In this document: positions 1-64,000 of the stretch, piece after piece
Numbering within the stretch: position 1 is the first letter of the stretch
How the letters are laid out: the number at the start of each line of letters is the position of its first letter
Source of the DNA: Serratia liquefaciens ATCC 27592
Lineage (GTDB): Bacteria; Pseudomonadota; Gammaproteobacteria; Enterobacterales; Enterobacteriaceae
Length of the DNA stretch: 64,000 nucleotides
NCBI RefSeq assembly: GCF_000422085.1
Contig: NC_021741.1
Coordinates: 3,472,001-3,536,000, forward strand
Direction: 5' to 3'
Translations under genes and position numbers: made by a program
The notes under the pieces: model-generated
The model's database searches: none
The model's input: the letters and a program-made list of their open reading frames with translations, nothing else
Told to the model about the DNA's origin: nothing

Positions 1-803
1 TGCGGTTGGTTTTTTTTAACAAAATCTTCAATGGTAAAATGGTGGTAAAATTGCCGACAAGACCGCCATTTTTACGACGTTAAATTCAGAAGAGCGTGAA
101 GTTATCATCAAACTCATCAGCATGCCATGCTACGCTTTTCATAATCATGATGTAATCGATCCCCCTAGCTAAGTGACACCGGCCTCTCTATCTCAAAGAT
201 GAAGGCATCATCGTATGTCTTATCTAGCCAATAACCACCGCCACATTCTTTTGGCCGTTGAATGAACATTACTCTTCCAAGGGGAATGTAATCCCGCATT
301 TCTCCGCGGTATAAATGTCATAGCCACCGTCTTTGCAACCCATACAATCCTCACGCAACGACTGCTCATACACACATATATAAACATGGCAAAATCATTG
401 CGCGATGATAAATTTACACGGTGAATGATATACTGCTGATAGGCAAAGAAATAAATATGTTCGGGACCTCTCCCGGCCTTATTACTACTCCCTGGCTCCC
501 TCCCCTTGCTCACTTGATGCCAGTTTCGCCACTCTCAGGCTCTGGAAAATTCAATATTAACTGTGATTCATTTTAAATTTAATAAAGATAAAAACACATT
601 TAGAATACCCAGAAAGCTCAAAAGACCATCGGAATCGCCATCATAGACTGTCTATTCGCGGTAGCACATCAGTTGAAGGAGGCAAGTAGAAACGGGACTT
701 CGGGGGTTACGAGAAAGTCCGAATTACTGGCTTCAAAGGTGGAGTAAACGCGCTACTGATGTGATAATCTTTTCTGTGTTTAGACTTGATAACAGGATTT
801 ATC
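1..803. other. AT-rich stretch without a convincing gene
   Basis: I see no reading frame here with a ribosome-binding site and family resemblance. An open frame on the minus strand at 220-513 has no recognisable motifs and an unnatural composition, so I do not call it. The base composition is clearly more AT-rich than the backbone further right, in keeping with the integrase relic at 1544-1653. The only structure noted is a 9-bp inverted repeat, CACATCAGT at 665-673 and its complement at 755-763. Confidence 0.5.
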
Positions 804-1175
804 ATGAAAAATATTTTTCAAGACACCTTTTTGGGCTTCAAAGAAGGAAGACTAAAAAGGCTACGTTATTTCTTATATACTCTCGTTTCATATATTTTCT
901 TAATTATTGCTTTCTATAGCTTTATCAGCAACCCTAAATCAATGTCAATTATCTTTGTTTTTATTTTAACACTCATAATTTTCATGTATTTAAGTATCTT
1001 GTTCTTAGCCAAGAGATTTAGAGACATGGGGCTTCCCCCATTAATATCCTCATTAATCTACTGGGCATTCTTCTTCGTTCTATCGTATTTTTCAAGAGAG
1101 GATATATATTATGCCATCGCGGCTATTATATCTTTGGCCATATGTTTATCACCTTCGAATTCATTCGCGAAGTAG
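804..1175 (+). CDS. DUF805-family small inner-membrane protein
   Basis: Encodes 123 residues from the ATG at 804; an AGGA lies 7 bases upstream, while an earlier in-frame start at 786 has no site. An N-terminal GRLKRLRYF segment and a central AKRFRDMGLP motif are typical of DUF805 proteins (the YhaH/YhaI type of Enterobacteria). Around these motifs are about four hydrophobic segments, near residues 22-42, 45-66, 77-93 and 98-115, so the protein should sit in the inner membrane. Its function is unknown; I assign family only. The gene is very AT-rich and lies in the tRNA-linked element relic, so it is probably acquired. Its last 15 bases overlap the antisense end of the degraded frame at 1161-1520. 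Confidence 0.75.
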   Translation: MKNIFQDTFLGFKEGRLKRLRYFLYTLVSYIFLIIAFYSFISNPKSMSIIFVFILTLIIFMYLSILFLAKRFRDMGLPPLISSLIYWAFFFVLSYFSREDIYYAIAAIISLAICLSPSNSFAK

Positions 1176-1520
1176 CCTGTTCGGGTATAACTTACAACAA
1201 CGATATCTAGTATAAATTGCTGGAATTTCTCCAGGCACTGCTGCCACTCCTTGTTTTATTTGATAGGTGCTAGTGTTTTCACCTGGCACCTTTTCTTGAC
1301 CTCCCGGTTCGGTTACCTCTGACTGTTAAGGTTCCTGAATAACTTCGCCTTCCAGCCATGGTATGAACTCCGCCTCGTCACCACCAGGCACCTCTACACG
1401 TAAATCAATCCAGCGACCCGCAGGGATATCGATTGGTGCCCCCACTTCATATTTGCACCTGATCATCGCTTCTTCAAGGTAAGGAGTTATCAAACGGTCT
1501 ACCGTGGTTAGGGCTTGTTC
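1161..1520 (-). pseudogene. Degraded reading frame of unknown family
   Basis: On the minus strand one frame stays open from 1520 down to a TGA at 1161-1163 except for a single TAA at 1326-1328. The stretch before the TAA reads like real protein, with segments such as LITPYLEEAMIRCKYEVG and WIDLRVEVPGGDEAEF; after the stop it continues with an EPGGQEKVPGE-like segment. A stop also sits immediately upstream of 1520, and no start codon with a ribosome-binding site is visible at the upper end, although an internal ATG (about 1464) could start a short version. I cannot name the family. It follows the integrase relic in the same orientation, so it is probably debris of the same mobile element. Confidence 0.45.
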
Positions 1521-1543
1521 TTATCCCCCTTCAAATCTGCTAA

Positions 1544-1653
1544 TCAATCCACTATTTCTTTCCTTTTATCTCGCGTAGCTGATTTTTTAGATTCACCCTT
1601 CACGCGATCAACACATTCCATTTCCCAGAAGGTAATTGACGAATTTTAGCCAT
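1544..1653 (-). pseudogene. Remnant of a tyrosine integrase N-terminus
   Basis: From ATG at 1653 the minus strand reads MAKIRQLPSGKWNVLI and then stops at a TGA (1600-1602). Shifting the frame by one base at about 1606 continues it as RVKGESKKSATRDKRKEIVD before a second stop at 1544. Joined, this is the arm-type-site binding (AP2-like) N-terminal domain of phage or island tyrosine recombinases, in which (M)AKIRxLPSGKWxxxIRxKGxxxSxT is typical. The break looks like loss of a single C. Nothing of the catalytic domain is present, so it cannot work. Its place about 275 bp from the 3' end of a tRNA gene is where such integrases sit after tRNA-directed integration. Confidence 0.75.
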
Positions 1654-1684
1654 TTTCAAGACCTCTCATGCCGACCAAATCAAT

Positions 1685-1716
1685 TAAAAAAGTCTGCTTT
1701 AAAACAGGCTTTTTTT
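1685..1716. terminator. Bidirectional hairpin with A- and T-runs
   Basis: AAGTCTG (1690-1696) pairs with CAGGCTT (1705-1711) across an A/T-rich loop, flanked by six A on the left and seven T on the right. It could terminate in either direction. It sits just upstream of the integrase relic and belongs to the element's end. Confidence 0.55.
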
Positions 1717-1860
1717 CGTCTGGTGTTCGAGGGGCTTACGCCTTCTAATCGATAATCTTTCACTGTTGTCGTTAGAAAGCCGTCACTTCTTCCCCATCAT
1801 GCTATGAGCGTATTCAACCCAACGAAGGCGCGGCTTCCAGAAGTTACGAGGACGTAAAAC

Positions 1861-1893
1861 GAAAAACCCCAGTAACCGTTAAGATTACTGGGG
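1861..1893 (-). terminator. Rho-independent terminator of the tRNA operon
   Basis: CCCCAGTAA (1867-1875) pairs perfectly with TTACTGGGG (1885-1893). Read on the minus strand it is followed by five T and then further T-rich sequence. It lies 36 bases beyond the 3' end of tRNA-Thr, so it ends the two-tRNA transcript. Confidence 0.85.
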
Positions 1894-1928
1894 TTCGTGG
1901 GCGTGATTAAGCGCCTGTACTGCTTATA

Positions 1929-2004
<76 letters not shown>

Positions 2005-2010
2005 TAAATT

Positions 2011-2098
2011 TGGCGGAAGGACAGAGATTCGAACTCTGGGAGCTGTTACACTCGACGGTTTTCAAGACCGTTGCCTTAAACCACTCGGCCATCCTTCC
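2011..2098 (-). tRNA. tRNA-Ser (anticodon TGA)
   Basis: 88 nt with encoded CCA. The acceptor strand GGAAGGA pairs with TCCTTCC; the anticodon loop is CTTGAAA with anticodon TGA (UCA codons); the long class II variable arm expected for serine tRNA is present, and the T loop is TTCGAAT. Only 6 nt separate it from tRNA-Thr, so the two are processed from one transcript. Confidence 0.96.
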
Positions 2099-2109
2099 AA
2101 TGGGCGCAG

Positions 2110-2138
2110 ATATTAGCGCTACCGTTATGAAATGTCTA
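2110..2138 (-). promoter_or_regulatory. Promoter of the tRNA-Ser/tRNA-Thr operon
   Basis: On the minus strand TAGACA (-35, at 2133-2138) is separated by 17 bp from TAATAT (-10, at 2110-2115). A GC-rich discriminator CTGCGCCC follows, as expected of stringently controlled stable-RNA promoters. The start would fall about 5 bp before tRNA-Ser. Confidence 0.8.
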
Positions 2139-2207
2139 TCGTTTCATGAAAAAAAATGCAGGAAAAAGTGCGTTTGCTTAAACTTCAAGCCGCTAACGGT
2201 TAAAAAA

Positions 2208-2230
2208 TGAAAAACCCCGCAAAAGCGGGG
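2208..2230 (-). terminator. Terminator of osmE
   Basis: CCCCGC (2215-2220) and GCGGGG (2225-2230) close a 4-base loop. On the minus strand a run of T follows. It lies 25 bases past the osmE stop codon. Confidence 0.85.
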
Positions 2231-2254
2231 CTGGATTGCTCACTTAATCGGGGA

Positions 2255-2584
2255 TTATTTAGGCTGTGAGTCGTAATCAGAACAGGTCTGATAGCCTTTG
2301 TTCATCACATGTCCGGTATCGCTGTAGCTCACAAAATAGGTTTGCACTTTCCCGTCACGCGGCGCTACCGCATAGGTATCGCAAGTCCCCTGAGCGTGAA
2401 CCAAAGTCGCCGTGGTTGACGGTGGACCGGCAATGGCACGAACCTGCTGTTTGGTCATCCCTACTTTGACATCACTGACCACAGGCTCCTGAACGTAACT
2501 GGCGGCCCTGTCATAAGCCGTACAGCCGGCAAGAATAGAAAATGTCGCTGCTGTGCAAACGGCTAAAATCAGCTTGTTCGTCAT
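2255..2584 (-). CDS. osmE: Osmotically inducible lipoprotein OsmE
   Basis: 109 residues, close to the E. coli OsmE length of 112. The N-terminus has a hydrophobic stretch ending in the lipobox LAGC, so Cys20 should be lipidated. The rest is a SmpA/OmlA-like (BamE-type) small fold, with the OsmE signatures AGCTAYDR, KVGMTKQQVRAIAGPPS, HAQGTCDTY and GHVMNKGYQTC. I chose the ATG at 2584 because it directly precedes the signal sequence and has AGAGGA 7 bases upstream; a longer frame would add 42 unrelated residues. OsmE is an envelope lipoprotein of poorly known function, induced by high osmolarity and in stationary phase. It is transcribed on its own, with a terminator behind and a sigma-S-like -10 element ahead. 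Confidence 0.93.
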   Translation of the reverse strand: MTNKLILAVCTAATFSILAGCTAYDRAASYVQEPVVSDVKVGMTKQQVRAIAGPPSTTATLVHAQGTCDTYAVAPRDGKVQTYFVSYSDTGHVMNKGYQTCSDYDSQPK

Positions 2585-2594
2585 GACTTGTCCT

Positions 2595-2626
2595 CTTAGA
2601 GTACGTTTGTTGTACTCTAAGTCTAG
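2595..2626 (-). promoter_or_regulatory. osmE promoter element and perfect 10-bp inverted repeat
   Basis: On the minus strand CTAGACT (2620-2626) resembles the sigma-S -10 element CTATACT. It runs into an inverted repeat with arms CTTAGAGTAC (2612-2621) and GTACTCTAAG (2595-2604) around 7 bases. The repeat covers the expected start of transcription and ends next to the Shine-Dalgarno AGAGGA, so it could be an operator or an RNA hairpin next to the ribosome site. Confidence 0.5.
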
Positions 2627-2651
2627 AAGAGGAAAGGCTTTTCTACAAATT

Positions 2652-4058
2652 TCACTTTGTCGATAGGTGCGGTTTACGCCACCGCGTAGCCAGATACCAC
2701 AGCAAATCACACAGCAGAAACATCAGTAAACTGACGCCCATCACCGGCAAACAAATGCCCAGCAGCAGCGTCAGGCAGACTATCAGCAACAGCGGCCCTT
2801 TTGGCGTTTTGCGCAGCAACATAAAGGGGGAACGGGCTGGTTTACGTACCACTCGCGTTGGCCGACCTCGCCACCACATCAGGTACCCCATCACCACCAT
2901 CGCCACCAGCCCGGCGGCAAAAACCACCAGCACCAGCTCATTGACCAGGCCAAACAGGACGCCCATATGCAAATCGATTCCCCAGCGCGTTAATTTTGCC
3001 GCGAGCGGGTATTGTTCAAAACTGACGCGATCGGTAATGGCCAGGGTTACGGGATCGATAGCAACAGCATCAACCTGCGTCGGCCAACGGCGATCGATCT
3101 CCATGACCGTCCAGGCCTGCCCCGCCATCGCCGGCTGCTTGATTTCAACCCTGGCGGCGTCGATACCGGCCTGCCGTGCACCGGCCAGGGCCCTGTCATA
3201 CATGGCGCCATCCTGAGGCGGTTCCGCCCTGACCATCATATGCTCATGGTGTTCCGCATGATCGCCGGCAGGTACAGCGTCCTGCCCGTTAATCGCCGTC
3301 GACAGCGAGGGTGTTGACCAGCCGAATTGCTGGCGCAGCACGCTGATATTCTCCCCAGCCCACTGTGACCAGGTCAGCCCGGTGGCAGAAAAGAACAGCA
3401 GGCCGACCAGCAGCAGTACGCCACTTTTTTCATGTAACCTGCGTAAGCCACCACGCTGACGCGTTACCTTCTTACGCCTGCGCGCCCCCCAGAGGATCAG
3501 CCCCCCCAGCGCGGCAATCCATAGCCAGGAGGCTGCCAGTTCGCTGTAATTTCGCCCTACATCCCCCAGCAACAGACTGCGGTGAAATTGGTCCAGCCAG
3601 GTGCGCAACGGCAATACGCCGCTGGTACCATAAACCGTCATTACGCCGTGCGTCTGCGCCGTAACCGGATCAACAAACACCGCCAAACGTTCCGAAGCCT
3701 GAAGCCCTGCGACGTTAAACAGAACCCGGGTATTCTCGCCCTCTGCCGGAGAAGGACGCACTGCCGACAGAGAGGCTTTTGATGGCGCTATCGCCTGAGC
3801 GGCCATAATCTGCTGTTTTAACGGCAGTACCGGACCGGTACTGTCGTTATACAACTGCGGGGCATAAAGCCTTGATTCAATTTGCGGCGTCAAGGCATAA
3901 AATATGCCACTCAATGCCGCAATAAGTAAAAACGGCCCAACAAAAAAACCAATATAAAAATGAACCCGCATAGCCAACGGAATAAACCAACTGCGAGTAG
4001 TCACCTGCAGGTTAATATTCTGCGCAGCAGCAGGCAACGCAATATTGCGTTCAGACAT
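2652..4058 (-). CDS. PepSY-associated transmembrane protein (PiuB-like)
   Basis: 468 residues. It has the PepSY_TM architecture: a first membrane helix around residues 33-55 (HFYIGFFVGPFLLIAALSGIFY), a periplasmic PepSY-like domain, paired helices near 175-190 and 213-230, a second periplasmic domain and further helices near 370-400 and 420-455. The family includes iron-regulated PiuB-like proteins of siderophore systems, proposed to reduce iron or carry electrons across the inner membrane. A His/Met-rich stretch, DHAEHHEHMM, near residues 270-280 suggests a metal site in the second periplasmic domain. It is divergent from the DUF2946 gene at 4227, whose family is linked to copper. I therefore infer metal handling, copper or iron, without being able to say which. 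Confidence 0.8.
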   Translation of the reverse strand: MSERNIALPAAAQNINLQVTTRSWFIPLAMRVHFYIGFFVGPFLLIAALSGIFYALTPQIESRLYAPQLYNDSTGPVLPLKQQIMAAQAIAPSKASLSAVRPSPAEGENTRVLFNVAGLQASERLAVFVDPVTAQTHGVMTVYGTSGVLPLRTWLDQFHRSLLLGDVGRNYSELAASWLWIAALGGLILWGARRRKKVTRQRGGLRRLHEKSGVLLLVGLLFFSATGLTWSQWAGENISVLRQQFGWSTPSLSTAINGQDAVPAGDHAEHHEHMMVRAEPPQDGAMYDRALAGARQAGIDAARVEIKQPAMAGQAWTVMEIDRRWPTQVDAVAIDPVTLAITDRVSFEQYPLAAKLTRWGIDLHMGVLFGLVNELVLVVFAAGLVAMVVMGYLMWWRGRPTRVVRKPARSPFMLLRKTPKGPLLLIVCLTLLLGICLPVMGVSLLMFLLCDLLWYLATRWRKPHLSTK

Positions 4059-4226
4059 GATAAGTCATCCGTGGTCAAATGGAATTACCCGGAATCTACC
4101 CGAATTAAATTCATTTAACAAACAGATTTCTTCTCTGTTTAGCTTAATTCTCATCAATGTTACAATAGTGGAACAACTGCTGACATTGTCATTCCTTTAC
4201 GCTTTAACCCTGCAAGGACGCTCCTG

Positions 4227-4667
4227 GTGAAACTGTCAATTCAACATATGCGCACGCTGGCCTGGCTGGGCCTGTTCGCTATGTTGATGATATTCATCGC
4301 GCCATCAATCTCCACCCATCTTGCAAAAAATAGCATGGATAACAGCGAGATGATTGGCATGCCCATGAATGCGGAGCATGCCGAACACAGGACAATGATG
4401 AGCCAGAACCTCACCGATAGCCCGCCGGCAGGGCACAACATGGCGGACATGAGCACCGGCGACTGTTTTAACTTCTGCGGCTACTGCAGCCTGTTTCATC
4501 ATAGCCCGCCACTGGTCATTTTGCCGTCAGCACTCCCGGCGATCAATATTCAACGCGCGCCATCCCTTATTCAAAATCTTTTTCACATTATTATCCCCTC
4601 AGTCTTTCCGCCTTATCAAACCCGGGCACCACCTTTTACCCTCATTAATTTTATTAAATATATCTAA
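4227..4667 (+). CDS. DUF2946-family Met/His-rich exported protein
   Basis: 146 residues from GTG at 4227, supported by AAGGA about 8 bases upstream; an ATG eight codons in is the alternative. It begins with one hydrophobic segment (about residues 10-28), then a Met/His-rich stretch (MIGMPMNAEHAEHRTMM and GHNMADM) and the conserved CGYCSLFHHSPPL motif of DUF2946. DUF2946 proteins are small periplasmic or membrane-anchored proteins often found beside copper transport and TonB-receptor genes. The clustered Met, His and paired Cys residues would suit Cu(I). It is divergent from a PepSY membrane protein, with about 170 bp between them. The copper role is inferred from composition and neighbours. 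Confidence 0.75.
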   Translation: MKLSIQHMRTLAWLGLFAMLMIFIAPSISTHLAKNSMDNSEMIGMPMNAEHAEHRTMMSQNLTDSPPAGHNMADMSTGDCFNFCGYCSLFHHSPPLVILPSALPAINIQRAPSLIQNLFHIIIPSVFPPYQTRAPPFTLINFIKYI

Positions 4668-4727
4668 ATCACATGCCTTATTTTATTGGGCAGGGTTAAT
4701 TGCGCCAAAATAAAATAGAAAGATAAC

Positions 4728-5624
4728 TTAATCTTTACTTTGCTGCTGTTTTAACTGCGTCTCAAAAGACCGTTGAGACTGCTGCACATATTGCTGTAGC
4801 CCCAGCCGATCGACAAAAGCATCCCGATCGCCAGCCTGAAGTCGCGCCATTTTATTTTCCAGATCGAAGCGCGTTCCCTTATTGGCGATAAAAATATCCG
4901 CGTGCTGCTGGGCCAAAAGCCTAAAGCTGCTGCGGATGTCCTGCACCAGACTCGGGTAGTTTTTGTTATCGACCAGATAGTAGTCCGGGGTTGCCAAACT
5001 GTCGGCATAGACCAGCCGATAGGTTTTGCCGCTCTGCCGCAGCGTGGTCGTCCATGAAGTGGCGCCAGGCAAATGCCCCGGCGTCATTAACGCCGTAAAT
5101 TTCAGCCCGCCCAAAGTAACGCTATCCCCTTGCCCGACGATAATGTCGACCTTCACCGGAGGGAAACCAAGTGCATCTCCCAAGGCAAAATCCTGCTTTC
5201 CTCCCCGTGCCAACTGTTGGGCATTGGCGGCGCTGGCAACCACTTTCGCCCCGCTCCAGGCTTTCAAACGAGCGATGCCTCCAGCCTGATCGAGACGTGC
5301 GTGACTGTTAAGAATGAAGCGCAAATCCTTGATGTTGAAGCCCAATGCCTCAATATGGGATTTTATCACCGGGGCACTGGCATCTAACCCCGCATCAATA
5401 AGAATCAATCCTTCCGGCGTGCTGAACAGCACGGAAGAAAGGTTGCGTGTGCCGACATAATACACCTGAGGGAACATCTGGAATGGCGCCACCGGCTGCG
5501 CCCATTGCTCAAACAGTGAATATGGCGGCGCGCTGGACAACGGTTGCGCAGGATCGAGCTGTGCCTGAGCGTTAAAGCACAGTGAGAATGTCATAGCCAT
5601 CAGATAACCCATGTTTTTTTTCAT
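4728..5624 (-). CDS. Subclass B3 metallo-beta-lactamase, altered metal site (RQK type)
   Basis: 298 residues with a signal peptide (about residues 1-21, ending AQA), so periplasmic. The fold markers of subclass B3 are present: YYVGTRNLSSVLFSTPEG, LIDAGL and MTPGHLPGATSW. B3 enzymes bind two zinc ions through H116, H118, H196 and D120, H121, H263. Here the first motif reads NSHARLDQAGG, giving His108, Arg110, Asp112 and Gln113; His184 is kept; the last ligand is Lys249 in IANKGTRFD. So H118, H121 and H263 are Arg, Gln and Lys. This matches a group described as B3-RQK, of which SPR-1 from Serratia proteamaculans is, as I recall, a member. Beta-lactam hydrolysis is likely but is inferred. It is divergent from a LysR gene that may control it. 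Confidence 0.9.
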   Translation of the reverse strand: MKKNMGYLMAMTFSLCFNAQAQLDPAQPLSSAPPYSLFEQWAQPVAPFQMFPQVYYVGTRNLSSVLFSTPEGLILIDAGLDASAPVIKSHIEALGFNIKDLRFILNSHARLDQAGGIARLKAWSGAKVVASAANAQQLARGGKQDFALGDALGFPPVKVDIIVGQGDSVTLGGLKFTALMTPGHLPGATSWTTTLRQSGKTYRLVYADSLATPDYYLVDNKNYPSLVQDIRSSFRLLAQQHADIFIANKGTRFDLENKMARLQAGDRDAFVDRLGLQQYVQQSQRSFETQLKQQQSKD

Positions 5625-5650
5625 GTTTCAGCTCTACGGGGAAAAACAGG

Positions 5651-5689
5651 GCTGAAGTATACTCAGCCTAATATTGAAGCGTATTCAAT
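5651..5689. promoter_or_regulatory. Two inverted repeats between metallo-beta-lactamase and lysR
   Basis: A perfect repeat ATTGAA - 5 bp - TTCAAT (5673-5689) has the T-N11-A form of a LysR binding site. Sixteen bases to its left is a second, GCTGA - 7 bp - TCAGC (5651-5667). Both lie in the 79-bp gap between the divergent genes, where a LysR protein that controls itself and its neighbour would bind. Confidence 0.6.
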
Positions 5690-5703
5690 TTAAAAGGCTA
5701 TTA

Positions 5704-6606
5704 ATGAACATTCTGCAAATGGACATGAACCTGCTGAAAGTGCTCTACCTGTTGACCAGCACCGGATCCAGCCAGAAAACGGCGGATAAGCTCGGCATCA
5801 GCACTTCTGCCGTCAGTCACGCCCTGGCCCGCTTGCGTGAGGTGCTGGATGAGCCTCTGTTCCGGCGGGAAGGGCATCGCCAGGTGCCGACGCTGTTTGC
5901 CCTGTCGCTTAAAGAAACGCTAACGCCCTTGTTCTCTTCGCTGGACAGTGAATTGTTCGGCCATGTGCCGGACGCGCCACGGCATTTCACCCTGGTTGTG
6001 CCGCCGGCACTGCATCCGATCTTATTGCCGTTGCTGGCGCAGAAAAGCGCGCTAGCCAATGCCGATATCCGCTGCCAAAATTTTGAGCGACGTTCATGGC
6101 GCACTGAGCTGCTGGAAGGCGCGGTAGATATGGTGATTGCCGTTGGCGATCACCAACAGCGCACCAGCGCGCTGCGTTATGAGCTTATTGGCAGCACCCG
6201 CCTGGTGGCGGTATTCGGATCGCCGTTGCGCCAGGTATTAGGTCACAAAAACGGGCTGACATTTGGTGAACTGGCAGACTACCCGCACTATTACTGCCAT
6301 CCCTGGGCACAGGCAGAGAACGAACTTGACCGTCAGTTGGAACGCCAGGGTTTACAACGCAGGATCCAGCTCAGCTGTGCCGATTACGCGCAGTTGCCAC
6401 CGGTACTGCGCGCAGCGCCACTGATGGCAGTAGTTCCGCAACCCTGGTTCAATGCACAGCAGGACAAGCAGGGACTGTACGCCCTGCCGATCCTGGACGA
6501 TCTGGCGATTGGTTATCTGTTTTCACACTATCGCCAGGGTGAAATCGAGTGGAAAAAACGGCTGATCTCCGCTCTCCACGCGGAGTTGAAGCCTTATTAT
6601 CAATAA
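5704..6606 (+). CDS. LysR-family transcriptional regulator divergent from the B3 lactamase
   Basis: 300 residues from ATG 5704, chosen because AAAGG lies 6 bases upstream and because the longer frame would run through the palindrome at 5673-5689. The N-terminal winged helix-turn-helix is clear (residues about 5-62: LLKVLYLLTSTGSSQKTADKLGISTSAVSHALARLREVLDEPLFRR). The effector-binding domain occupies the remainder (about 90-295). It belongs to the LysR branch with a MNLLKVLxLL start, like LeuO and YbeF/CitR-type regulators, not the AmpR type by sequence. The divergent arrangement imitates ampR-ampC. Whether it senses cell-wall fragments or some other molecule cannot be read from the sequence. 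The convergent DUF1348 gene starts 6 bp past its stop. Confidence 0.88.
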   Translation: MNILQMDMNLLKVLYLLTSTGSSQKTADKLGISTSAVSHALARLREVLDEPLFRREGHRQVPTLFALSLKETLTPLFSSLDSELFGHVPDAPRHFTLVVPPALHPILLPLLAQKSALANADIRCQNFERRSWRTELLEGAVDMVIAVGDHQQRTSALRYELIGSTRLVAVFGSPLRQVLGHKNGLTFGELADYPHYYCHPWAQAENELDRQLERQGLQRRIQLSCADYAQLPPVLRAAPLMAVVPQPWFNAQQDKQGLYALPILDDLAIGYLFSHYRQGEIEWKKRLISALHAELKPYYQ

Positions 6607-6612
6607 TGGCAA

Positions 6613-7080
6613 TCAGAAGCCAAACTCGCTCAAAGCCGCAATATCATCCGGACGGCGACCGAGCGGCCAGTGGAATTGACGATCCTGCTCGCGGATCGGC
6701 ATATCATTGATGCAGGCGTGTCTGTTGATCATCTGGCCATCCGTATTGAACTCCCAGTTCTCGTTACCAAAACTGCGGTACCAGTTGCCGGAGTCATCAC
6801 GCCATTCGTAAGCAAAACGCACTGCGATGCGGGCCCCGTCAAATGCCCATAATTCTTTGATCAGCCGATATTCCAGCTCCTTGGCCCACTTGCGTTGCAA
6901 AAAAGCACAGACAGCCTCACGGCCATCAACAAACTCAGCGCGATTACGCCAATGGGTATCGACCGAATAGACCTGCGCTACCCTTTCCGGGTCGCGGCTG
7001 TTCCAGGCATCTTCCGCCAAACGGACTTTCTCAATCGCCGATTCACGGGTAAAGGGCGGCAAGGGGGGTTTAATGCTCAT
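6613..7080 (-). CDS. DUF1348 / NTF2-like protein
   Basis: 155 residues, cytoplasmic. It matches DUF1348, a small NTF2-like fold family: [40 protein letters not shown] near the N-terminus, then [41 protein letters not shown], and INDMPI, with an [10 protein letters not shown] end. The ATG at 7080 has GAGG 6 bases upstream. No catalytic function is established for the family; NTF2-like folds often form small-molecule pockets. It is transcribed away from the tetR gene at 7193 through a gap holding two perfect operators, so the TetR protein very probably represses it. Convergent with the LysR gene, with 6 bp between the stops. Confidence 0.85.
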
Positions 7081-7105
7081 AGCTTACCTCGGAGGTTAAA
7101 TTGAT

Positions 7106-7159
7106 GTAGACAGATTTGTCTACACAATTACGCTAGTGCAAGTAGACAGAGTTGTCTAC
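7106..7159. promoter_or_regulatory. Tandem TetR operators
   Basis: Two perfect inverted repeats, each GTAGACA - 4 bp - TGTCTAC, lie at 7106-7123 and 7142-7159, 36 bp centre to centre. They fill the gap between the DUF1348 gene (start 7080) and the tetR gene (start 7193). Identical palindromes in such a gap are what an autoregulated TetR repressor that also controls the divergent gene would bind. Confidence 0.85.
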
Positions 7160-7192
7160 AATCATCGCAGCCTATTTTATGGAAGTATTTAA

Positions 7193-7771
7193 ATGCACGC
7201 AGCTCCCCAACCTCTGCCCCCACGCCAGCGTATCCTGCTGACTGCCCACGATCTGTTTTACCGCGATGGGGTGCGAGCGACCGGTATCGATCGCATCATC
7301 AGCGAGTCTGGTGTGGCAAAGGTGACCTTTTATCGCCATTTCCCCAGCAAAAACGAGTTGATTGAGGCGTTTCTGGCTTACCGCCATGAGCAATGGTTGA
7401 GCTGGTTCAGTCAGTCACTGGCACAGTATGTCGAGCAGTTCGGGGATGTCTTACCTGCCTTGGTGCCTTGTCTCGAGGAATGGTTTAGCGATCCGCACTA
7501 CCGCGGCTGCGCTTTTATCAATACGGCGGTTGAACTGGCGGATATGTTGCCGGAAAGCCTGGACATCGCCCGCCGACACAAGCAGCAAATGGCCGAAGAG
7601 ATCGCCCGCTATTTACCCCTTGGCCCGGAACGAGAACAACGGGCAGAGATGCTGGCGATGCTGATTGACGGGGCGATCGTCAAGGTGCAAATAGCGCAGC
7701 AACCGCAGAATGCCTTATTGCTGCTGAGCGAAACGCTGAAGGCCTTAGCCGAAGTTTGGCATCATCAGTAA
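7193..7771 (+). CDS. TetR-family repressor
   Basis: 192 residues. The helix-turn-helix domain is N-terminal (about residues 12-58: RILLTAHDLFYRDGVRATGIDRIISESGVAKVTFYRHFPSKNELI), and the rest is the helical ligand-binding domain with a TetR_C-like RGCAFINTAVELAD motif. A GGAAG lies upstream of the ATG. It is divergent from a DUF1348 gene, and the gap holds two identical palindromes, so autoregulation plus control of DUF1348 is the simple reading. The ligand is unknown; homologues of this subgroup often sit beside oxidoreductases or DUF1348 genes. Its last codons overlap the end of the convergent VOC gene by 7 bp. Confidence 0.9.
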   Translation: MHAAPQPLPPRQRILLTAHDLFYRDGVRATGIDRIISESGVAKVTFYRHFPSKNELIEAFLAYRHEQWLSWFSQSLAQYVEQFGDVLPALVPCLEEWFSDPHYRGCAFINTAVELADMLPESLDIARRHKQQMAEEIARYLPLGPEREQRAEMLAMLIDGAIVKVQIAQQPQNALLLLSETLKALAEVWHHQ

Positions 7772-8181
7772 TTGGCCCAAATCCCCGGCGTCACCAGCTC
7801 CATCAGATGACCGTCGGGATCGCGGAAGTAGATGCTCTCACCGCCGTGATCCCAGCTCATCCGCCCTTCTATCTCGATCCCCTGAGTCGTCAGATGTTGC
7901 TCCCAATGCGGCAACTGTTCTTTCGCCACCGCTAACCCGATATGCAGTGGCCCGCTGCCGTCATGCGGGGGGATATACCCTTCTGGATAATGCGCGCCTT
8001 TCAGCGAGTCCCCTTCGATAAACAACAGCAATACGCTTTGCTCACCGACGTTGTAAGCGCGGAAACGCTCGTTCGCCACCATCACCGGTAGTTTTAAAAC
8101 CTGCTGATAGAATGCACCGGCGCGTTCGATATCCTTGACGTACAGTACGGTTTCAACCACCCGATTTATGCTGAGTTCCAT
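7765..8181 (-). CDS. VOC-family (glyoxalase/bleomycin resistance) metalloprotein
   Basis: 138 residues from ATG 8181; the AGGAGG 5 bases upstream decides this start over one seven codons further out. The vicinal-oxygen-chelate fold is built of two beta-alpha-beta-beta-beta halves: VVETVLYVKDIERAGAFYQQVLKLPV near residues 7-32 opens the first, and GPLHIGLAVAKEQLPHWEQHL near 70-90 opens the second. The C-terminal YFRDPDGHLMELVTPG is the classic end of the domain. His73, His or Glu at the end (Glu near 127) are possible metal ligands. The substrate is not predictable: members include glyoxalases, thiol transferases and dioxygenases. It stands alone, convergent with tetR. Confidence 0.85.
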   Translation of the reverse strand: MELSINRVVETVLYVKDIERAGAFYQQVLKLPVMVANERFRAYNVGEQSVLLLFIEGDSLKGAHYPEGYIPPHDGSGPLHIGLAVAKEQLPHWEQHLTTQGIEIEGRMSWDHGGESIYFRDPDGHLMELVTPGIWANY

Positions 8182-8284
8182 GCTAACCTCCTGATTTATC
8201 ACTGTGCAGAAAGTTTAGGTAAGCCGCAGGATCTCAGAATGGCAATCCGTGCCTCATTCATGCCAATTCGTGCCAAAGCGCAGG

Positions 8285-8312
8285 CAAAAAAAAACGCGGC
8301 CCGAAGGCCGCG
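8285..8312 (-). terminator. Terminator of ompC
   Basis: CGCGGCC (8295-8301) pairs with GGCCGCG (8306-8312) over a CGAA tetraloop. On the minus strand a run of nine or ten T follows. It lies 24 bases after the ompC stop. Confidence 0.93.
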
Positions 8313-8335
8313 TGGTCACATTCACACTCTGTTGC

Positions 8336-9466
8336 TTAGAACTGGTAAACCAGGCCCACGGCAACCACGTTGTCGGTATTGATACCGGCAGACTTGGTGA
8401 AGTCGTTGTCGTCCAACAGGTTGATTTTGTAGTCAACGTAGGTGGACATGTTTTTGTTGAAGAAGTAAGTCGCACCCAGATCCACAAATTTGACCAGATC
8501 TTCGTCGCCGTAATCCTTGCCGTTAGCGGCCAGACCCAGGTTTTTACCTTTGGTTTGGTTATAACCAACGAATGGACGCAGACCGAAGTCAAACTGGTAG
8601 TGTGCGTAAGCTTCGATACTTTGCGCCTTGTTGGCATAACCGTAAGCATCGCTGCTGGTAGAACCAAAGCGAGCGGCATTGTAAGACTGCGTGAACATCA
8701 CGGCCAGGTAAGCGTCGTTGGCGTCATATTTCAGACCACCAGAATAACCTTCTGCACGGTCACCACGGCCCATGATGCCACTGTATGCGCCACCGCCGTT
8801 TTGCTCGCTGGTACGTTTGGAACTAAAGAAGGCACCTGCAGCGCTGATGCCATAGCCGATGTCGTAGTTCACCGACATGCCGTAGCCGTCGCCGTTCTGA
8901 TTGAGAACTTCACGGCCGTTGTTAGACTCTTCGCCGCTGCCGTTTTTACCCTGGTACTGCAGAGCAAAGTTCAGGCCGTCAACCAGACCGAAGAAGTCGG
9001 TGTTACGGTAAGTTGCCAAACCGCTGGAGCGTTGGAACATGAATTGGTCGGCACCGTAAGTGGAGCCGTCGAACTCAGGCTGCAAGTCGGTATAAGCCGC
9101 AACGTCATACAGCACGCCAGTATTACGGCCGTAGTCAAATGAACCGTAATCGCCAAACTTCAGGCCGGCAAAACCGTAACGGGTAAAGTTTTTGTTGTCT
9201 TCGCTTTCAGCGTGATTGAGGTTTGCCTGATATTCCCATTGGCCAAAACCGGTCAGTTGGTCGCTGATTTGTGTTTCACCGCGCAGGCCGAAACGCATAT
9301 AAGACATATCACCATCAGAGCCATTGTTGTCGGAGAAATAGTGAAGGCCGTCAACCTTGCCGTACAAATCCAGTTTGTTGCCGTCTTTGTTGTAGATTTC
9401 TGCCGCGCCTGCGGTGCCTGCAACCAGCAGTGCGGGTACGATCAGAGAAAGAACTCGAAGTTTCAT
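8336..9466 (-). CDS. ompC: Outer membrane porin OmpC
   Basis: 376 residues. A 21-residue signal peptide ends in GTAGA before the mature start [25 protein letters not shown], the hallmark of trimeric enterobacterial general porins. [14 protein letters not shown] is the constriction loop L3 region, and the protein ends in the aromatic GLVYQF needed for Bam-mediated insertion. It makes a 16-strand beta-barrel passing small hydrophilic solutes, including many beta-lactams. I call ompC over ompF because of its place beside micF and rcsDB, as in E. coli. Expression should depend on OmpR: the motif GGTTTCTAAATGTAAA at 9622-9637 matches the C1 site of E. coli ompC. Confidence 0.93.
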
Positions 9467-9579
9467 TGTTATTATCCTCGTTTATTTTGTCGAGCTATGG
9501 CCACTGCCCTTTTGAGCATTATTAGCACGACTGTGCATTACCATTCTGGTAACAAGGATAATATTAATCCAGAAAGAAA

Positions 9580-9637
9580 ATGATACCAAGTATCCGATAG
9601 TGTTTCAGTGTGATTATTAAAGGTTTCTAAATGTAAA
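9580..9637 (-). promoter_or_regulatory. ompC promoter with an OmpR site
   Basis: On the minus strand TTTACATTTAGAAACC (9622-9637) is nearly identical to the high-affinity OmpR C1 site of E. coli ompC. A second GAAACACTATCGG-like segment follows, and a TATCAT -10 element lies at 9580-9585. The transcript then has a leader of about 110 nt. Identification is by recall of the E. coli sequence. Confidence 0.7.
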
Positions 9638-9827
9638 CTTGAGCGAACTTCCACAGAACATTACAAACACAATAAATAAGGCACGCAATGCCAACAAAAA
9701 TACTTATAGACATAAAATCATAGAGTTATACAAAAACTTAAGAAAAAAAAGATAGCCATACAAAACTCACTCGCAATAAGCACATTGTGCCAAAAGCATC
9801 ACATAACGCTGACGTTATAATAATCCC

Positions 9828-9919
9828 GCTATCATCATTATTTTCATTATTACCTTCATTATCTGTAAGATAATTTTCGTACACTCTGTACAATTCGACC
9901 GGCTTATGGCCGGTTTTTT
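9828..9919 (+). ncRNA. micF: MicF small regulatory RNA
   Basis: The RNA begins GCTATCATCATTA, the conserved 5' seed by which MicF pairs with the ompF messenger start region, followed by TTTCATTATTACC. It ends in a terminator: ACCGGC (9898-9903) pairs with GCCGGT (9909-9914), followed by a T-run. Length is about 92 nt, against 93 in E. coli. A TATAAT -10 box lies at 9816-9821. Position and direction, divergent from ompC and upstream of the rcs genes, agree with E. coli. The sequence between the seed and the terminator has diverged. Confidence 0.92.
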
Positions 9920-10187
9920 ATTGGCTAAAATCTTGCTCACATTTCACCTCAATGCGCACTTTATGCCAAAAAATAATCACACAAAGATATCATTACCCTA
10001 ATTAACTTCAGCACTAATCGCTAATCTTTTCTCGTATTTTAGACTACTTATTAACCGCATTAATTTTAAACTCCCCCGATTACTGAAATATCTTACACTA
10101 CGTGCGGCAACCTGTTTGAGGCGACAACATTGGCCGTCCCCCTTCTATTTTGTTAACCTGCCCAAAATGCTCTGAAGAAGATGACCC

Positions 10188-10592
10188 ATGCTATTTCAAC
10201 CCGAAGCGCTGTGGCGTCGGTTACAAAGTTCCCCTTTCCGCGCCAAATTTCGCCTGAATTCTAAAGACCAGCTTTATTTTGATACCAAAGGGCTCCCGCT
10301 GATCCTTAGTCACGCGCGAGATTTCATCGAACAACGCCTGGCGCCGCCTTTTCCGAACAATGACGGCAAGCAGACCCCCATGCGGGGCCACCCGGTGTTT
10401 GTCGCCCAGCATGCCACCGCCACGTGCTGTCGCGGTTGTCTGGCCAAGTGGCATAGTATTCCGCAAGGACAGGCACTGGACGAACAGCAAAAGCAGTATA
10501 TTGTGCACGTCATTAGCCTGTGGCTGGAACGTCGAGCGGCAGCAAAGCCCGATGATGGCGCAAATCCTTTCGACCCGGATCGCGGATTGTGA
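10188..10592 (+). CDS. DUF4186-family protein
   Basis: 134 residues, soluble. The conserved DUF4186 block is present: SPFRAKFRLNSKDQLYFDTKG, HARDFIEQRLAPPFPNNDGKQTPMRGHPVFVAQHATATCCRGCLAKWHSIPQG and QYIVHVISLW. The CCRGC cluster together with conserved His residues (HPVF, QHAT, KWH) looks like a zinc or other metal site. No function is established for the family. It lies 56 bp upstream of an MFS gene in the same direction, so they may share a transcript. It has no counterpart at this place in E. coli K-12. Confidence 0.85.
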   Translation: MLFQPEALWRRLQSSPFRAKFRLNSKDQLYFDTKGLPLILSHARDFIEQRLAPPFPNNDGKQTPMRGHPVFVAQHATATCCRGCLAKWHSIPQGQALDEQQKQYIVHVISLWLERRAAAKPDDGANPFDPDRGL

Positions 10593-10647
10593 TAAAAACA
10601 CTCCATAACTTTCAGCCCGCATTTCCACAACAGATCCTGATGCCCAC

Positions 10648-11802
10648 ATGACATCCACCTTGTGCAACGAACAGCAAAAACCCGGCGTCCCGGCGCAGAT
10701 CGCCACGCGATTGGCCTTTTTTGTCGCCGGTTTCGGCATGGCCGCCTGGGCGCCCCTGGTTCCCTTCGCCAAAGCGCGCATCGGCATTGATGATGGCTCC
10801 CTGGGTCTGCTGCTGCTGTGCATTGGTGCTGGTTCGATGCTGGCGATGCCGCTCACCGGTTATCTCACCGGCAGATTGGGTTGCCGACCGGTGATCTTGC
10901 TGGCCGGTCTGGCCTTGTGCATTGATTTGCCACTGTTGGTGCTGATGGATACCACCACCGGCATGGCGTTGGCGCTGCTGCTGTTTGGCGCGGCTATCGG
11001 CATGATCGATGTGGCGATGAACGTGCAAGCCGTGGTGGTCGAACGCGCCAGCGGCAAGGCCATGATGTCCGGTTTTCATGGTTTCTTCAGCGTTGGCGGC
11101 ATTGCCGGCGCCGGTGGCGTCAGCGTGATGTTGTGGCTGGGGATGCCTCCCTTGCTGGCAACTTGCGTCACAGTCCTGACCATCGCAGCACTGCTGGCCG
11201 TTGCCAGCCGAAATTTGTTGCGTGAAAGCGGCGGTGAAGAAGGTGGACCGATGTTCGTCGTGCCACGTGGCTGGGTGATGTTTATCGGCATCCTGTGCTT
11301 TATCATGTTCCTGGCCGAAGGTTCGATGCTTGACTGGAGCGCCCTGTTCCTCACTACCCTGCGTGGGGTTGACCACAGCCAGGCCGGTTTAGGCTACGCG
11401 CTGTTCTCCATTACCATGACCCTCGGCAGGTTGAACGGTGACCGCATCGTCAACGCCCTGGGCAGATATAAGGTCTTGCTGCTCGGCAGCCTGTGTGCCG
11501 CTATCGGTCTGAGCATGGCGATTGTGTTCGATAATGCCATGGTCTCGCTGATCGGGTTTATGCTGGTAGGGTTGGGTGCCTCTAACGTGGTGCCGATCCT
11601 GTTCAGTGCCGCAGGCAATCAACATGATATGCCGGCCAATCTGGCTATCGCCTCGGTGACTACCGTAGGCTATGCCGGCATTCTCGCCGGGCCGGCGTTA
11701 ATCGGCTTTATCGCCCAGTTCTCCAGCCTGACGGTAGCCTTTGCCTGCGTTGCCGTCTTACTCCTGGCTGTTACCGCCAGCGCCCGGGCGATAACCCGTT
11801 GA
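10648..11802 (+). CDS. MFS transporter, YbjJ-like
   Basis: 384 residues with about 12 membrane helices. The loop between helices 2 and 3 carries GYLTGRLGCRPVI, a variant of the MFS G-x-x-D-R-x-G-R-R motif, and MSGFHGFFSVGGIAGA in helix 5 is characteristic of the YbjJ/FucP-like branch. The substrate is unknown. The gene ends 22 bp before rcsD in the same direction, so some rcsD transcription may come from here. No strong Shine-Dalgarno is visible before the ATG at 10648; it is the only start that keeps the short cytoplasmic N-terminus. Confidence 0.85.
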   Translation: MTSTLCNEQQKPGVPAQIATRLAFFVAGFGMAAWAPLVPFAKARIGIDDGSLGLLLLCIGAGSMLAMPLTGYLTGRLGCRPVILLAGLALCIDLPLLVLMDTTTGMALALLLFGAAIGMIDVAMNVQAVVVERASGKAMMSGFHGFFSVGGIAGAGGVSVMLWLGMPPLLATCVTVLTIAALLAVASRNLLRESGGEEGGPMFVVPRGWVMFIGILCFIMFLAEGSMLDWSALFLTTLRGVDHSQAGLGYALFSITMTLGRLNGDRIVNALGRYKVLLLGSLCAAIGLSMAIVFDNAMVSLIGFMLVGLGASNVVPILFSAAGNQHDMPANLAIASVTTVGYAGILAGPALIGFIAQFSSLTVAFACVAVLLLAVTASARAITR

Positions 11803-11824
11803 TTCAGGAAATGCGCAGCCAACT

Positions 11825-14527
11825 ATGCAAAACAAACAACTGACCATTAGCTCAAGCAATATTACCCGTTGCTTCCTGCTATTTGCCGTGCTGCTGACGA
11901 TTGCCATTGGCCTGTACGGCTACAACTATACCAACGCCTGGCTGGCGGAGAAAAAATATGCGCTGAACAGCATCGCCAATGGGCTGCAAAAGCGCATCGA
12001 CAACTATCGCTACGTCACCTATCAGATCTACGATAAATTCGGCAATGCGGCCTCCCTGAACGTCGATCCCAGCCTGCAAGAAACCCGACTGCGGCCAGAC
12101 GTTTACTATCTGGAAAAACCTCACAAGAAAACCGACGCGGTGATTTTCGGCAGCCATGAAGAAAGCACATTGGCGATGATCGCCAATATTTCAGACTATC
12201 TGGATGCCCGCTGGGGGGCCAAGACCGAAAATTACGCCATGTATTACCTTAATGGTCAGGACAACAGCCTGAGTCTGATCACCACTCAGCCTTTAAAAGA
12301 GTTGGCCTCTCGCTTCAAGGAAAACTACCTGACGACATCGGCGGAAGATCGTCGCGCCGAAATGCTGCAACAGGCAAATATGCTCGACGAGCGCGAAAGC
12401 TTCTCCGCCTTACGCAAGCAGCGTTTCCAAAACGCCTATTCGTTTTCAATCCGTACGACCTTCAATCAACCGGGGCATCTGGCCACGGTGATCGCCTTCG
12501 ATTTGCCGATTAACGATATCATCCCGATTAATATGGCGCGTGCCAACTTTATGCTGCTGCCCGATAACAGCAATCTGGACGATGGAACTCTGCCGATTGA
12601 AGGCACCACCAACGCCGGTATAACGATGAGTGGCAACTGGGTCGACTTCACAGCCTCCTTGCCCAACGCACCGCTAAAAGTGGTTTATCGGGTTTCCGCC
12701 ATCAGCCTGGCGATCGACCTGCTGCGTAACAATATCTGGTTAATCGCCATCAATCTGTTGCTGTTGGCGCTGTCGCTGGCAGGCATCTACTTTATTCGTC
12801 GACAATACATTCGCCCTAGCGAGAACATGGCGGTTGAACTGGAGGCCGAACGCGCGCTGAATCAAGAGATTATCGCCAGCCTGCCTTCCGGCCTGCTGGT
12901 GTACAACTTTGCCAGCAATACGGTGATCGCCAGCAATAAGATTGCCCAACATCTGCTGCCTCACCTGAGCCTACAAAAAATTGCCCATATGGCCGAACAG
13001 CACCACGGGGTGATTCAAGCGACGGTCAACAATGAGGTGTATGAAATTCGCATTTTCCGCAGCCAGCTCTCAGCGGAAACTTACCTGTTCCTGTTAAACG
13101 ATCAGGACAAGGAAGTCATGGTCAACAAGCGGTTGCAGCAGGCACAGCGCGAGTACGACAAAAATGTACAGGCACGCAAACTGATGCTGCACAATTTGGG
13201 GATCGAGCTCAACCAACCGGTGCGCCAAATGCACGATCTGGCCGATCGCCTGCGTACGCAACCGGATGAAGAACAACAGCAAGCGCTGCTAACAGAGTTG
13301 ACCGCACAATCGTCTTCGGTGCTGGGCTTGATTGAAAACATCACCCTGCTCACCCGGCTGGAAACTCAGGACTGGCAACCTTCGCGCCACCCGTTCAGCC
13401 CCTCGACCCTGATAGATGAATTGCTGCGCGAGGCCCTGCCTTCCATCAATCAAAAAGGACTGTCGCTGTTCAATCATTTCCAGCTTGATGTCGAGCAGCA
13501 ATACATCGGTGACGCTAACGCGCTACGCAAGGTGATCTCGCTTCTGGTGCATTACGCGATTATCACTACCGCCTGCGGCAAGATTTCTCTGGTGGTTGAT
13601 CATGAACCCGAGCACCCCGATCGCCTGGTGTTCCACATCAATGATACCGGCTCGGGTATTTCCAACGAGGAAATCAGTAACCTCAACTATCCGTTCCTCA
13701 GCCAGACGCTGGTGGATCGCTTTAATCATGGCTCCGGCCTGACCTTCTTCTTGTGCAACCAGCTATGCAAAAAACTCAACGGCCAGTTGGATATTCGCAG
13801 CAAGGTCGACATCGGCACCCGCTACACCATTCGCGTGCCGATGGAAATGGAGAAAAAGGAGACGGAAGCGCAGGAAAAACTGCTCGACGGCGTAACCGCC
13901 CTGTTGGACATCACGTCCGAAGAAGTGCGCGGCATTGTTACCCACTTGCTGCACGCCTATGGCGCGAGCTGCATCATTGCCGATGAACGCCAGATTAACC
14001 GCGACTACGATGTTTTGCTGACCGACAATCCACACAGGGCTGATGATTATACCCTGCTGCTGACCAGCGATGAGGCCGGATGGCAACAGCTTGAGAAACG
14101 CTATATTCGAGTAAACTATAACCTGAGTGGCGCAATGATAGACGCCGTGTTGATGCTGATTGAGCAGCAAATGGCCGCCCTGGAACAGCCGGAAAGCCCG
14201 CTTTCGCTGACCGCCGACGACATCCAACTCTATGAAAAACAATTGAAATCAAGTGATTACTATGGCCTGTTTGTTGATACAGTACCCGACGATATCAAAA
14301 AACTGTATACTGAGGCGGGCAGCAGTGATTTCAATGCTCTGTCACAGACAGCACACCGCCTGAAAGGCGTGTTTGCCATGTTAAATCTGCTTCCCGGCAA
14401 GCAACTGTGTGAATCGTTAGAACAGCACATCGCAGACGGTGATGCGCTCAAGATCGAGAATAACATCAGTCAGATTGATTTTTTCGTCAGCAGACTGCTG
14501 GAGCAAGGTAGCCAACAACATGAATAA
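11825..14527 (+). CDS. rcsD: Phosphotransfer intermediate protein RcsD
   Basis: 900 residues (890 in E. coli). RcsD passes phosphate from RcsC to RcsB in the envelope-stress phosphorelay. Helices near residues 18-38 and 303-327 flank a periplasmic domain. A histidine-kinase-like region follows (about 450-690) that lacks the catalytic H-box His: the expected position reads LHNLGIELNQPVRQM. A receiver-like ABL domain covers about 700-780, and a C-terminal HPt domain has the phosphorylated His in AHRLKGVFAMLNL near residue 845. The end of the gene overlaps rcsB by 8 bp, which favours coupled translation. Confidence 0.96.
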   Translation: MQNKQLTISSSNITRCFLLFAVLLTIAIGLYGYNYTNAWLAEKKYALNSIANGLQKRIDNYRYVTYQIYDKFGNAASLNVDPSLQETRLRPDVYYLEKPHKKTDAVIFGSHEESTLAMIANISDYLDARWGAKTENYAMYYLNGQDNSLSLITTQPLKELASRFKENYLTTSAEDRRAEMLQQANMLDERESFSALRKQRFQNAYSFSIRTTFNQPGHLATVIAFDLPINDIIPINMARANFMLLPDNSNLDDGTLPIEGTTNAGITMSGNWVDFTASLPNAPLKVVYRVSAISLAIDLLRNNIWLIAINLLLLALSLAGIYFIRRQYIRPSENMAVELEAERALNQEIIASLPSGLLVYNFASNTVIASNKIAQHLLPHLSLQKIAHMAEQHHGVIQATVNNEVYEIRIFRSQLSAETYLFLLNDQDKEVMVNKRLQQAQREYDKNVQARKLMLHNLGIELNQPVRQMHDLADRLRTQPDEEQQQALLTELTAQSSSVLGLIENITLLTRLETQDWQPSRHPFSPSTLIDELLREALPSINQKGLSLFNHFQLDVEQQYIGDANALRKVISLLVHYAIITTACGKISLVVDHEPEHPDRLVFHINDTGSGISNEEISNLNYPFLSQTLVDRFNHGSGLTFFLCNQLCKKLNGQLDIRSKVDIGTRYTIRVPMEMEKKETEAQEKLLDGVTALLDITSEEVRGIVTHLLHAYGASCIIADERQINRDYDVLLTDNPHRADDYTLLLTSDEAGWQQLEKRYIRVNYNLSGAMIDAVLMLIEQQMAALEQPESPLSLTADDIQLYEKQLKSSDYYGLFVDTVPDDIKKLYTEAGSSDFNALSQTAHRLKGVFAMLNLLPGKQLCESLEQHIADGDALKIENNISQIDFFVSRLLEQGSQQHE

Positions 14528-15170
14528 CCTGAACGTAATTATTGCTGATGACCATCCTATCGTACTGTTTGGCATCCGGAAGTCACTTGAGCAAATTGAA
14601 TGGGTGAATGTCGTTGGGGAGTTTGAAGACTCAACAGCACTGATCAACAACCTGTCCAAACTGGACGCCAATGTACTGATCACCGACCTTTCTATGCCAG
14701 GCGATAAATATGGCGACGGCATTACGCTGATCAAATACATCAAGCGCCATTATCCACAGTTGTCGATCATCGTTCTGACCATGAACAACAACCCGGCGAT
14801 TCTGAGCGCCGTGCTAGATCTGGATATCGAAGGTATCGTGCTGAAACAGGGTGCGCCTACCGACCTGCCGAAAGCGCTGGCCGCATTGCAAAAAGGCAAG
14901 AAGTTCACGCCGGAAAGCGTCTCCAAACTGTTGGAGAGGATCAGCGCCAGTGGTTACGGTGACAAGCGTCTGTCGCCAAAAGAGAGCGAAGTACTGCGTC
15001 TGTTCGCCGAAGGTTTCCTGGTGACCGAGATCGCCAAGAAGCTCAACCGCAGCATCAAAACAATCAGTAGCCAGAAAAAATCGGCAATGATGAAGCTGGG
15101 TGTCGAGAACGATATTGCACTGCTCAACTACCTCTCTTCCGTCAGCATGGCACCGCTGGACAAAGAGTAA
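14520..15170 (+). CDS. rcsB: Response regulator RcsB
   Basis: 216 residues, the same as E. coli RcsB. The receiver domain (1-125) keeps the acidic pair DDHP near 10-13 and the phosphorylated Asp56 in LITDLSMPGD; Thr/Lys switch residues follow in VLTMNNN and VLKQGAP. The C-terminal LuxR-type helix-turn-helix (about 150-210) reads LSPKESEVLRLFAEGFLVTEIAKKLNRSIKTISSQKKSAMMKLG. It controls capsule, motility, osmotic and envelope-stress genes, alone or with RcsA and other partners. ATG 14520 lies inside the end of rcsD; in E. coli a second promoter lies within rcsD. A terminator follows at 15190. Confidence 0.98.
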   Translation: MNNLNVIIADDHPIVLFGIRKSLEQIEWVNVVGEFEDSTALINNLSKLDANVLITDLSMPGDKYGDGITLIKYIKRHYPQLSIIVLTMNNNPAILSAVLDLDIEGIVLKQGAPTDLPKALAALQKGKKFTPESVSKLLERISASGYGDKRLSPKESEVLRLFAEGFLVTEIAKKLNRSIKTISSQKKSAMMKLGVENDIALLNYLSSVSMAPLDKE

Positions 15171-15189
15171 GCTTCCCGGTAGTTAACGA

Positions 15190-15216
15190 GGGCGCGGCAT
15201 AATGCTGCGCCCTTTT
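15190..15216. terminator. Terminator between convergent rcsB and rcsC
   Basis: GGGCGC (15190-15195) pairs with GCGCCC (15207-15212), with a further short stem inside, and is followed by TTTT. It ends the rcsDB transcript and may also serve rcsC from the other side. Confidence 0.85.
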
Positions 15217-15220
15217 GCTT

Positions 15221-18091
15221 TCAGGCGTTTTCCGATTCGGCACGCATGTTACGCACCTGAAGGCTGTAATACGCCAATGTTTGCTCCAGCGTTTCCAGCG
15301 TCACCGGTTTCGACAAGCAGTTATCCATCCCCGCCTCAATACAGCGCTGTTTCTCTTCCGCCAGGGCATTCGCCGTCACACCGATCACCGGAGAGGTAAA
15401 GTCCAACTCACGCAGACGCTGAGTCAGGTGATAACCATCCATGTTCGGCATATTGACGTCGGTCAGTACGATGTCGACGGTGTTACGACTGAGTACATCC
15501 AACGCGTCGACCCCATCATTGGCCGTCACCACCTGGTAGCCCAGCGAGCTAAGCTGATCGGACAGCAACCGACGGTTGATCGGATGGTCGTCCACCACCA
15601 GTAAATGAATATCACCGTTGTCGATCAAGCTAGCCTTGGCCGGCAACGGCAATTGTGCCAGGGTATTGCCGCTTTCACCTTGAGTGCCAAACAGCCGGTT
15701 AAGCAGCACCAGGGTTTCACGCGGCGTAGAGGTGCTGTGCATCCAGTAACCCGGGCGCGTTTCCTGCGACGGGCCGATGTGCTCAATGGAAAATTGGATC
15801 TGCGCCAGCAGCGGCGTGCTAATCATCAACGGGTGATCGCTGAGCATGACTTCGCCTTCGGCGGTGTCCTGCCCCTGATGGCGTAATACCGTCGCACCAT
15901 AACCGCCCAGGATCTCCATCAGGTAACTTTCCAGCCGCTGGTTGCGAATATCCAGCCACAGCGTTTTGCCCTGCCAGGTATCGCTCGGCTGCGGGATCGG
16001 GAACTGGGCGCTAAACAGAGGAATACGGATGGTGAACAGGCTGCCTAATCCCGGTTCGGATTCAACGGCAATGTCGCCGTCCATCATGTTGATCAGCTTC
16101 TCGCAAATCGCCAGCCCCAGTCCGGTACCCTGAAAATGGCGCTGCACACCGCTGCCCACCTGGAAGAATGGGTCAAACAGGCGGGTAATTTCTTTCTCAG
16201 GAATACCGACTCCGGTGTCGCGAACGCTGAATTCCAGATAATTGCCACGGGTGCAGACCTGCAGGATGATGCAGCCGGTATCGGTGAACTTAATGGCATT
16301 GTTCAACAAGTTGGACAACACCTGCTGCAATCGAACTGGATCGCCGGAAATGCGCTCAGGCACGTTTTGCTCGATAAAGCAGTACAGCCCCAACCGCTTC
16401 TTCACCACCAGCGGTAAATAGTTGCCGGCGATGTGGGTAATCACCTCCAGACAGGAGAACTCCCGCGGTTCAATCTTCAACTGCTCGGATTCAATTTTCG
16501 AGAAGTCCAGAATATCGCTGATGATCTTCAGCAGCAGCCCGGAAGAATTGTTCATCGCATTGACCAGTCGATCAACGCCCTGCGGCAACGCCTTGGTCTG
16601 CAGCAAATCGAGGTTGCCGATAATGCCGTACAGCGGCGTACGTAATTCATGGCTAACGGTCGCCAGGAACATCGATTTCGATTGGCTGGCCTGTTCCGCG
16701 GCGGCGGCCATCTCTTGCAGCGATTCTTCCATTTTCACGCGGGCGCTGACATCCACCAGCACACAAATCGCCACATCCTCATTACGATAGCGAGAATGAA
16801 CGAAGCTGATCTGCAGGTTATTATTATTACTGGTCATCACATCGACAAAATTCACCTGCTGTTCGCAGATGATACGTGTAATGCGATCACGGTCTTCGTG
16901 GGTCAGTAAGTTGATGTAATTGTGTGCCAGTTCGTTACTCAGAATATTGGTTCCATCGCTGATGCGCAGAATACAGATGCCCACCGGCGCCGAGGCGACA
17001 ATTTTGCGGTTAAACTGCTCATGTTCTTCCAGCCGGAAGGCGTTATCCTCTGCCGGCAGGAACATTTTTCGCTCAAACAGCCAGGCCAGCGTAAACAGCA
17101 CAATGGCGGACAGCAAGTTCAGCAGCACCGCATTGAGAATCAACATCTTGAAGCGCTCAACCACCGTCTTTACCGGCACGGCATAAACGATGCTGAGCGA
17201 GGACGGCGGCAAAGCCTTTTTCATTATCAGGTCGTGGTAATTATCGACATAACCAAAGTAGGCCTGATCGGGCGGATAGCTGTCGGGCGCTTGCGCATTG
17301 CGTTCACCATCCGCCAGTTGCAGTATCGGTTCGTTGTTTTCGTCCAGCAAGGTCACAGCAATGGGCAAGTTGCCGGTAGTCACGAAGTCTTCCAGACGTA
17401 TAGTCTGCTCTATGCCCAGCAACGCCTCCAGCTTGGAACCAATATAGATTGGCGTCAGCACATACAAATAGCCGACATCCGGTCGCTGCTGGCTTGGGCT
17501 GATCCAGTACAGGTTATTGTCTTTATCCTGGTACTTAGCGTTGCGATATTTAAGGATGCGCTCATGCAGGGTTTTCAAGGCCTCTGCGCGGTTAGCCACG
17601 CCGCTGCTGCTGCCGAACTCTGCCATACACAGGCTATCGCCACCGATGAAAAATACCCGGTTGAGATCGTAAGCTGCGACGAAGTTCTCTTTCCAGTACT
17701 GGATCAGCCCGCTCAACGCATTGAGCGAGTTGCGATAGGTGGTATTAAGTGAACAGTTAGACTCAGGATACAGCGGGAAAAACTCCGGCGAGCTGGTCTT
17801 GCCGGGAAAAATGCCGCTGAACATATCCATACTGCTGACCGAGCCATTGAGGCGGTTTTCTGCCATATATTTGATATCACGAATGATATCGGCCGAATGA
17901 CGGATATAGCCCTGTGCCTGATCAAAATTGAGATTGTAGTCCTGGCGGATGTCAGATTCTTTCTGATGCAGGATATTCAGGATATAGAAAGTGGTGAGCA
18001 ACGCCCCCAACGACCACAGCATTATCGCCAGCACCCGGAACAGATAGCGGGAAATCTTTAACGTGGTGCGAAAAGAGGCTAAATATTTCAA
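15221..18091 (-). CDS. rcsC: Hybrid sensor histidine kinase RcsC
   Basis: 956 residues (949 in E. coli). It has two membrane helices (about 20-40 and 313-335) around a periplasmic domain, then a PAS/HAMP-like linker and the HisKA domain with the phosphorylated His in FLATVSHELRTPLYG near residue 485. The ATPase domain shows NNAIKF, DTGVGIP and GTGLGL. The RcsC-type ABL domain and a C-terminal receiver follow, the latter with VDDHPINR and the Asp of IVLTDVNMPNMDGY near residue 881. It autophosphorylates and passes phosphate to RcsD and then RcsB. It is convergent with rcsDB. In E. coli atoSC-type genes separate rcsC from gyrA; here they are adjacent. Confidence 0.97.
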   Translation of the reverse strand: MKYLASFRTTLKISRYLFRVLAIMLWSLGALLTTFYILNILHQKESDIRQDYNLNFDQAQGYIRHSADIIRDIKYMAENRLNGSVSSMDMFSGIFPGKTSSPEFFPLYPESNCSLNTTYRNSLNALSGLIQYWKENFVAAYDLNRVFFIGGDSLCMAEFGSSSGVANRAEALKTLHERILKYRNAKYQDKDNNLYWISPSQQRPDVGYLYVLTPIYIGSKLEALLGIEQTIRLEDFVTTGNLPIAVTLLDENNEPILQLADGERNAQAPDSYPPDQAYFGYVDNYHDLIMKKALPPSSLSIVYAVPVKTVVERFKMLILNAVLLNLLSAIVLFTLAWLFERKMFLPAEDNAFRLEEHEQFNRKIVASAPVGICILRISDGTNILSNELAHNYINLLTHEDRDRITRIICEQQVNFVDVMTSNNNNLQISFVHSRYRNEDVAICVLVDVSARVKMEESLQEMAAAAEQASQSKSMFLATVSHELRTPLYGIIGNLDLLQTKALPQGVDRLVNAMNNSSGLLLKIISDILDFSKIESEQLKIEPREFSCLEVITHIAGNYLPLVVKKRLGLYCFIEQNVPERISGDPVRLQQVLSNLLNNAIKFTDTGCIILQVCTRGNYLEFSVRDTGVGIPEKEITRLFDPFFQVGSGVQRHFQGTGLGLAICEKLINMMDGDIAVESEPGLGSLFTIRIPLFSAQFPIPQPSDTWQGKTLWLDIRNQRLESYLMEILGGYGATVLRHQGQDTAEGEVMLSDHPLMISTPLLAQIQFSIEHIGPSQETRPGYWMHSTSTPRETLVLLNRLFGTQGESGNTLAQLPLPAKASLIDNGDIHLLVVDDHPINRRLLSDQLSSLGYQVVTANDGVDALDVLSRNTVDIVLTDVNMPNMDGYHLTQRLRELDFTSPVIGVTANALAEEKQRCIEAGMDNCLSKPVTLETLEQTLAYYSLQVRNMRAESENA

Positions 18092-18182
18092 TCGGATACC
18101 ATACGAATGTGAGTGGCGACCAGCGCGTTCATAGCAGAGCCGGGAGCTTTAGCTTGAGTTCGCTAATTAAACCATATAACTG

Positions 18183-18212
18183 AAAAAGGGCCTAGCATCG
18201 CTGCCAGGCCCT
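18183..18212 (-). terminator. Terminator of gyrA
   Basis: AGGGCCT (18187-18193) pairs with AGGCCCT (18206-18212), with a small AGC/GCT stem inside; on the minus strand five T follow. It lies 43 bases beyond the gyrA stop codon. Confidence 0.88.
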
Positions 18213-18255
18213 GTATTCATCTGTGCGATAGGGGCGTTATGCCGCCCACTATGGC

Positions 18256-20907
18256 TTAGACGTTGTCATCTTCCGCGTCGTCTACCGCTTCAGAATCGTC
18301 GTCGCCTTCATCCAGCGGCGTAGCGTCTTCTTCTACGGCTTCTGCGCCGGCTTCCAGACTATCCAGCTCTTCGTCTTCTACCGGTTCGGCAACGCGCTGC
18401 AGGCCGACGACATTCTCGTCTTCCGCAGTACGGATCAGCGTAACACCCTGGGTATTACGGCCAACCACGCTGACTTCCGAAACGCGAGTACGCACCAGCG
18501 TACCGGCATCGGTGATCATCATGATCTGATCGGTGGTATCCACCTGCACCGCACCCACTACCTGACCATTACGCTCGCTCACCTTGATGGAGATAACCCC
18601 TTGGGTGGCACGTGACTTGGTCGGGTATTCGGTGACCGCAGTACGCTTACCGTAGCCGTTCTGGGTAACGGTCAGAATATCGCCTTCACCGCGAGGCACA
18701 ATCAGGGAGATAACGCTGTCGCCTTCACCCAGGTTGATACCGCGCACGCCGGTAGCAGTACGGCCCATTGAACGCACCTGCGTTTCCGGGAAGCGAACCA
18801 CTTTACCGTTGGCGGAGAACAGCATGACTTCGTTACTGCCGTCGGTCAGGTCAACGCCAATCAGCTCGTCACCCTCATTGAGGTTAACGGCGATGATGCC
18901 GGCGCTGCGTGGGCGGCTAAAGTCGGTCAACGCGGTTTTCTTCACGGTGCCGCTGGCGGTTGCCATGAACACATGACGCCCTTCTTCATACTCGCGCACC
19001 GGCAGAATGGCGGTGATACGCTCATTGGCTTCCAGCGGCAGCAAGTTGACGATTGGACGACCACGTGCGCCACGGCTGGCTTCAGGCAGTTGATACACCT
19101 TCATCCAGTACAGGCGGCCACGGCTGGAGAAGCACAGGATCGTATCGTGGGTGTTAGCCACCAACAGACGATCGATAAAGTCTTCTTCTTTAATACGTGC
19201 AGCGGACTTGCCCTTACCGCCGCGGCGTTGCGCTTCATAGTCGCTCAATGGCTGATACTTCACATAGCCCTGGTGCGACAGCGTAACTACCACGTCTTCC
19301 TGGTTGATCAGGTCTTCGATATTGATATCTGAAGTATTGGCGGTGATCTCGGTACGACGGCCGTCGTTGTACAACTCTTTGATTGCAATCAGCTCTTCGC
19401 GGATCACTTCCATCAGGCGGTCTGGGTTTTCCAGAATAAAGATCAGCTCGGCAATGGCGGTCAGCAGCTCTTTATACTCGTCCAGCAGCTTTTCGTGCTC
19501 CAGGCCGGTCAGTTTCTGCAGGCGCAGATCCAAAATTGCCTGAGCTTGCTGCTCGGTCAGGTGATATTTGCCGTCACGGATGCCGAACTCCGGCTCCAGC
19601 CACTCAGGGCGAGCCGCGTCATCACCCGCGCGTTCCAGCATGGCACTCACGTTACCGAGTTCCCATGCCTGAGCAACCAATCCGGCTTTCGCTTCCGCAG
19701 GGGTCGGCGCGCGACGGATCAGTTCAATGATCGGATCGATGTTGGCCAGAGCAATAGCTAAGGCTTCCAGAATGTGGGCGCGATCGCGAGCTTTACGCAG
19801 TTCAAAGATGGTACGACGGGTGACCACTTCACGGCGGTGACGAACAAACGCCTGCAAAATGTCTTTCAGGTTCAGCAACTTCGGCTGCCCCTGGTGCAAT
19901 GCCACCATGTTGATACCGAAGGTGACCTGCAATTGCGTCAGTGAGTACAGGTTGTTCAGTACCACTTCGCCAACCGCATCGCGCTTGACTTCAATGACAA
20001 TACGCATGCCGTCTTTGTCGGACTCGTCACGCAGTGCGCTGATGCCTTCCACGCGCTTTTCTTTAACCAGCTCGGCGATCTTCTCGATCAGACGCGCCTT
20101 GTTCACCTGATACGGGATCTCGTGAACAATAATGGTTTCGCGACCAGTTTTGGCATCGGCTTCCACTTCAGCGCGCGCACGGACATAAACTTTACCGCGC
20201 CCGGTACGATAGGCCTCTTCGATACCGCGACGACCGTTGATGATCGCCGCCGTAGGGAAGTCCGGCCCCGGAATGTGTTCCATCAGGCCTTCGATGCTGA
20301 TGTTTTCATCATCGATGTAGGCCAGACAGCCGTTGATAACCTCTGACAGGTTATGCGGCGGAATGTTGGTGGCCATACCCACGGCAATACCCGACGAGCC
20401 GTTAACCAGCAGGTTCGGGATCTTGGTTGGCATGACGGCTGGGATCTGCTCGGTGCCATCGTAGTTAGGCACAAAGTCGACGGTTTCTTTTTCCAGATCC
20501 GCCAGCAGTTCGTGAGCAATTTTTGACATGCGCACTTCGGTATAACGCATCGCCGCGGCGGAGTCGCCGTCGACAGAACCGAAGTTACCCTGACCGTCCA
20601 CCAGCATATAGCGCAGTGAGAACGGTTGGGCCAAACGCACGATGGTGTCGTAAACCGCGCTGTCACCGTGTGGGTGATATTTACCGATGACGTCCCCGAC
20701 GACACGGGCCGATTTCTTGTATGGTTTATTCCAGTCGTTACCCAGTACGTTCATCGCGTACAAAACGCGGCGGTGTACCGGCTTCAGTCCATCACGAACA
20801 TCTGGCAGCGCACGTCCGACAATTACGGACATCGCGTAGTCCAGATACGAGTTTTTCAACTCGTCTTCGATGTTTACCGGTGTGATTTCTCTGGCAAGGT
20901 CGCTCAT
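18256..20907 (-). CDS. gyrA: DNA gyrase subunit A
   Basis: 883 residues (875 in E. coli). It is the DNA cleavage and wrapping subunit of gyrase and works with GyrB to introduce negative supercoils. The winged-helix domain holds the catalytic Tyr122 in [11 protein letters not shown]. The quinolone-resistance region reads [17 protein letters not shown] with Ser83 and Asp87, the susceptible state. The C-terminal beta-pinwheel domain contains the GyrA box QRRGGKG, needed for DNA wrapping. The protein ends in a long acidic tail (about 40 residues rich in Asp and Glu), slightly longer than in E. coli, which tunes supercoiling. The gene is transcribed alone. Confidence 0.99.
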
Positions 20908-21119
20908 GGAGCTGCTATCCCTCTACTAATGATTCATCTGCCCGCTGCCATAGTGGCAAAGGTGTAAAACTATATCACAAAGCACGCTTTACGGGAAAAT
21001 AACCGCCGCCGATTCACTGAAATTGTGCATATATGTGCGCTAAAAATGCATCGGCGCAGACGGCGCTGCGCCGGAACATGTATAATCCGCGCAACGAGAA
21101 CCAGGAGCCAAATACGCCC

Positions 21120-21845
21120 ATGAATGCAGAATCATCCAGCCAAGCGCAAAACGTAGACCATCAGGAAATCGCCAAGTTCGAGGCCGTGGCCTCTCGCTGG
21201 TGGGATTTGGAAGGTGAGTTCAAACCGCTGCACCGTATCAACCCGCTGCGTCTGAATTATATCCTGCAACGTTCAGGCGGCATTTTTGATAAAACCGTCC
21301 TCGACGTGGGCTGCGGTGGCGGCATTCTGGCGGAAAGCATGGCGCGTGAAGGTGCCAAAGTGACCGGTTTGGACATGGGCGCCGAGCCATTGCAAGTGGC
21401 CCGATTACACGCGCTGGAAACCGGCATGAATGTGGATTACGTGCAGGAAACGGTAGAGAGCCACGCCCAGGCCAACCCGCAAAAATACGACGTCGTGACC
21501 TGTATGGAAATGCTGGAACACGTTCCCGATCCGGCTTCGGTGGTGCGCGCCTGCGCTCACCTGGTCAAACCGGGTGGTCATGTGTTCTTCTCCACCATCA
21601 ACCGCAACACCAAGGCCTGGTTGATGGCGGTCATAGGTGCGGAATATATTCTGAAGATGGTCCCGCAGGGTACCCACGACCATAAGAAATTCATCCGCCC
21701 TTCTGAACTGATCGGCTGGATCGACCACACGCCGCTGCGCGAAAAACACATGATTGGCCTGCATTACAACCCGATCACCGACCACTTCAAGCTGGGCGGC
21801 AACGTTGATGTGAACTACATGGTACATACTCAACACGAAGGCTGA
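21120..21845 (+). CDS. ubiG: Ubiquinone biosynthesis O-methyltransferase UbiG
   Basis: 241 residues. It catalyses both O-methylations of ubiquinone synthesis (3-demethylubiquinol and the earlier polyprenyl-catechol) using S-adenosylmethionine. [16 protein letters not shown] (about residues 59-74) is the cofactor-binding motif, and [34 protein letters not shown] is the UbiG N-terminal signature. ATG 21120 is chosen because it matches the E. coli start and has an AGGAG 12 bases upstream; the frame stays open 87 bases further up without a ribosome site. It is divergent from gyrA, as in E. coli. A weak hairpin follows at 21859. Confidence 0.97.
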
Positions 21846-21858
21846 TGCCGCTCTCAAA

Positions 21859-21886
21859 TGCGGTGAGTGTTTAAGCGCTCGCCGCA
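21859..21886. terminator. Hairpin between convergent ubiG and gntR-type gene
   Basis: TGCGGTGAG (21859-21867) pairs with CTCGCCGCA (21878-21886) with one T-G wobble. No long T-run follows in either direction, so it is at best a weak shared terminator. Confidence 0.5.
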
Positions 21887-21905
21887 CAAAAATAAATGCC
21901 CTTCT

Positions 21906-22634
21906 TCAGGCCCCGTCATTGGCCTTCTCGCCCTTTTCAATCAAAGAGTTGACCGCCGTATTAAAATGGTTCGTCATCGCTTTCATCGCTCCTTCCGCGT
22001 CCTTGGCGCAAACGCAATCGCAAATATCCTGATGCAAAGAGACAATCTGTTTTCTTTCGGCGTCGGTTCCACTTTGCGCCTCAAGGCCAGCATGGATAGA
22101 ACGTCTGAGTTGTTCATGCAGGGATTGCAATAAAATAGCGGACAGAGGGTTGCGAGATGCCCTGGCAATAATGAGATGGAAGTTAATGTCATGCTGAATG
22201 AATTTGTCTGTATCGAAGATACAATCCTCAATCTGCTTCATCTCATCCTGTAACTGGCGAAAATCCTCTTCATTGCCGTTGGTCGCCGCCATGCCGGCAC
22301 TGCCGATTTCAAGCCACTGACGCACGCTAAGTATTTGGGAGACGGACACCTGATTTGAAGCTATAGCAAAGCCAAAAATAAGCTCAAGCACGCTGCTGTC
22401 GAACGCTTTCACTCGCGGGACTTTACCGCTTTTTATCTCCAGAATACCCAGAGCGGATAGCGAACGGTATGCCTCACGGATCACACCACGACTGACACCC
22501 AGCTCCTCAATTAATTTTACTTCGCTTGGAACCGCCATCCCCGGCGTCAGCTGTTGCTGGCTTATCATATCCAGCACGTAATGCTTGATTTGCGAGGACA
22601 ATGTGTGGCTCTGAATCGGCATCTTTGTATCCAT
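21906..22634 (-). CDS. GntR-family (FadR/FCD type) repressor of the sugar-acid cluster
   Basis: 242 residues from ATG 22634, which has GGAG 9 bases upstream; five extra codons starting from TTG are possible but less likely. The N-terminal winged helix (about residues 8-75) has PGMAVPSEVKLIEELGVSRGVIREAYRSLSALGILEIKSGKVPRV, and the all-helical FCD ligand domain follows with HDINFHLIIARASRNPL and SLHQDICDCV. FCD regulators bind sugar acids, organic acids or acyl-CoA at a metal-assisted pocket. It is divergent from the catabolic genes at 22922-28408, and the gap has a perfect 12-bp-arm palindrome, so it is very likely their repressor, released by a pathway substrate. Confidence 0.88.
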   Translation of the reverse strand: MDTKMPIQSHTLSSQIKHYVLDMISQQQLTPGMAVPSEVKLIEELGVSRGVIREAYRSLSALGILEIKSGKVPRVKAFDSSVLELIFGFAIASNQVSVSQILSVRQWLEIGSAGMAATNGNEEDFRQLQDEMKQIEDCIFDTDKFIQHDINFHLIIARASRNPLSAILLQSLHEQLRRSIHAGLEAQSGTDAERKQIVSLHQDICDCVCAKDAEGAMKAMTNHFNTAVNSLIEKGEKANDGA

Positions 22635-22814
22635 TTTAAACGACTCCAAAATTTACAACTTCAAATGAACTAGATGAAAGCAATGCAGAAAACATCACGA
22701 TATTTTCTTCTCTCAGACCACCACCACAATTCAACACCATCAACGGCCCCTTCCGGGCGGTTCTCGCCGCCATTTTACTAAAAATGTGAGCTTAATATCA
22801 TATATAAAATCATC

Positions 22815-22843
22815 CCTATCAACCTGTTTGACAGGTTGATAGG
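22815..22843. promoter_or_regulatory. Perfect palindromic operator of the catabolic cluster
   Basis: Arms CCTATCAACCTG (22815-22826) and its exact complement (22832-22843) flank 5 bp. It lies in the 287-bp gap between the repressor gene and the first catabolic gene, about 80 bp before the RraA-like start. Its length and symmetry fit a dimeric GntR/FadR-type repressor; the rest of the gap shows no other clear element. Confidence 0.8.
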
Positions 22844-22921
22844 TTGCGCGTAATTTTTCCTGTGCAAACACCCGAGCCTGCTCTTAAGGCCAAATAGAAA
22901 TTGTCTTTTCAGGAGAAAAAA

Positions 22922-23608
22922 ATGTGGTCGAATGATAAAGAGCTGTTCCAACTGATGCGCACCAAGCTGTTCCCCGCCGTTGTGGGGGATATTCTTGATA
23001 CTATGGGATTTTTACATCAGTTTTTTGCCCCCTCCATTAAACCGCTTCAGATGAATATGGTGGTTGCCGGCAGAGCAATGCCAGTGCTCGAAGCCGATGT
23101 CTACGAGCTCAAATCCAGCTCTGGGCATAACGAAATCACCCAACAGCCTTTTGGGTTAATGTTTGAAGCACTGGACTCGTTGAAAGAAGACGAGGTGTAC
23201 ATCGCCACGGGAAGTTCTCTGCGTTACGCGCTTTGGGGCGGCCTGATGTCAACCCGGGCTCGTCATCTGAAAGCGGCTGGCGCCGTGCTGGATGGTTATG
23301 TACGCGACAGCAATGAAATCCTGGAATTAAATTTCCCCACGTTCTCACACGGCACTTATGCACAAGATCAAGGCCCCAGAGGAAAGGTGATCGATTATCG
23401 CGTTCCTATTGAATTTAACGGAATAAGGGTAAACCCAGGTGATATCGTCTATGGCGACCGCGATGGTGTATTAATCATCCCGCAAGAAGTTGAACGTGAC
23501 GCCATTAGTTTGGCATTAGAAAAAGTCTCCACAGAGAATCGCGTCAGGACGGCCATCAGCAATGGCATGAGCACGGTAGAGGCATTCGAAACCTTTGGCG
23601 TAATGTAA
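22922..23608 (+). CDS. RraA-like protein, probable class II aldolase/decarboxylase
   Basis: 228 residues from ATG 22922, fixed by AGGAGA just upstream; an earlier TTG lacks a site. It belongs to the RraA / 4-hydroxy-4-methyl-2-oxoglutarate aldolase family: VVGDILDTMGF near the N-terminus, LWGGLMSTRARHLKAAGAVLDGYVRDSNEI in the middle, and PGDIVYGDRDGVLIIPQE at the end. The DGYVRD segment carries the Arg and Asp that, in the aldolases, bind pyruvate and the divalent metal. True RraA (an RNase E inhibitor) is shorter and lacks catabolic neighbours. As first gene of a sugar-acid operon it probably cleaves a 2-oxo acid intermediate. The substrate is inferred, not shown. Confidence 0.82.
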   Translation: MWSNDKELFQLMRTKLFPAVVGDILDTMGFLHQFFAPSIKPLQMNMVVAGRAMPVLEADVYELKSSSGHNEITQQPFGLMFEALDSLKEDEVYIATGSSLRYALWGGLMSTRARHLKAAGAVLDGYVRDSNEILELNFPTFSHGTYAQDQGPRGKVIDYRVPIEFNGIRVNPGDIVYGDRDGVLIIPQEVERDAISLALEKVSTENRVRTAISNGMSTVEAFETFGVM

Positions 23609-23678
23609 TTTCACTAAGCCCATAATATTGATTGGCAAGGTGGGTTTATATTTAGTCATACAATATGAGTATGCAATT

Positions 23679-24983
23679 ATGAAACAGAGAAATAAAATAA
23701 TAACACTCTTGTTTATAGCCAGCATTATTAACTACCTGGATCGGGCTGCATTTTCTGTTGCCATGCCCTATATAAAAGATTATCTACAACTCTCTCCTGC
23801 TGAAATTGGTGTCATGCTGAGCAGCTTCTTCTTCGGCTATGCCTTATTTAACTTCGTCGGGGGGTACCTGTCTGACATTTACGGCCCGCGCAAAGTGATG
23901 GCCATTGCCATGCTTACCTGGTCGTTATTCTGTGGTCTGACAGGGGTCGCTTTCAGCTACATCATCCTATTTATTATTAGAGTCATTTTTGGGATGAGCG
24001 AAGGCCCGGTCAGCACCAACATCAATAAGGTCATCACCCACTGGATCCCGATTCACCAGCGCGCACGCGCCATTGGTATTGCCAATGCAGGCAATCCACT
24101 CGGAGGGGCTATCGCGGGCCCCATCGTTGGATTCCTGATCATTATGTGGAACTGGCGAGTGGCCTTTATCATCCTCATGTCACTTGGCTTTGTGTGGACC
24201 TTCTTCTGGCTGAAAAACTTTACTGACCACCCTAAAGATCACCCGAAGACCCAGCCTATTGAAATTGAAGAGTTTGAAACGGCTCTGCACAATGCGCCGG
24301 TAAACCATGATACCCAGACCAAGCTGCCGTTTCGCTTTTATCTGACACAGCCACTGGTTTTGGCGACCGGCATGGCGTTCTTCGCCATCAACTATATTCT
24401 TTATTTCTTCCTGACCTGGTTTCCCAGCTACCTCTCAATGGCAAAAGGGCTGAACATTGCTGAAATGAGTATTGCCTCCTCGATCCCATGGTTACTTGGC
24501 AGTGTGGGCATGGTCATGGGAGGCGCTGTCTCCGATTATATTTACAAGAAAAGCGGAAGATTACTTTTTTCCAGAAAGCTGCTTATTGTTGTCGGTTTAA
24601 TTGCCTCGTCTATATGCATCTGTATTGCCGGGATCGTCGACTCCGTGACCTTTGCCGTCATTATGATGTCCTTCGGCATATTCTTTATGTATCTGGCAGC
24701 ATCATCGCCCTGGTCTATTATTTCCGACAGTATTTCCGCAGATAAAGTGGGTGGCGTGGGCGGCTTTGTTCACCTGCTGGCGAATACTTCAGGCATGATC
24801 GCCCCTATTCTGACCGGTTTTATTGTTCAATACAGCGGTGGCAGTTTTATTTCAGCCTTCGTATTAGCCGGTGTCGTAGGTATTTTCGGCGCATTAAGCG
24901 TAGCGTTATTTGTCAAACCCATTAATTCAAATAAAAAAGCACAACCTCTCACGGACACCTTAACAAACCTGAGGAAACAATAA
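23679..24983 (+). CDS. MFS transporter, anion:cation symporter type (sugar acid uptake)
   Basis: 434 residues from ATG 23679. About 12 membrane helices are visible. FIASIINYLDRAAFSVAMPYI in helix 1 is the signature of the ACS family (hexuronate ExuT, galactarate/glucarate GarP/GudP, galactonate DgoT). GGYLSDIYGPRKVM between helices 2 and 3 is the general MFS motif, and the gene sits 70 bp behind the RraA-like gene. I chose 23679 because the protein then begins, as its relatives do, with a few basic residues; the frame extends upstream without a typical start. No clear Shine-Dalgarno is present; a five-codon frame overlaps the start as ATGA. A sugar acid is the expected substrate. Confidence 0.86.
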   Translation: MKQRNKIITLLFIASIINYLDRAAFSVAMPYIKDYLQLSPAEIGVMLSSFFFGYALFNFVGGYLSDIYGPRKVMAIAMLTWSLFCGLTGVAFSYIILFIIRVIFGMSEGPVSTNINKVITHWIPIHQRARAIGIANAGNPLGGAIAGPIVGFLIIMWNWRVAFIILMSLGFVWTFFWLKNFTDHPKDHPKTQPIEIEEFETALHNAPVNHDTQTKLPFRFYLTQPLVLATGMAFFAINYILYFFLTWFPSYLSMAKGLNIAEMSIASSIPWLLGSVGMVMGGAVSDYIYKKSGRLLFSRKLLIVVGLIASSICICIAGIVDSVTFAVIMMSFGIFFMYLAASSPWSIISDSISADKVGGVGGFVHLLANTSGMIAPILTGFIVQYSGGSFISAFVLAGVVGIFGALSVALFVKPINSNKKAQPLTDTLTNLRKQ

Positions 24984-24985
24984 TA

Positions 24986-25999
24986 ATGAAAGCATTAACC
25001 ATTGATAAAAATTCCCATACCGAGTTCGTCGATATCCCTGAGGCCGTATGCGGTGATAATGATGTTCTTATTGATGTCCAGCGCGTCGGCCTCTGCGGCT
25101 CCGATTTAAATACCTACCGTGGGTTTAACCCCCTGGTTGTCTACCCTTGCATCCCCGGCCATGAAATTAGCGGCGAAGTTATCCGCACAGGGTGCAATGT
25201 CACGACGGCCAAACCGGGCGATCGTGTGGTGGTCTTGCCTTGTACAGAATGCGGGGTTTGCAGCAGTTGCCTCGCTGGCAGGCCGAACGCTTGTAAGCAC
25301 AATCAAACGCTCGGCGTCCAGCGTCAGGGGGGTATGGCGCAAAGGCTGGTTATCCCAGCGAATAAAATTCTTGTTTGCAATGCCCTGAGCTTTGATGAAC
25401 TGGCTCTGGTTGAACCTCTGGCCGTTGGGCTGCACGCCGCCCGTCGTGGTGCCATTCAGGTTGGAGAATGGGTGGCCGTGATAGGTTGCGGTGTCATTGG
25501 TCTGGGGGCCATAGCCGCTGCAGCAGCAATGGGAGCACGGGTGATCGCCATAGACATAGACGATCGCAAACAGGCCGTGGCTCTGGCCTGCGGCGCTTGC
25601 TCATTCCTCAATGGGACAAAGGTCGACCTCGCCGACGAGCTGGGCAGGATCGACGAAGGCCGTGGCCCGGCACTGGTCATTGAGGCCGCCGGGCAAACCT
25701 CTTCAATAGAGCAATCTCTCGAACTGGTCGCCTTTTCTGGCCGCATCGTTTACGTCGGCTACGCAAAAAAACCGGTTAACTACAACAGCGCGCTTTTTTT
25801 GCTGAAAGAGGTGGATATCCGCGGCTCACGAAACGCCACGGTGGCAGATTTTCGCGCCGTTCTGGCCTTGATGGAACAACAGCGCTATCCCCTGCATTCA
25901 ATTATCACCACTCATTACCCGCTCGACCAGGCAGGTGAAGCCTTTATGGCGTGGGCAGCCGATCCTGGTGCCGTGACCAAAATACTTATCGCCTTTTAA
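24986..25999 (+). CDS. Zinc-dependent sugar-acid/polyol dehydrogenase (LgoD/IdnD-like)
   Basis: 337 residues, beginning 2 bp after the permease gene. It is a medium-chain zinc dehydrogenase. Catalytic zinc residues are Cys and the GHE pair in VGLCGSDLNTYRG and IPGHEISGEV; four structural-zinc cysteines are in LPCTECGVCSSCLAGRPNAC; the Rossmann motif VAVIGCGVIGLGAIAAA binds NAD(P). SRNATVADF near residue 275 recalls E. coli L-galactonate oxidoreductase LgoD. The enzyme probably oxidises one hydroxyl of a sugar acid to a ketone. Together with the next gene (an SDR) it can invert the configuration, as IdnD and IdnO do for L-idonate. Exact substrate unknown. Confidence 0.85.
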   Translation: MKALTIDKNSHTEFVDIPEAVCGDNDVLIDVQRVGLCGSDLNTYRGFNPLVVYPCIPGHEISGEVIRTGCNVTTAKPGDRVVVLPCTECGVCSSCLAGRPNACKHNQTLGVQRQGGMAQRLVIPANKILVCNALSFDELALVEPLAVGLHAARRGAIQVGEWVAVIGCGVIGLGAIAAAAAMGARVIAIDIDDRKQAVALACGACSFLNGTKVDLADELGRIDEGRGPALVIEAAGQTSSIEQSLELVAFSGRIVYVGYAKKPVNYNSALFLLKEVDIRGSRNATVADFRAVLALMEQQRYPLHSIITTHYPLDQAGEAFMAWAADPGAVTKILIAF

Positions 26000-26024
26000 C
26001 CGCAATTAATCAGAGATTATAACT

Positions 26025-26786
26025 ATGTTAAAAAATGCATTTTCACTCGAAGGTAAAACGGCATTAATTACTGGCGCGGCCAGCGGCTTGGGTTACGCAA
26101 TGGCTGAATGCATGGTGGCCAGTGGCGCAAAAGTCATCATAGCCGACCTCAATGGTCCACTCGCTCAGCAGGCTGCTGAAAACCTCGGTCCTATGGCAAC
26201 CTACAGTCAATTTAACGTCAGTGAAACCACCAAAACCCAGGCATGGGTGAACGGTTTGCTCGACCAGGTTGGGCAGATCGACATCCTGGTCAACAACGCG
26301 GGCAACCATTGCAAAAAGCCCATCGAGGAGATGAGCGTTGAGGATTTTGAATCCGTTCTTGATGTTCACGTTGTCGCAGCGTTTGCCTTGACCAAAGCGT
26401 TAGTCCCGCACATGAAGCAGCATGGCAATGCCAGCGTTCTGTTTACCGCCTCCATGACGTCATTTCTCGGACAGCCCTATGTCGCCGGCTATGCGGCGGC
26501 GAAATCGGCCTACCTGGGGCTTATCCGCGCGCTGACCACCGAACTGGCTGGGGCAGGCATACGCGTCAACGGCATCGCCCCGGGCTGGATCGACACACCC
26601 ATGCTGCGGAAGGCCATTGAAGGAGATGATGAGCGCCGCAATAAAATTCTCGGACGAACCCCGATGAAGAAATTCGGCAAGCCAGAAGACATTGGCTGGG
26701 CCGCTACTTATTTGGCTTCAGAGGCAGCCGCCTTTATCAGCGGTCAGGTTCTGGTGGTTGATGGTGGCGCTCTGATTGGTTTCTGA
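26025..26786 (+). CDS. Short-chain dehydrogenase, gluconate 5-dehydrogenase-like
   Basis: 253 residues. A classical SDR: TGAASGLGYAMAE binds the cofactor (residues about 16-28), NNAGNH follows, and the catalytic Ser (TASMTS), Tyr and Lys (YAAAK, near 156-160) are all present. PGWIDTPM and GQVLVVDGG are usual SDR landmarks. It resembles gluconate 5-dehydrogenase (IdnO) and 2-deoxy-gluconate 3-dehydrogenase types. It starts 25 bp after the zinc dehydrogenase with a weak GAG ribosome site. It likely reduces the keto-acid made by that enzyme with the opposite stereochemistry, or works on a related keto-deoxy acid. The substrate is inferred from neighbours. Confidence 0.86.
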   Translation: MLKNAFSLEGKTALITGAASGLGYAMAECMVASGAKVIIADLNGPLAQQAAENLGPMATYSQFNVSETTKTQAWVNGLLDQVGQIDILVNNAGNHCKKPIEEMSVEDFESVLDVHVVAAFALTKALVPHMKQHGNASVLFTASMTSFLGQPYVAGYAAAKSAYLGLIRALTTELAGAGIRVNGIAPGWIDTPMLRKAIEGDDERRNKILGRTPMKKFGKPEDIGWAATYLASEAAAFISGQVLVVDGGALIGF

Positions 26787-26859
26787 TTGATTAGCCAGTG
26801 CTATTGCTTGGTGATAGCACTGAATATCCAGTCTAAATAATAAGATCAGGAGGCCTATT

Positions 26860-27186
26860 ATGGAGCAAGTCGCATACAAGATTAATGACGTTGATAATGT
26901 CGCTACGGCGCTAACGCCCATACAAACCGGCAAAGTCTCGGTTCGCGGCTGTGGGAATGACACCGTCATCGCCAATGAGAATATCAATATCGGCCATAAA
27001 ATAGCGTTATGCCCCATTTCCATGGGCGACCCCATCATTAAATACGGCATCAACATAGGCAGTGCGACCCAAGCGATAAAAACCGGCGATTGGGTTCACC
27101 TGCACGTTATGCATAGCAACTATGACGAACGCTCATCCCATCTGGATCTGGTGACCGGTGCCCCTAAGGATGTCAAATATGAATAA
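26860..27186 (+). CDS. UxaA-family dehydratase small subunit (SAF domain)
   Basis: 108 residues. This is the SAF-domain small unit of the altronate/galactarate dehydratase family: [64 protein letters not shown]. The NIGHKIA and GDWVHxHN-type motifs bind the iron or the substrate at the interface with the large subunit. In E. coli UxaA the same domain is fused to the large domain. A strong AGGAGG lies before the ATG. It overlaps the large-subunit gene by 8 bp, which suggests translational coupling and an obligate complex. Confidence 0.87.
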
Positions 27187-28408
27187 GTTAGAAAGCCTGA
27201 AATCGGTGACGTGGTCAGGTTACCAGCGCCAGAACGGCACCAAGGGGATCCGCAATAAAATATTGGTTATTTACACCGTGGAATGCGCCCATTTTGTGGC
27301 CGATAAGATAACCGAAAAAGTGAATGACGCCGAAGTTGAAGCGGTTGGGTTTTCCGGTTGTACCGACAATGAGTACGCCGTAAGAATGCTGATCTCATTA
27401 ATTCGCCATCCTAATGTCGGTGGTGTCCTTGCCGTAGGGTTAGGGTGTGAGTACATCCAGCCAGAGTGGCTCAGCAATATCGCAAAAGAAGAAGGAAAGC
27501 CGACGGCCTGGTTCTATATTCAGCAAACCGGCGGCACAAAAGGCAGTGTGGAGTTAGGCGTTGAGCATGTCAGGAGAATGCAGACAGAATTAACGCGCAC
27601 CAGCCGAGTGCCTATGGGCTTTGCAGACTTGATTATCGGCAGTGAGTGTGGGGGCAGCGACTATACCAGCGGGCTGGCGGGCAATGTGGCGGTGGGCAAC
27701 TTTTTTGATTGGTTGGTCGATGCGGGCGGTACGGCAATTTTTGAAGAGATCGTGGAAGCCATAGGCTTGATTGATATTTTGTCCCAGCGCGCGGCATCCG
27801 AAAGCGCTAAGGATGAAATCGTTGCCACCTACAATAAGGCGCTCGATTACTGCAAATCGGTGAGGCAATACTCGGTCAGTCCAGGAAACTTTGCCGGTGG
27901 ACTATCCACAATCGAAGAAAAAAGCATGGGCGCCGTAATAAAGAGCGGCTCTCGCCCCATTCAAGGCGTGCTTAAAGTCAGCGGTTGTCCCCAGCGAAAA
28001 GGCCTATGGTTACTTGATAGCACGCCAGATCCTCACTGGATGCAATTTGGCATCACTAACCCTAATGATAATGAAGGGCTGATGGATCTTATCTCCTGCG
28101 GTAGCCATATTATCTTTTTTGTCACCGGTCGCGGCAGCGTAGTGGGCTCCGTGGTTGCCCCCGTGATAAAAATCACCGGCAACAGCCAAACGTTTGAAAA
28201 CATGATTGATGATATGGATGTGGATGCCGGCCGGCTGTTAAGCGGGGCCATATCGCAACAACAGCTTTCTCTGGAGATCGCTCAATTGATAGTGACGATT
28301 GCAGCCGGGCAAAAAAGCAAAAGTGAGGAACAGGGCCATAAAGAATATTTTATTCCTTATAAATATCAAAGCAAAGAGGTGCTGATCCCCACGCGATGCG
28401 AAAGCTAG
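27179..28408 (+). CDS. UxaA-family dehydratase large subunit
   Basis: 409 residues from ATG 27179. It matches the large domain of altronate hydrolase UxaA and galactarate dehydratase Gar[85 protein letters not shown] and [21 protein letters not shown]. Cys residues in GLGCE and SECGGSD may hold an iron site. These enzymes remove water from C2-C3 of sugar acids to give 2-keto-3-deoxy acids. The split small/large arrangement is also seen in (2R)-sulfolactate sulfo-lyase (SuyAB), so desulfonation is an alternative, though no other sulfonate gene is near. It is the last gene of the cluster. Confidence 0.87.
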
Positions 28409-28448
28409 CCGTATCAACCGCCGTCAGTCGATGCCTAATAATGATCAA

Positions 28449-28484
28449 TTTACGGGAGTGAGGCGACATGAAAGCTCCCGTAAA
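28449..28484. other. Long perfect hairpin after the catabolic cluster
   Basis: TTTACGGGAG (28449-28458) is exactly complementary to CTCCCGTAAA (28475-28484), with a 16-base loop. No T-run follows on either strand, so it is either an attenuated terminator or a site for 3'-end stability. The remaining stretch to 28850 (about 360 bp) shows no gene. Confidence 0.5.
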
Positions 28485-28856
28485 CCTCTTGTGACGCAAA
28501 CGCTCTATTGCGAAAGCAAGGGCTGGAGACCGCAATCTCTGGTCTGGTACCTATCACTCCCATCGCACGGACGAGAAACCGTGGTTAATGGCAGCCCTCA
28601 TTTTGGGGTAAAGTAGCTACGTGGAATCACACAGGCAGACATTGGACAAAAGATTGCGCCAGCCCAGTGTTCTTCTTGTTTATGAATTTTTAGAACTTTG
28701 ATGGCTAACAATATGCCGTTTTTTTCTAACGTTTAATAAAGCGGCAAACGATCACGTTTTTCTGATTATAGGGAAAATCTTATCCCGCTTATTGACAAGC
28801 TTGTCGCACCAGTCACAGCGCGCACTGCGAAAGACAAGTCACATTTCACCCCCAAG

Positions 28857-28865
28857 TTATCCACA
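28857..28865 (+). promoter_or_regulatory. DnaA box upstream of nrdA
   Basis: TTATCCACA is a perfect consensus DnaA box, 152 bp before the nrdA start. DnaA is a known regulator of nrdAB in E. coli, where such boxes lie in the same region. Confidence 0.75.
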
Positions 28866-28931
28866 AATTAGGCCACTTTTGTTCACTTGCAAACGCCCTG
28901 TTTTCTCACTATCTTGTTACCTCACCGACAT

Positions 28932-28951
28932 ACACCCCCTATATATAGTGT
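28932..28951 (+). promoter_or_regulatory. NrdR-type box in the nrdA promoter
   Basis: The segment has the CTATATATAG core and GTGT flank of NrdR boxes (consensus close to ACACTATATATAGTGT), with a degenerate left half. NrdR represses ribonucleotide reductase operons in response to dATP and normally binds two boxes about three helical turns apart. A weaker partner may lie near 28905 (ACTATCTTGT). Confidence 0.6.
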
Positions 28952-29016
28952 TTACATACTGAGCAGAGCTACTACACTTCTGCTTAGGGGCACCATACGG
29001 ACAGGTAAAACACCAC

Positions 29017-31305
29017 ATGAACCAAAGTCTGCTTGTTACTAAACGCGATGGGCGTAAAGAGCGCATCAACCTCGACAAAATCCACCGTGTCATCGACTGG
29101 GCCGCGGAAGGGTTAAACAACGTCTCCGTTTCTCAAGTAGAGTTGCGTTCCCATATTCAGTTTTATGACGGCATCAAAACTGCTGATATTCATGAAACCA
29201 TTATCAAAGCAGCAGCCGATCTGATCTCGCGCGACGCGCCGGATTACCAGTATCTGGCCGCGCGCCTGGCCATCTTCCATCTGCGTAAAAAAGCTTACGG
29301 TCAGTTCGAGCCGCCAAAGCTGCTCGCTCACGTGACGCGCATGGTAGAAATGGGCAAGTACGATAAGCATCTGCTGGAAGACTACAGCACTGAAGAGTTC
29401 GAGCAGATGGACTCCTTTATCGATCACTGGCGTGATATGAACTTCTCCTACGCGGCCGTTAAGCAGCTGGAAGGGAAGTATCTGGTGCAGAACCGCGTCA
29501 GCGGCGAGATCTACGAGAGCGCGCAGTTCTTGTATATCCTGGTGGCCGCGTGCCTGTTCTCCAACTACCCGCGTGAGACCCGTCTGGACTACATTAAACG
29601 TTTCTACGACGCGATCTCCACCTTCAAAATCTCACTGCCTACGCCAATCATGTCCGGCGTGCGCACCCCTACCCGCCAGTTCAGCTCTTGCGTGCTGATC
29701 GAGTGCGGCGACAGCCTGGATTCCATCAACGCCACTTCCAGCGCCATTGTGAAATACGTTTCGCAACGCGCCGGCATCGGTATCAACGCCGGTCGTATCC
29801 GTGCGCTGGGCAGCCCGATCCGTGGTGGTGAAGCCTTCCATACTGGCTGTATCCCGTTCTACAAACACTTCCAGACCGCGGTGAAGTCCTGTTCTCAGGG
29901 CGGCGTACGCGGTGGTGCAGCGACGCTGTTCTACCCGATGTGGCATCTGGAAGTTGAAAGCCTGCTGGTGCTGAAAAACAACCGTGGTGTTGAAGGCAAC
30001 CGCGTTCGTCACATGGACTACGGCGTGCAGTTGAACCGCCTGATGTACCAGCGCCTGATCAAGGGCCAGGACATCACCCTGTTCAGTCCTTCTGACGTCC
30101 CGGGCCTGTATGACGCATTCTTCGCCGACCAGGACGAGTTCGAACGTCTGTATACCAAGTACGAGCAAGACGACAGCATTCGCCAGAAACGCGTAAAAGC
30201 GGTCGAACTGTTCTCACTGATGATGCAGGAACGCGCCTCTACCGGCCGTATCTACATCCAGAACGTTGACCACTGCAACACCCACAGCCCGTTTGATCCG
30301 CAGATCGCGCCGGTGCGCCAGTCCAACCTGTGCCTGGAAATTGCCCTGCCGACCAAACCGCTGGACGACGTCAACGACGAAAACGGCGAAATCGCCCTGT
30401 GTACGCTGTCCGCCTTTAACCTAGGCGCCATCGAAAGCCTGGACGATTTGGAAGAGCTGGCTACCCTGGCAGTGCGCGCATTGGACGCCCTGCTGGATTA
30501 CCAGGACTACCCAATCAAAGCCGCACACCGTGGTGCCATGGGTCGTCGCACCTTGGGTATCGGCGTGATTAACTACGCTTACTATCTGGCGAAGAACGGC
30601 GTGCGTTATTCCGATGGCAGCGCCAACAACCTGACTCACAAGACATTCGAAGCTATCCAGTATTACCTGCTGAAGGCCTCGAACCGTCTGGCTCAGGAAC
30701 AAGGGGCTTGCCCGTGGTTCAATGAAACCACCTATTCGCAGGGGATCCTGCCGATCGACACCTACAAGAAAGATCTGGATGTCATCTGCCAGGAGCCGCT
30801 GCACTACGACTGGGAAACCCTGCGTAAAGAGATCAAGGAAACCGGTCTGCGCAACTCGACCCTGTCGGCGCTGATGCCTTCGGAAACCTCTTCGCAGATT
30901 TCCAACGCCACCAACGGCATTGAGCCGCCACGTGGTCACATCAGCATCAAAGCGTCGAAAGACGGCATCCTGCGCCAGGTGGTGCCGGAGTACGAACGTC
31001 TGAAAAACGACTACGAGCTGCTGTGGGAAATGCCGAACAACGACGGCTACCTGCAACTGGTCGGTCTGATGCAGAAGTTTATCGACCAGTCGATCTCTGC
31101 CAACACCAACTATGACCCAACCCGTTTCCCGGGCGGCAAGGTGCCAATGAAGCAGCTGTTGAAAGACCTGCTCACCACCTACAAGTTTGGTGTCAAGACG
31201 CTGTACTACCAGAACACCCGCGACGGCGCGGAAGACGTCCAGGAAGATTTGTTGCCGGCCAAGGGCGGCGATGATGACTGCGAAAGCGGCGCCTGCAAGA
31301 TCTAA
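29017..31305 (+). CDS. nrdA: Ribonucleoside-diphosphate reductase 1 alpha subunit
   Basis: 762 residues (761 in E. coli). This is the large catalytic subunit of class Ia reductase, making deoxyribonucleoside diphosphates. The N-terminal ATP cone (MNQSLLVTKRDGRKERINLDKIHRVIDWAAEGL) gives allosteric control. The active site has Cys in RQFSSCVLIE (C225), Asn, Cys and Glu in SNLCLEI (C439 radical site) and Cys in IALCTLS (C462). The tail Cys pair CESGACKI re-reduces the active site. Paired tyrosines TLYYQNTRD carry the radical in from NrdB. The operon continues to nrdB and yfaE; DnaA and NrdR-like sites lie upstream. Confidence 0.98.
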   Translation: MNQSLLVTKRDGRKERINLDKIHRVIDWAAEGLNNVSVSQVELRSHIQFYDGIKTADIHETIIKAAADLISRDAPDYQYLAARLAIFHLRKKAYGQFEPPKLLAHVTRMVEMGKYDKHLLEDYSTEEFEQMDSFIDHWRDMNFSYAAVKQLEGKYLVQNRVSGEIYESAQFLYILVAACLFSNYPRETRLDYIKRFYDAISTFKISLPTPIMSGVRTPTRQFSSCVLIECGDSLDSINATSSAIVKYVSQRAGIGINAGRIRALGSPIRGGEAFHTGCIPFYKHFQTAVKSCSQGGVRGGAATLFYPMWHLEVESLLVLKNNRGVEGNRVRHMDYGVQLNRLMYQRLIKGQDITLFSPSDVPGLYDAFFADQDEFERLYTKYEQDDSIRQKRVKAVELFSLMMQERASTGRIYIQNVDHCNTHSPFDPQIAPVRQSNLCLEIALPTKPLDDVNDENGEIALCTLSAFNLGAIESLDDLEELATLAVRALDALLDYQDYPIKAAHRGAMGRRTLGIGVINYAYYLAKNGVRYSDGSANNLTHKTFEAIQYYLLKASNRLAQEQGACPWFNETTYSQGILPIDTYKKDLDVICQEPLHYDWETLRKEIKETGLRNSTLSALMPSETSSQISNATNGIEPPRGHISIKASKDGILRQVVPEYERLKNDYELLWEMPNNDGYLQLVGLMQKFIDQSISANTNYDPTRFPGGKVPMKQLLKDLLTTYKFGVKTLYYQNTRDGAEDVQEDLLPAKGGDDDCESGACKI

Positions 31306-31318
31306 AGTTTGAAACAGC

Positions 31319-31339
31319 GGGCCGGAACTCTTCCGGCCC
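31319..31339. other. Perfect hairpin between nrdA and nrdB
   Basis: GGGCCGGAA (31319-31327) pairs fully with TTCCGGCCC (31331-31339) over a 3-base loop, 13 bases after the nrdA stop. No T-run follows, so it is not a typical terminator; a role in partial termination or mRNA stability, setting the alpha to beta ratio, is possible. Confidence 0.6.
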
Positions 31340-31373
31340 CTTCATTTAGCCACGATACGATGGACTCAGGCTT

Positions 31374-32504
31374 ATGGCTTACACCACATTTTCTCAGAAT
31401 AAAAACAACCAGTTGCTGGAACCGATGTTTTTCGGTCAGTCGGTTAACGTTGCGCGTTTCGATCAGCAAAAACATGAAATTTTCGAAAAACTGATTGAGA
31501 AGCAACTGTCCTTCTTCTGGCGCCCGGAAGAGGTTGACGTTTCCCGCGACCGTATCGACTACCAGGCGTTGCCGGAACATGAAAAACACATTTTCATCAG
31601 CAACCTGAAATACCAGACGCTGCTGGATTCGATTCAGGGCCGCAGCCCGAACGTGGCGCTGCTGCCGCTGATCTCGATCCCGGAATTGGAAACCTGGGTG
31701 GAAACCTGGTCATTCTCTGAGACCATCCACTCACGTTCTTACACCCATATCATCCGTAATATCGTTAACGATCCGGCGCTGGTGTTTGACGATATCGTCA
31801 CCAACGAAGAGATCCTCAAGCGTGCGAAGGACATTTCCGGCTACTACGACGATCTGATCGAGATGACCGGCTATTACCATCTGCTGGGTGAAGGCACGCA
31901 TCAGGTCAACGGCAACACCGTTACCGTTAGCCTGCGCGCGCTGAAAAAACAGCTGTATCTGTGCCTGATGAGCGTTAACGCGCTGGAAGCCATCCGCTTC
32001 TACGTTAGCTTCGCCTGTTCATTTGCCTTCGCGGAACGCGAACTGATGGAAGGCAACGCCAAAATCATCAAGCTGATCGCCCGTGACGAAGCGCTGCACC
32101 TGACCGGTACCCAGCACATGCTGAACCTGATGCGCTCCGGTGCCGATGACCCGGAAATGGCAGAAATCGCCGTTGAGTGTCAGCAACAGTGCTACGATCT
32201 GTTCGTGTTGGCGGCCGAGCAGGAAAAAGAGTGGGCGGAATACCTGTTCCGTGACGGCTCGATGATCGGCCTGAACAAAGACATTCTGTGCCAGTACGTG
32301 GAATACATCACCAATATCCGCATGCAGGCAGTGGGCCTTGGCCTGCCGTTCGCCACCCGCTCTAACCCAATCCCATGGATTAACGCCTGGTTGGTCTCCG
32401 ACAACGTGCAGGTTGCACCACAGGAAGTGGAAGTCAGCTCCTACCTGGTAGGGCAGATCGACTCGGAAGTCCATGCCGACGACCTGAGCGACTTCGAACT
32501 CTAA
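31374..32504 (+). CDS. nrdB: Ribonucleoside-diphosphate reductase 1 beta subunit
   Basis: 376 residues, as in E. coli. It houses the diiron centre and stable tyrosyl radical of class Ia reductase. [14 protein letters not shown] gives the iron ligand Asp84; [15 protein letters not shown] gives Glu115, His118 and the radical Tyr122; the later ligands are in FAERELMEG and [13 protein letters not shown] (Glu238, His241). The flexible C-terminus DLSDFEL is the peptide that docks on NrdA. It is 68 bp from nrdA and 3 bp from yfaE. Confidence 0.98.
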
Positions 32505-32507
32505 GCG

Positions 32508-32768
32508 ATGGCATCATCAATCGTGACGCTGCGTACCACGGGTACGCAGCTTACCTGCCCCAAAAGTGAAAATTGCCTGCTCGACGTGCTCGAATTGCAC
32601 GACGTTGAGGTGGAATATCAGTGCCGTTCCGGCTACTGCGGCGCCTGCCGCCTGAAGCTGGTAAAAGGTGAAGTGACCTACCGCCAACAGCCATTGGCGT
32701 TTATCAACCAGGGTGAAATCCTGCCTTGCTGTTGCATGCCGCTGACGGATATCGAGTTGGAAATCTGA
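32508..32768 (+). CDS. yfaE: 2Fe-2S ferredoxin-like protein YfaE
   Basis: 86 residues. A plant-type ferredoxin fold with the cluster ligands in CRSGYCGACRL plus a fourth Cys in ILPCCCMPL. In E. coli YfaE reduces the NrdB diiron centre and so keeps the tyrosyl radical alive. Start ATG 32508 is three bases after the nrdB stop, which implies coupled translation and matches its job. Confidence 0.95.
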   Translation: MASSIVTLRTTGTQLTCPKSENCLLDVLELHDVEVEYQCRSGYCGACRLKLVKGEVTYRQQPLAFINQGEILPCCCMPLTDIELEI

Positions 32769-32797
32769 TTTTCAAGAACATCCTTCCATCACCTGAA

Positions 32798-32858
32798 TAT
32801 ACCCTATGACTTTCGAGTTACAGCCAACAACGCTGCAGCTTGAAAGACGACGGGTATA
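32798..32858. repeat. Imperfect palindromic intergenic repeat
   Basis: Begins TATACCC and ends GGGTATA, with about 25 further paired bases inside (for example GACTTTCGAGTTACAGC against GCTGCAGCTTGAAAGACG). I recognise a dispersed intergenic repeat common in Serratia, Yersinia and relatives, beginning TATACCCGTC on the minus strand. It supplies the last half of the 37-residue frame at 32804-32917. Confidence 0.65.
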
Positions 32859-32917
32859 AATACCAAAATCGTAATACATACAACGGCTAACGAGTGAAAC
32901 ACCTGCTTTAACTGCAT
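32804..32917 (-). CDS. 37-residue hydrophobic peptide, Hok-like N-terminus
   Basis: ATG 32917 has a near-ideal AAGGAGG five bases upstream, much stronger than most genes here. The peptide MQLKQVFHSLAVVCITILVF is a single membrane helix with a basic start and resembles the beginning of Hok-type toxins. From about residue 20 the frame runs into the intergenic repeat, ending AVTRKS. It lacks the Cys and Glu-rich C-terminus of true Hok proteins. It may be a small membrane protein, a Hok relic whose end was replaced by the repeat, or a type I toxin. Upstream on the minus strand lies a long hairpin (32972-33009) that also contains TTGACT. Neither an antisense RNA nor a function is established. Confidence 0.5.
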   Translation of the reverse strand: MQLKQVFHSLAVVCITILVFIPVVFQAAALLAVTRKS

Positions 32918-32971
32918 GCTTGCCTCCTTGCTGTGAAGAGGCTAGCGTAACGGTGTCTAGGCGGTATGTGC

Positions 32972-33009
32972 AGCCCCATTCTGATTGAGAGTCAATACAG
33001 TTTGGGGCT
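32972..33009. terminator. Long imperfect hairpin after yfaE
   Basis: AGCCCCA pairs with TGGGGCT, and inside it CTG-TTGA pairs with TCAA-CAG around GAG. On the plus strand it ends in TTTC, so it may terminate nrdAB-yfaE. On the minus strand it would lie in the leader of the 37-residue peptide. Confidence 0.5.
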
Positions 33010-33062
33010 TTCATCTATCCGCCTTGCCACACAATGCCCAAGACCAATAGTTTCAAGCCTCC

Positions 33063-34259
33063 CTATTCGATAATCTCCAGCGTCTCCAGCCAGGCATTCC
33101 TGCCGCATACCGGCCCACCGTTCAGCCACCGCCGCAGCATGTCTAGCGCCAGCATCGCCACCGACTCTTGCCTTAACCGCAGGCTATGCCGCGCAGCCCG
33201 ATAACGTACCGTCTGCCCGATGCTGCCTTTTGGCGTATGCAGCCCAATGCTCACCCGATCGCCGCTCATGGCGCTGACCGCCAATGCCAGCTGCGCTCCG
33301 GTCAGTTCCGCCAACGAACGAGCGCGCGCCAACGTGGTTTCCAGCGTTTCCACGCAGTGCGACGGCAACAATTCACCACCGGCCAACGGCGCCCCTTCGC
33401 TCTGCAGTTGCAGATTGATCAGCCCGGCGCTGAACTGTTCGCTCAGCGCCAACTTCAACCCTTGCTGATTCAACCTCTGTGCCAGCACTGCCGGCAGGCC
33501 AAGGGTTCCTTCAAACAGGGTGTTATCACCCGCAACCTGACGAACCCGCTCCCACGCTTGCTCCATCGCCTCACGCTGGGCAACCGGGCCGGTCAGCTTC
33601 AGTTCAATGATCGGGCTGGAGGAACGATAACCCAGAACCACATCCGGCGGCAGCGGCATGCCGTCCAGCTCAGCAGCCAGATCGCTTTCCGAAGTACCAA
33701 AAGTGGTTAACCGCAGGCACAGCGGTGGTGCCGGTAAGGTAAAACGCTGACGCAGGCGCGGCACAATTTGCTGTTCGACCATCACTTTGAATTCAGATGG
33801 CACGCCGGGCGTGAAAAACATCATGCATCGGTTCAGTTGCAAAGAAAAACCACAGGCGGTGCCAACCGGATTGTCGAGCATCTCTGCGTTAGCGGGGATC
33901 TGCGCCTGCTTGCGGTTTGAGGCCGCCATCGGCCTGCCGCGTTCAGTAAAATACGCCTCGATACGCGCCATCCATTCAGCATGTTCAACCAGCTCGACGC
34001 CGCAGGCGGTCGCGGCCGCCTGAGCACTGAGATCGTCACTGGTCGGCCCCAGACCGCCGTTAACAATCAGCACGTCGGCGATATGACTGCGCTCCTGTAA
34101 TGTTTCGATCAGAGAGGAGAGACTGTCCCCCACCGTTTCACGGCCGCTCATCGGCATGCCCTGCTGGAACAGATAGTCTGCCAGCCAGGCGGCGTTGGTA
34201 TCTATAATTTGCCCGTGTAGCACCTCATCACCGGTGCTGAGCATCTCCACCCTTAACAT
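33063..34259 (-). CDS. yfaY: CinA-like protein YfaY
   Basis: 398 residues from ATG 34259 with GGGAG 8 bases upstream, matching the E. coli YfaY start MLKVEMLSTGDEVLHGQ; five further in-frame codons lie upstream. The N-terminal molybdopterin-binding-like (COG1058) domain shows MLSTGDEVLHGQIIDTNAAWLA, IVNGGLGPTSDDLSA and FFTPGVPSEFKVMV. The C-terminal CinA domain (about 245-390) in YfaY is degenerate: the catalytic Ser/Lys of pyridine-nucleotide amidases is not obvious here, with LALSEQFSAGLINLQL in place of the TAESCTGG motif. So this is unlikely to be the active NMN deamidase (that is PncC). The biological role is unknown. Between yfaE and tyrP, transcribed alone. Confidence 0.92.
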   Translation of the reverse strand: MLRVEMLSTGDEVLHGQIIDTNAAWLADYLFQQGMPMSGRETVGDSLSSLIETLQERSHIADVLIVNGGLGPTSDDLSAQAAATACGVELVEHAEWMARIEAYFTERGRPMAASNRKQAQIPANAEMLDNPVGTACGFSLQLNRCMMFFTPGVPSEFKVMVEQQIVPRLRQRFTLPAPPLCLRLTTFGTSESDLAAELDGMPLPPDVVLGYRSSSPIIELKLTGPVAQREAMEQAWERVRQVAGDNTLFEGTLGLPAVLAQRLNQQGLKLALSEQFSAGLINLQLQSEGAPLAGGELLPSHCVETLETTLARARSLAELTGAQLALAVSAMSGDRVSIGLHTPKGSIGQTVRYRAARHSLRLRQESVAMLALDMLRRWLNGGPVCGRNAWLETLEIIE

Positions 34260-34380
34260 TGATCTCTCCCACATTTTCCGATCTTTCCACTATAGAAGCC
34301 TGTAAATAAGTTTTCACTAGGCACCACCAGTTAATTTCGGTTAAAGGCATTTTTTTGCGAGATAGCGCAGCCTGCAACAT

Positions 34381-34444
34381 CGTAAAGATAAGTTAACAGC
34401 ACCCGTAACGTCCGTTTGACACGAAATATTCCATCAACTATCCT
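34381..34444 (+). promoter_or_regulatory. tyrP promoter with two TyrR boxes
   Basis: TyrR boxes follow TGTAAA - 6 bp - TTTACA. Here CGTAAA - 6 - TTAACA lies at 34381-34398 and CGTAAC - 6 - TTGACA at 34404-34421, one imperfect box after another. The second box's right half is itself a perfect -35 TTGACA (34416-34421), followed after 17 bp by TATCCT (34439-34444). A TyrR box over the -35 next to a stronger one is the E. coli tyrP arrangement. Confidence 0.65.
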
Positions 34445-34503
34445 GCCGCACTTAGAATCAGTTACCTATAATTTTCCAAAATCTTTGGTTGATAGAGAAA
34501 AAC

Positions 34504-35712
34504 GTGAAAAATCGCACGCTTGGCAGTGTATTTATCGTAGCAGGAACCACCATCGGCGCCGGGATGCTGGCAATGCCGTTGGCGGCGGCCGGTGTAGGCT
34601 TCGGCGTCACCCTGGCTCTGTTAGTCGGCCTGTGGCTGTTGATGTGTTATACCGCGCTGCTGCTGGTCGAAGTCTATCAACATGAACAGGCCGATACCGG
34701 CCTCGGTACCCTGGCAAAGCGCTACCTCGGCGGCGGCGGTCAATGGCTGACCAGCTTCAGCATGATGTTTTTGATGTATGCCCTGACTGCCGCCTATATC
34801 AGCGGCGCCGGTGAATTGCTGGCGGCCAGCATCAGCCAGTGGACGTCGCAGGACTTCCCCACCACGCTTGGCGTATTGCTGTTTACTCTGGTGGCCGGCG
34901 GCGTAGTCTGCATCGGTACCCACTCGGTCGATCTGTTTAACCGTATTCTGTTCAGCGCCAAAGTGGTGTTTCTGATTGTCATGCTGGGCCTGATGCTGCC
35001 CAATATCCACCAGACCAACCTGATGACGCTCCCGCTGGAGCAAGGGCTGGCGCTGTCGGCCATTCCGGTGATCTTCACGTCGTTCGGCTTTCACGGCAGC
35101 GTGCCAAGCATCGTGAACTACATGGGCGGCAACATCCGCAAGCTGCGTTGGGTGTTTATTATCGGCAGCGCCATTCCGCTGATAGCCTATATTTTCTGGC
35201 AGTTGGCCACGCTAGGCAGCATCAGCTCCACCACTTTCGTCGGTATCCTGGCACAGCAAGCCGGTCTGAACGGCCTGTTGCAGGCGGTGCGCGACGTCGT
35301 GGCTTCCCCACATGTCGAACTGGCGGTGCATTTGTTTGCCGATCTGGCGCTGGCCACCTCCTTCCTGGGGGTAGCGCTCGGGCTGTTTGATTTCCTGGCC
35401 GACTTGTTCAAGCGCCAGGATAACGTACGAGGCCGTCTGCAGACCGGTGCCATCACCTTCTTGCCGCCGCTGGCTTTCGCGTTGTTCTATCCACGTGGCT
35501 TTGTGCTGGCGCTGGGCTTCGCCGCCATCGCGCTGGCAGTGCTGGCGTTGCTGCTACCGTCAATGCTGGTGTGGAAAACGCGTCAACAGCATCAGGCGAA
35601 ATACCGCGTCTGGGGGGGAACTCCGGCGCTGGCGGTGGTGTTTGTCTGCGGGGTGACGGTGATTGCCATTCAGGTGGGTATCGCCAGCGGTATCCTGCCG
35701 GCCGTCGGCTAA
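34504..35712 (+). CDS. tyrP: Tyrosine-specific transporter TyrP
   Basis: 402 residues from GTG 34504; E. coli tyrP also starts with GTG at the same residue ([33 protein letters not shown]). It is an inner-membrane proton symporter of the hydroxy/aromatic amino acid permease family, with 11 or so helices. [12 protein letters not shown] in helix 1 is the unwound substrate-binding segment. Very high similarity to E. coli TyrP continues through [24 protein letters not shown] and [33 protein letters not shown]. TyrR-like boxes lie over its promoter, so tyrosine repression and phenylalanine activation are expected. It ends at a palindromic terminator shared with yfaZ. Confidence 0.96.
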
Positions 35713-35729
35713 TAGATTTTTCGATAAAA

Positions 35730-35753
35730 CGAAGGGGCCAATTGGCCCCTTCG
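35730..35753. terminator. Perfect palindrome between convergent tyrP and yfaZ
   Basis: A 24-bp perfect palindrome beginning CGAAGGGGCCAA. On the minus strand TTTT follows, which suits yfaZ; on the plus strand it follows the tyrP stop by 18 bases. It serves both genes. Confidence 0.88.
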
Positions 35754-35762
35754 CTGTTTGTA

Positions 35763-36305
35763 TCAGAAGCTCAGACCCACGCCAACATAAGGGCCATCGG
35801 CCAAGGTGTTGTCACGACGCCCGTCCTTACCTTGCATCTGAATATAGCGGTAACCCACATCTACGCTAAGCGGGCGGAAAACCGTCCAACGCAGGCCGCC
35901 GCTGGCTTCGTTGTAGGCCTTAACGCCACTGGTCAGTGATTCCGGGGCGAAATAGCCTTCGCCATGCAGGCTGAGAGAACGCGTGATTGCCCAGTCAAGA
36001 CCGCCGCCCAGTGCCAAAGCCCCACCGCTCTTACCGTCCTTCGGGCTCAGATACAGCGCCTTGCCCCCTAACGTCGCAGTCAACGGCCCCAGTGGCAGGC
36101 CGAAGTTCAGCCCCAGGCTGCCAACGTTGCCGTTATGATCGCTACGGGCCCAGTTACCCGTTAAACCCAAACCGCTGGTGCCTGTGTCCTGACCGAAGCC
36201 GAGGTTGGTGTAATGCTTGCCGGCTTCGCCAGACAGGCTGAGCGCGTTCGCCGCACCGGTCATAAACAGCATGCTTGCCGCGCAGGCGACCAAAGTCTTT
36301 TTCAT
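35763..36305 (-). CDS. yfaZ: YfaZ-family outer membrane protein
   Basis: 180 residues with a 21-residue signal peptide ending ANA. The mature part is alternating beta-strand sequence (LGLTGNWARSDHNGNVGSLGLNFGLPLGPLTATLGGKALYL) and ends in the aromatic GVGLSF, typical for insertion by the Bam complex. It is the YfaZ family, a small barrel whose cargo is unknown. Position next to tyrP is not that of E. coli, where yfaZ sits near yfaY, but the order is close. The gene is convergent with tyrP and shares its terminator. Confidence 0.88.
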   Translation of the reverse strand: MKKTLVACAASMLFMTGAANALSLSGEAGKHYTNLGFGQDTGTSGLGLTGNWARSDHNGNVGSLGLNFGLPLGPLTATLGGKALYLSPKDGKSGGALALGGGLDWAITRSLSLHGEGYFAPESLTSGVKAYNEASGGLRWTVFRPLSVDVGYRYIQMQGKDGRRDNTLADGPYVGVGLSF

Positions 36306-36639
36306 CGTCTATCCCTCTTGCTACTTCATCCATTAAGAATGATATGAGTTAACCCGTAATAATACCGTCACGAGTCTATACCAAACCACAACCAGTCCTT
36401 AAGGGATAAAAGCGAAAAAATTCTTCTGTAATCAAATGAATGTAAAGTTTTGCAAGGAAAAGCGTCCTCCCGGGTGGCAATAGCAACGATAACCCAGACC
36501 TATTTGCCGAGTGCGTTCAATAGGTCTACAACTAGTAGTGGCATTGATTAGGGTCAGGGTGAGAACGCCCTGGCGGATTATGATGAAAGCTTGAGTCGCC
36601 CAAGTCTTCACTCAATTGCAATACGATAAGGAGCAAGTG
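36306..36639. other. Intergenic stretch before the catalase gene
   Basis: 334 bp containing the divergent promoters of yfaZ and katA. I see no gene, no RNA with a terminator and no repeat in it. I could not identify an OxyR or Fur site with confidence. Confidence 0.5.
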
Positions 36640-38076
36640 ATGAGCAAGAAAGGACTGACCACCGCAGCCGGAGCCCCGGTTGTCGATAATAATAACGTGA
36701 TCACCGCAGGTAAACGCGGCCCGATGTTGCTGCAGGACGTTTGGTTCCTGGAAAAGCTGGCTCACTTCGACCGTGAAGTGATCCCCGAGCGCCGCATGCA
36801 CGCCAAAGGATCCGGCGCCTACGGCACTTTTACCGTCACCCACGATATTACCCAGTACACCCGCGCAAAAATCTTCTCTGAAATCGGCAAGCAAACTGAC
36901 ATGTTTATCCGCTTCTCCACCGTAGCCGGTGAACGCGGGGCCGCCGACGCCGAACGCGACATTCGCGGTTTCGCGATGAAGTTTTATACCGAGGAGGGCA
37001 ATTGGGACCTGGTGGGTAACGACACCCCGGTGTTTTACCTGCGCGACCCGCTGAAATTCCCCGATCTTAACCACGTGGTCAAACGCGATCCGCGTACCAA
37101 TCTGCGCAACCCGACTTATAAATGGGATTTCTTCTCGCTGTCGCCGGAAAGCCTGCACCAATTGACCATAGACTTCAGCGACCGCGGCATCCCGAAATCC
37201 TACCGCCATATGCACGGCTTCGGCAGCCATACCTTCAGCTTTATCAATGCCAACAATGAACGCTTCTGGGTTAAATTCCACTTCCGCTGCGAACAAGGCA
37301 TTGAAAACCTGATGGATGACGAAGCCGAGGCGATCATTGCCAAAGACCGTGAAAGCTCACAGCGCGATTTGTATGAAGCCATCGAGCGGGGTGATTACCC
37401 GCGCTGGAAACTGCAGATTCAGATCATGCCGGAACACGAAGCCTCGCAGACGCCTTACAACCCCTTCGATCTGACCAAGGTATGGCCGCACGGCGATTAC
37501 CCGTTAATCGACGTTGGCTTCTTCGAGCTGCACCGCAACCCGGAAAACTACTTCGCGGAAGTGGAACAAGTGGCGTTGAACCCAGCCAACGTAGTGCCTG
37601 GGGTCAGCTTCTCGCCGGATAAAATGCTGCAGGGTCGCCTGTTCTCTTACGGGGATGCCCACCGCTACCGTCTGGGCGTTAACCATCATCAAATCCCGGT
37701 TAACGGTGCAAAATGCCCGTTCCACAACTACCACCGCGACGGCGCGATGCGCGTGGACGGCAACAGCGGTAACGGCGCGACCTACGAGCCAAACAGCTTT
37801 GGCTTGTTCCAGGAGCAACCGGACTTTAGAGAGCCACCGTTGAGCATTGAAGGAGCTGCCGACCACTGGAATCACCGTGAAGACGGGGATTACTTCAGCC
37901 AGCCGCGCGCGCTGTTCAACCTGTTGAGCGCGGAAGAACATCAGCGTATGTTCACCCGTATCGCCGGTGAGCTGTCGCAGGTGCCGGAACAGATCCAGCG
38001 CCGTCAGGTCGATTTGTTCACCCAAGTGCATCCGGATTACGGCGCTGGCGTAGCCAAAGCGCTGGGGCTGAAATAA
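36640..38076 (+). CDS. katA: Monofunctional haem catalase, KatA type
   Basis: 478 residues from ATG 36640, with AAGGAG 8 bases upstream. A small-subunit (clade 3) catalase that breaks down hydrogen peroxide in the cytoplasm. Catalytic His is in [14 protein letters not shown] (near residue 53), Asn in [13 protein letters not shown] (near 126), and the haem-ligand Tyr in [14 protein letters not shown] (near 336). [16 protein letters not shown] and [17 protein letters not shown] are clade landmarks. Serratia carry one or more such catalases; the gene symbol follows convention. It is followed by a repeat element and a strong terminator. OxyR control is usual for the family but not visible here. 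Confidence 0.95.
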
Positions 38077-38124
38077 CCGTCGGCAGTCACTGAGGCCGTT
38101 GACAAAGTGCTCTGTTGTTTAATG

Positions 38125-38197
38125 GTAGGGGCGCTGCATGCTGCGCTCAATAGCATAATCAATGGGTTAAATCGGGTCGAACATGTTCGCCCCCTAC
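38125..38197. repeat. Intergenic hairpin repeat after katA
   Basis: GTAGGGGCG at the left is complementary to CGCCCCCTAC at the right apart from one extra C, spanning 73 bp. Its arm sequence recurs at 60993-61015 in the form GGGGCGAA/TTCGCCCCCTAC, so this is a repeat family with variable inner sequence. Confidence 0.55.
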
Positions 38198-38233
38198 TGG
38201 TTTAGCCGTTTCGCAGGTTTGTCAGCAGTCTGA

Positions 38234-38257
38234 GGCCGCCTTTGGGCGGCCTTTTTT
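38234..38257 (+). terminator. Terminator of katA
   Basis: GGCCGCC (38234-38240) pairs with GGCGGCC (38245-38251), followed by six T. Points rightwards, so it stops katA transcription before it enters the end of menE. Confidence 0.93.
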
Positions 38258-39641
38258 ATCGATGGGATAACTGTTCAGCCACCCATTGCTGCAGTTGACG
38301 GCGGGAGATCTTGATCCCCCCGGTTTTCAACTCGGCGGGCATCGTCAACAAAGCAACCGGCCGTTGGAAATTCACCAGACGATCCTGCGACCACGCCAGC
38401 AGCTCTTCCAGCAAAAGCGGTACCCCACTGTCGATCACTGCCACCGGTCGTTGGCCAAACTCGGCGTCATCCACCGGCACCACCACCACCTGCAAGATCT
38501 GCGAGTGAGCCGCCAGCACGCGTTCGATATCCTCCGGCTGAATGCCTTCCCCACCGCTGAAAAACAGATTATCCAACCGGCCAATGATCCGCAGTTCACC
38601 CTGTTCCATGACGCCGCGATCGCGGGTATGAAACCAGCCTTGATCATCGACGAGCGGCAGCAACGCACCGCGTTGCCAATATCCCAACGCCAGACTCAGC
38701 GCACGGATCCACACTTCCTCATTCACCAGCTTAACTTCCCGACCAGCCAATGGCAGCCCAACGCCTGGCAGCCCGTCAGCGCGCTTGGCACACACCGTGG
38801 AAGCCAGTTCGGTCAGACCGTAGCCGCACCAACAGCGAATGCCTGCCGCCTCCGCCTGCGCGGTCAGCTCTGGCGGGATCATCGCGCCCCCGAGCAGCAC
38901 TTTCTTCAACGTCAGCGCCGCCAGAGGCTGCGCCAGCAAACGCCAAAGCTGTGTCGGCACCAGCGAGGCATGGGTACACCCTGCCAATGCGTCAGCCAGA
39001 GGATGCATATCACGCACCACCAGTCCGGCCCCCGCCGCCAGCCAGCGCCAGACAATGCCCTGGCCGGAAACGTGAAACAGCGGTAAAGACAGTAGCCAGC
39101 GGTCCTGAGGTTGGAAGTCCATCAGCCGCAGTACGCCTTCGGCGCTGGCCAGATGCGCGGCATAGCTGTGCGCAGCGGCCTTTGGTCTGCCGCTGGAGCC
39201 CGAGGTCAAGGTCAGCGTCGCCAGCCGTTGCGCATCCCAGCGCGGTGGATTCAGCCAGCGAGATTCGGTAGAGGGAGGGGTTAAAGGGATGATCGTGGCC
39301 GGTAAGGTCGGTAACCGGTCCGGACTGAAAGCAAAATCGATATCCAGGTCAGGCAGCAACGTCGCCAACTGGGCCGCGGGCAGCGCCGGATTCAACGGCA
39401 GCAGGCGCGCACCGCACTGCAACAGCGCCAAATAAGCCAACAGCAACGGGTAGCTGTTCTTGCCGCATAACGCCACGCCACAGCTGGGCTCGACGCCCTG
39501 ATGCTGAAAATCTGCCGCCAGCCTATCCACCTGACGGCGCAACACCAGCCAACTCACCGGCTGGTGCCCCACCGTTACCGCCGTCGCCTGTGGCCGTCGC
39601 TGCGCCCACTGCCGCCACGGCCAGTCTTTTAGCTGCGCCAT
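38256..39641 (-). CDS. menE: o-Succinylbenzoate-CoA ligase MenE
   Basis: 461 residues (451 in E. coli) from ATG 39641, with GGAG 6 bases upstream; the frame's upstream extension overlaps menC and is not used. It activates o-succinylbenzoate with ATP and CoA in menaquinone synthesis. The ANL-superfamily P-loop-like motif is [30 protein letters not shown] is the A5 motif, [11 protein letters not shown] the A7/A8 region, and [11 protein letters not shown] contains the A10 Lys. It overlaps menC by 13 bp and is the last gene of the operon; no T-run terminator of its own is visible. Confidence 0.96.
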
Positions 39642-40612
39642 AAACACTCCAGCGCTGATGTATCCAATAGCGGCTGTTCGCTGTCCGGCCAGGGGCGTAG
39701 CAGCTGCGCCTGCATCAGATCCAGCGTGTCCAGTCCAGGTACGGTATTCGGCGTCAGCCAGTGCGCGATGCGTGCCAGTTGCGTCAACCCCAGGCTCGAT
39801 TCGATGCTGGAGCTGATCACCGCCGTTAACCCCGCCGCATGGGCCTGCTCCACCAAGGTACGGCAACGAACCAGACTGCCGGTCAAGGTTGGTTTAATGA
39901 CGATCGCTGCCACGCCCGGTTCAGCCTGTACCACAAAGTCCGCCTCGCGCACGCTTTCGTCCCAGGCGATAGCAATGCCGGTCGCCAGCGCGAAATCCCG
40001 CGATTCATCACGGGTTTTGCAAGGCTCTTCAAGGAAAGCAATGCGTTCACGCAGCGCCGGTGCCACGTATTTAGCGAACCCGTCCGCCTTGGCACGAGTC
40101 CAACTGCGGTTGGCGTCCAGCCGCAGACGCAAATCGGGCAGGGCTTCCAGCAAGACGTTGACTATCATGCCGTCGCGCACCGCCTCATACAGCCCAACCT
40201 TCATCTTGGCAACTTTCTCTCCCGGCAGCGCGGTCAATACCGCGAACAGCTCGTCAGGATCGCCGGTACACAGCGGCGCTTTGCGGTAATCTGCCTGCAG
40301 CGGCAACCGCTGTTCCAATTCCGCCAACGCGCAGCTGGTGCCGAACGCTACCGAAGGCAACGGGCTGTCTGACGGCAAGCTCCCGCCTTGCCAGTCCTGT
40401 ACCCAACGCAGCGCAGCCTGCTCGGCCTGCGCCAGCGTTTCCTGGCTGAACTCCGGCAGCGGCGCTATCTCACCCCAACCTTCCTGCCCGCCCTGCTGCA
40501 GATGGATCAGCAAACCATCGCGGGTTTTCAGCCGCTGGTTGCGCAGCACCACGCCAGCCTCCATCGGCAGGCTGTAACGGTAAACGGCGGCGTTACGGAT
40601 CGGAGCATTCAT
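39629..40612 (-). CDS. menC: o-Succinylbenzoate synthase MenC
   Basis: 327 residues. An enolase-superfamily dehydratase turning SHCHC into o-succinylbenzoate. The catalytic Lys pair is in [12 protein letters not shown], the metal ligands are in LRLDANRSW (Asp), [12 protein letters not shown] (Glu) and IAWDESVRE (Asp), and the second base Lys is in [13 protein letters not shown] 40612 shares one base with the menB stop (TAATG), so the two are translationally coupled. The N-terminus agrees with E. coli apart from five extra residues. Confidence 0.97.
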
Positions 40613-41469
40613 TACGGATTACGCTTGAATTTGCTGAAGTCCGGCTGGCGTTTTTCGTTGAACGCGTTGCGCCCTTCCTGACCTTCGTCAGTCATGTAGA
40701 ACAGCATGGTGGCGTTACCCGCCAGCTCCTGCAGACCGGCCTGACCGTCGCAGTCGGCATTCAGGGCCGCTTTCAGGCAGCGCAGCGCCATCGGGCTGTT
40801 TTGCAGCATTTCACGACACCAGCGTACGGTTTCTTTTTCCAGGCTCGCCAAGGGCACCACGGTGTTGACCAGGCCCATGTCCAGCGCGGCGGCAGCATCA
40901 TACTGACGGCACAGGAACCAGATCTCGCGCGCTTTCTTCTGGCCGACGATACGTGCCATGTAAGAAGCGCCCCAACCGCCGTCGAACGACCCCACTTTCG
41001 GCCCGGTCTGGCCGAAGATGGCGTTATCCGCCGCGATGGTCAGGTCGCACATCATATGCAATACGTGACCGCCGCCGATCGAATAGCCGGCAACCATCGC
41101 CACCACGGGTTTCGGGCAGGTGCGGATCTGGCGCTGGAAGTCGAGCACGTTCAGATGGTGCACGCCGCTTTCATCCTGATAACCGCCGTAGTCGCCGCGC
41201 ACTTTCTGATCGCCGCCGGAGCAGAAGGCTTTGTCGCCGGCGCCGGTGAGAATAATGGTGCCGATGCCGTCGTCGTAGCGGGCATTGGACAGCGCTTCGA
41301 TCATCTCTTTCACCGTGTGCGGCCGGAAGGCATTACGCACCTGCGGACGGTTAATGGTGATTTTAGCGATGCCGTCGCTGGACTTGTGGTAGAGGATATC
41401 TTCGAAATCACCGGAGCAATCCTGCCACTCGATGGCGGCGTACAGCTGTTCTTCATTCGGATAGAGCAT
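40612..41469 (-). CDS. menB: 1,4-Dihydroxy-2-naphthoyl-CoA synthase MenB
   Basis: 285 residues, as in E. coli. A crotonase-fold enzyme closing the second naphthoquinone ring from o-succinylbenzoyl-CoA. The oxyanion and CoA site shows [58 protein letters not shown] includes the catalytic Asp and the bicarbonate-binding Gly of the type I enzymes. It starts 11 bp after menH. Confidence 0.98.
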
Positions 41470-41480
41470 GTTCTGTTCCT

Positions 41481-42248
41481 TTAACCAGGGTTAACGAGAA
41501 AAGTGCGCAGTTCGGCGACGAAATCCTGCGGGTTGGCCAGGTGCGAGTTATGCCCGGCCTGCGGCACGATGCGTAACGGCAACCCGGCGTCACGCGCCAA
41601 CTGCTGAAATTTGTGATCGTCAGCACCGCACAACACCACCAGCGGTATCGCCAGCTGTTGCAATTGCGGCACCAGACAGGGCTGCTTGCCCAGCGAAGTG
41701 GCTTCCAGCATGTCCGCCACTGCCGCGCCGGAATTGTCCTTGCGGGCACCGATCAGCGCATCGCGGTGCACCGCGCTGAGATTGGCGAAGACCGGCTGCT
41801 GGTACCAGTCCGCCAGCACCTGTTCAATGGGTTCGTGGCGGAAACGTTCCGCCCAGGCCGCATCATGCGTCAGACGTTGAGCACGCAGGGCCGGATCGGC
41901 CAGTCCGGGATTGCCGCCTTCAATAATTACCCCTTGCAGGCCGGTAGTGTCGCCGCAGCAGGCGTGGTACATGGCTATGCGCCCACCCAATGAATAGCCC
42001 ACCAGCCAATAGCGTTCGATACCGTGCATCTGCAAGGTGCTGCTGATTTGCGTGCTGATATCGTCAAAGCTGCTGCAGGTCACCGCAACGGAATCGCCGT
42101 GGCCCGGCAGGTCGATCGCCAGCGACGGCCACTCCGGGCAGCGGGAGGCGATCACCCGCCATTCATTGTTGTTGCCCAACAGGCCATGCAGCCAGATTAA
42201 CCAGGGCCGATCGGCTTCGCCCTGTTGCAAGACTTTTGTCGCCAGCAT
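41481..42248 (-). CDS. menH: SHCHC synthase MenH (alpha/beta hydrolase)
   Basis: 255 residues. It eliminates pyruvate from SEPHCHC to give SHCHC. The serine nucleophile is in VGYSLGGR (near residue 87), the acid Asp in [11 protein letters not shown] and the His in [24 protein letters not shown] carries the oxyanion-hole region. The start ATG overlaps the menD stop by one base (TAATG), so it is coupled to menD. Confidence 0.96.
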
Positions 42249-43921
42249 TATTGCTCCGCCATCTGTTGCACCAGATGCTGCAACGTCTGTGCACCATCGC
42301 TCGGCGGCACCTGCAGCTCAATCAGCGTGGCACCGCTGTGGCGCCACCCCTGTTCCACCGCCTGCAGCAACTGTCCCCAGTTTTCCGGGCGGGCGTAAGC
42401 GAGTTGGAACATCGCTGCGGCATGGCTGAACTCCACGTCCTGCGGCATGCAGTAGAAGCGCTGCCGGTCTTCTTCCGGCGTTGGCAGCAATGAAAAAATC
42501 TGGCCGCCATTATTATTGACCACGATCAGCACCGTTGGCGCAGAGCATTGACGCAGCAGCGCCAGCGCGTTCAGGTCATACAGGGCGGAAAGATCTCCCA
42601 CCACCGCCAGCGTTGGTTTGGCGGTGGCCCGCTGCACGCCTGCGGCGGTAGAGATCAGGCCGTCGATGCCGCTGGCACCGCGGTTACTGAACACCGGATA
42701 ACCCGCCGGCAAGCGGGTCAAGGCATCAATCAAGCGTACGATCAGGCTGTTGCCCAGAAACAGCTGGCCGTTTTCCGGTAGCAGCTCCGGCAGGCGGTGC
42801 GCCAACTGCGCCTCGCCAAAGCGGTTGACCAGGTGGCCCGAGACCGCGTCCAGCGCGTTATCCGCCAGCTGCGTCAGTTCATCTGCCCAAGGGGTGTGAG
42901 GCTGGGCCGGGTGCAACTCAAGCCACTGCGCCACGCTGGAACGAATGCGCCGCCCCCGGTGGTGCGCCGGGTCGAGTCGCCCCGGTAAATCGTCGATCAA
43001 CCAATATTCCTGCGGCTGGCACTGCTCCTGCCACTGCAGCAGGCGTTTACCGGTCAGGCTGCTGCCGAACTGCACCACTAGTTGCGCATCCGCCAGCCGT
43101 TTTTGCGCCTGCGGCTGAGCCAACCATAAATCGGCACAGGGCAGCGGTTGCCCGGTCTGAGACAAGACGTCGCCTATCAATGGCCAGCCGAGCATGGCGG
43201 CCCATTGCGCCACCTGCTCACCCTCCTCCGCACTCATGCGGCCTGCCACTACCACGCCCCGTTTTTGCCGCCAGAAGAACCAGTCTGGCTGTTTGAGCAC
43301 CACGTGTGGATCCATTTCGCGCAGCCAGGGCTGGCTGCCTTGCCACCAGTCGCCAAGCGTCGCGGACCAATCGTCGTACTGCTGCTCATCGCCGCCGTAC
43401 AGCGGTTCGGCAAAGGGGCAGTTAATATGCAGCGCGCCGTGATGCAAACGTGCCATGGCGCTGTCGAGGGTGGAAACCAGCCAACTGGCGGAAATATCCG
43501 GCGTCGGGCGCGGCAGATCGAGACTCAAAGATGGGTGGCTGGCATACAGGCCGTTTTGGCGGATGGCCTGATTGGCACCGCAGTTGATCAGCTCAGGTGG
43601 ACGATCGGCAGTGAGAAACACCAGCCGTTCGCCGGTCAGCCCGGCTTCGATCAAGGAAGGGTACAGGTTGGCGGCCGCGGTGCCGGAAGTGACGATGACC
43701 GCCACCGGCTCCCGCGACGCCTTCGCCAGGCCAAGCGCCAAATGGCCCAGCCCGCGCTCGTCAAAATGGGTATGGCAGATAAAAGACTTGTTGGCCGCCG
43801 CAGCCAGCGTCAAAGGCGTAGAGCGCGATCCCGGAGCGATACAAACATGCCGCACTCCATGGCGAGCCAGCGCTTCCAACAGCAACGCCGCCCACCGGCG
43901 ATTAAAAACACTTGTCGACAT
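42248..43921 (-). CDS. menD: SEPHCHC synthase MenD
   Basis: 557 residues (556 in E. coli). A thiamine-diphosphate enzyme adding a succinyl semialdehyde unit, from 2-oxoglutarate, to isochorismate; the first committed menaquinone step. The N-terminal PYR domain shows [17 protein letters not shown] and the activating Glu in [18 protein letters not shown]. The PP domain has [19 protein letters not shown] and [15 protein letters not shown], the GDx-N motif for ThDP and magnesium. In E. coli menF directly precedes menD; here a 250-bp gap separates them. Confidence 0.97.
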
Positions 43922-44172
43922 AGTTCGCTCACAAGTCGGTTAACAGAATCTGCCTCTGGCACCCGCCGATCGGCGGCATGCCAAAATGATGTTCTGCATT
44001 ATATGAGTAGTTATCTTTACGACTTTTGCGCCAGCGCAAAAACGCCGTACATCCCGGTGACTTTATGGTAGACAATTAATTGATTTAGAACAAAAAATAA
44101 ACATAAAAATCACACGCAGTTTACACTCACCGCGCCGTTCTCTCAATAAATCCGTAACCCAAGCAGGGAAAT

Positions 44173-45465
44173 TCAGGGCAAAGCGTCTGGCTGTAACAAC
44201 GTCAGCAACCCAGCGGCCTTGTTTTCGATCTCCAGCCACTCTTCAGCGGCGTCGGAACCGCTCACGATACCGGCCCCGGCGTACAGCCGTAATCGGTCGC
44301 CGTCTAACTGCGCGCAGCGTAGCGATACGCAAAACTCGCTGCGGGACGCGGACAAATAGCCGGCAGAACCGGCATACCAGCCGCGGGAGAAGGGTTCATG
44401 CTGCAGGATAAATTCGCGTGCTGCCTGACGCGGCAAGCCGGCGACCGCCGCCGTAGGCTGTAACCGATGCAAGCAATCGGCATCGTCCTCACGTTTCAGC
44501 CGGCCTTCAATACGGCGCCGCAGGTGCTGCACCTTACGCAAACGCACCACTTCCGGCGGTAACACATCCACGGCATTAGCTCCCCCTTGCAGGCGCTGGC
44601 AGATGTCGTCCACCACCAGCAGATTTTCACGCCGGTTCTTGCCATCCTGCAGCAGCCATTGCGCCAGGGCCTGAGCCTGTTGGTGTTCGGGGTGATTAGC
44701 CACGGTGCCCGCCAGAGCTTCCGTCAGCAGTTGACGCCCCTTGCGTAGATACAGCCTTTCCGGGCTGGAACCGAGAAAGGCGGAATCTGCATCAAATCGC
44801 AGCATATAGTGGTAACATCGGTGGTTCACTCTGCGGCTGGCTTCCATCATCGCCGGCGCAAACAGCGGGCCATCCAGCGTCAGTAGCGTACTGCGCGCCA
44901 ACACCACCTTCTCCATCTGTTGCCGATCTATCGCCTTCAGCGCTTCGTGCAACATGGTTTCCCACCCGGCACGTTCCGGTTGATGCTGCACCTTTCTCAC
45001 TTTCGCCTTTAATGGCGTCATAGGCCGTGCAGCCACGCTATTTTCCAGCCAGCACTCGGCGACGAGCGCATCGTCGCGTAGCGAGCTTTCAGAAAACAGA
45101 TTCAGCATTAAATGTGTTTCACCCTCGCGGGTCAAAATTTCCAGGCGTGGCAAAAATAAATGCGCCATGCCATCGAAGGCGTTCAGCCCCCACACACGCG
45201 CACCTTCATGCGCCTTGAGAAATGCCTGTGCTTGTTCCGGTTGGGTAAACAGGCGCAGAGCACCGCAGGCCGCGGCCTCTTCATGCCCGTCGCGATGATG
45301 CCAGTAAAACTGAGGGAATGTCGGCTGTGCCGCTAACCATGCCAGCAAGGGAGTGGTCAACGGCGCGGGAACGGGAAGTGCAAGCTGGCGGAAGCCGCCC
45401 GCCACGGGAAAATGTTGTTCAAACTGTCGGCCTAATAGCCGCAGCAATGCCGAAAGTTGTTCCAC
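44173..45465 (-). CDS. menF: Isochorismate synthase MenF
   Basis: 430 residues if started at the GTG at 45465, which has GAGG five bases upstream and gives almost the E. coli length (431); a GTG at 45471 and a TTG at 45483 are also possible. It converts chorismate to isochorismate. The general base Lys is in MEKVVLARST (near residue 190), and TEALAGTVANHPEHQQ, LVVDDICQRLQ, QLQ-type LQPTAAVAGLPRQAA and AGAGIVSGSDAAEEWLEIENKAAGLL carry the magnesium Glu residues. It lies upstream of menD across a 250-bp gap, so the operon may be continuous or have its own promoter at menD. It is divergent from the glucan synthase gene. Confidence 0.95.
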   Translation of the reverse strand: MEQLSALLRLLGRQFEQHFPVAGGFRQLALPVPAPLTTPLLAWLAAQPTFPQFYWHHRDGHEEAAACGALRLFTQPEQAQAFLKAHEGARVWGLNAFDGMAHLFLPRLEILTREGETHLMLNLFSESSLRDDALVAECWLENSVAARPMTPLKAKVRKVQHQPERAGWETMLHEALKAIDRQQMEKVVLARSTLLTLDGPLFAPAMMEASRRVNHRCYHYMLRFDADSAFLGSSPERLYLRKGRQLLTEALAGTVANHPEHQQAQALAQWLLQDGKNRRENLLVVDDICQRLQGGANAVDVLPPEVVRLRKVQHLRRRIEGRLKREDDADCLHRLQPTAAVAGLPRQAAREFILQHEPFSRGWYAGSAGYLSASRSEFCVSLRCAQLDGDRLRLYAGAGIVSGSDAAEEWLEIENKAAGLLTLLQPDALP

Positions 45466-45752
45466 GGCCACCTCAATAACCAAACTTAATGTAGGGAATT
45501 ATACGGTAAATCAAGGATCAACGGCGGAAAAATAGCGTCATAACGCCAACGGCAGGGCCCGCAAATTGTTTATTAAAATTAAACAATCAGCTCAAAAAGC
45601 GGCCAAGAATGCATTGTACGACTATACTGAGAAAGCATGTTCCTGCCTGCTGTGAACCCACGCCAGATCTTACTGGCGCTAAAAACAGGATGTTCACGCT
45701 CTCCCAGCGGTTTCACCGGCTGTCCTTTGGGTCAGATGTAAGGAGCTTTTGT

Positions 45753-48700
45753 GTGAAAGAAATACTAATCAATTGGTTAAAAAAACAACGTAAAAATTCG
45801 AAAATTAAATCATTGCCGCTGCGGCGTCAAAAAGACGCTCCTGACAACAGCGGCGGTGCCATTAAGGCAGAACTGTTTTCTGTCGATCAAATGGAGCGTT
45901 ACGGGCAACGCCTGGCGCGTTCCCATAAGCTGGCAACGCGCAAAACGCCCTACTACCTGCTGAAGCGTCTGGACGACAACGAACGCATTTTGGCGGAAAG
46001 CTGCCACCAGCTCAGCAACGGCAAGAAAGCCAGCATGACTCCCGCCGGCGAATGGCTGCTGGACAATTACTATCTGATTGAAGAACAAATCCGCGTTGTG
46101 CGCCACCACTTGCCGAAAACCTTCGGTCGCGGTCTGCCGCAGCTGGCGCCGCCACATAACTGTCCGCGGATCTATGACGTGGCTGCCGAAGCCATCGCGC
46201 ACGGTGACGGCCACTGGGACGCCGAAAGCCTCACGCGGTATATCGCCGCCTATCAAAAAGAAGTCAATCTGACGCTCGGCGAACTCTGGGCGCTGCCCGG
46301 CATGCTGCGCCTGGCGTTGATCGAAAACCTGCGCCGCGTCAGCGTGGAAGTCGCACAGGCCCAACAGGAACGCAATCTGGCCGACAGCTGGGTGACGAAA
46401 ATGCTGGAGTCGGCGGAAAACGATCCCGCCAACCTGATCGTGGTGATCGCCGATATGGCGCGATCCAATCCCCCACGCACCAGCGCCTTTGTTGCCGAGC
46501 TGGTGCGCCGTCTGCAGGGGCACGGTACCATGCTGGCGCTCCCACTCACCTGGGTAGAGCAGCGTCTGGCGGAAGTCAGCCTGACCTCAGATGAATTGAT
46601 CCACCGCTTTAACCAGCAACTGGCCGTCAGCCAGCTGTCGGTCAGCAACAGCATCTCCGGCCTGCGCCAGCTAAGCGAAATGGATTGGGCAGAATTTGTC
46701 GAAACCATGAGCCAGGTAGAACAGACCCTGCGTGAAGATCCCGCCGGTGTTTACCCTTTGATGCACTTCACGACCCGCGACAACTACCGCCACGTGATCG
46801 AAATGCTGGCGCGCCACTGTCCACGTAATGAAGTGCAGGTCGCTCAACACGTGCTTAATATGGCGCGCGTAGCGGCTGAAGACCCGTCGAGCGATCCACG
46901 CCGCAATCACATCGGTTACTACCTGGTTGACGATGGTCGCCCCGAACTTGAGCAGCAATTAGAGGTAAAACTCGGACGCATTACCCAATTGCGCCATGCG
47001 CTCAGTCAGGCGCCGCTGCTTTCCTGGCTCGGTAGCCTGAGCCTGATCACTACCGCCATCTGCGCGGAACTGCTGCGTCACGCTTACAGCACCGGCATCA
47101 GTTGGGGACTGGTACTGCTGTTCTTCCCCATGGCTATCGTGGTCAGCCAGTTCGTGCTCAATTTACTCAGCGAGGTCACTACCCGCAGCCGCACGCCGCA
47201 ACCCTTGCCGCGGTTAGATTTCTCCTGCGGTATTCCCGCTGAATTCCGCACCCTGGTAGCGATCCCGACGTTAATCGACAGCAAAAGCGGCGTCGATAAA
47301 CTGATCAATGCGCTTGAGGTTTGTTATCTGGGCAACGCGATGAAACATTTGCACTTTGCCCTGCTCACCGACTTCAACGATGCGCCCCAACAACGGCATG
47401 CGGACGACGCAGCCCTGCTGGATTACGCCTGCCGACAGATGGAAGCATTGAACGGACGCTATCCCTGCGAAGGGCCCAGCCACTTTTTCCTGTTTCACCG
47501 CGACCGCGAATGGAATGAAAAACAGGGAGTATGGATGGGGTTGGAACGAAAACGCGGCAAACTGAACGCGCTGAACGACTGGCTGCGCAACCGAGGTAAC
47601 GCCTTCTGCACGCAGATTGGCGATGGGCTGGAGGTGCTGAAAAACGTCAAATATGTCATTACGCTCGACAGCGATACCGTCCTGCCGCGCGAAAGCGCCC
47701 ATCAGCTGATCGCCGCGATGGCGCACCCGCTCAATCAACCTCAATACGATGCGCGCCAGCAACGGGTGGTTGAAGGTTATGCCATCCTACAACCACGCAT
47801 GGCCGAAGAAATCCCCAGCTACGGCCAGGGCCGTTATGCCGCCCTGTGCAGCAGCACGCCGGGTAATGACCCCTATACGCTGATGGCCTCGGACATCTAT
47901 CAGGATCTGTTTGGCGAAGGCTCGTTTATCGGCAAAGGCATTTACGACGTGGACGTGTTCTCCCACAGCCTGGAAGGCACCTGCCCGGCGAACCTGGTAC
48001 TGAGCCACGATCTGCTGGAGGGCTGTTACGCCCGCTCCGGCCTGCTGAGCGACGTGCTGCTGTACGAGCAATATCCCAGCAATTATCTGGTGGACGTCGC
48101 GCGCCGCACGCGCTGGATCCGCGGCGACTGGCAATTGCTCAACTGGCTTCTGCCACGGGTGAAAACCGAGGACGGTACCCGCACCGCCAATCCGCTGAGC
48201 ACCCTGTCGCGCTGGAAGTTGTTCGATAACCTGCGCCGCAGCCTGGCTGCCCCCAGCCTGTTGCTGTTACTGTTTTGCGGTTTTGTCTGGCTGCCAAACA
48301 CACGTTACTGGCTCGGGGTGTTCGCCCTTATCCTGCTGCTACCGACCCTGTTGGCGTTGGTGCAGGACATCCTGCGTAAACCGCCGCGCAGGCCCGTCTT
48401 GCAACATCTGCTGTTGGCGTTAAACGGTTCGCTGCATCGCCTGGCACAAATCGGACTGCGGCTGGCGACCTTGCCGCATGAAGCGCTGTACAGCCTGAAA
48501 GCGATTGCCGTGACCCTGTGGCGCCTGTTGATTAGCAAGCGCAATCTGCAAGAGTGGACCAGCTACGATCAATCCAAGGCTCGTCAGCAGGTCACGCTGG
48601 AAAACTTCTATCGTGCGATGTGGATCAACCCAGTCGCCGGTGCCGCACTGCTGTTGTTCAGTTTTCTGCACAATCCAATGGCGCTGTTTATCACACTACC

Positions 48701-51700
48701 ATTCGCCACTCTGTGGATCCTGTCGCCGTTCCTGCTGTACTACCTCAGCCAGGAACCGCAGCGCAGCAAAACCGCCATCAACGATGAACAACGGCGCTTT
48801 CTGCGCCACACCAGCCGCCAAACCTGGGACTTCTTCAATACCTTCGTCAACCAGCAGGAAAACTGGCTGCCGCCGGATAACTACCAGGAAATACCGGAGC
48901 CGGTGGTGGCGCACCGTACCTCACCGACCAATATCGGGCTGTCGTTATTGGCCAACCTCACCGCCTATGACTTCGGCTATCTGACGCTCAGCGACGCGCT
49001 GCGGCGCATCGAACTGACGCTCAACACTCTGGATCGGCTGGAACACTATCGTGGCCATTTGTACAACTGGTACGACACCCGCACCCTGGAGCCGCTGAAC
49101 CCACGTTATATCTCTAGCGTCGACAGCGGCAACCTGGCCGGTCACCTGCTGACGCTCAGCGCCGGCTTGCCGGCACTGGCCCACCAGCCGGCCATAGATC
49201 CGCTGCGGGTGCTGACCGGTCTTGGTGACAGCCTGCAACTGCTGGAACAGCACTGGGGCGACGCCGCACCGAAAAACCTGTCGAAGCTGCGCAACCATTG
49301 GGAGCAGGCCCACCACAGCCACCCGGCAGCCCTGCTGGCGGAACTGAATGCCATGCGCAACTACAGCAACGGGCTGCAGGAACCGGCGCTGAATCATGGT
49401 GAGGAAACCAAACGCTGGGCCGGAGCCTTGCACCAGCAGCTTAACGAACTGTGTGCCGAATGGGCGCAGTGGTTCGGCTGGCTGAGTGACGGCATGCCCG
49501 AACTGGAGCAGGTGCCCAGCCTACACTGGCTGGCTAACCCGCCTGGCCAGTTGACGCTGTCGCCGGAACAGCAAAATCAGCTGAGCGCGGCGGGTGCGCT
49601 GGCGCAGGAACGTCTGACGCAGTTGCAAAGCCTGCAGCAGCGGTTGGAAAAAATGGCGCAAATGGATTTCAACTTCCTGTATGACGAATCAACCCATTTG
49701 CTGACCGTTGGCTTTAACTGCGATCAAAACAAGATGGACAGCAGTAAATACGACCTGCTGGCCTCCGAGATTCGTTTAACCAACTACGTCGCCATCGCCA
49801 CCAATCAGGTACCGCAGCGCAGCTGGTTCGCACTTGGCCGCCTGTTCACCGTGATCGACCACGAACCCGCGCTGATGTCGTGGAGTGGGTCGATGTTTGA
49901 GTACCTAATGCCACAGTTGGTGATGCCTGCCTACCCTGATTCACTGCTGGTGCAGATGTGCCATGCGGCGGTGGAGCGGCAGATTGCCTGGGGTAAGGAG
50001 CGCGGCGTTCCCTGGGGCATTTCCGAATCCGGTTACTTCGGTTTCGACGCCGACCAAAACTACCAGTATCACGCCTTTGGCGTTCCGGGTCTGGGCCTGA
50101 GACGCGGGCTGGGTGACGATATGGTGGTGGCGCCTTACGCCACGGTGATGGCGCTGATTGTCGATCCGGACGCCGCTTGCAATAACCTGGTTACGTTGGA
50201 GAAAAATGGGGCCAAAGGCCGCTACGGTTTCTACGAAGCGCTGGATTACACCACCGCTCGCCTAAGCCGGGGGCAACTGTATGTCATCATCCGTTCCTAT
50301 ATGGCGCACCACCAGGGCATGAGCTTCCTTGCCCTGTCGCATCTGTTGCTGGATGCGCCTATGGTAGCGCGCTTCGCTGAGTATCCGGCGTTCCAGTCAG
50401 CGCGGCTGTTGCTGCAGGAACGGGTGCCGGATGCAGTCGAGCTGTACAGCACCCGTCGCCATTTCGAAACCCACGAGGGTACCATCACCCCGGCCAGCTT
50501 CGCCGCACGCGAGTTCAACCGTGTGGACTCCCCGATCCCCGAAGTGCAGTTGCTGTCCAACGCCAACTATCACCTGATGCTCACCCAGGCCGGCGGCAGC
50601 TACAGCCGCTGGCAGAATCTGGCCTTGACCCGCTGGCGCGAAGACGCCACCTGCGATAACTGGGGCGCTTTCTGTTACCTGCGCGACCCGCAAACCGGTG
50701 AGGTCTGGAGCAATACCTGGCAGCCGATCGGTGGTGCCGCCAAGGGGTACAGCGCCGTGTTCAACGACGCCGGGGCCGAGTTCCAGCGTCAGCAAGGGTC
50801 GCTGTCAGTGAAAACGCAGGTGGTGGTATCGCCGGAAGATGATATTGAGCTGCGCCGCGTAACGTTGGTCAACCGCAGCAAGCAACCGCGCACCATCGAA
50901 ATCACCAGCTATGCAGAAGTGGTGCTGGCACCGGCCGGCAATGACCTGGCCCACCCGGCGTTCAGCAACCTGTTCGTACAAACCGAGCTGTTGCCGGATC
51001 AAGACGCCATTTTGTGCCACCGCCGCCCGCGCGAACCGAAAGAAAAATGCCCGTGGTTACTGCACATGATGACGGTGCAAGGCCGCACCAGCCAGACGTC
51101 GTTCGAAACCGATCGCGCCAAATTTATCGGCCGCGGCCGCACCCCGGCCAATCCGCAGGCGCTGTATCAAAATACCCCGTTAAGCAACAGCGCCGGACCG
51201 GTCATTGATCCGATCATCGCTATCCGTCAGCGCGTGGTGCTGGAACCAAATGTACCGCTCACACTGGATATCTTCTATGGCGTCAGTGAAGACCGCGCCA
51301 GCAGCCTGGCGATGCTGGAAAAATACCGCGATCGCCATTTGGCAGACCGGGTGTTTGAACTGGCCTGGTCGCACAGCCAGGTGGTACTGCGTCAACTGAA
51401 CGCCAATGAGGATGACGCCAACCTGTTCAATCGTCTGGCCAGTGCGGTGGTCTTCCCGGCGCAGGAAATGCGCGCCGCCAGCAGCGAAATCATTAACAAC
51501 CGCCGTGGCCAGTCTGGGCTGTGGGGATATTCAATCTCCGGCGATCTGCCGATTGTGCTGTTGACCGTGACCGACGGCGAAAACATCGAGCTGGTTCGGC
51601 AACTGATCCAGGCGCACAACTACTGGCGTCTGAAAGGGTTGCAGGTGGATCTGGTGATCCTCAACGAAGATATCGGCGGCTACCGTCAGGATCTGCAAAA

Positions 51701-54395
51701 CCAGATCATGGGCCTGATCGCCGCCGGCATGGAGTCGACCCAAACCGATAAGCCGGGCGGTATCTTCGTACGCACCAGCGAACATATGTCACCGGAAGAT
51801 CATCGTCTGCTGCTCAGCGTCGCGCGTATTTACCTCGACGATCGACGCGGCGGTTTAACCGAGCAGCTCAACCAGCGCCTGCAGTTGCCGCAGATCCTGC
51901 AGCAACCGCTGTCGCCGGTGACCGCCTCGTCGAAACTGGCGACGGTGGATAATTTGCCGCGCAACCTGCATTCGCCGCAGTTGCCCGACATTGCCGCGCT
52001 GCAGTTCTATAACGGCCTCGGCGGCTTCTCGGAGAATGGCCGCGAATATGTGATTGCGATGAACGAAAGCAAGATCACACCGGCGCCCTGGTCGAACGTG
52101 ATGGCCAACCCGATGTTCGGCTCGGTGGTTTCGGAAAGCGGCCAGGCCTACACCTGGTACGAAAACGCCCACGAATACCGTCTCACGCCTTGGGACAACG
52201 ATCCCATCTGTGACCGCAGCGGCGAAGCTTTCTACCTGCGCGACGAAGAGAGCGGCCATTTCTGGTCGCCGACTCCGCTGCCCGCCCGGGGCCGAGGCCA
52301 TTACCTGACCCGTCACGGTTTCGGCTACAGCGTTTTCGATCACCGCGAAAGCGGCATCGACAGCCAGTTCACCCTGCTGGTGGCCAAAGATGCCCCGGTA
52401 AAACTGTTCCTGCTGACGCTGACCAACACCTCAGGACGCACCCGCAAGCTCTCGGCTACCGGTTATGTGGAGTTTATCCTCGGCGATCTGCGGCAAAAGT
52501 CGGCCATGCATATCGTCACCCAGGCGGCTACGTCTGAAAACGGCTGCGGTATCCTGGCGACCAACCACTATGGGGGCAACGGCTCGGATCGCACCGCGTT
52601 CTTCGGCGTCTCGGGGGCGCATTGTTCGCTCACTGGCGACCGGCGTGAATTTATCGGTCGTAACGGTTCGCTGGCCAATCCGGCGGTGCTAAAACTGCGG
52701 CGCCTGTCTGACAAAGTCGGCGCCGGTATGGATCCGTGCGGCGCGGTGCAGTCGGCCATCAGCCTGATCGACGGCGATCAACGCAGCTTTGTGTTCGCCC
52801 TCGGGTTGGGGCAAAACGCCGAAGAAGCCGAAGCGCTGCTGCACAAATACCTCCAGGAGGACAACCTGCAGGATGAGTTGCAACAGGTGGCTGCGCACTG
52901 GGACGGTATTCTCAACAAAGTGCAGATAGGGACGCCGCAACCAGCCGTTGATTTGCTGGCCAATGGCTGGCTGCTGTACCAGACCCTTGCCTGCCGTATT
53001 CAGGCGCGCAGCGGTTACTACCAATCCGGCGGTGCCTTTGGCTTCCGCGATCAACTGCAGGATACTTTGGCACTGACTCACGCCGCCCCGGAACGGCTGC
53101 GGGAACAGATCCTGCTGTGCGCTTCGCGCCAGTTCGTCGAAGGCGACGTGCAACACTGGTGGCATCCGCCACAGGGCAACGGCGTGCGCACCCGCTGTTC
53201 GGATGACTATTTGTGGTTGCCGCTGGCCATTTGCCACTATCTGGACGCCACCGACGATCAGAGCATCCTGGATGAACAGGTGGGCTATCTGGAGGCGCGC
53301 AAACTGGCACCCGGCGAGGAGTCGTCCTATGAACAACCGGCGCAGAGCGCAACGCAAGAAACCTTGTATCAGCATGGCGTCCGGGCGTTAAAACACGGAT
53401 TGAACTTCGGCGAACACGGTCTGCCGCTGATGGGAGCCGGTGACTGGAACGACGGCATGAATATGGTGGGCCTGGAGGGGCGTGGCGAGAGCGTCTGGCT
53501 TGGCTTCTTCCTGTTCCATATCCTGCAGCGTTACGGCAAGTTGGCAACCGCGCGTCATGACGACGAACTGGCGACGCTGTGCCGCCAACAGGCCGAGACG
53601 CTGCGCAATAATCTGCGTGACCATGCCTGGGACGGCGAATGGTACCGTCGGGGCTATTTCGACAGCGGGGAACCACTGGGCTCTCATCAGTCGGCGGAGT
53701 GCCGTATCGACGCCATTGCCCAAAGTTGGTCAGTACTGTCCGGTGCCGGTGATGCGCCACGCAGCCTGCAAGCCATGCAGTCGCTGGATAAACACCTGGT
53801 CGACAACCAGGCCGGCCTGATCAAACTGCTGACGCCGCCTTTTGACGGCAACGGCCCGAATCCGGGCTATATCCGCGGCTATCTGCCTGGCGTGCGGGAA
53901 AACGGCGGACAATATACCCATGGCGCGGTGTGGGCGGTGATGGCCTTCGCCGAAATGGGCAATATCGAGCGCGCCTGGGAACTGATGGCGCTGATCAACC
54001 CGATCAACCACAGCCTGGACAGTACCGCGGCGGAACGCTACAAGGTCGAGCCGTATGTGGTTACCGCCGATATTTACGCGGTGGCGCCGCACGTCGGTCG
54101 CGGCGGCTGGAGCTGGTATACCGGTTCTGCCGGTTGGATGTATCGGCTGATCCTCGAGTCACTGCTGGGTCTGAAACGCCATGGCGATCGGCTGAGCGTC
54201 AATACCCGCCTGCCGGCGGACTGGCCACAGGTGACGCTTAACTACCGGGAGGGTAGCAGCGAATATCGGTTGGTTGTTCGTCAGGGGCAAGGCGCGGCGC
54301 AGGTCAGCGTCGACGGTGAAAAACAGTCGGAAGCTGTGATAACGCTGGTAGACGATGGCAAAATCCATCAGGTGGAAGTGACATTGGGGCAGTAA
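45753..54395 (+). CDS. Cyclic beta-1,2-glucan synthase-like protein (NdvB/ChvB type)
   Basis: 2880 residues from GTG 45753, fixed by AAGGAG seven bases upstream. Domain order follows NdvB/ChvB of rhizobia: membrane helices near 418-475; a GT84 transferase with the metal Asp pair in VITLDSDTVLPRE (about 635) and the end motif RRTRWIRGDWQLL (about 785); helices near 835-870 and 950-1000; a glycoamylase-like domain with PWGISESGYFGFD and LGDDMVVAPYA (about 1415-1460); carbohydrate-binding regions; and a C-terminal GH94 phosphorylase domain with the catalytic Asp in GAGDWNDGMNMVG (about 2565). The likely product is periplasmic cyclic or linear beta-1,2-glucan, an osmoregulated glucan. It stands alone between menF and elaB, where E. 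coli has no such gene. Confidence 0.88.
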   Translation: MKEILINWLKKQRKNSKIKSLPLRRQKDAPDNSGGAIKAELFSVDQMERYGQRLARSHKLATRKTPYYLLKRLDDNERILAESCHQLSNGKKASMTPAGEWLLDNYYLIEEQIRVVRHHLPKTFGRGLPQLAPPHNCPRIYDVAAEAIAHGDGHWDAESLTRYIAAYQKEVNLTLGELWALPGMLRLALIENLRRVSVEVAQAQQERNLADSWVTKMLESAENDPANLIVVIADMARSNPPRTSAFVAELVRRLQGHGTMLALPLTWVEQRLAEVSLTSDELIHRFNQQLAVSQLSVSNSISGLRQLSEMDWAEFVETMSQVEQTLREDPAGVYPLMHFTTRDNYRHVIEMLARHCPRNEVQVAQHVLNMARVAAEDPSSDPRRNHIGYYLVDDGRPELEQQLEVKLGRITQLRHALSQAPLLSWLGSLSLITTAICAELLRHAYSTGISWGLVLLFFPMAIVVSQFVLNLLSEVTTRSRTPQPLPRLDFSCGIPAEFRTLVAIPTLIDSKSGVDKLINALEVCYLGNAMKHLHFALLTDFNDAPQQRHADDAALLDYACRQMEALNGRYPCEGPSHFFLFHRDREWNEKQGVWMGLERKRGKLNALNDWLRNRGNAFCTQIGDGLEVLKNVKYVITLDSDTVLPRESAHQLIAAMAHPLNQPQYDARQQRVVEGYAILQPRMAEEIPSYGQGRYAALCSSTPGNDPYTLMASDIYQDLFGEGSFIGKGIYDVDVFSHSLEGTCPANLVLSHDLLEGCYARSGLLSDVLLYEQYPSNYLVDVARRTRWIRGDWQLLNWLLPRVKTEDGTRTANPLSTLSRWKLFDNLRRSLAAPSLLLLLFCGFVWLPNTRYWLGVFALILLLPTLLALVQDILRKPPRRPVLQHLLLALNGSLHRLAQIGLRLATLPHEALYSLKAIAVTLWRLLISKRNLQEWTSYDQSKARQQVTLENFYRAMWINPVAGAALLLFSFLHNPMALFITLPFATLWILSPFLLYYLSQEPQRSKTAINDEQRRFLRHTSRQTWDFFNTFVNQQENWLPPDNYQEIPEPVVAHRTSPTNIGLSLLANLTAYDFGYLTLSDALRRIELTLNTLDRLEHYRGHLYNWYDTRTLEPLNPRYISSVDSGNLAGHLLTLSAGLPALAHQPAIDPLRVLTGLGDSLQLLEQHWGDAAPKNLSKLRNHWEQAHHSHPAALLAELNAMRNYSNGLQEPALNHGEETKRWAGALHQQLNELCAEWAQWFGWLSDGMPELEQVPSLHWLANPPGQLTLSPEQQNQLSAAGALAQERLTQLQSLQQRLEKMAQMDFNFLYDESTHLLTVGFNCDQNKMDSSKYDLLASEIRLTNYVAIATNQVPQRSWFALGRLFTVIDHEPALMSWSGSMFEYLMPQLVMPAYPDSLLVQMCHAAVERQIAWGKERGVPWGISESGYFGFDADQNYQYHAFGVPGLGLRRGLGDDMVVAPYATVMALIVDPDAACNNLVTLEKNGAKGRYGFYEALDYTTARLSRGQLYVIIRSYMAHHQGMSFLALSHLLLDAPMVARFAEYPAFQSARLLLQERVPDAVELYSTRRHFETHEGTITPASFAAREFNRVDSPIPEVQLLSNANYHLMLTQAGGSYSRWQNLALTRWREDATCDNWGAFCYLRDPQTGEVWSNTWQPIGGAAKGYSAVFNDAGAEFQRQQGSLSVKTQVVVSPEDDIELRRVTLVNRSKQPRTIEITSYAEVVLAPAGNDLAHPAFSNLFVQTELLPDQDAILCHRRPREPKEKCPWLLHMMTVQGRTSQTSFETDRAKFIGRGRTPANPQALYQNTPLSNSAGPVIDPIIAIRQRVVLEPNVPLTLDIFYGVSEDRASSLAMLEKYRDRHLADRVFELAWSHSQVVLRQLNANEDDANLFNRLASAVVFPAQEMRAASSEIINNRRGQSGLWGYSISGDLPIVLLTVTDGENIELVRQLIQAHNYWRLKGLQVDLVILNEDIGGYRQDLQNQIMGLIAAGMESTQTDKPGGIFVRTSEHMSPEDHRLLLSVARIYLDDRRGGLTEQLNQRLQLPQILQQPLSPVTASSKLATVDNLPRNLHSPQLPDIAALQFYNGLGGFSENGREYVIAMNESKITPAPWSNVMANPMFGSVVSESGQAYTWYENAHEYRLTPWDNDPICDRSGEAFYLRDEESGHFWSPTPLPARGRGHYLTRHGFGYSVFDHRESGIDSQFTLLVAKDAPVKLFLLTLTNTSGRTRKLSATGYVEFILGDLRQKSAMHIVTQAATSENGCGILATNHYGGNGSDRTAFFGVSGAHCSLTGDRREFIGRNGSLANPAVLKLRRLSDKVGAGMDPCGAVQSAISLIDGDQRSFVFALGLGQNAEEAEALLHKYLQEDNLQDELQQVAAHWDGILNKVQIGTPQPAVDLLANGWLLYQTLACRIQARSGYYQSGGAFGFRDQLQDTLALTHAAPERLREQILLCASRQFVEGDVQHWWHPPQGNGVRTRCSDDYLWLPLAICHYLDATDDQSILDEQVGYLEARKLAPGEESSYEQPAQSATQETLYQHGVRALKHGLNFGEHGLPLMGAGDWNDGMNMVGLEGRGESVWLGFFLFHILQRYGKLATARHDDELATLCRQQAETLRNNLRDHAWDGEWYRRGYFDSGEPLGSHQSAECRIDAIAQSWSVLSGAGDAPRSLQAMQSLDKHLVDNQAGLIKLLTPPFDGNGPNPGYIRGYLPGVRENGGQYTHGAVWAVMAFAEMGNIERAWELMALINPINHSLDSTAAERYKVEPYVVTADIYAVAPHVGRGGWSWYTGSAGWMYRLILESLLGLKRHGDRLSVNTRLPADWPQVTLNYREGSSEYRLVVRQGQGAAQVSVDGEKQSEAVITLVDDGKIHQVEVTLGQ

Positions 54396-54398
54396 ATA

Positions 54399-54425
54399 TT
54401 GGGGCGCGGCGGGTGCCGCGCCCAA
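54399..54425. terminator. Hairpin between the glucan synthase gene and elaB
   Basis: TTGGGGCGCGGC pairs with GCCGCGCCCAA with one bulged G. It begins three bases after the synthase stop and lies 14 bases from the elaB stop, so it may serve both convergent genes; T-runs are weak. Confidence 0.65.
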
Positions 54426-54438
54426 CGTCTACAGGCCG

Positions 54439-54750
54439 TTATTTACGCGCCAGCAACAAGCCCAGTACCAGGCCAACCGTGGCACCAATCCCTACGCTGC
54501 ACCAGGGGTTTTCACGCACGTAACCGTCGGTTCGGCAAACGGCGTCCTTGGCGCGCGCATAGTAGGACTCGGTGGTGTCAGCCAACCGCGACTTGACCTC
54601 ACTCAATGCCTCTTCGGCATGAGCTTTGATATCGATATAGGCCTGATCGGCCCGATCGCCGGAGTACTTCAACACTTCTTCCAGCGTGTCGCTCAGCATT
54701 CTCAGATCGTCATCGAGCGTGGTTTGATCCGCATCCGTATTTCTCGCCAT
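54439..54750 (-). CDS. elaB: Ribosome- and membrane-associated protein ElaB
   Basis: 103 residues. The DUF883 family (ElaB/YqjD/YgaM). A long amphipathic N-terminal part, DDDLRMLSDTLEEVLKYSGDRADQAYIDIKAHAEEALSEVKSRL, is likely coiled coil. It is followed by YYARAKDAVCRTDGYVRENPWCSVGIGATVGLVLGLLLARK, a single C-terminal membrane anchor. E. coli members bind ribosomes in stationary phase and anchor them to the inner membrane; ElaB also takes part in stress resistance. The E. coli neighbour menF is next but one, the gap being filled by the glucan synthase gene. Confidence 0.93.
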   Translation of the reverse strand: MARNTDADQTTLDDDLRMLSDTLEEVLKYSGDRADQAYIDIKAHAEEALSEVKSRLADTTESYYARAKDAVCRTDGYVRENPWCSVGIGATVGLVLGLLLARK

Positions 54751-54836
54751 GGTAAGTTCTCCGTGTTTAAAAAATGAAACGGCCCTTAACTATAGACAAG
54801 GATCGCCGATCCCCGCCATCAGACTGATGGCTAAAA

Positions 54837-55874
54837 TCAGAACACCAGTTGGACTTTGGCAGCTCGACTCTTGTCGCCGGCAAACGTCAGCGCCTCAGCC
54901 AGTTGACGATTGTCGAACTCGGCGGACAGCAGCGGCAGCGGATTGACTGTCCCCTCGGCCAGCCACGTCACCGCCAGGGCGAACTCTTCAACAAACCGGA
55001 AGGATCCCAGCAGATTCAGCTCTTTGGCGATCAACAGCATCAGCGGGAAATCCGGGAAGCTGCTTCCCATACCGACTTGCACCACCGTCCCCTTGGCGCG
55101 GGTGACCTCCAGACAACGCTGCAACGACAGTGGATGGCCGGAGACTTCAAAAGCGATATCGAAGTACCCTTTTTCCTGCTGATAGCTGCTGAAATCGTCA
55201 TTGCCGGCGTGCAGACAGCGGGATGCCCCCATATCTCCGGCGATATCCAGGCAACGCGGGCTGAGATCGGCGCAGACAATTTCGTCGGCGCCCAACGCCT
55301 TCAGCGCCGCCACCAGCAGGCAGCCGATCGGGCCGACGCCGGACACAAACACCTTTTTCCCTTTCACTTCACCGGGCTGCCTGGCGGCATGTATCGCCAC
55401 CGCCAGCGGCTCGGCAAAAACCATCACCTTCTCGTCGCAGTTGGCGTCGAACGCAATGCATTGCGCGCTATCAACCACCTTGTACTGGGTAAAAGCGCCG
55501 TCAACATGTGGGAAGTACATCGCGCTGCCGAAAAAGCGCATTTGAGTACATTGGTTTTGTTGATCCGCCAGGCAATACTTACACTGCCCGCAGGGCTTGC
55601 TGGGGTTTAACGCCACTTTCTGGCCCAAGGGCAGGCGAGCCGTGTCGCTGGCGACCACTTCACCGATCACCTCATGGCCCAGCACCATCGGCTGACGCAC
55701 CTGAAAACTGCCGACTTTACCCTCCTGATAATAATGCAGGTCTGATCCGCAGATGCCACCACGGGTGATTTTCACCAGCGTGCCGTGGCCCTGGTACTCA
55801 ACCTCCTGCTCCACTACCGCCACGTCATATTTGCCGTTGACCACGCAGGATTGGGTTTGAATTTTCATCATCAT
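54837..55874 (-). CDS. idnD: L-idonate 5-dehydrogenase IdnD
   Basis: 345 residues (343 in E. coli). A zinc medium-chain dehydrogenase oxidising L-idonate to 5-keto-D-gluconate. Catalytic zinc residues are in ITRGGICGSDLHYYQEGKVG (Cys) and VLGHEVIGEV (His, Glu); structural cysteines are in KPCGQCKYCLADQQNQC; the nucleotide site is VFVSGVGPIGCLLVAALKALGA. RFFGSAMYFPHVDGAF and SFRFVEEFALAVTWLAEG are diagnostic of IdnD. Three successive ATGs start the frame; the exact one is uncertain. It lies 18 bp after idnO, so they form an operon. The idn kinase and transporter genes are not in the window. Confidence 0.94.
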   Translation of the reverse strand: MMMKIQTQSCVVNGKYDVAVVEQEVEYQGHGTLVKITRGGICGSDLHYYQEGKVGSFQVRQPMVLGHEVIGEVVASDTARLPLGQKVALNPSKPCGQCKYCLADQQNQCTQMRFFGSAMYFPHVDGAFTQYKVVDSAQCIAFDANCDEKVMVFAEPLAVAIHAARQPGEVKGKKVFVSGVGPIGCLLVAALKALGADEIVCADLSPRCLDIAGDMGASRCLHAGNDDFSSYQQEKGYFDIAFEVSGHPLSLQRCLEVTRAKGTVVQVGMGSSFPDFPLMLLIAKELNLLGSFRFVEEFALAVTWLAEGTVNPLPLLSAEFDNRQLAEALTFAGDKSRAAKVQLVF

Positions 55875-55892
55875 TTTCTCATAAGCAGGCGG

Positions 55893-56657
55893 CTATACCG
55901 CGGCCGACATTCCGCCATCGACAAACAGCAGGTGACCATTGACAAAATCAGAGGCTTTGGACGACAGGAACACCGCCGCGCCAATCAACTCCTGCGGATC
56001 GCCCCAACGGGCAGCCGGGGTACGCTTTGTCAGCCAGGCGGTAAACTCTTGGTTGTCCGCCAGTGCCTGAGTCATTTCGGTTTTGAAGTAGCCCGGGGCA
56101 ATACCATTGACCTGAATGTTGTAGCGCGCCAGCTCTACGCACATGCCGCGCGTGAGCATTTTCACCGCCCCTTTGGAAGCGGCATAGGGGGTGATGGTGT
56201 CGCGGCCCAGTTCGCTCTGCATCGAGCCGATATTGATGATTTTACCGCTTTGACGCTGCACCATATGGCGGGCTACGGCTTGTGACACCATAAATACCGC
56301 CTTCTGGTTGACGGCGATAATGTCGTCCCAGTCTTTTTCCGGGAATTCGGTAAACGGGTGGCGACGCTGTATGCCCGCGTTGTTAATCAACACATCGATC
56401 CCACCACTTTGCGCCTCAATTTTCTCAATAGCGGCATGAATGGCCTGAGAGTTAGTGACATCAAAGGCCGCGGCATCGGCGCGGAAGCCCTCACGGCGCA
56501 GTGCTTCAACGGCTCGCTGGGCGTTTTCTTCGGTGGTCGCATTGACCAATATGTGAGCGCCGTACTCCGCCAGCCCACGCGCCAGCAGAAAACCAATGCC
56601 CCGAGAAGCGCCGGTAATCAGTACTTTTTTATTATCCAGTGAAAATAAGTTGTTCAT
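55893..56657 (-). CDS. idnO: 5-keto-D-gluconate 5-reductase IdnO
   Basis: 254 residues. An SDR that reduces 5-keto-D-gluconate to D-gluconate. The cofactor site is ITGASRGIGFLLARGLA, then NNAGIQRRHPF, the catalytic Ser in NIGSMQSELGRDT, and Tyr and Lys in PYAASKGAV (near 157-161). GNGIAPGYFKTEMT-type VNGIAPGYFKTEMTQAL and FVNGHLLFVDGGMSAAV match E. coli IdnO closely. The ATG has GGGGAC four bases upstream. First gene of the idnO-idnD pair, divergent from idnR over a gap with a CRP site and an IdnR/GntR-like operator. Confidence 0.94.
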   Translation of the reverse strand: MNNLFSLDNKKVLITGASRGIGFLLARGLAEYGAHILVNATTEENAQRAVEALRREGFRADAAAFDVTNSQAIHAAIEKIEAQSGGIDVLINNAGIQRRHPFTEFPEKDWDDIIAVNQKAVFMVSQAVARHMVQRQSGKIINIGSMQSELGRDTITPYAASKGAVKMLTRGMCVELARYNIQVNGIAPGYFKTEMTQALADNQEFTAWLTKRTPAARWGDPQELIGAAVFLSSKASDFVNGHLLFVDGGMSAAV

Positions 56658-56720
56658 AACGTCCCCGGCAGTGTCATTCAGATAAGACAGGTGCCTATCT
56701 CAGCGGATCGCCGCCGGCAA

Positions 56721-56774
56721 AAACGTGATGACGATCACTTAAAACAGTGTTACTAAAACCTGTTACCTTTAACG
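56721..56774. promoter_or_regulatory. CRP site and IdnR/GntR-type operator
   Basis: GTGA - 6 bp - TCAC (56725-56738) in an A/T-rich flank matches the CRP consensus well. Twenty-two bases on is TGTTACCTTTAACG (56761-56774), close to the GntR/IdnR operator form TGTTACC-GTAACA. Both lie in the gap between divergent idnO and idnR, as expected for catabolite-activated, gluconate-responsive control. Confidence 0.65.
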
Positions 56775-56926
56775 TGAAGCCACGCAATCTCACGGGAAAC
56801 AAACTCAACACATTTCATTGAAAAATAAGATTTTTATACTTTATGTCGTCGATTGTTATCACTAAATCGATTTGTTAACATGGCGTTATTCGCGATTTCG
56901 CCGCCCCACCCTGTTAAGGCCTCAGA

Positions 56927-57910
56927 ATGAAGAACCAACGCGTCACGCTGCAAGATATTGCGCTGCTCGCCGGCGTGACCAAAATGACCGTCAGCCGCTA
57001 TCTGCGAACGCCGGAAAAGGTGGCGGCCGAAACCGCCGAGAAAATTGCCCAGGTGATGAAGGAAGTGAACTTTACCGACGGCGATGAAGCACGCTCAACG
57101 CAAAAACCGCGCATTGGCGTTTTGATCCCCTCGTTCAACAACCAAATTTTCGCCGATCTGCTGGCCGGTATCGAATCCATCACTCTGGAACAGGGCTACC
57201 AAACGCTGGTAGTGAACTATGACTACAGTCGACAGCGCGAAGAAGAGCATATCGTCCAACTGCTGGCTTACCCAATCGCCGGGCTGATCCTGACGGATTC
57301 GGAGCATACTCTGCGGGCGGAAAAGTACCTGACGGCCGCCAAAATCCCGGTGGCGCAGGTGATGGATCTGGAAGGTCCGGAAGGAAGGATCGCCGTGGGG
57401 TTCGATAACTTCCAGGCGGGTTACGACATGACCGAAGCGCTGCTGGCCAGCGGTAAACGTCAGGTGGTTTATTTCGGCGCCATGTCCGATGCGCGCGACA
57501 CCAAACGTTTTCAGGGCTACTGCCGGGCGATGGAAAAACAGGGCCTGACACCGCGCCAAATCACACCGCACCGTGTTTCGTCGGTGACGGTCGGCTCCGA
57601 CATGCTGGCCATGGCACGGCAGCTCTACCCGGACTTGGACGGTATCTTATGCACCAATGACGATCTGGCCGTTGGGGTCTTACAGGAGTGTCTGCGGCTG
57701 GGGCTGCGGGTTCCGCAGGATATCGCTTTGTCGGGATTTCACGGCCTGGATATCGGCAAAGCCACCACGCCGGGCATCGCCAGCGTTATTACACCCAGGT
57801 TTGATATCGGCAAGGTGGCCACAGAGATCTTGTTGAAACGCATTAAAGGGGTGCCGTGCATTGAGCGCGTTGATCTGCACTACCGCATCTCACTCGGCGG
57901 CACCATTTAA
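56927..57910 (+). CDS. idnR: LacI-family regulator, IdnR-like
   Basis: 327 residues. The N-terminal helix-turn-helix VTLQDIALLAGVTKMTVSRYLRTPEKVA matches IdnR and GntR of E. coli. The periplasmic-binding-protein-like domain covers residues about 60-327, with IGVLIPSFNNQIFADLLAGIES, DGILCTNDDLAVG and the end ASVITPRFDIGKVATEILLKRIKG. The hinge helix is odd: in place of the usual N-Y-x-P-N-x-x-A-R-x-L it reads NFTDGDEARSTQKPR, about three residues shorter. That may alter DNA bending or affinity. In E. coli IdnR activates the idn operon with 5-keto-gluconate or idonate as signal. The divergent position next to idnO supports the name. Confidence 0.87.
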   Translation: MKNQRVTLQDIALLAGVTKMTVSRYLRTPEKVAAETAEKIAQVMKEVNFTDGDEARSTQKPRIGVLIPSFNNQIFADLLAGIESITLEQGYQTLVVNYDYSRQREEEHIVQLLAYPIAGLILTDSEHTLRAEKYLTAAKIPVAQVMDLEGPEGRIAVGFDNFQAGYDMTEALLASGKRQVVYFGAMSDARDTKRFQGYCRAMEKQGLTPRQITPHRVSSVTVGSDMLAMARQLYPDLDGILCTNDDLAVGVLQECLRLGLRVPQDIALSGFHGLDIGKATTPGIASVITPRFDIGKVATEILLKRIKGVPCIERVDLHYRISLGGTI

Positions 57911-57911
57911 C

Positions 57912-58406
57912 TCAGCGGTTAACATGTTCGGTAACAGCGGCCGCCGGTTTCGGTTTTTCGCTGCGCGCCGCCAGCCACAGGCCGCTGTTTTTCATCGCGT
58001 AGCCAAACACTAATCCCACCAACAGGGAAAGGGTCACCAGAGACCAATTGCCGCCGCCGGCGAAGGTGGCGCAAGCGCCGATAAAGGTGCCGGGCACAAA
58101 ACCCAGCCACTGCTGCTTTGCCTGAATGCACATCAGAAAAGCCACCGCGCCGGTCAGCAGATAACCGAGCAGGCTCCAGCCGGGCGCCAGCTCACTGCCG
58201 TGAATGATCGCCATCGCCCAAAATACCCCGCTGCAGCAGGTCAGCGTGCTGATCAACAACCCTTTCAGCCCCCCCTGCGGGCAAGCAAAATAGGCCGTAC
58301 AGCCCAGGAAACCGGCCCAACTGATCAGCCCCAGGCTAACAGCCACCCATCCCCACACGCCGGAGAGGATCCCGGTAGTCACAGCAATGGCAAAAAGAAC
58401 GTTCAT
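57912..58406 (-). CDS. ycdZ: DUF1097 inner-membrane protein YcdZ
   Basis: 164 residues (163 in E. coli). About five helices, with the DUF1097 signatures SGVWGWVAVSLGLISWAGFLGCTAYFACPQGG, FLMCIQAKQ, FVPGTFIGACATFAG and FGYAMKNSGLWLAARS. The family is of unknown function; the last motif suggests a small channel or metabolite carrier. It is convergent with idnR with one base between stops. A GTGA - 6 - TCAC palindrome lies 56 bp upstream of its start, so CRP or FNR control is likely. Confidence 0.93.
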   Translation of the reverse strand: MNVLFAIAVTTGILSGVWGWVAVSLGLISWAGFLGCTAYFACPQGGLKGLLISTLTCCSGVFWAMAIIHGSELAPGWSLLGYLLTGAVAFLMCIQAKQQWLGFVPGTFIGACATFAGGGNWSLVTLSLLVGLVFGYAMKNSGLWLAARSEKPKPAAAVTEHVNR

Positions 58407-58461
58407 AAACTGACCCGCAGCAAAGAAAGCGCGCAGTTTACGCGAAAATCGGCAAATTCAA

Positions 58462-58475
58462 GTGATGTAAATCAC
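58462..58475 (-). promoter_or_regulatory. CRP/FNR-type site upstream of ycdZ
   Basis: GTGATGTAAATCAC reads as GTGA - 6 - TCAC (CRP) and also contains TGAT - 4 - ATCA (FNR). It lies 56 bp before the ycdZ start, in an A/T-rich flank. From sequence alone I cannot decide between the two proteins. Confidence 0.6.
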
Positions 58476-58526
58476 AAAAATTTTGTAATGAGAAATACTG
58501 AAATTGCAGAATTGAGGAATTTGTCA

Positions 58527-58556
58527 CAAAAAAAACCAGCGTGACTAGCACGCTGG
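58527..58556 (-). terminator. Terminator of the MFS gene at 58672
   Basis: CCAGCGTG (58536-58543) pairs perfectly with CACGCTGG (58549-58556); on the minus strand eight T follow. It lies about 115 bases beyond the stop codon; that gap contains no gene. Confidence 0.85.
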
Positions 58557-58671
58557 AAATGACACACAACAACACCAGGGAAATCGTTCGCCACCTTGCG
58601 TGGCTAAAATCGTTGTTCAGCTACCCTGCTAATTTCACGTTGCCGACGGGCAACCTGAAACTCGGCGGGTA

Positions 58672-59916
58672 TCAGCGCGGGAAGCCCGCGCGGGTCACCA
58701 TGAAGCTCAAAGATAAGCAAACCACGGCACTGACCAGAAATAACAGATTGACCGCCAGATGCAGGCTGGCATGGTCGATAACCGCCCCCAACAGGATCGG
58801 AACCCAGTTGGCGATATAGGCGATTACGTAAAACAGTGAAATCAGTCTCGCATGGCTGGCCTTCGGTGAAATCAGGTTCACCAAGGTGGCACTGCCGACA
58901 AAAATCGCCCCGTAGGCGTAACCGGCAATCACCATACCGGCACTGGCCAGAGCCAGCGAGTGGATCTGAATCGCCTCGGCGAACACCACCACTGACAGCG
59001 CCTGCGCCAGACAGCCAAACATCAGCGAATGGCGCGCATTAACGCGACGGCTCAGGATCTGGCTAATACCGGCAATCACCAAATAAACCGCAATCACATA
59101 GCCGTAAACGCCCCGGCTGTGCATGCCCAATAGCTTTTCCGATACGCTTGGCCCTATCGCCAGAATACTGGCAGCCACTGCCCAGCAGATGAACAACGCG
59201 CCAGCACACAAGAAGAACTTGCCTCCGGTAGCGCGCAGGCCATCCGCCAACGAACTTTTTTCTGCCGCGGCTTCTGCTGCCGGTGCCCCGCTGAGAGGTA
59301 CAACAACGGCTTCAACCGGCCATTTCAGCATCACGCCCAGTGCGGCAACTGCCGCCACCGCCATGATGATAATGAACGGCAGCGAAGTCGTGTGGAACCC
59401 GGTTTGCAGCGCCACGCCGCTGAAAATCGGCCCCAAAGCCAGACCGGTGGTGAATGACAGCGTGGCAATCAGCGCCGCATTTTTACCGCCGTCCTTCGGC
59501 CCGAAACGCACCAGCGCAATGTTAGCCGCACCGGTCAAAGCCCCGGTGCCGATCCCGGCCAGCAGACGCGCCATAAACATCATCAAAAACGAATCGGCCA
59601 TCGAGAACAGCAAGGCCCCGGCCAAAACCACCAGCAGCGCCGGTACAATCATGCTACGCAGGTCTTTGACCTTGCCGGCCATGTTGCCCACGCCGAACAG
59701 CGAAATCAGCACGCCGGCGGCATAGGCGCCATAAATGACGGTCAGGCTGACCGAGCTTAGCGCCAACTCATGTTGATAAAGCGGGTAAAGCGGTGTCGGC
59801 GCACTGCTGTTCAGCAATGCGGACATCAATGCCAGGGCTAAAAACAGCAGGATGGCAAAATGCGACTCACCCGACTTCGCTTTAGCGGCTTCATCAACAG
59901 CCACACCTTCAGACAT
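58672..59916 (-). CDS. MFS transporter of unknown substrate
   Basis: 414 residues from ATG 59916, with GGGAGA six bases upstream; the frame runs 16 codons further without a site. Twelve helices are likely. SSAPTPLYPLYQHELALSS in the first periplasmic loop is typical of a DHA1-like group. The loop 2-3 motif is degenerate (GNMAGKVKDLRSM). A long cytoplasmic loop near residues 180-225 (PVEAVVVPLSGAPAAEAAAEKSSLADGL) divides the halves. No regulator lies beside it. An efflux role is common in this group but is not shown. Confidence 0.83.
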   Translation of the reverse strand: MSEGVAVDEAAKAKSGESHFAILLFLALALMSALLNSSAPTPLYPLYQHELALSSVSLTVIYGAYAAGVLISLFGVGNMAGKVKDLRSMIVPALLVVLAGALLFSMADSFLMMFMARLLAGIGTGALTGAANIALVRFGPKDGGKNAALIATLSFTTGLALGPIFSGVALQTGFHTTSLPFIIIMAVAAVAALGVMLKWPVEAVVVPLSGAPAAEAAAEKSSLADGLRATGGKFFLCAGALFICWAVAASILAIGPSVSEKLLGMHSRGVYGYVIAVYLVIAGISQILSRRVNARHSLMFGCLAQALSVVVFAEAIQIHSLALASAGMVIAGYAYGAIFVGSATLVNLISPKASHARLISLFYVIAYIANWVPILLGAVIDHASLHLAVNLLFLVSAVVCLSLSFMVTRAGFPR

Positions 59917-60086
59917 TTTTCTCTCCCGAAACAATCTGGATAAACACCTAACCCTGAAAACCAAACTCCTCAGGAAACGCGTTTATCATACCTTTCGGGT
60001 ATAACGGTCAAAATAGCCAAGAATGCATCATAGTGATTCATTAATGCATTTGCGCTGACGCCCGCCAGCGCTTAATGCCGTGCTCT

Positions 60087-60950
60087 TTACACCGCCGCCG
60101 CCTTCGAGGTTTTTGCCGGAGCGCGCTTCACTATCGCCAACGCACCGGAGAAAATAATCAGCGCCATGCCGCCCGCAGCAATGTAGGACAGCTTCTCGCC
60201 AAACAACAGATAGCCGAGCAGCGTGGAGAAAATGATGGTGCTATAGGAAAGAATGCTGACAATCACCGCATTGCCGCTGCCGTAGGCGCGGGTCATGGTG
60301 ATTTGCCCCAGGCTGCCGAACACGCCGATGGCGCAAACGCACAGCATCATGGCGCTGTCCAGCGCGGTAAACCCCACCACCGTGGTCATCATGCCGCCCA
60401 CCAGGGTGCCCACCAACGAGAAGTAAAACACCACTCGCAGTTCGGGTTCGCCGCTGCGCACCAGCTTACCGACGTTAAAATAGGCCAGCGCGGTCAGCAG
60501 GCCGGAAAGCAGGCCAATCAGGGTCGCGGCATACTCGCCGTTCGGCGTATCGGGGCGCAGCAGCACCAAAATGCCGATAAAACCCAGCAGTACCGAGAAC
60601 AGCAGCTTGCCGGTCAGTTGACCTTTGCAAGTGACAAAGGCAATCGCCGACTGAAAGATAGGATTGGTGTAGCCCAACGTGGTTGCCGTGGCGATCGGCA
60701 GATGGATTAGTGAGTAGAAACCGCAGTACATCGCCGCATTGCCAATGGCGGCGCGTTTCATGTGCAACCCCAAATGCTGGGTGCGGAAACCGAGATTTTT
60801 CACATGGATCAGCGCGGCAACGATCAGGACGTTAATCACAGAGCGGTAAAAAATGATGTCGAAAAAACCGACCTTGGCCGAAGCCAGTTTGATGCTGGCC
60901 CCCATCAACGCAAAGAACCCGCTGGCGACGACCATCCACAAAGCAACCAT
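60087..60950 (-). CDS. DMT-superfamily permease (EamA domains)
   Basis: 287 residues with ten predicted helices in two EamA repeats (about 5-135 and 145-275). GASIKLASAKVGFFDIIFYRSVINVLIVAA opens the first repeat and LIGLLSGLLTALAYFNVGKLVRSGEPELRVVFYFSLVGT the second. GNAAMYCGFYSLIHLPIATATTLGYTNPIF is the conserved central helix pair. Members export metabolites, nucleotides or amino acids; I cannot pick a substrate. It stands between two unrelated genes, with a hairpin terminator for the cupin gene upstream of it. Confidence 0.85.
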   Translation of the reverse strand: MVALWMVVASGFFALMGASIKLASAKVGFFDIIFYRSVINVLIVAALIHVKNLGFRTQHLGLHMKRAAIGNAAMYCGFYSLIHLPIATATTLGYTNPIFQSAIAFVTCKGQLTGKLLFSVLLGFIGILVLLRPDTPNGEYAATLIGLLSGLLTALAYFNVGKLVRSGEPELRVVFYFSLVGTLVGGMMTTVVGFTALDSAMMLCVCAIGVFGSLGQITMTRAYGSGNAVIVSILSYSTIIFSTLLGYLLFGEKLSYIAAGGMALIIFSGALAIVKRAPAKTSKAAAV

Positions 60951-60979
60951 GATTTCCTCGGTATATCACCCCAACGGGC

Positions 60980-61012
60980 AACAAAATAAAACGGGGCGAA
61001 TTGATTCGCCCC
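60980..61012 (-). terminator. Hairpin repeat and terminator behind the cupin gene
   Basis: GGGGCGAA (60993-61000) pairs with TTCGCCCC (61005-61012); on the minus strand GTTTTATTTTG follows. The arms and the adjoining CTAC resemble the repeat at 38125-38197. Confidence 0.75.
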
Positions 61013-61062
61013 CTACGGCTAATGCAGTCAACAGCGCCGCAGCTTAAAAAACGGCGGGGATA

Positions 61063-61488
61063 TTATTCGGCAGCTTTCACCGTCAGCGGTTTATTATCAG
61101 CGCAGGCGAAGAATACCAGCATCTCCGCGCCTTTATCACCAGAAACCCCTTGGTGAACGATATCTACCGTGTCGGTAAAGGAGTCGCCCTGCTTAAAGGT
61201 GTGTTTCACACCGGTTTTCTTGACCGTCAGCGAAACGCTGCCCCCGGTCATATACACCGCGCTGATGCACGGGTGAGTATGCCAGGCGAGCACCTTGTTT
61301 GGTTCCACCGTGACCTTCAACATGGTGATCTGCGGAGCGCCGGCCGGATAATGCTGGTACGGCGTCCCCTCCCATGAGGTTTCGGTTTTCAGCAAGGTTT
61401 CTTTGTTTATGCCTTCGCCGTGATCCTCTGCGGCCTGTGCAGCGCCTTGAAATGCTATCATTAATGCCAGAAGTGTCAGTTTATACAT
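61063..61488 (-). CDS. Exported cupin-domain protein
   Basis: 141 residues with a signal peptide (about 1-19, ending AQA). One cupin barrel: TMLKVTVEPNKVLAWHTHPCISAVYMTGGSVSLTVKKTG carries the His-x-His and conserved Gly of motif 1, and GDSFTDTVDIVHQGVSGDKGAEMLVFFA carries the His of motif 2. The usual Glu of motif 1 is not evident after WHTHP (CISAVYMTGG). The family (exported cupin_2) is often near oxidoreductases and may bind a divalent metal. Function unknown. It is transcribed in the same direction as the ThDP enzyme upstream, with a 90-bp gap, so they may be linked. Confidence 0.8.
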   Translation of the reverse strand: MYKLTLLALMIAFQGAAQAAEDHGEGINKETLLKTETSWEGTPYQHYPAGAPQITMLKVTVEPNKVLAWHTHPCISAVYMTGGSVSLTVKKTGVKHTFKQGDSFTDTVDIVHQGVSGDKGAEMLVFFACADNKPLTVKAAE

Positions 61489-61578
61489 TGTTATCGCTCC
61501 ATGACTACGGTGAACAAAATAGAATGGCGTGATACAAAGGACAATGAATGACGACTCCTGGAATCTGGGGTTACGCCT

Positions 61579-63408
61579 TTACAAGCCTTTGATACGCTGC
61601 TCGTATTCTACGATGCTCTCGGCATAGTATCGATTAGGCGCCACATGATTTCCTACCAACACTTCTATCAGGAAAGGCCCCTCGTGCTCAGCCGCGGCGG
61701 TCAGCGCTTCGTCCAGTTCCTCCAGCGTCGCCGCTTTGGCGGAGGCAACCCCCAGGCTGTTGGCGAAGGCCTTCCAGTCATGGTTCGGCAACGCGGTATA
61801 GTCCGCAGATACCCCACGGTTTTGCAGGGTGTCGATGTGCATTGCTCCGTGAGCGCAGTTGTTCATCACCACAAAGGTCATTTTGACCTGATAACGGGCG
61901 GCCGTCTGGATCTCGATGCCGTGCATCAGCATGCAGCCGTCGCCGGTGACCACCACGCAGTCGCGGTGCGGCGCTGCCAGTTTGATGCCAATGCCGGCGC
62001 AAATCGCCCAGCCCATCGGCGCCAGGGAGCTTGAGGTATGGTAATCGCCCCGGCCGCTGGCCTGCCAGTGGTGCGCCATAAAGATACGGTGTGCGCCGGA
62101 ATCGACCACCACGTTGGTGTCCTGATTCATACGGCTGCGGATGCGTTTGATGGCGTCGCCGGGGTACATGTTGGCCTCACCCTCAGCAAGACGCACCTGC
62201 AAATCGGGCCGTTGCTGCTCTAGCGGCAGTTGCCCCACCTGCTCAAGCCAGCCGTTACGCAAGCGTTTAATGCTGTTCAGGTGCGCGTCATCGTCGCTGA
62301 CCGCATCCAGCAGGTGGTGCAACGAGCCGGTCAGGCTGGAGAAAATCTGCATATCCGGTTGATAATGCGAGCTGACCTTATCGAAATCCTCGTCAATCAC
62401 CACCAGCGTTTTGGTGCCGTGCAGTCGCGGATTCCAGTTCAGGCTATCGCGTTGGCTCAGATCGCAACCCAGCACCAGCAACACATCCACTTCATCGCCA
62501 TTGATGGTTTCCACCGCCCGGGTATGACCGGCAAAACCGTACAGCCCCAGCGCCAGCTCGTGCCCTTCGGGAAACGCGCCCTTGCCGGACAGCGTAGTGG
62601 CAACCGGCAGACGGTATTTCTCCGCCAGGCGCAGCAACAGGGCGGCATCCAGCGGATTATTCATGCGGTTACCCACCAGGCAGGCGACGTTCAGCCCGCG
62701 CAGCAGATAGTCATCCAGCACCTGATCCAATGCCTGTGGGTCGATGGCGGCCTCTCGGCACTGGGGCGTGCGTGGCGGGCTAACTTCATGACCGCCAGCC
62801 ACCTCTTTCTTTTGCATATCGACCGGCACGCTGAGATAGGTGCGACCTTTTCGCTGAGTGTTCAGGCAAGACAAACTGCGCCGCAGCTCGTGCTGCAACG
62901 TGAGATTATTTTTCACTTCTATCGCAGCGGAAAGCAGCGGTTTGACGATAGTCAGCTCATCGATGCCACTATTGCTGCCGTCCTGGAAGGCACCCTGCGC
63001 TTCATGATAAGTGGCAATGCCGCCGGCCAGATACAACACCGGAATTTTGTCGGCCTGCGCCGCCGCCATCGCCGGCAGGAAATTCATGGTGCCGGGACCG
63101 GAGATGCCCAGACAAACGCCAAACTTGCGGCTGGCGCGAGCATAACCGTCCGCCATAAAGCCGCAGGCGGTTTCATGGGCGCCGACGATGCCGGCAATGC
63201 CTGAATGTTCAATGGATTTTATCAATGGGTACACCAGCTTGCCGGGTACCAGGAATATGTGCTGAATGCCGCGAGCTTCGAGACTCTGGATAATCGCATC
63301 AGCGTTGTTTTGCGTTGCCGCTTTCGCACCGGGGGTTGCAATAACTCTGACACCGTCCGCAGTTGCCAGTGCTACGGGGGTGTATAACTTCTCTGCGTGA
63401 GACTCCAT
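61579..63408 (-). CDS. Thiamine-diphosphate enzyme, acetolactate synthase-like
   Basis: 609 residues from ATG 63408; nine more codons from a TTG are possible. The three ThDP-enzyme domains are evident: PYR (about 40-200, with the cofactor-activating Glu in VGAHETACGFMADGYARASR and GISGPGTMNFLPAMAAAQADKIPVLYLAG), central (about 225-370, LLVLGCDLSQRDSLNW) and PP (about 415-580, VVTGDGCMLMHGIEIQTAARYQVKMTFVVMNNCAHGAMH, the GDG-NN site). It is like acetolactate synthase and sulfoacetaldehyde acetyltransferase, but no small regulatory subunit follows. The N-terminal 35 residues before the PYR domain are an extra extension. The 2-oxo acid it uses is unknown. Divergent from a LysR regulator. Confidence 0.85.
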   Translation of the reverse strand: MESHAEKLYTPVALATADGVRVIATPGAKAATQNNADAIIQSLEARGIQHIFLVPGKLVYPLIKSIEHSGIAGIVGAHETACGFMADGYARASRKFGVCLGISGPGTMNFLPAMAAAQADKIPVLYLAGGIATYHEAQGAFQDGSNSGIDELTIVKPLLSAAIEVKNNLTLQHELRRSLSCLNTQRKGRTYLSVPVDMQKKEVAGGHEVSPPRTPQCREAAIDPQALDQVLDDYLLRGLNVACLVGNRMNNPLDAALLLRLAEKYRLPVATTLSGKGAFPEGHELALGLYGFAGHTRAVETINGDEVDVLLVLGCDLSQRDSLNWNPRLHGTKTLVVIDEDFDKVSSHYQPDMQIFSSLTGSLHHLLDAVSDDDAHLNSIKRLRNGWLEQVGQLPLEQQRPDLQVRLAEGEANMYPGDAIKRIRSRMNQDTNVVVDSGAHRIFMAHHWQASGRGDYHTSSSLAPMGWAICAGIGIKLAAPHRDCVVVTGDGCMLMHGIEIQTAARYQVKMTFVVMNNCAHGAMHIDTLQNRGVSADYTALPNHDWKAFANSLGVASAKAATLEELDEALTAAAEHEGPFLIEVLVGNHVAPNRYYAESIVEYEQRIKGL

Positions 63409-63634
63409 TTTCAATGTCCAGTCGTGGTGGGCCAACCTAGATTCAGAGTCGATCCCACCAGGCGATTAGCCCACAGAGACAGGCTCTCATGCGCGTCTGC
63501 TTACGCGTTCAGGGTAACATTGGCACAAAATGTGCGCCAGATCACAGCATAAACGTTGATAAGCATAAAGATTGTCGGGTAAAAATAAAGATGCAAAACT
63601 GCTTCACGTTGATGCATTTATTCATATCCTGAAA

Positions 63635-63651
63635 CATAATTAATAATTATG
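63635..63651. promoter_or_regulatory. LysR-type palindrome between the ThDP gene and lysR
   Basis: CATAATTA and TAATTATG flank a single central A, a perfect 17-bp palindrome with the T-N11-A form inside. It is 96 bp before the lysR start. The rest of the 338-bp gap (63409-63746) holds no gene. Confidence 0.6.
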
Positions 63652-63746
63652 ATACGTGGGCCTCATTTGCAGCCAAAACCAGAGCCGGTACGGTTGCGCA
63701 ATAATGAACACAGACAAGACCGATAAGCCTGCACAAAGGAAATGGC

Positions 63747-64000
63747 ATGATGAATTGGGATGATGCACGCTTCTTCCTGGCGGTCGCACGCTGCGGCACT
63801 TTACGAAAAGCCGCCAATGAACTACACGTCGACCAAGCCACCGTCGGGCGGCGTATTACCGCTTTTGAAGAGAGCCTGGGATCCAAACTGTTTATCCGTA
63901 CGCCAAAATCGTTCTCCCTCAGTCCGTTGGGAGAGGAAATGCTGGCGGACGTGATGAACATGGAGAACTCGGTGCAGGCGATTGGCCGCAAAGCCACCAG
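63747..64000 (+). CDS. LysR-family regulator, cut by the window end
   Basis: The first 84 codons only, open to the last base of the window. From ATG 63747 (a second ATG follows at once; AAAGGA lies 6 bases upstream) it reads MMNWDDARFFLAVARCGTLRKAANELHVDQATVGRRITAFEESLGSKLFIRTPKSFSLSPLGEEMLADV, the winged helix-turn-helix of LysR proteins with the usual linker helix start. The rest of the gene lies outside the window. It is divergent from the ThDP-enzyme gene across a gap with a palindromic LysR-type site, so it probably controls that gene and itself. Confidence 0.9.
   Translation, partial: MMNWDDARFFLAVARCGTLRKAANELHVDQATVGRRITAFEESLGSKLFIRTPKSFSLSPLGEEMLADVMNMENSVQAIGRKAT

What the first reader, a model, noticed from the sequence alone, without database searches (positions are those of the whole stretch)
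4728..5624. B3 metallo-beta-lactamase with three zinc-binding histidines replaced (R, Q, K)
The protein keeps the B3 fold motifs, signal peptide, His108, Asp112 and His184, but positions equal to H118, H121 and H263 are Arg110, Gln113 and Lys249. Such a site cannot bind two zinc ions in the usual way. A B3-RQK group with this pattern has been described, including a Serratia protein (SPR-1), so the class may be known, but its natural function, metal and regulation are little understood.
Basis: partly seen in the sequence, partly recalled or inferred. Interest (0 to 1): 0.75.

Follow-up and report, generated by a model that had tools for sequence, protein, structure and literature searches.

The report
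Atypical B3 metallo-beta-lactamase with LysR partner
A Serratia-type chromosome carries a known, unusual relative of zinc beta-lactamases whose metal-binding histidines are partly replaced; in the enterobacterial relatives checked it sits back to back with its own regulator gene, which hints at a job other than everyday antibiotic resistance.

Summary
The minus-strand ORF 5624-4728 (298 aa) aligns as H108/R110/H184 + D112/Q113/K249 where canonical B3 enzymes have HHH/DHH. The class is known: the protein passes NCBIfam's SPR-family model (637 bits, cutoff 550), and B3-RQK proteins have been made, assayed and crystallised; CSR-1 crystals hold no metal and an N-terminal loop covers the site (PMC7381538).

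What I add: in 25 of 25 loci (10 genomes of the window's genus, 15 of six other Enterobacteriaceae genera) the gene lies back to back with one LysR subfamily, unlike AmpR and CARR-type neighbours. In the genus both genes occur in the same 10 of 30 genomes. Neighbourhoods differ between genera. In 23 of 25 loci the spacer keeps a half-site at fixed distance from TATACT. Both genes are under purifying selection. So this looks like a maintained, regulated, exported module; substrate and inducer are unknown, a resistance role is unlikely. No structure could be predicted.

The parts
4728..5624 (-). B3-RQK (SPR family) MBL-fold protein, 298 aa, signal peptide read by eye; H108 R110 D112 Q113 H184 K249
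   Evidence: ORF and translation; NCBIfam NF041137 637.3 bits against cutoff 550, NF000405 HARLDQ 491.8 against 350, NF033105 subclass B3 320.6 against 240; columns read
5704..6606 (+). divergently transcribed LysR-type regulator, 300 aa (one search lists a longer frame from TTG at 5674; the ATG at 5704 fits most relatives)
   Evidence: Pfam HTH_1 and LysR_substrate; divergent neighbour in 25 of 25 RQK loci; nearest solved chains 5ae4, 2uyf and 1uth, LysR-type, E 1e-16 to 1e-15
5625..5703 (.). 79-base divergent spacer
5674..5688 (.). dyad TTGAA-N5-TTCAA (contains T-N11-A), possible LysR binding site
   Evidence: a dyad at this place passes the 10-of-15 criterion in 13 of 25 loci; its ATTG[AC] half on the minus strand is kept in 23 of 25 at fixed distance from TATACT
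5656..5661 (-). TATACT, possible -10 element of the MBL gene; no sigma-70 pair recognised
   Evidence: consensus scan of 5500-5800 found 0 promoter-like pairs, 0.5 expected in shuffles, so the absence says little
5650..5668 (-). terminator-like hairpin over the TATACT element, before the MBL start
   Evidence: 1 found, 0.2 expected; a hairpin of 6 or more pairs over TATACT in 6 of 25 loci, followed by a T run in 3 of 25, all in the window's genus

Best explanation
The gene encodes an exported B3-RQK MBL-fold protein whose two zinc sites are altered by R110, Q113 and K249, and it is controlled by a back-to-back, dedicated LysR regulator acting at the conserved spacer. Shown here: sequence, ligand columns, one-group tree, purifying selection, pairing with one LysR subfamily, conserved spacer elements. 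Shown by others on relatives: poor metal binding, site covered by the N-terminal loop, reduced beta-lactam hydrolysis, no resistance from the mature protein. Inferred: periplasmic location; LysR as the regulator and perhaps activator; and that the natural task is a regulated, low-flux reaction or binding event on a small carboxylate-bearing compound (perhaps a lactam or ester), with metal recruited only with substrate, rather than defence against clinical beta-lactams.
For: SPR family by curated cutoff. Ligand columns in 52 of 52. One group in the tree. Nine positions between 40 and 289 fixed in 52 RQK rows and never seen in the 12 other rows: R110, Q113, N134, A147, L152, L185, N222, A247, K249. 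Mature N-terminus 21-37: mean identity 0.70 in RQK against 0.645 for residues 49-298; in the 12 others 0.272 with 52% gaps, fitting a kept lid. Median dN/dS 0.078 (0.04-0.13) for the MBL in 21 of 45 within-genus pairs and 0.064 (0.02-0.17) for LysR in 22 of 45; the rest were dropped as too close or saturated. Divergent LysR of this subfamily in 25 of 25 loci and in 0 of 12 loci outside the group, at the flanks held. Same 10 of 30 genomes of the genus. In eight loci of six other genera only these two genes are shared with the window's locus (with for L085). Spacer pattern in 23 of 25 loci, 7 of 9 representatives, against 0.005 expected per 9 resampled spacers. Published biochemistry: PMC7381538 (whole main text), PMC10318434 (passages).
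Against: No expression, binding or substrate data exist here. The activator role is a guess: the published LysR beside a canonical B3 gene, CARR, represses (PMC12434095, passages). The spacer pattern was chosen after seeing the alignment; 2 of 25 loci lack it and 12 of 25 show no dyad at that place by the criterion used. In the window's own spacer TATACT lies inside a terminator-like hairpin, so it may not be a promoter element there. By invariant columns of A1 the lid is slightly less constrained than the body (7 of 28 against 81 of 250), by 90% columns about equal (12 of 28 against 99 of 250). Distance correlation of the two proteins (0.97 over 25 loci) would also arise from shared ancestry. 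One locus (L055) has a LysR whose first part lies in another frame. The Acinetobacter-type branch could not be checked for the LysR.
Confidence: 0.58

Rival explanations
1. It is a working intrinsic beta-lactamase that gives low-level resistance, inducible like AmpC through AmpR.
For: B3 family score above cutoff; beta-lactamase activity of SPR-1 and of CSR-1 forms in vitro (PMC7381538); divergent LysR genes act on, or are proposed for, AmpC, VarG and CAR-2 (passages).
Against: Mature B3-RQK proteins gave no resistance in E. coli disc tests (PMC7381538). The Salmonella homologue was present in all experimental isolates of one survey, so the authors could not link it to reduced carbapenem susceptibility (PMC8099073, passage). 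No family named AmpR is among the 16 NCBIfam matches of the LysR (whether that library holds an AmpR model was not checked). NCBI names one covering model HARLDQ_not_B3.
Confidence: 0.17
2. The protein is a non-enzymatic, metal-free binding protein or sensor on an MBL fold, and the LysR answers to the same ligand.
For: No metal in CSR-1 crystals (PMC7381538); Arg and Lys fixed at former ligand positions; nine co-fixed positions; closest solved chains of the regulator are LysR-type regulatory proteins.
Against: H108, D112 and H184 are kept in 52 of 52, odd for a site that never holds metal; weak hydrolysis has been measured in relatives.
Confidence: 0.2
3. A decaying pseudo-enzyme of no function.
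For: Lost metal ligands; patchy distribution (10 of 30 genomes of the genus).
Against: dN/dS medians of 0.08 and 0.06; residues invariant across genera; both genes found together in different neighbourhoods.
Confidence: 0.03

Closest known systems
SPR-1 (Serratia proteamaculans), B3-RQK
   Same: SPR-family model passed at 637 bits; named S. proteamaculans and S. quinivorans proteins 85-87% identical; same HRH/DQK ligands
   Different: Only in ordinary sequence divergence; SPR-1 itself was not retrieved under that name
CSR-1 (Cronobacter sakazakii); PDB 6dn4 is probably this protein (the entry name says only Beta-lactamase; the link is my inference)
   Same: C. sakazakii protein P0040 62-63% identical, same ligands and N-terminal segment; 6dn4 E 9e-117
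   Different: blaCSR model cutoff not reached (423 of 600 bits)
Salmonella STM3737 / SER-1 type
   Same: about 62% identical, same ligands, divergent LysR. That SER-1 is STM3737 is my inference
   Different: lies between yicC and yicG instead of beside DUF1348
CARR/CAR-2, VarR/VarG and AmpR/AmpC pairs
   Same: beta-lactamase gene back to back with a LysR gene (passages)
   Different: another LysR subfamily: best E 0.004 against 5 LysR genes lying near MBL genes outside the RQK group, CAR-1-like loci among them

Membership tests
B3-RQK (SPR family) | HRH/DQK ligand pattern | tested here: met
   columns read as H R D Q H K
B3-RQK (SPR family) | curated SPR model score | tested here: met
   NF041137 637.3 bits against cutoff 550
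B3-RQK (SPR family) | N-terminal segment that covers the site in CSR-1 | tested here: inconclusive
   segment conserved in sequence; no structure of this protein was predicted or solved
B3-RQK (SPR family) | weak metal binding, clavulanate sensitivity | not testable with these tools
   known for relatives only (PMC7381538)
canonical subclass B3 metallo-beta-lactamase | HHH/DHH (or Q/E at 116) dizinc ligands | tested here: not met
   R110, Q113, K249 replace three His
canonical subclass B3 metallo-beta-lactamase | B3 family sequence score | tested here: met
   NF033105 320.6 bits against cutoff 240
AmpR-type regulated beta-lactamase system | AmpR-family regulator | tested here: not met
   24% over 152 aa, E 0.004, to one LysR annotated ampR_2 beside a CAU-type gene; no family named AmpR among the 16 NCBIfam hits; a classical AmpR was not compared
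AmpR-type regulated beta-lactamase system | induction by beta-lactams or muropeptides | not testable with these tools
   needs expression measurements

The most novel reading that the evidence does not exclude
The RQK branch has turned a dizinc hydrolase into a metal-free pocket in which the cations of Arg110 and Lys249 stand in for the two zinc ions. With its dedicated LysR partner it forms a small-molecule processing or sensing module, carried as a two-gene cassette between enterobacterial chromosomes, with a substrate unrelated to clinical beta-lactams.
Probability: 0.18. Interest if true: 0.75.

Novelty: new member of a known kind. Interest (0 to 1): 0.4.

Why it matters
The enzyme class is in print, and automatic pipelines report blaSPR as a resistance gene (for example AMRFinderPlus in PMC11895432, passage). 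A dedicated regulator unlike AmpR, found with the enzyme in different chromosomal neighbourhoods of several genera, gives a direct handle on the unanswered question of what these proteins are for: find the inducer of the LysR and one has a candidate substrate. It also argues against counting the gene as a resistance determinant by presence alone.

Tried and rejected
AlphaFold2 prediction of the protein on alignment A1 was asked for; each time the machine was busy, so no structure and no fold comparison were made. The 2013 SPR-1 paper is not held and is cited only through later papers. One order-level search (295 genomes, E limit 1e-80) found only the window's own genome, and one class-level search (369 genomes) gave five other hits, which carry canonical ligands. 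The genome-contig scan gave 4 loci, each titled Serratia; their contig lengths equal those of four contigs also met under G handles, so they were not counted again. Mobile carriage found no support: 19 of 72,556 plasmid records match at E 1e-10, each under 60% identity; of 7 phage-collection matches the three at 60% or more are two Salmonella genome contigs and one unverified 3.1 kb contig from a Salmonella phage sample. A terminator or attenuator common to the group was considered after and dropped: the hairpin with T run is seen in 3 of 25 loci. Literature: only searches had LysR as a term; searched for names of the family or its genes; the whole main text of PMC7381538 has no mention of LysR that I saw, and PMC10318434 has 0 occurrences. 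No report of the pairing was seen; this covers open-licence PMC papers only, most of them as listings. A crude motif regex picked wrong stretches in several rows and was replaced by the alignment. The ORF filter lost the LysR of L085; one search shows it in the same locus (as L043).

Full report
What is there. The minus strand of 4728-5624 encodes a 298-residue protein with an ATG start and a signal-peptide-like N-terminus (the signal peptide is read by eye). It passes the curated NCBIfam cutoffs for the SPR family (637.3 against 550 bits), for HARLDQ motif MBL-fold proteins (491.8 against 350) and for subclass B3 in general (320.6 against 240). The short name of the second model, HARLDQ_not_B3, suggests that its curators hesitate to call the group B3. 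The closest solved chain is 6dn4 (E 9e-117); L1 chains follow at E near 1e-54.

The ligand columns. In an alignment of 52 RQK sequences with 12 MBL relatives outside the group, positions 108, 110, 112, 113, 184 and 249 read H R D Q H K in 52 of 52. They read H H D H H H in 11 of the 12 others and E H D H H H in 1. The 52 are the query, 24 loci and 27 of the 28 rows of A1 (28 of the 121 proteins, chosen by eye for spread), so near copies are included. Of the 12 others only L036 carries a B3 annotation; the rest were taken by similarity. HARLDQ is present in all 121 proteins then held, the query plus the 120 listed of the 414 hits. Nine positions between 40 and 289 are fixed in the 52 and never seen in the 12: R110, Q113, N134, A147, L152, L185, N222, A247 and K249. 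A tree of 20 RQK and 12 other rows puts RQK on one side of a branch (99/98; 100% of 200 bootstrap trees), with a warning about long branches among the others.

What is already known. Pedroso et al. 2020 (PMC7381538, whole main text read; supplement not seen) named the B3-RQK group, found 47 such proteins, inferred a single origin, and showed for CSR-1 that crystals hold no metal and that the N-terminal loop lies over the site. Mature proteins gave no resistance in E. coli; only engineered forms did, and clavulanate inhibits those. A 2023 review (PMC10318434, passages) adds that SPR-1 may assemble a dizinc centre when substrate is present and that no alternative substrate is known.

What I add: the partner gene. 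Upstream and divergent lies a LysR gene (5704-6606 +). In the window's genus the MBL is found in 10 of 30 genomes and the LysR, at E 1e-30 or better, in the same 10 of 30; 4 of the 20 negatives are small genomes of 1.5 to 3.6 Mb. In a draw of 392 family genomes, 16 including the window's own carry the RQK gene. The 15 others, from six genera, and the 10 loci of the window's genus have a homologous LysR divergent from it, 25 of 25, 48-58% identical to the window's LysR outside the genus. None of the 12 loci outside the RQK group has a homologue at E 1e-5, but 10 of these 12 were held with about 1.5 kb or less on each side and 2 with 4 kb. Five LysR genes that do lie in those loci match it at best at E 0.004. 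One of those loci, L008, encodes an MBL with the N-terminal segment that PMC12434095 (passage) quotes for CAR-1, so CARR-like regulators are probably among them. A protein search for the LysR returns 42 clusters at E 1e-30; those with names come from Serratia, Cronobacter, Salmonella, Pseudescherichia, Photobacterium and an uncultured Moellerella; most clusters have no name.

The pair behaves as a unit. In the window's genus it sits beside a DUF1348 gene. Of the 16 genomes of the genus that have DUF1348 but no pair, 3 (L061, L062, L069) show DUF2946 and DUF1348 matches about 175 bases apart with nothing of the pair between them; in the other 13 DUF2946 was not found within the flank held. In eight loci of six other genera only the MBL and LysR are shared with the window's locus (in L085 the ORF filter lost the LysR, which one search shows under L043). 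The same order is annotated in a named Salmonella Infantis contig whose MBL note reads STM3737 and whose spacer has the same sequence as L045-L048 and L051. In E. coli 0 of 5,426 genomes has a place covering 80% of that stretch; 5,374 match part of it, and three of the four listed records hold dinD there. No close plasmid copy was found among 72,556 records.

The spacer. It is 79 bases in the window (5625-5703). On the MBL strand an ATTG[AC] half-site is followed after 22 or 23 bases by TATACT in 23 of 25 loci (7 of 9 representatives), against 0.005 expected per 9 first-order resampled spacers. I chose the pattern after viewing the alignment, so the contrast is descriptive. A dyad at that place, by a 10-of-15 criterion, is seen in 13 of 25 loci: 8 of 10 in the window's genus and 5 of 5 Salmonella-type; 12 of 25 do not show it. 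The consensus scan found no sigma-70 pair in 5500-5800 (0.5 expected by chance) and one terminator-like hairpin at 5668-5650 that contains TATACT (0.2 expected). A hairpin of 6 or more pairs over TATACT is found in 6 of 25 loci and a T run after it in 3 of 25, so TATACT is conserved more widely than the hairpin; in the window's own gene an attenuator remains possible. A LysR dimer over the -35 region of a promoter lacking a good -35 is the usual picture of an activated promoter (established knowledge of LysR regulators), but repression is documented for CARR and for VarR (PMC12434095 and PMC5595328, passages).

Selection. Median dN/dS within the genus is 0.078 for the MBL (21 of 45 pairs; range 0.04-0.13) and 0.064 for the LysR (22 of 45; range 0.02-0.17); pairs with dS of 0.05 or less, or 1.5 or more, were dropped. 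Protein distances of the two genes correlate at 0.97 over 25 loci and 0.94 over 11 representatives (0 of 5000 permutations as high); common descent alone can give this. The mature N-terminus 21-37, the segment that should form the lid, has mean identity 0.70 in RQK proteins against 0.645 for the body, and 0.272 with 52% gaps in the other 12; by invariant columns of A1 it is slightly below the body (7 of 28 for 21-48 against 81 of 250). I read lid and altered site as one adaptation; this is inference.

How it most likely works. An exported, lid-covered, weakly metal-binding MBL-fold protein is made under control of its own LysR. The nearest solved relatives of the LysR are 5ae4, 2uyf and 1uth, which I recall as DntR, a regulator answering to small aromatic acids. 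That suggests a small organic acid rather than cell-wall fragments as inducer, a weak inference at these E-values. Catalysis on a natural compound with metal recruited along with substrate is my first choice. A metal-free binding site in which Arg and Lys replace the two zinc charges is the bolder reading, and the evidence does not exclude it.

Verdict. The finding is correct and the class is known. The protein is an ordinary member of it. The regulatory pairing is what I did not find in print (with LysR as a term; on family and gene names; open-licence papers only), and it belongs to a known kind of arrangement.

Noticed in passing
L055 (G879 contig C52): The LysR beside the RQK gene has its first part in another frame than the rest, so it may be broken there or hold a sequencing error, while the MBL frame is open.
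   Followed up: partly
L056 and L057 (also L090, L091): The two loci of one genus with the lowest MBL identity (57-58%) lack the conserved spacer pattern and share a further gene downstream of the MBL (cluster c26), whose product looks like an outer-membrane protein by eye.
   Followed up: no
window 2652-4667: A PepSY_TM protein and a DUF2946 protein flank the module on the far side; 5 of 10 loci of the genus have them within the 1.5 kb flank held.
   Followed up: partly
P0090, P0099, P0103, P0117 and related proteins: A separate RQK branch, one member named Acinetobacter gerneri, reads ANKAD at Lys263 and SLFTGGY where most other rows of A1 read SLATPxY; its gene neighbourhood could not be fetched.
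   Followed up: no
window 5650-5668, minus strand: A terminator-like hairpin with a T run lies between the divergent spacer's dyad and the MBL start; seen with T run in 3 of 25 loci only.
   Followed up: partly
PMC8874588 (passages): A HARLDQ protein is listed for Vitreoscilla massiliensis, which I recall as a betaproteobacterium, outside the gammaproteobacterial hosts seen here.
   Followed up: no
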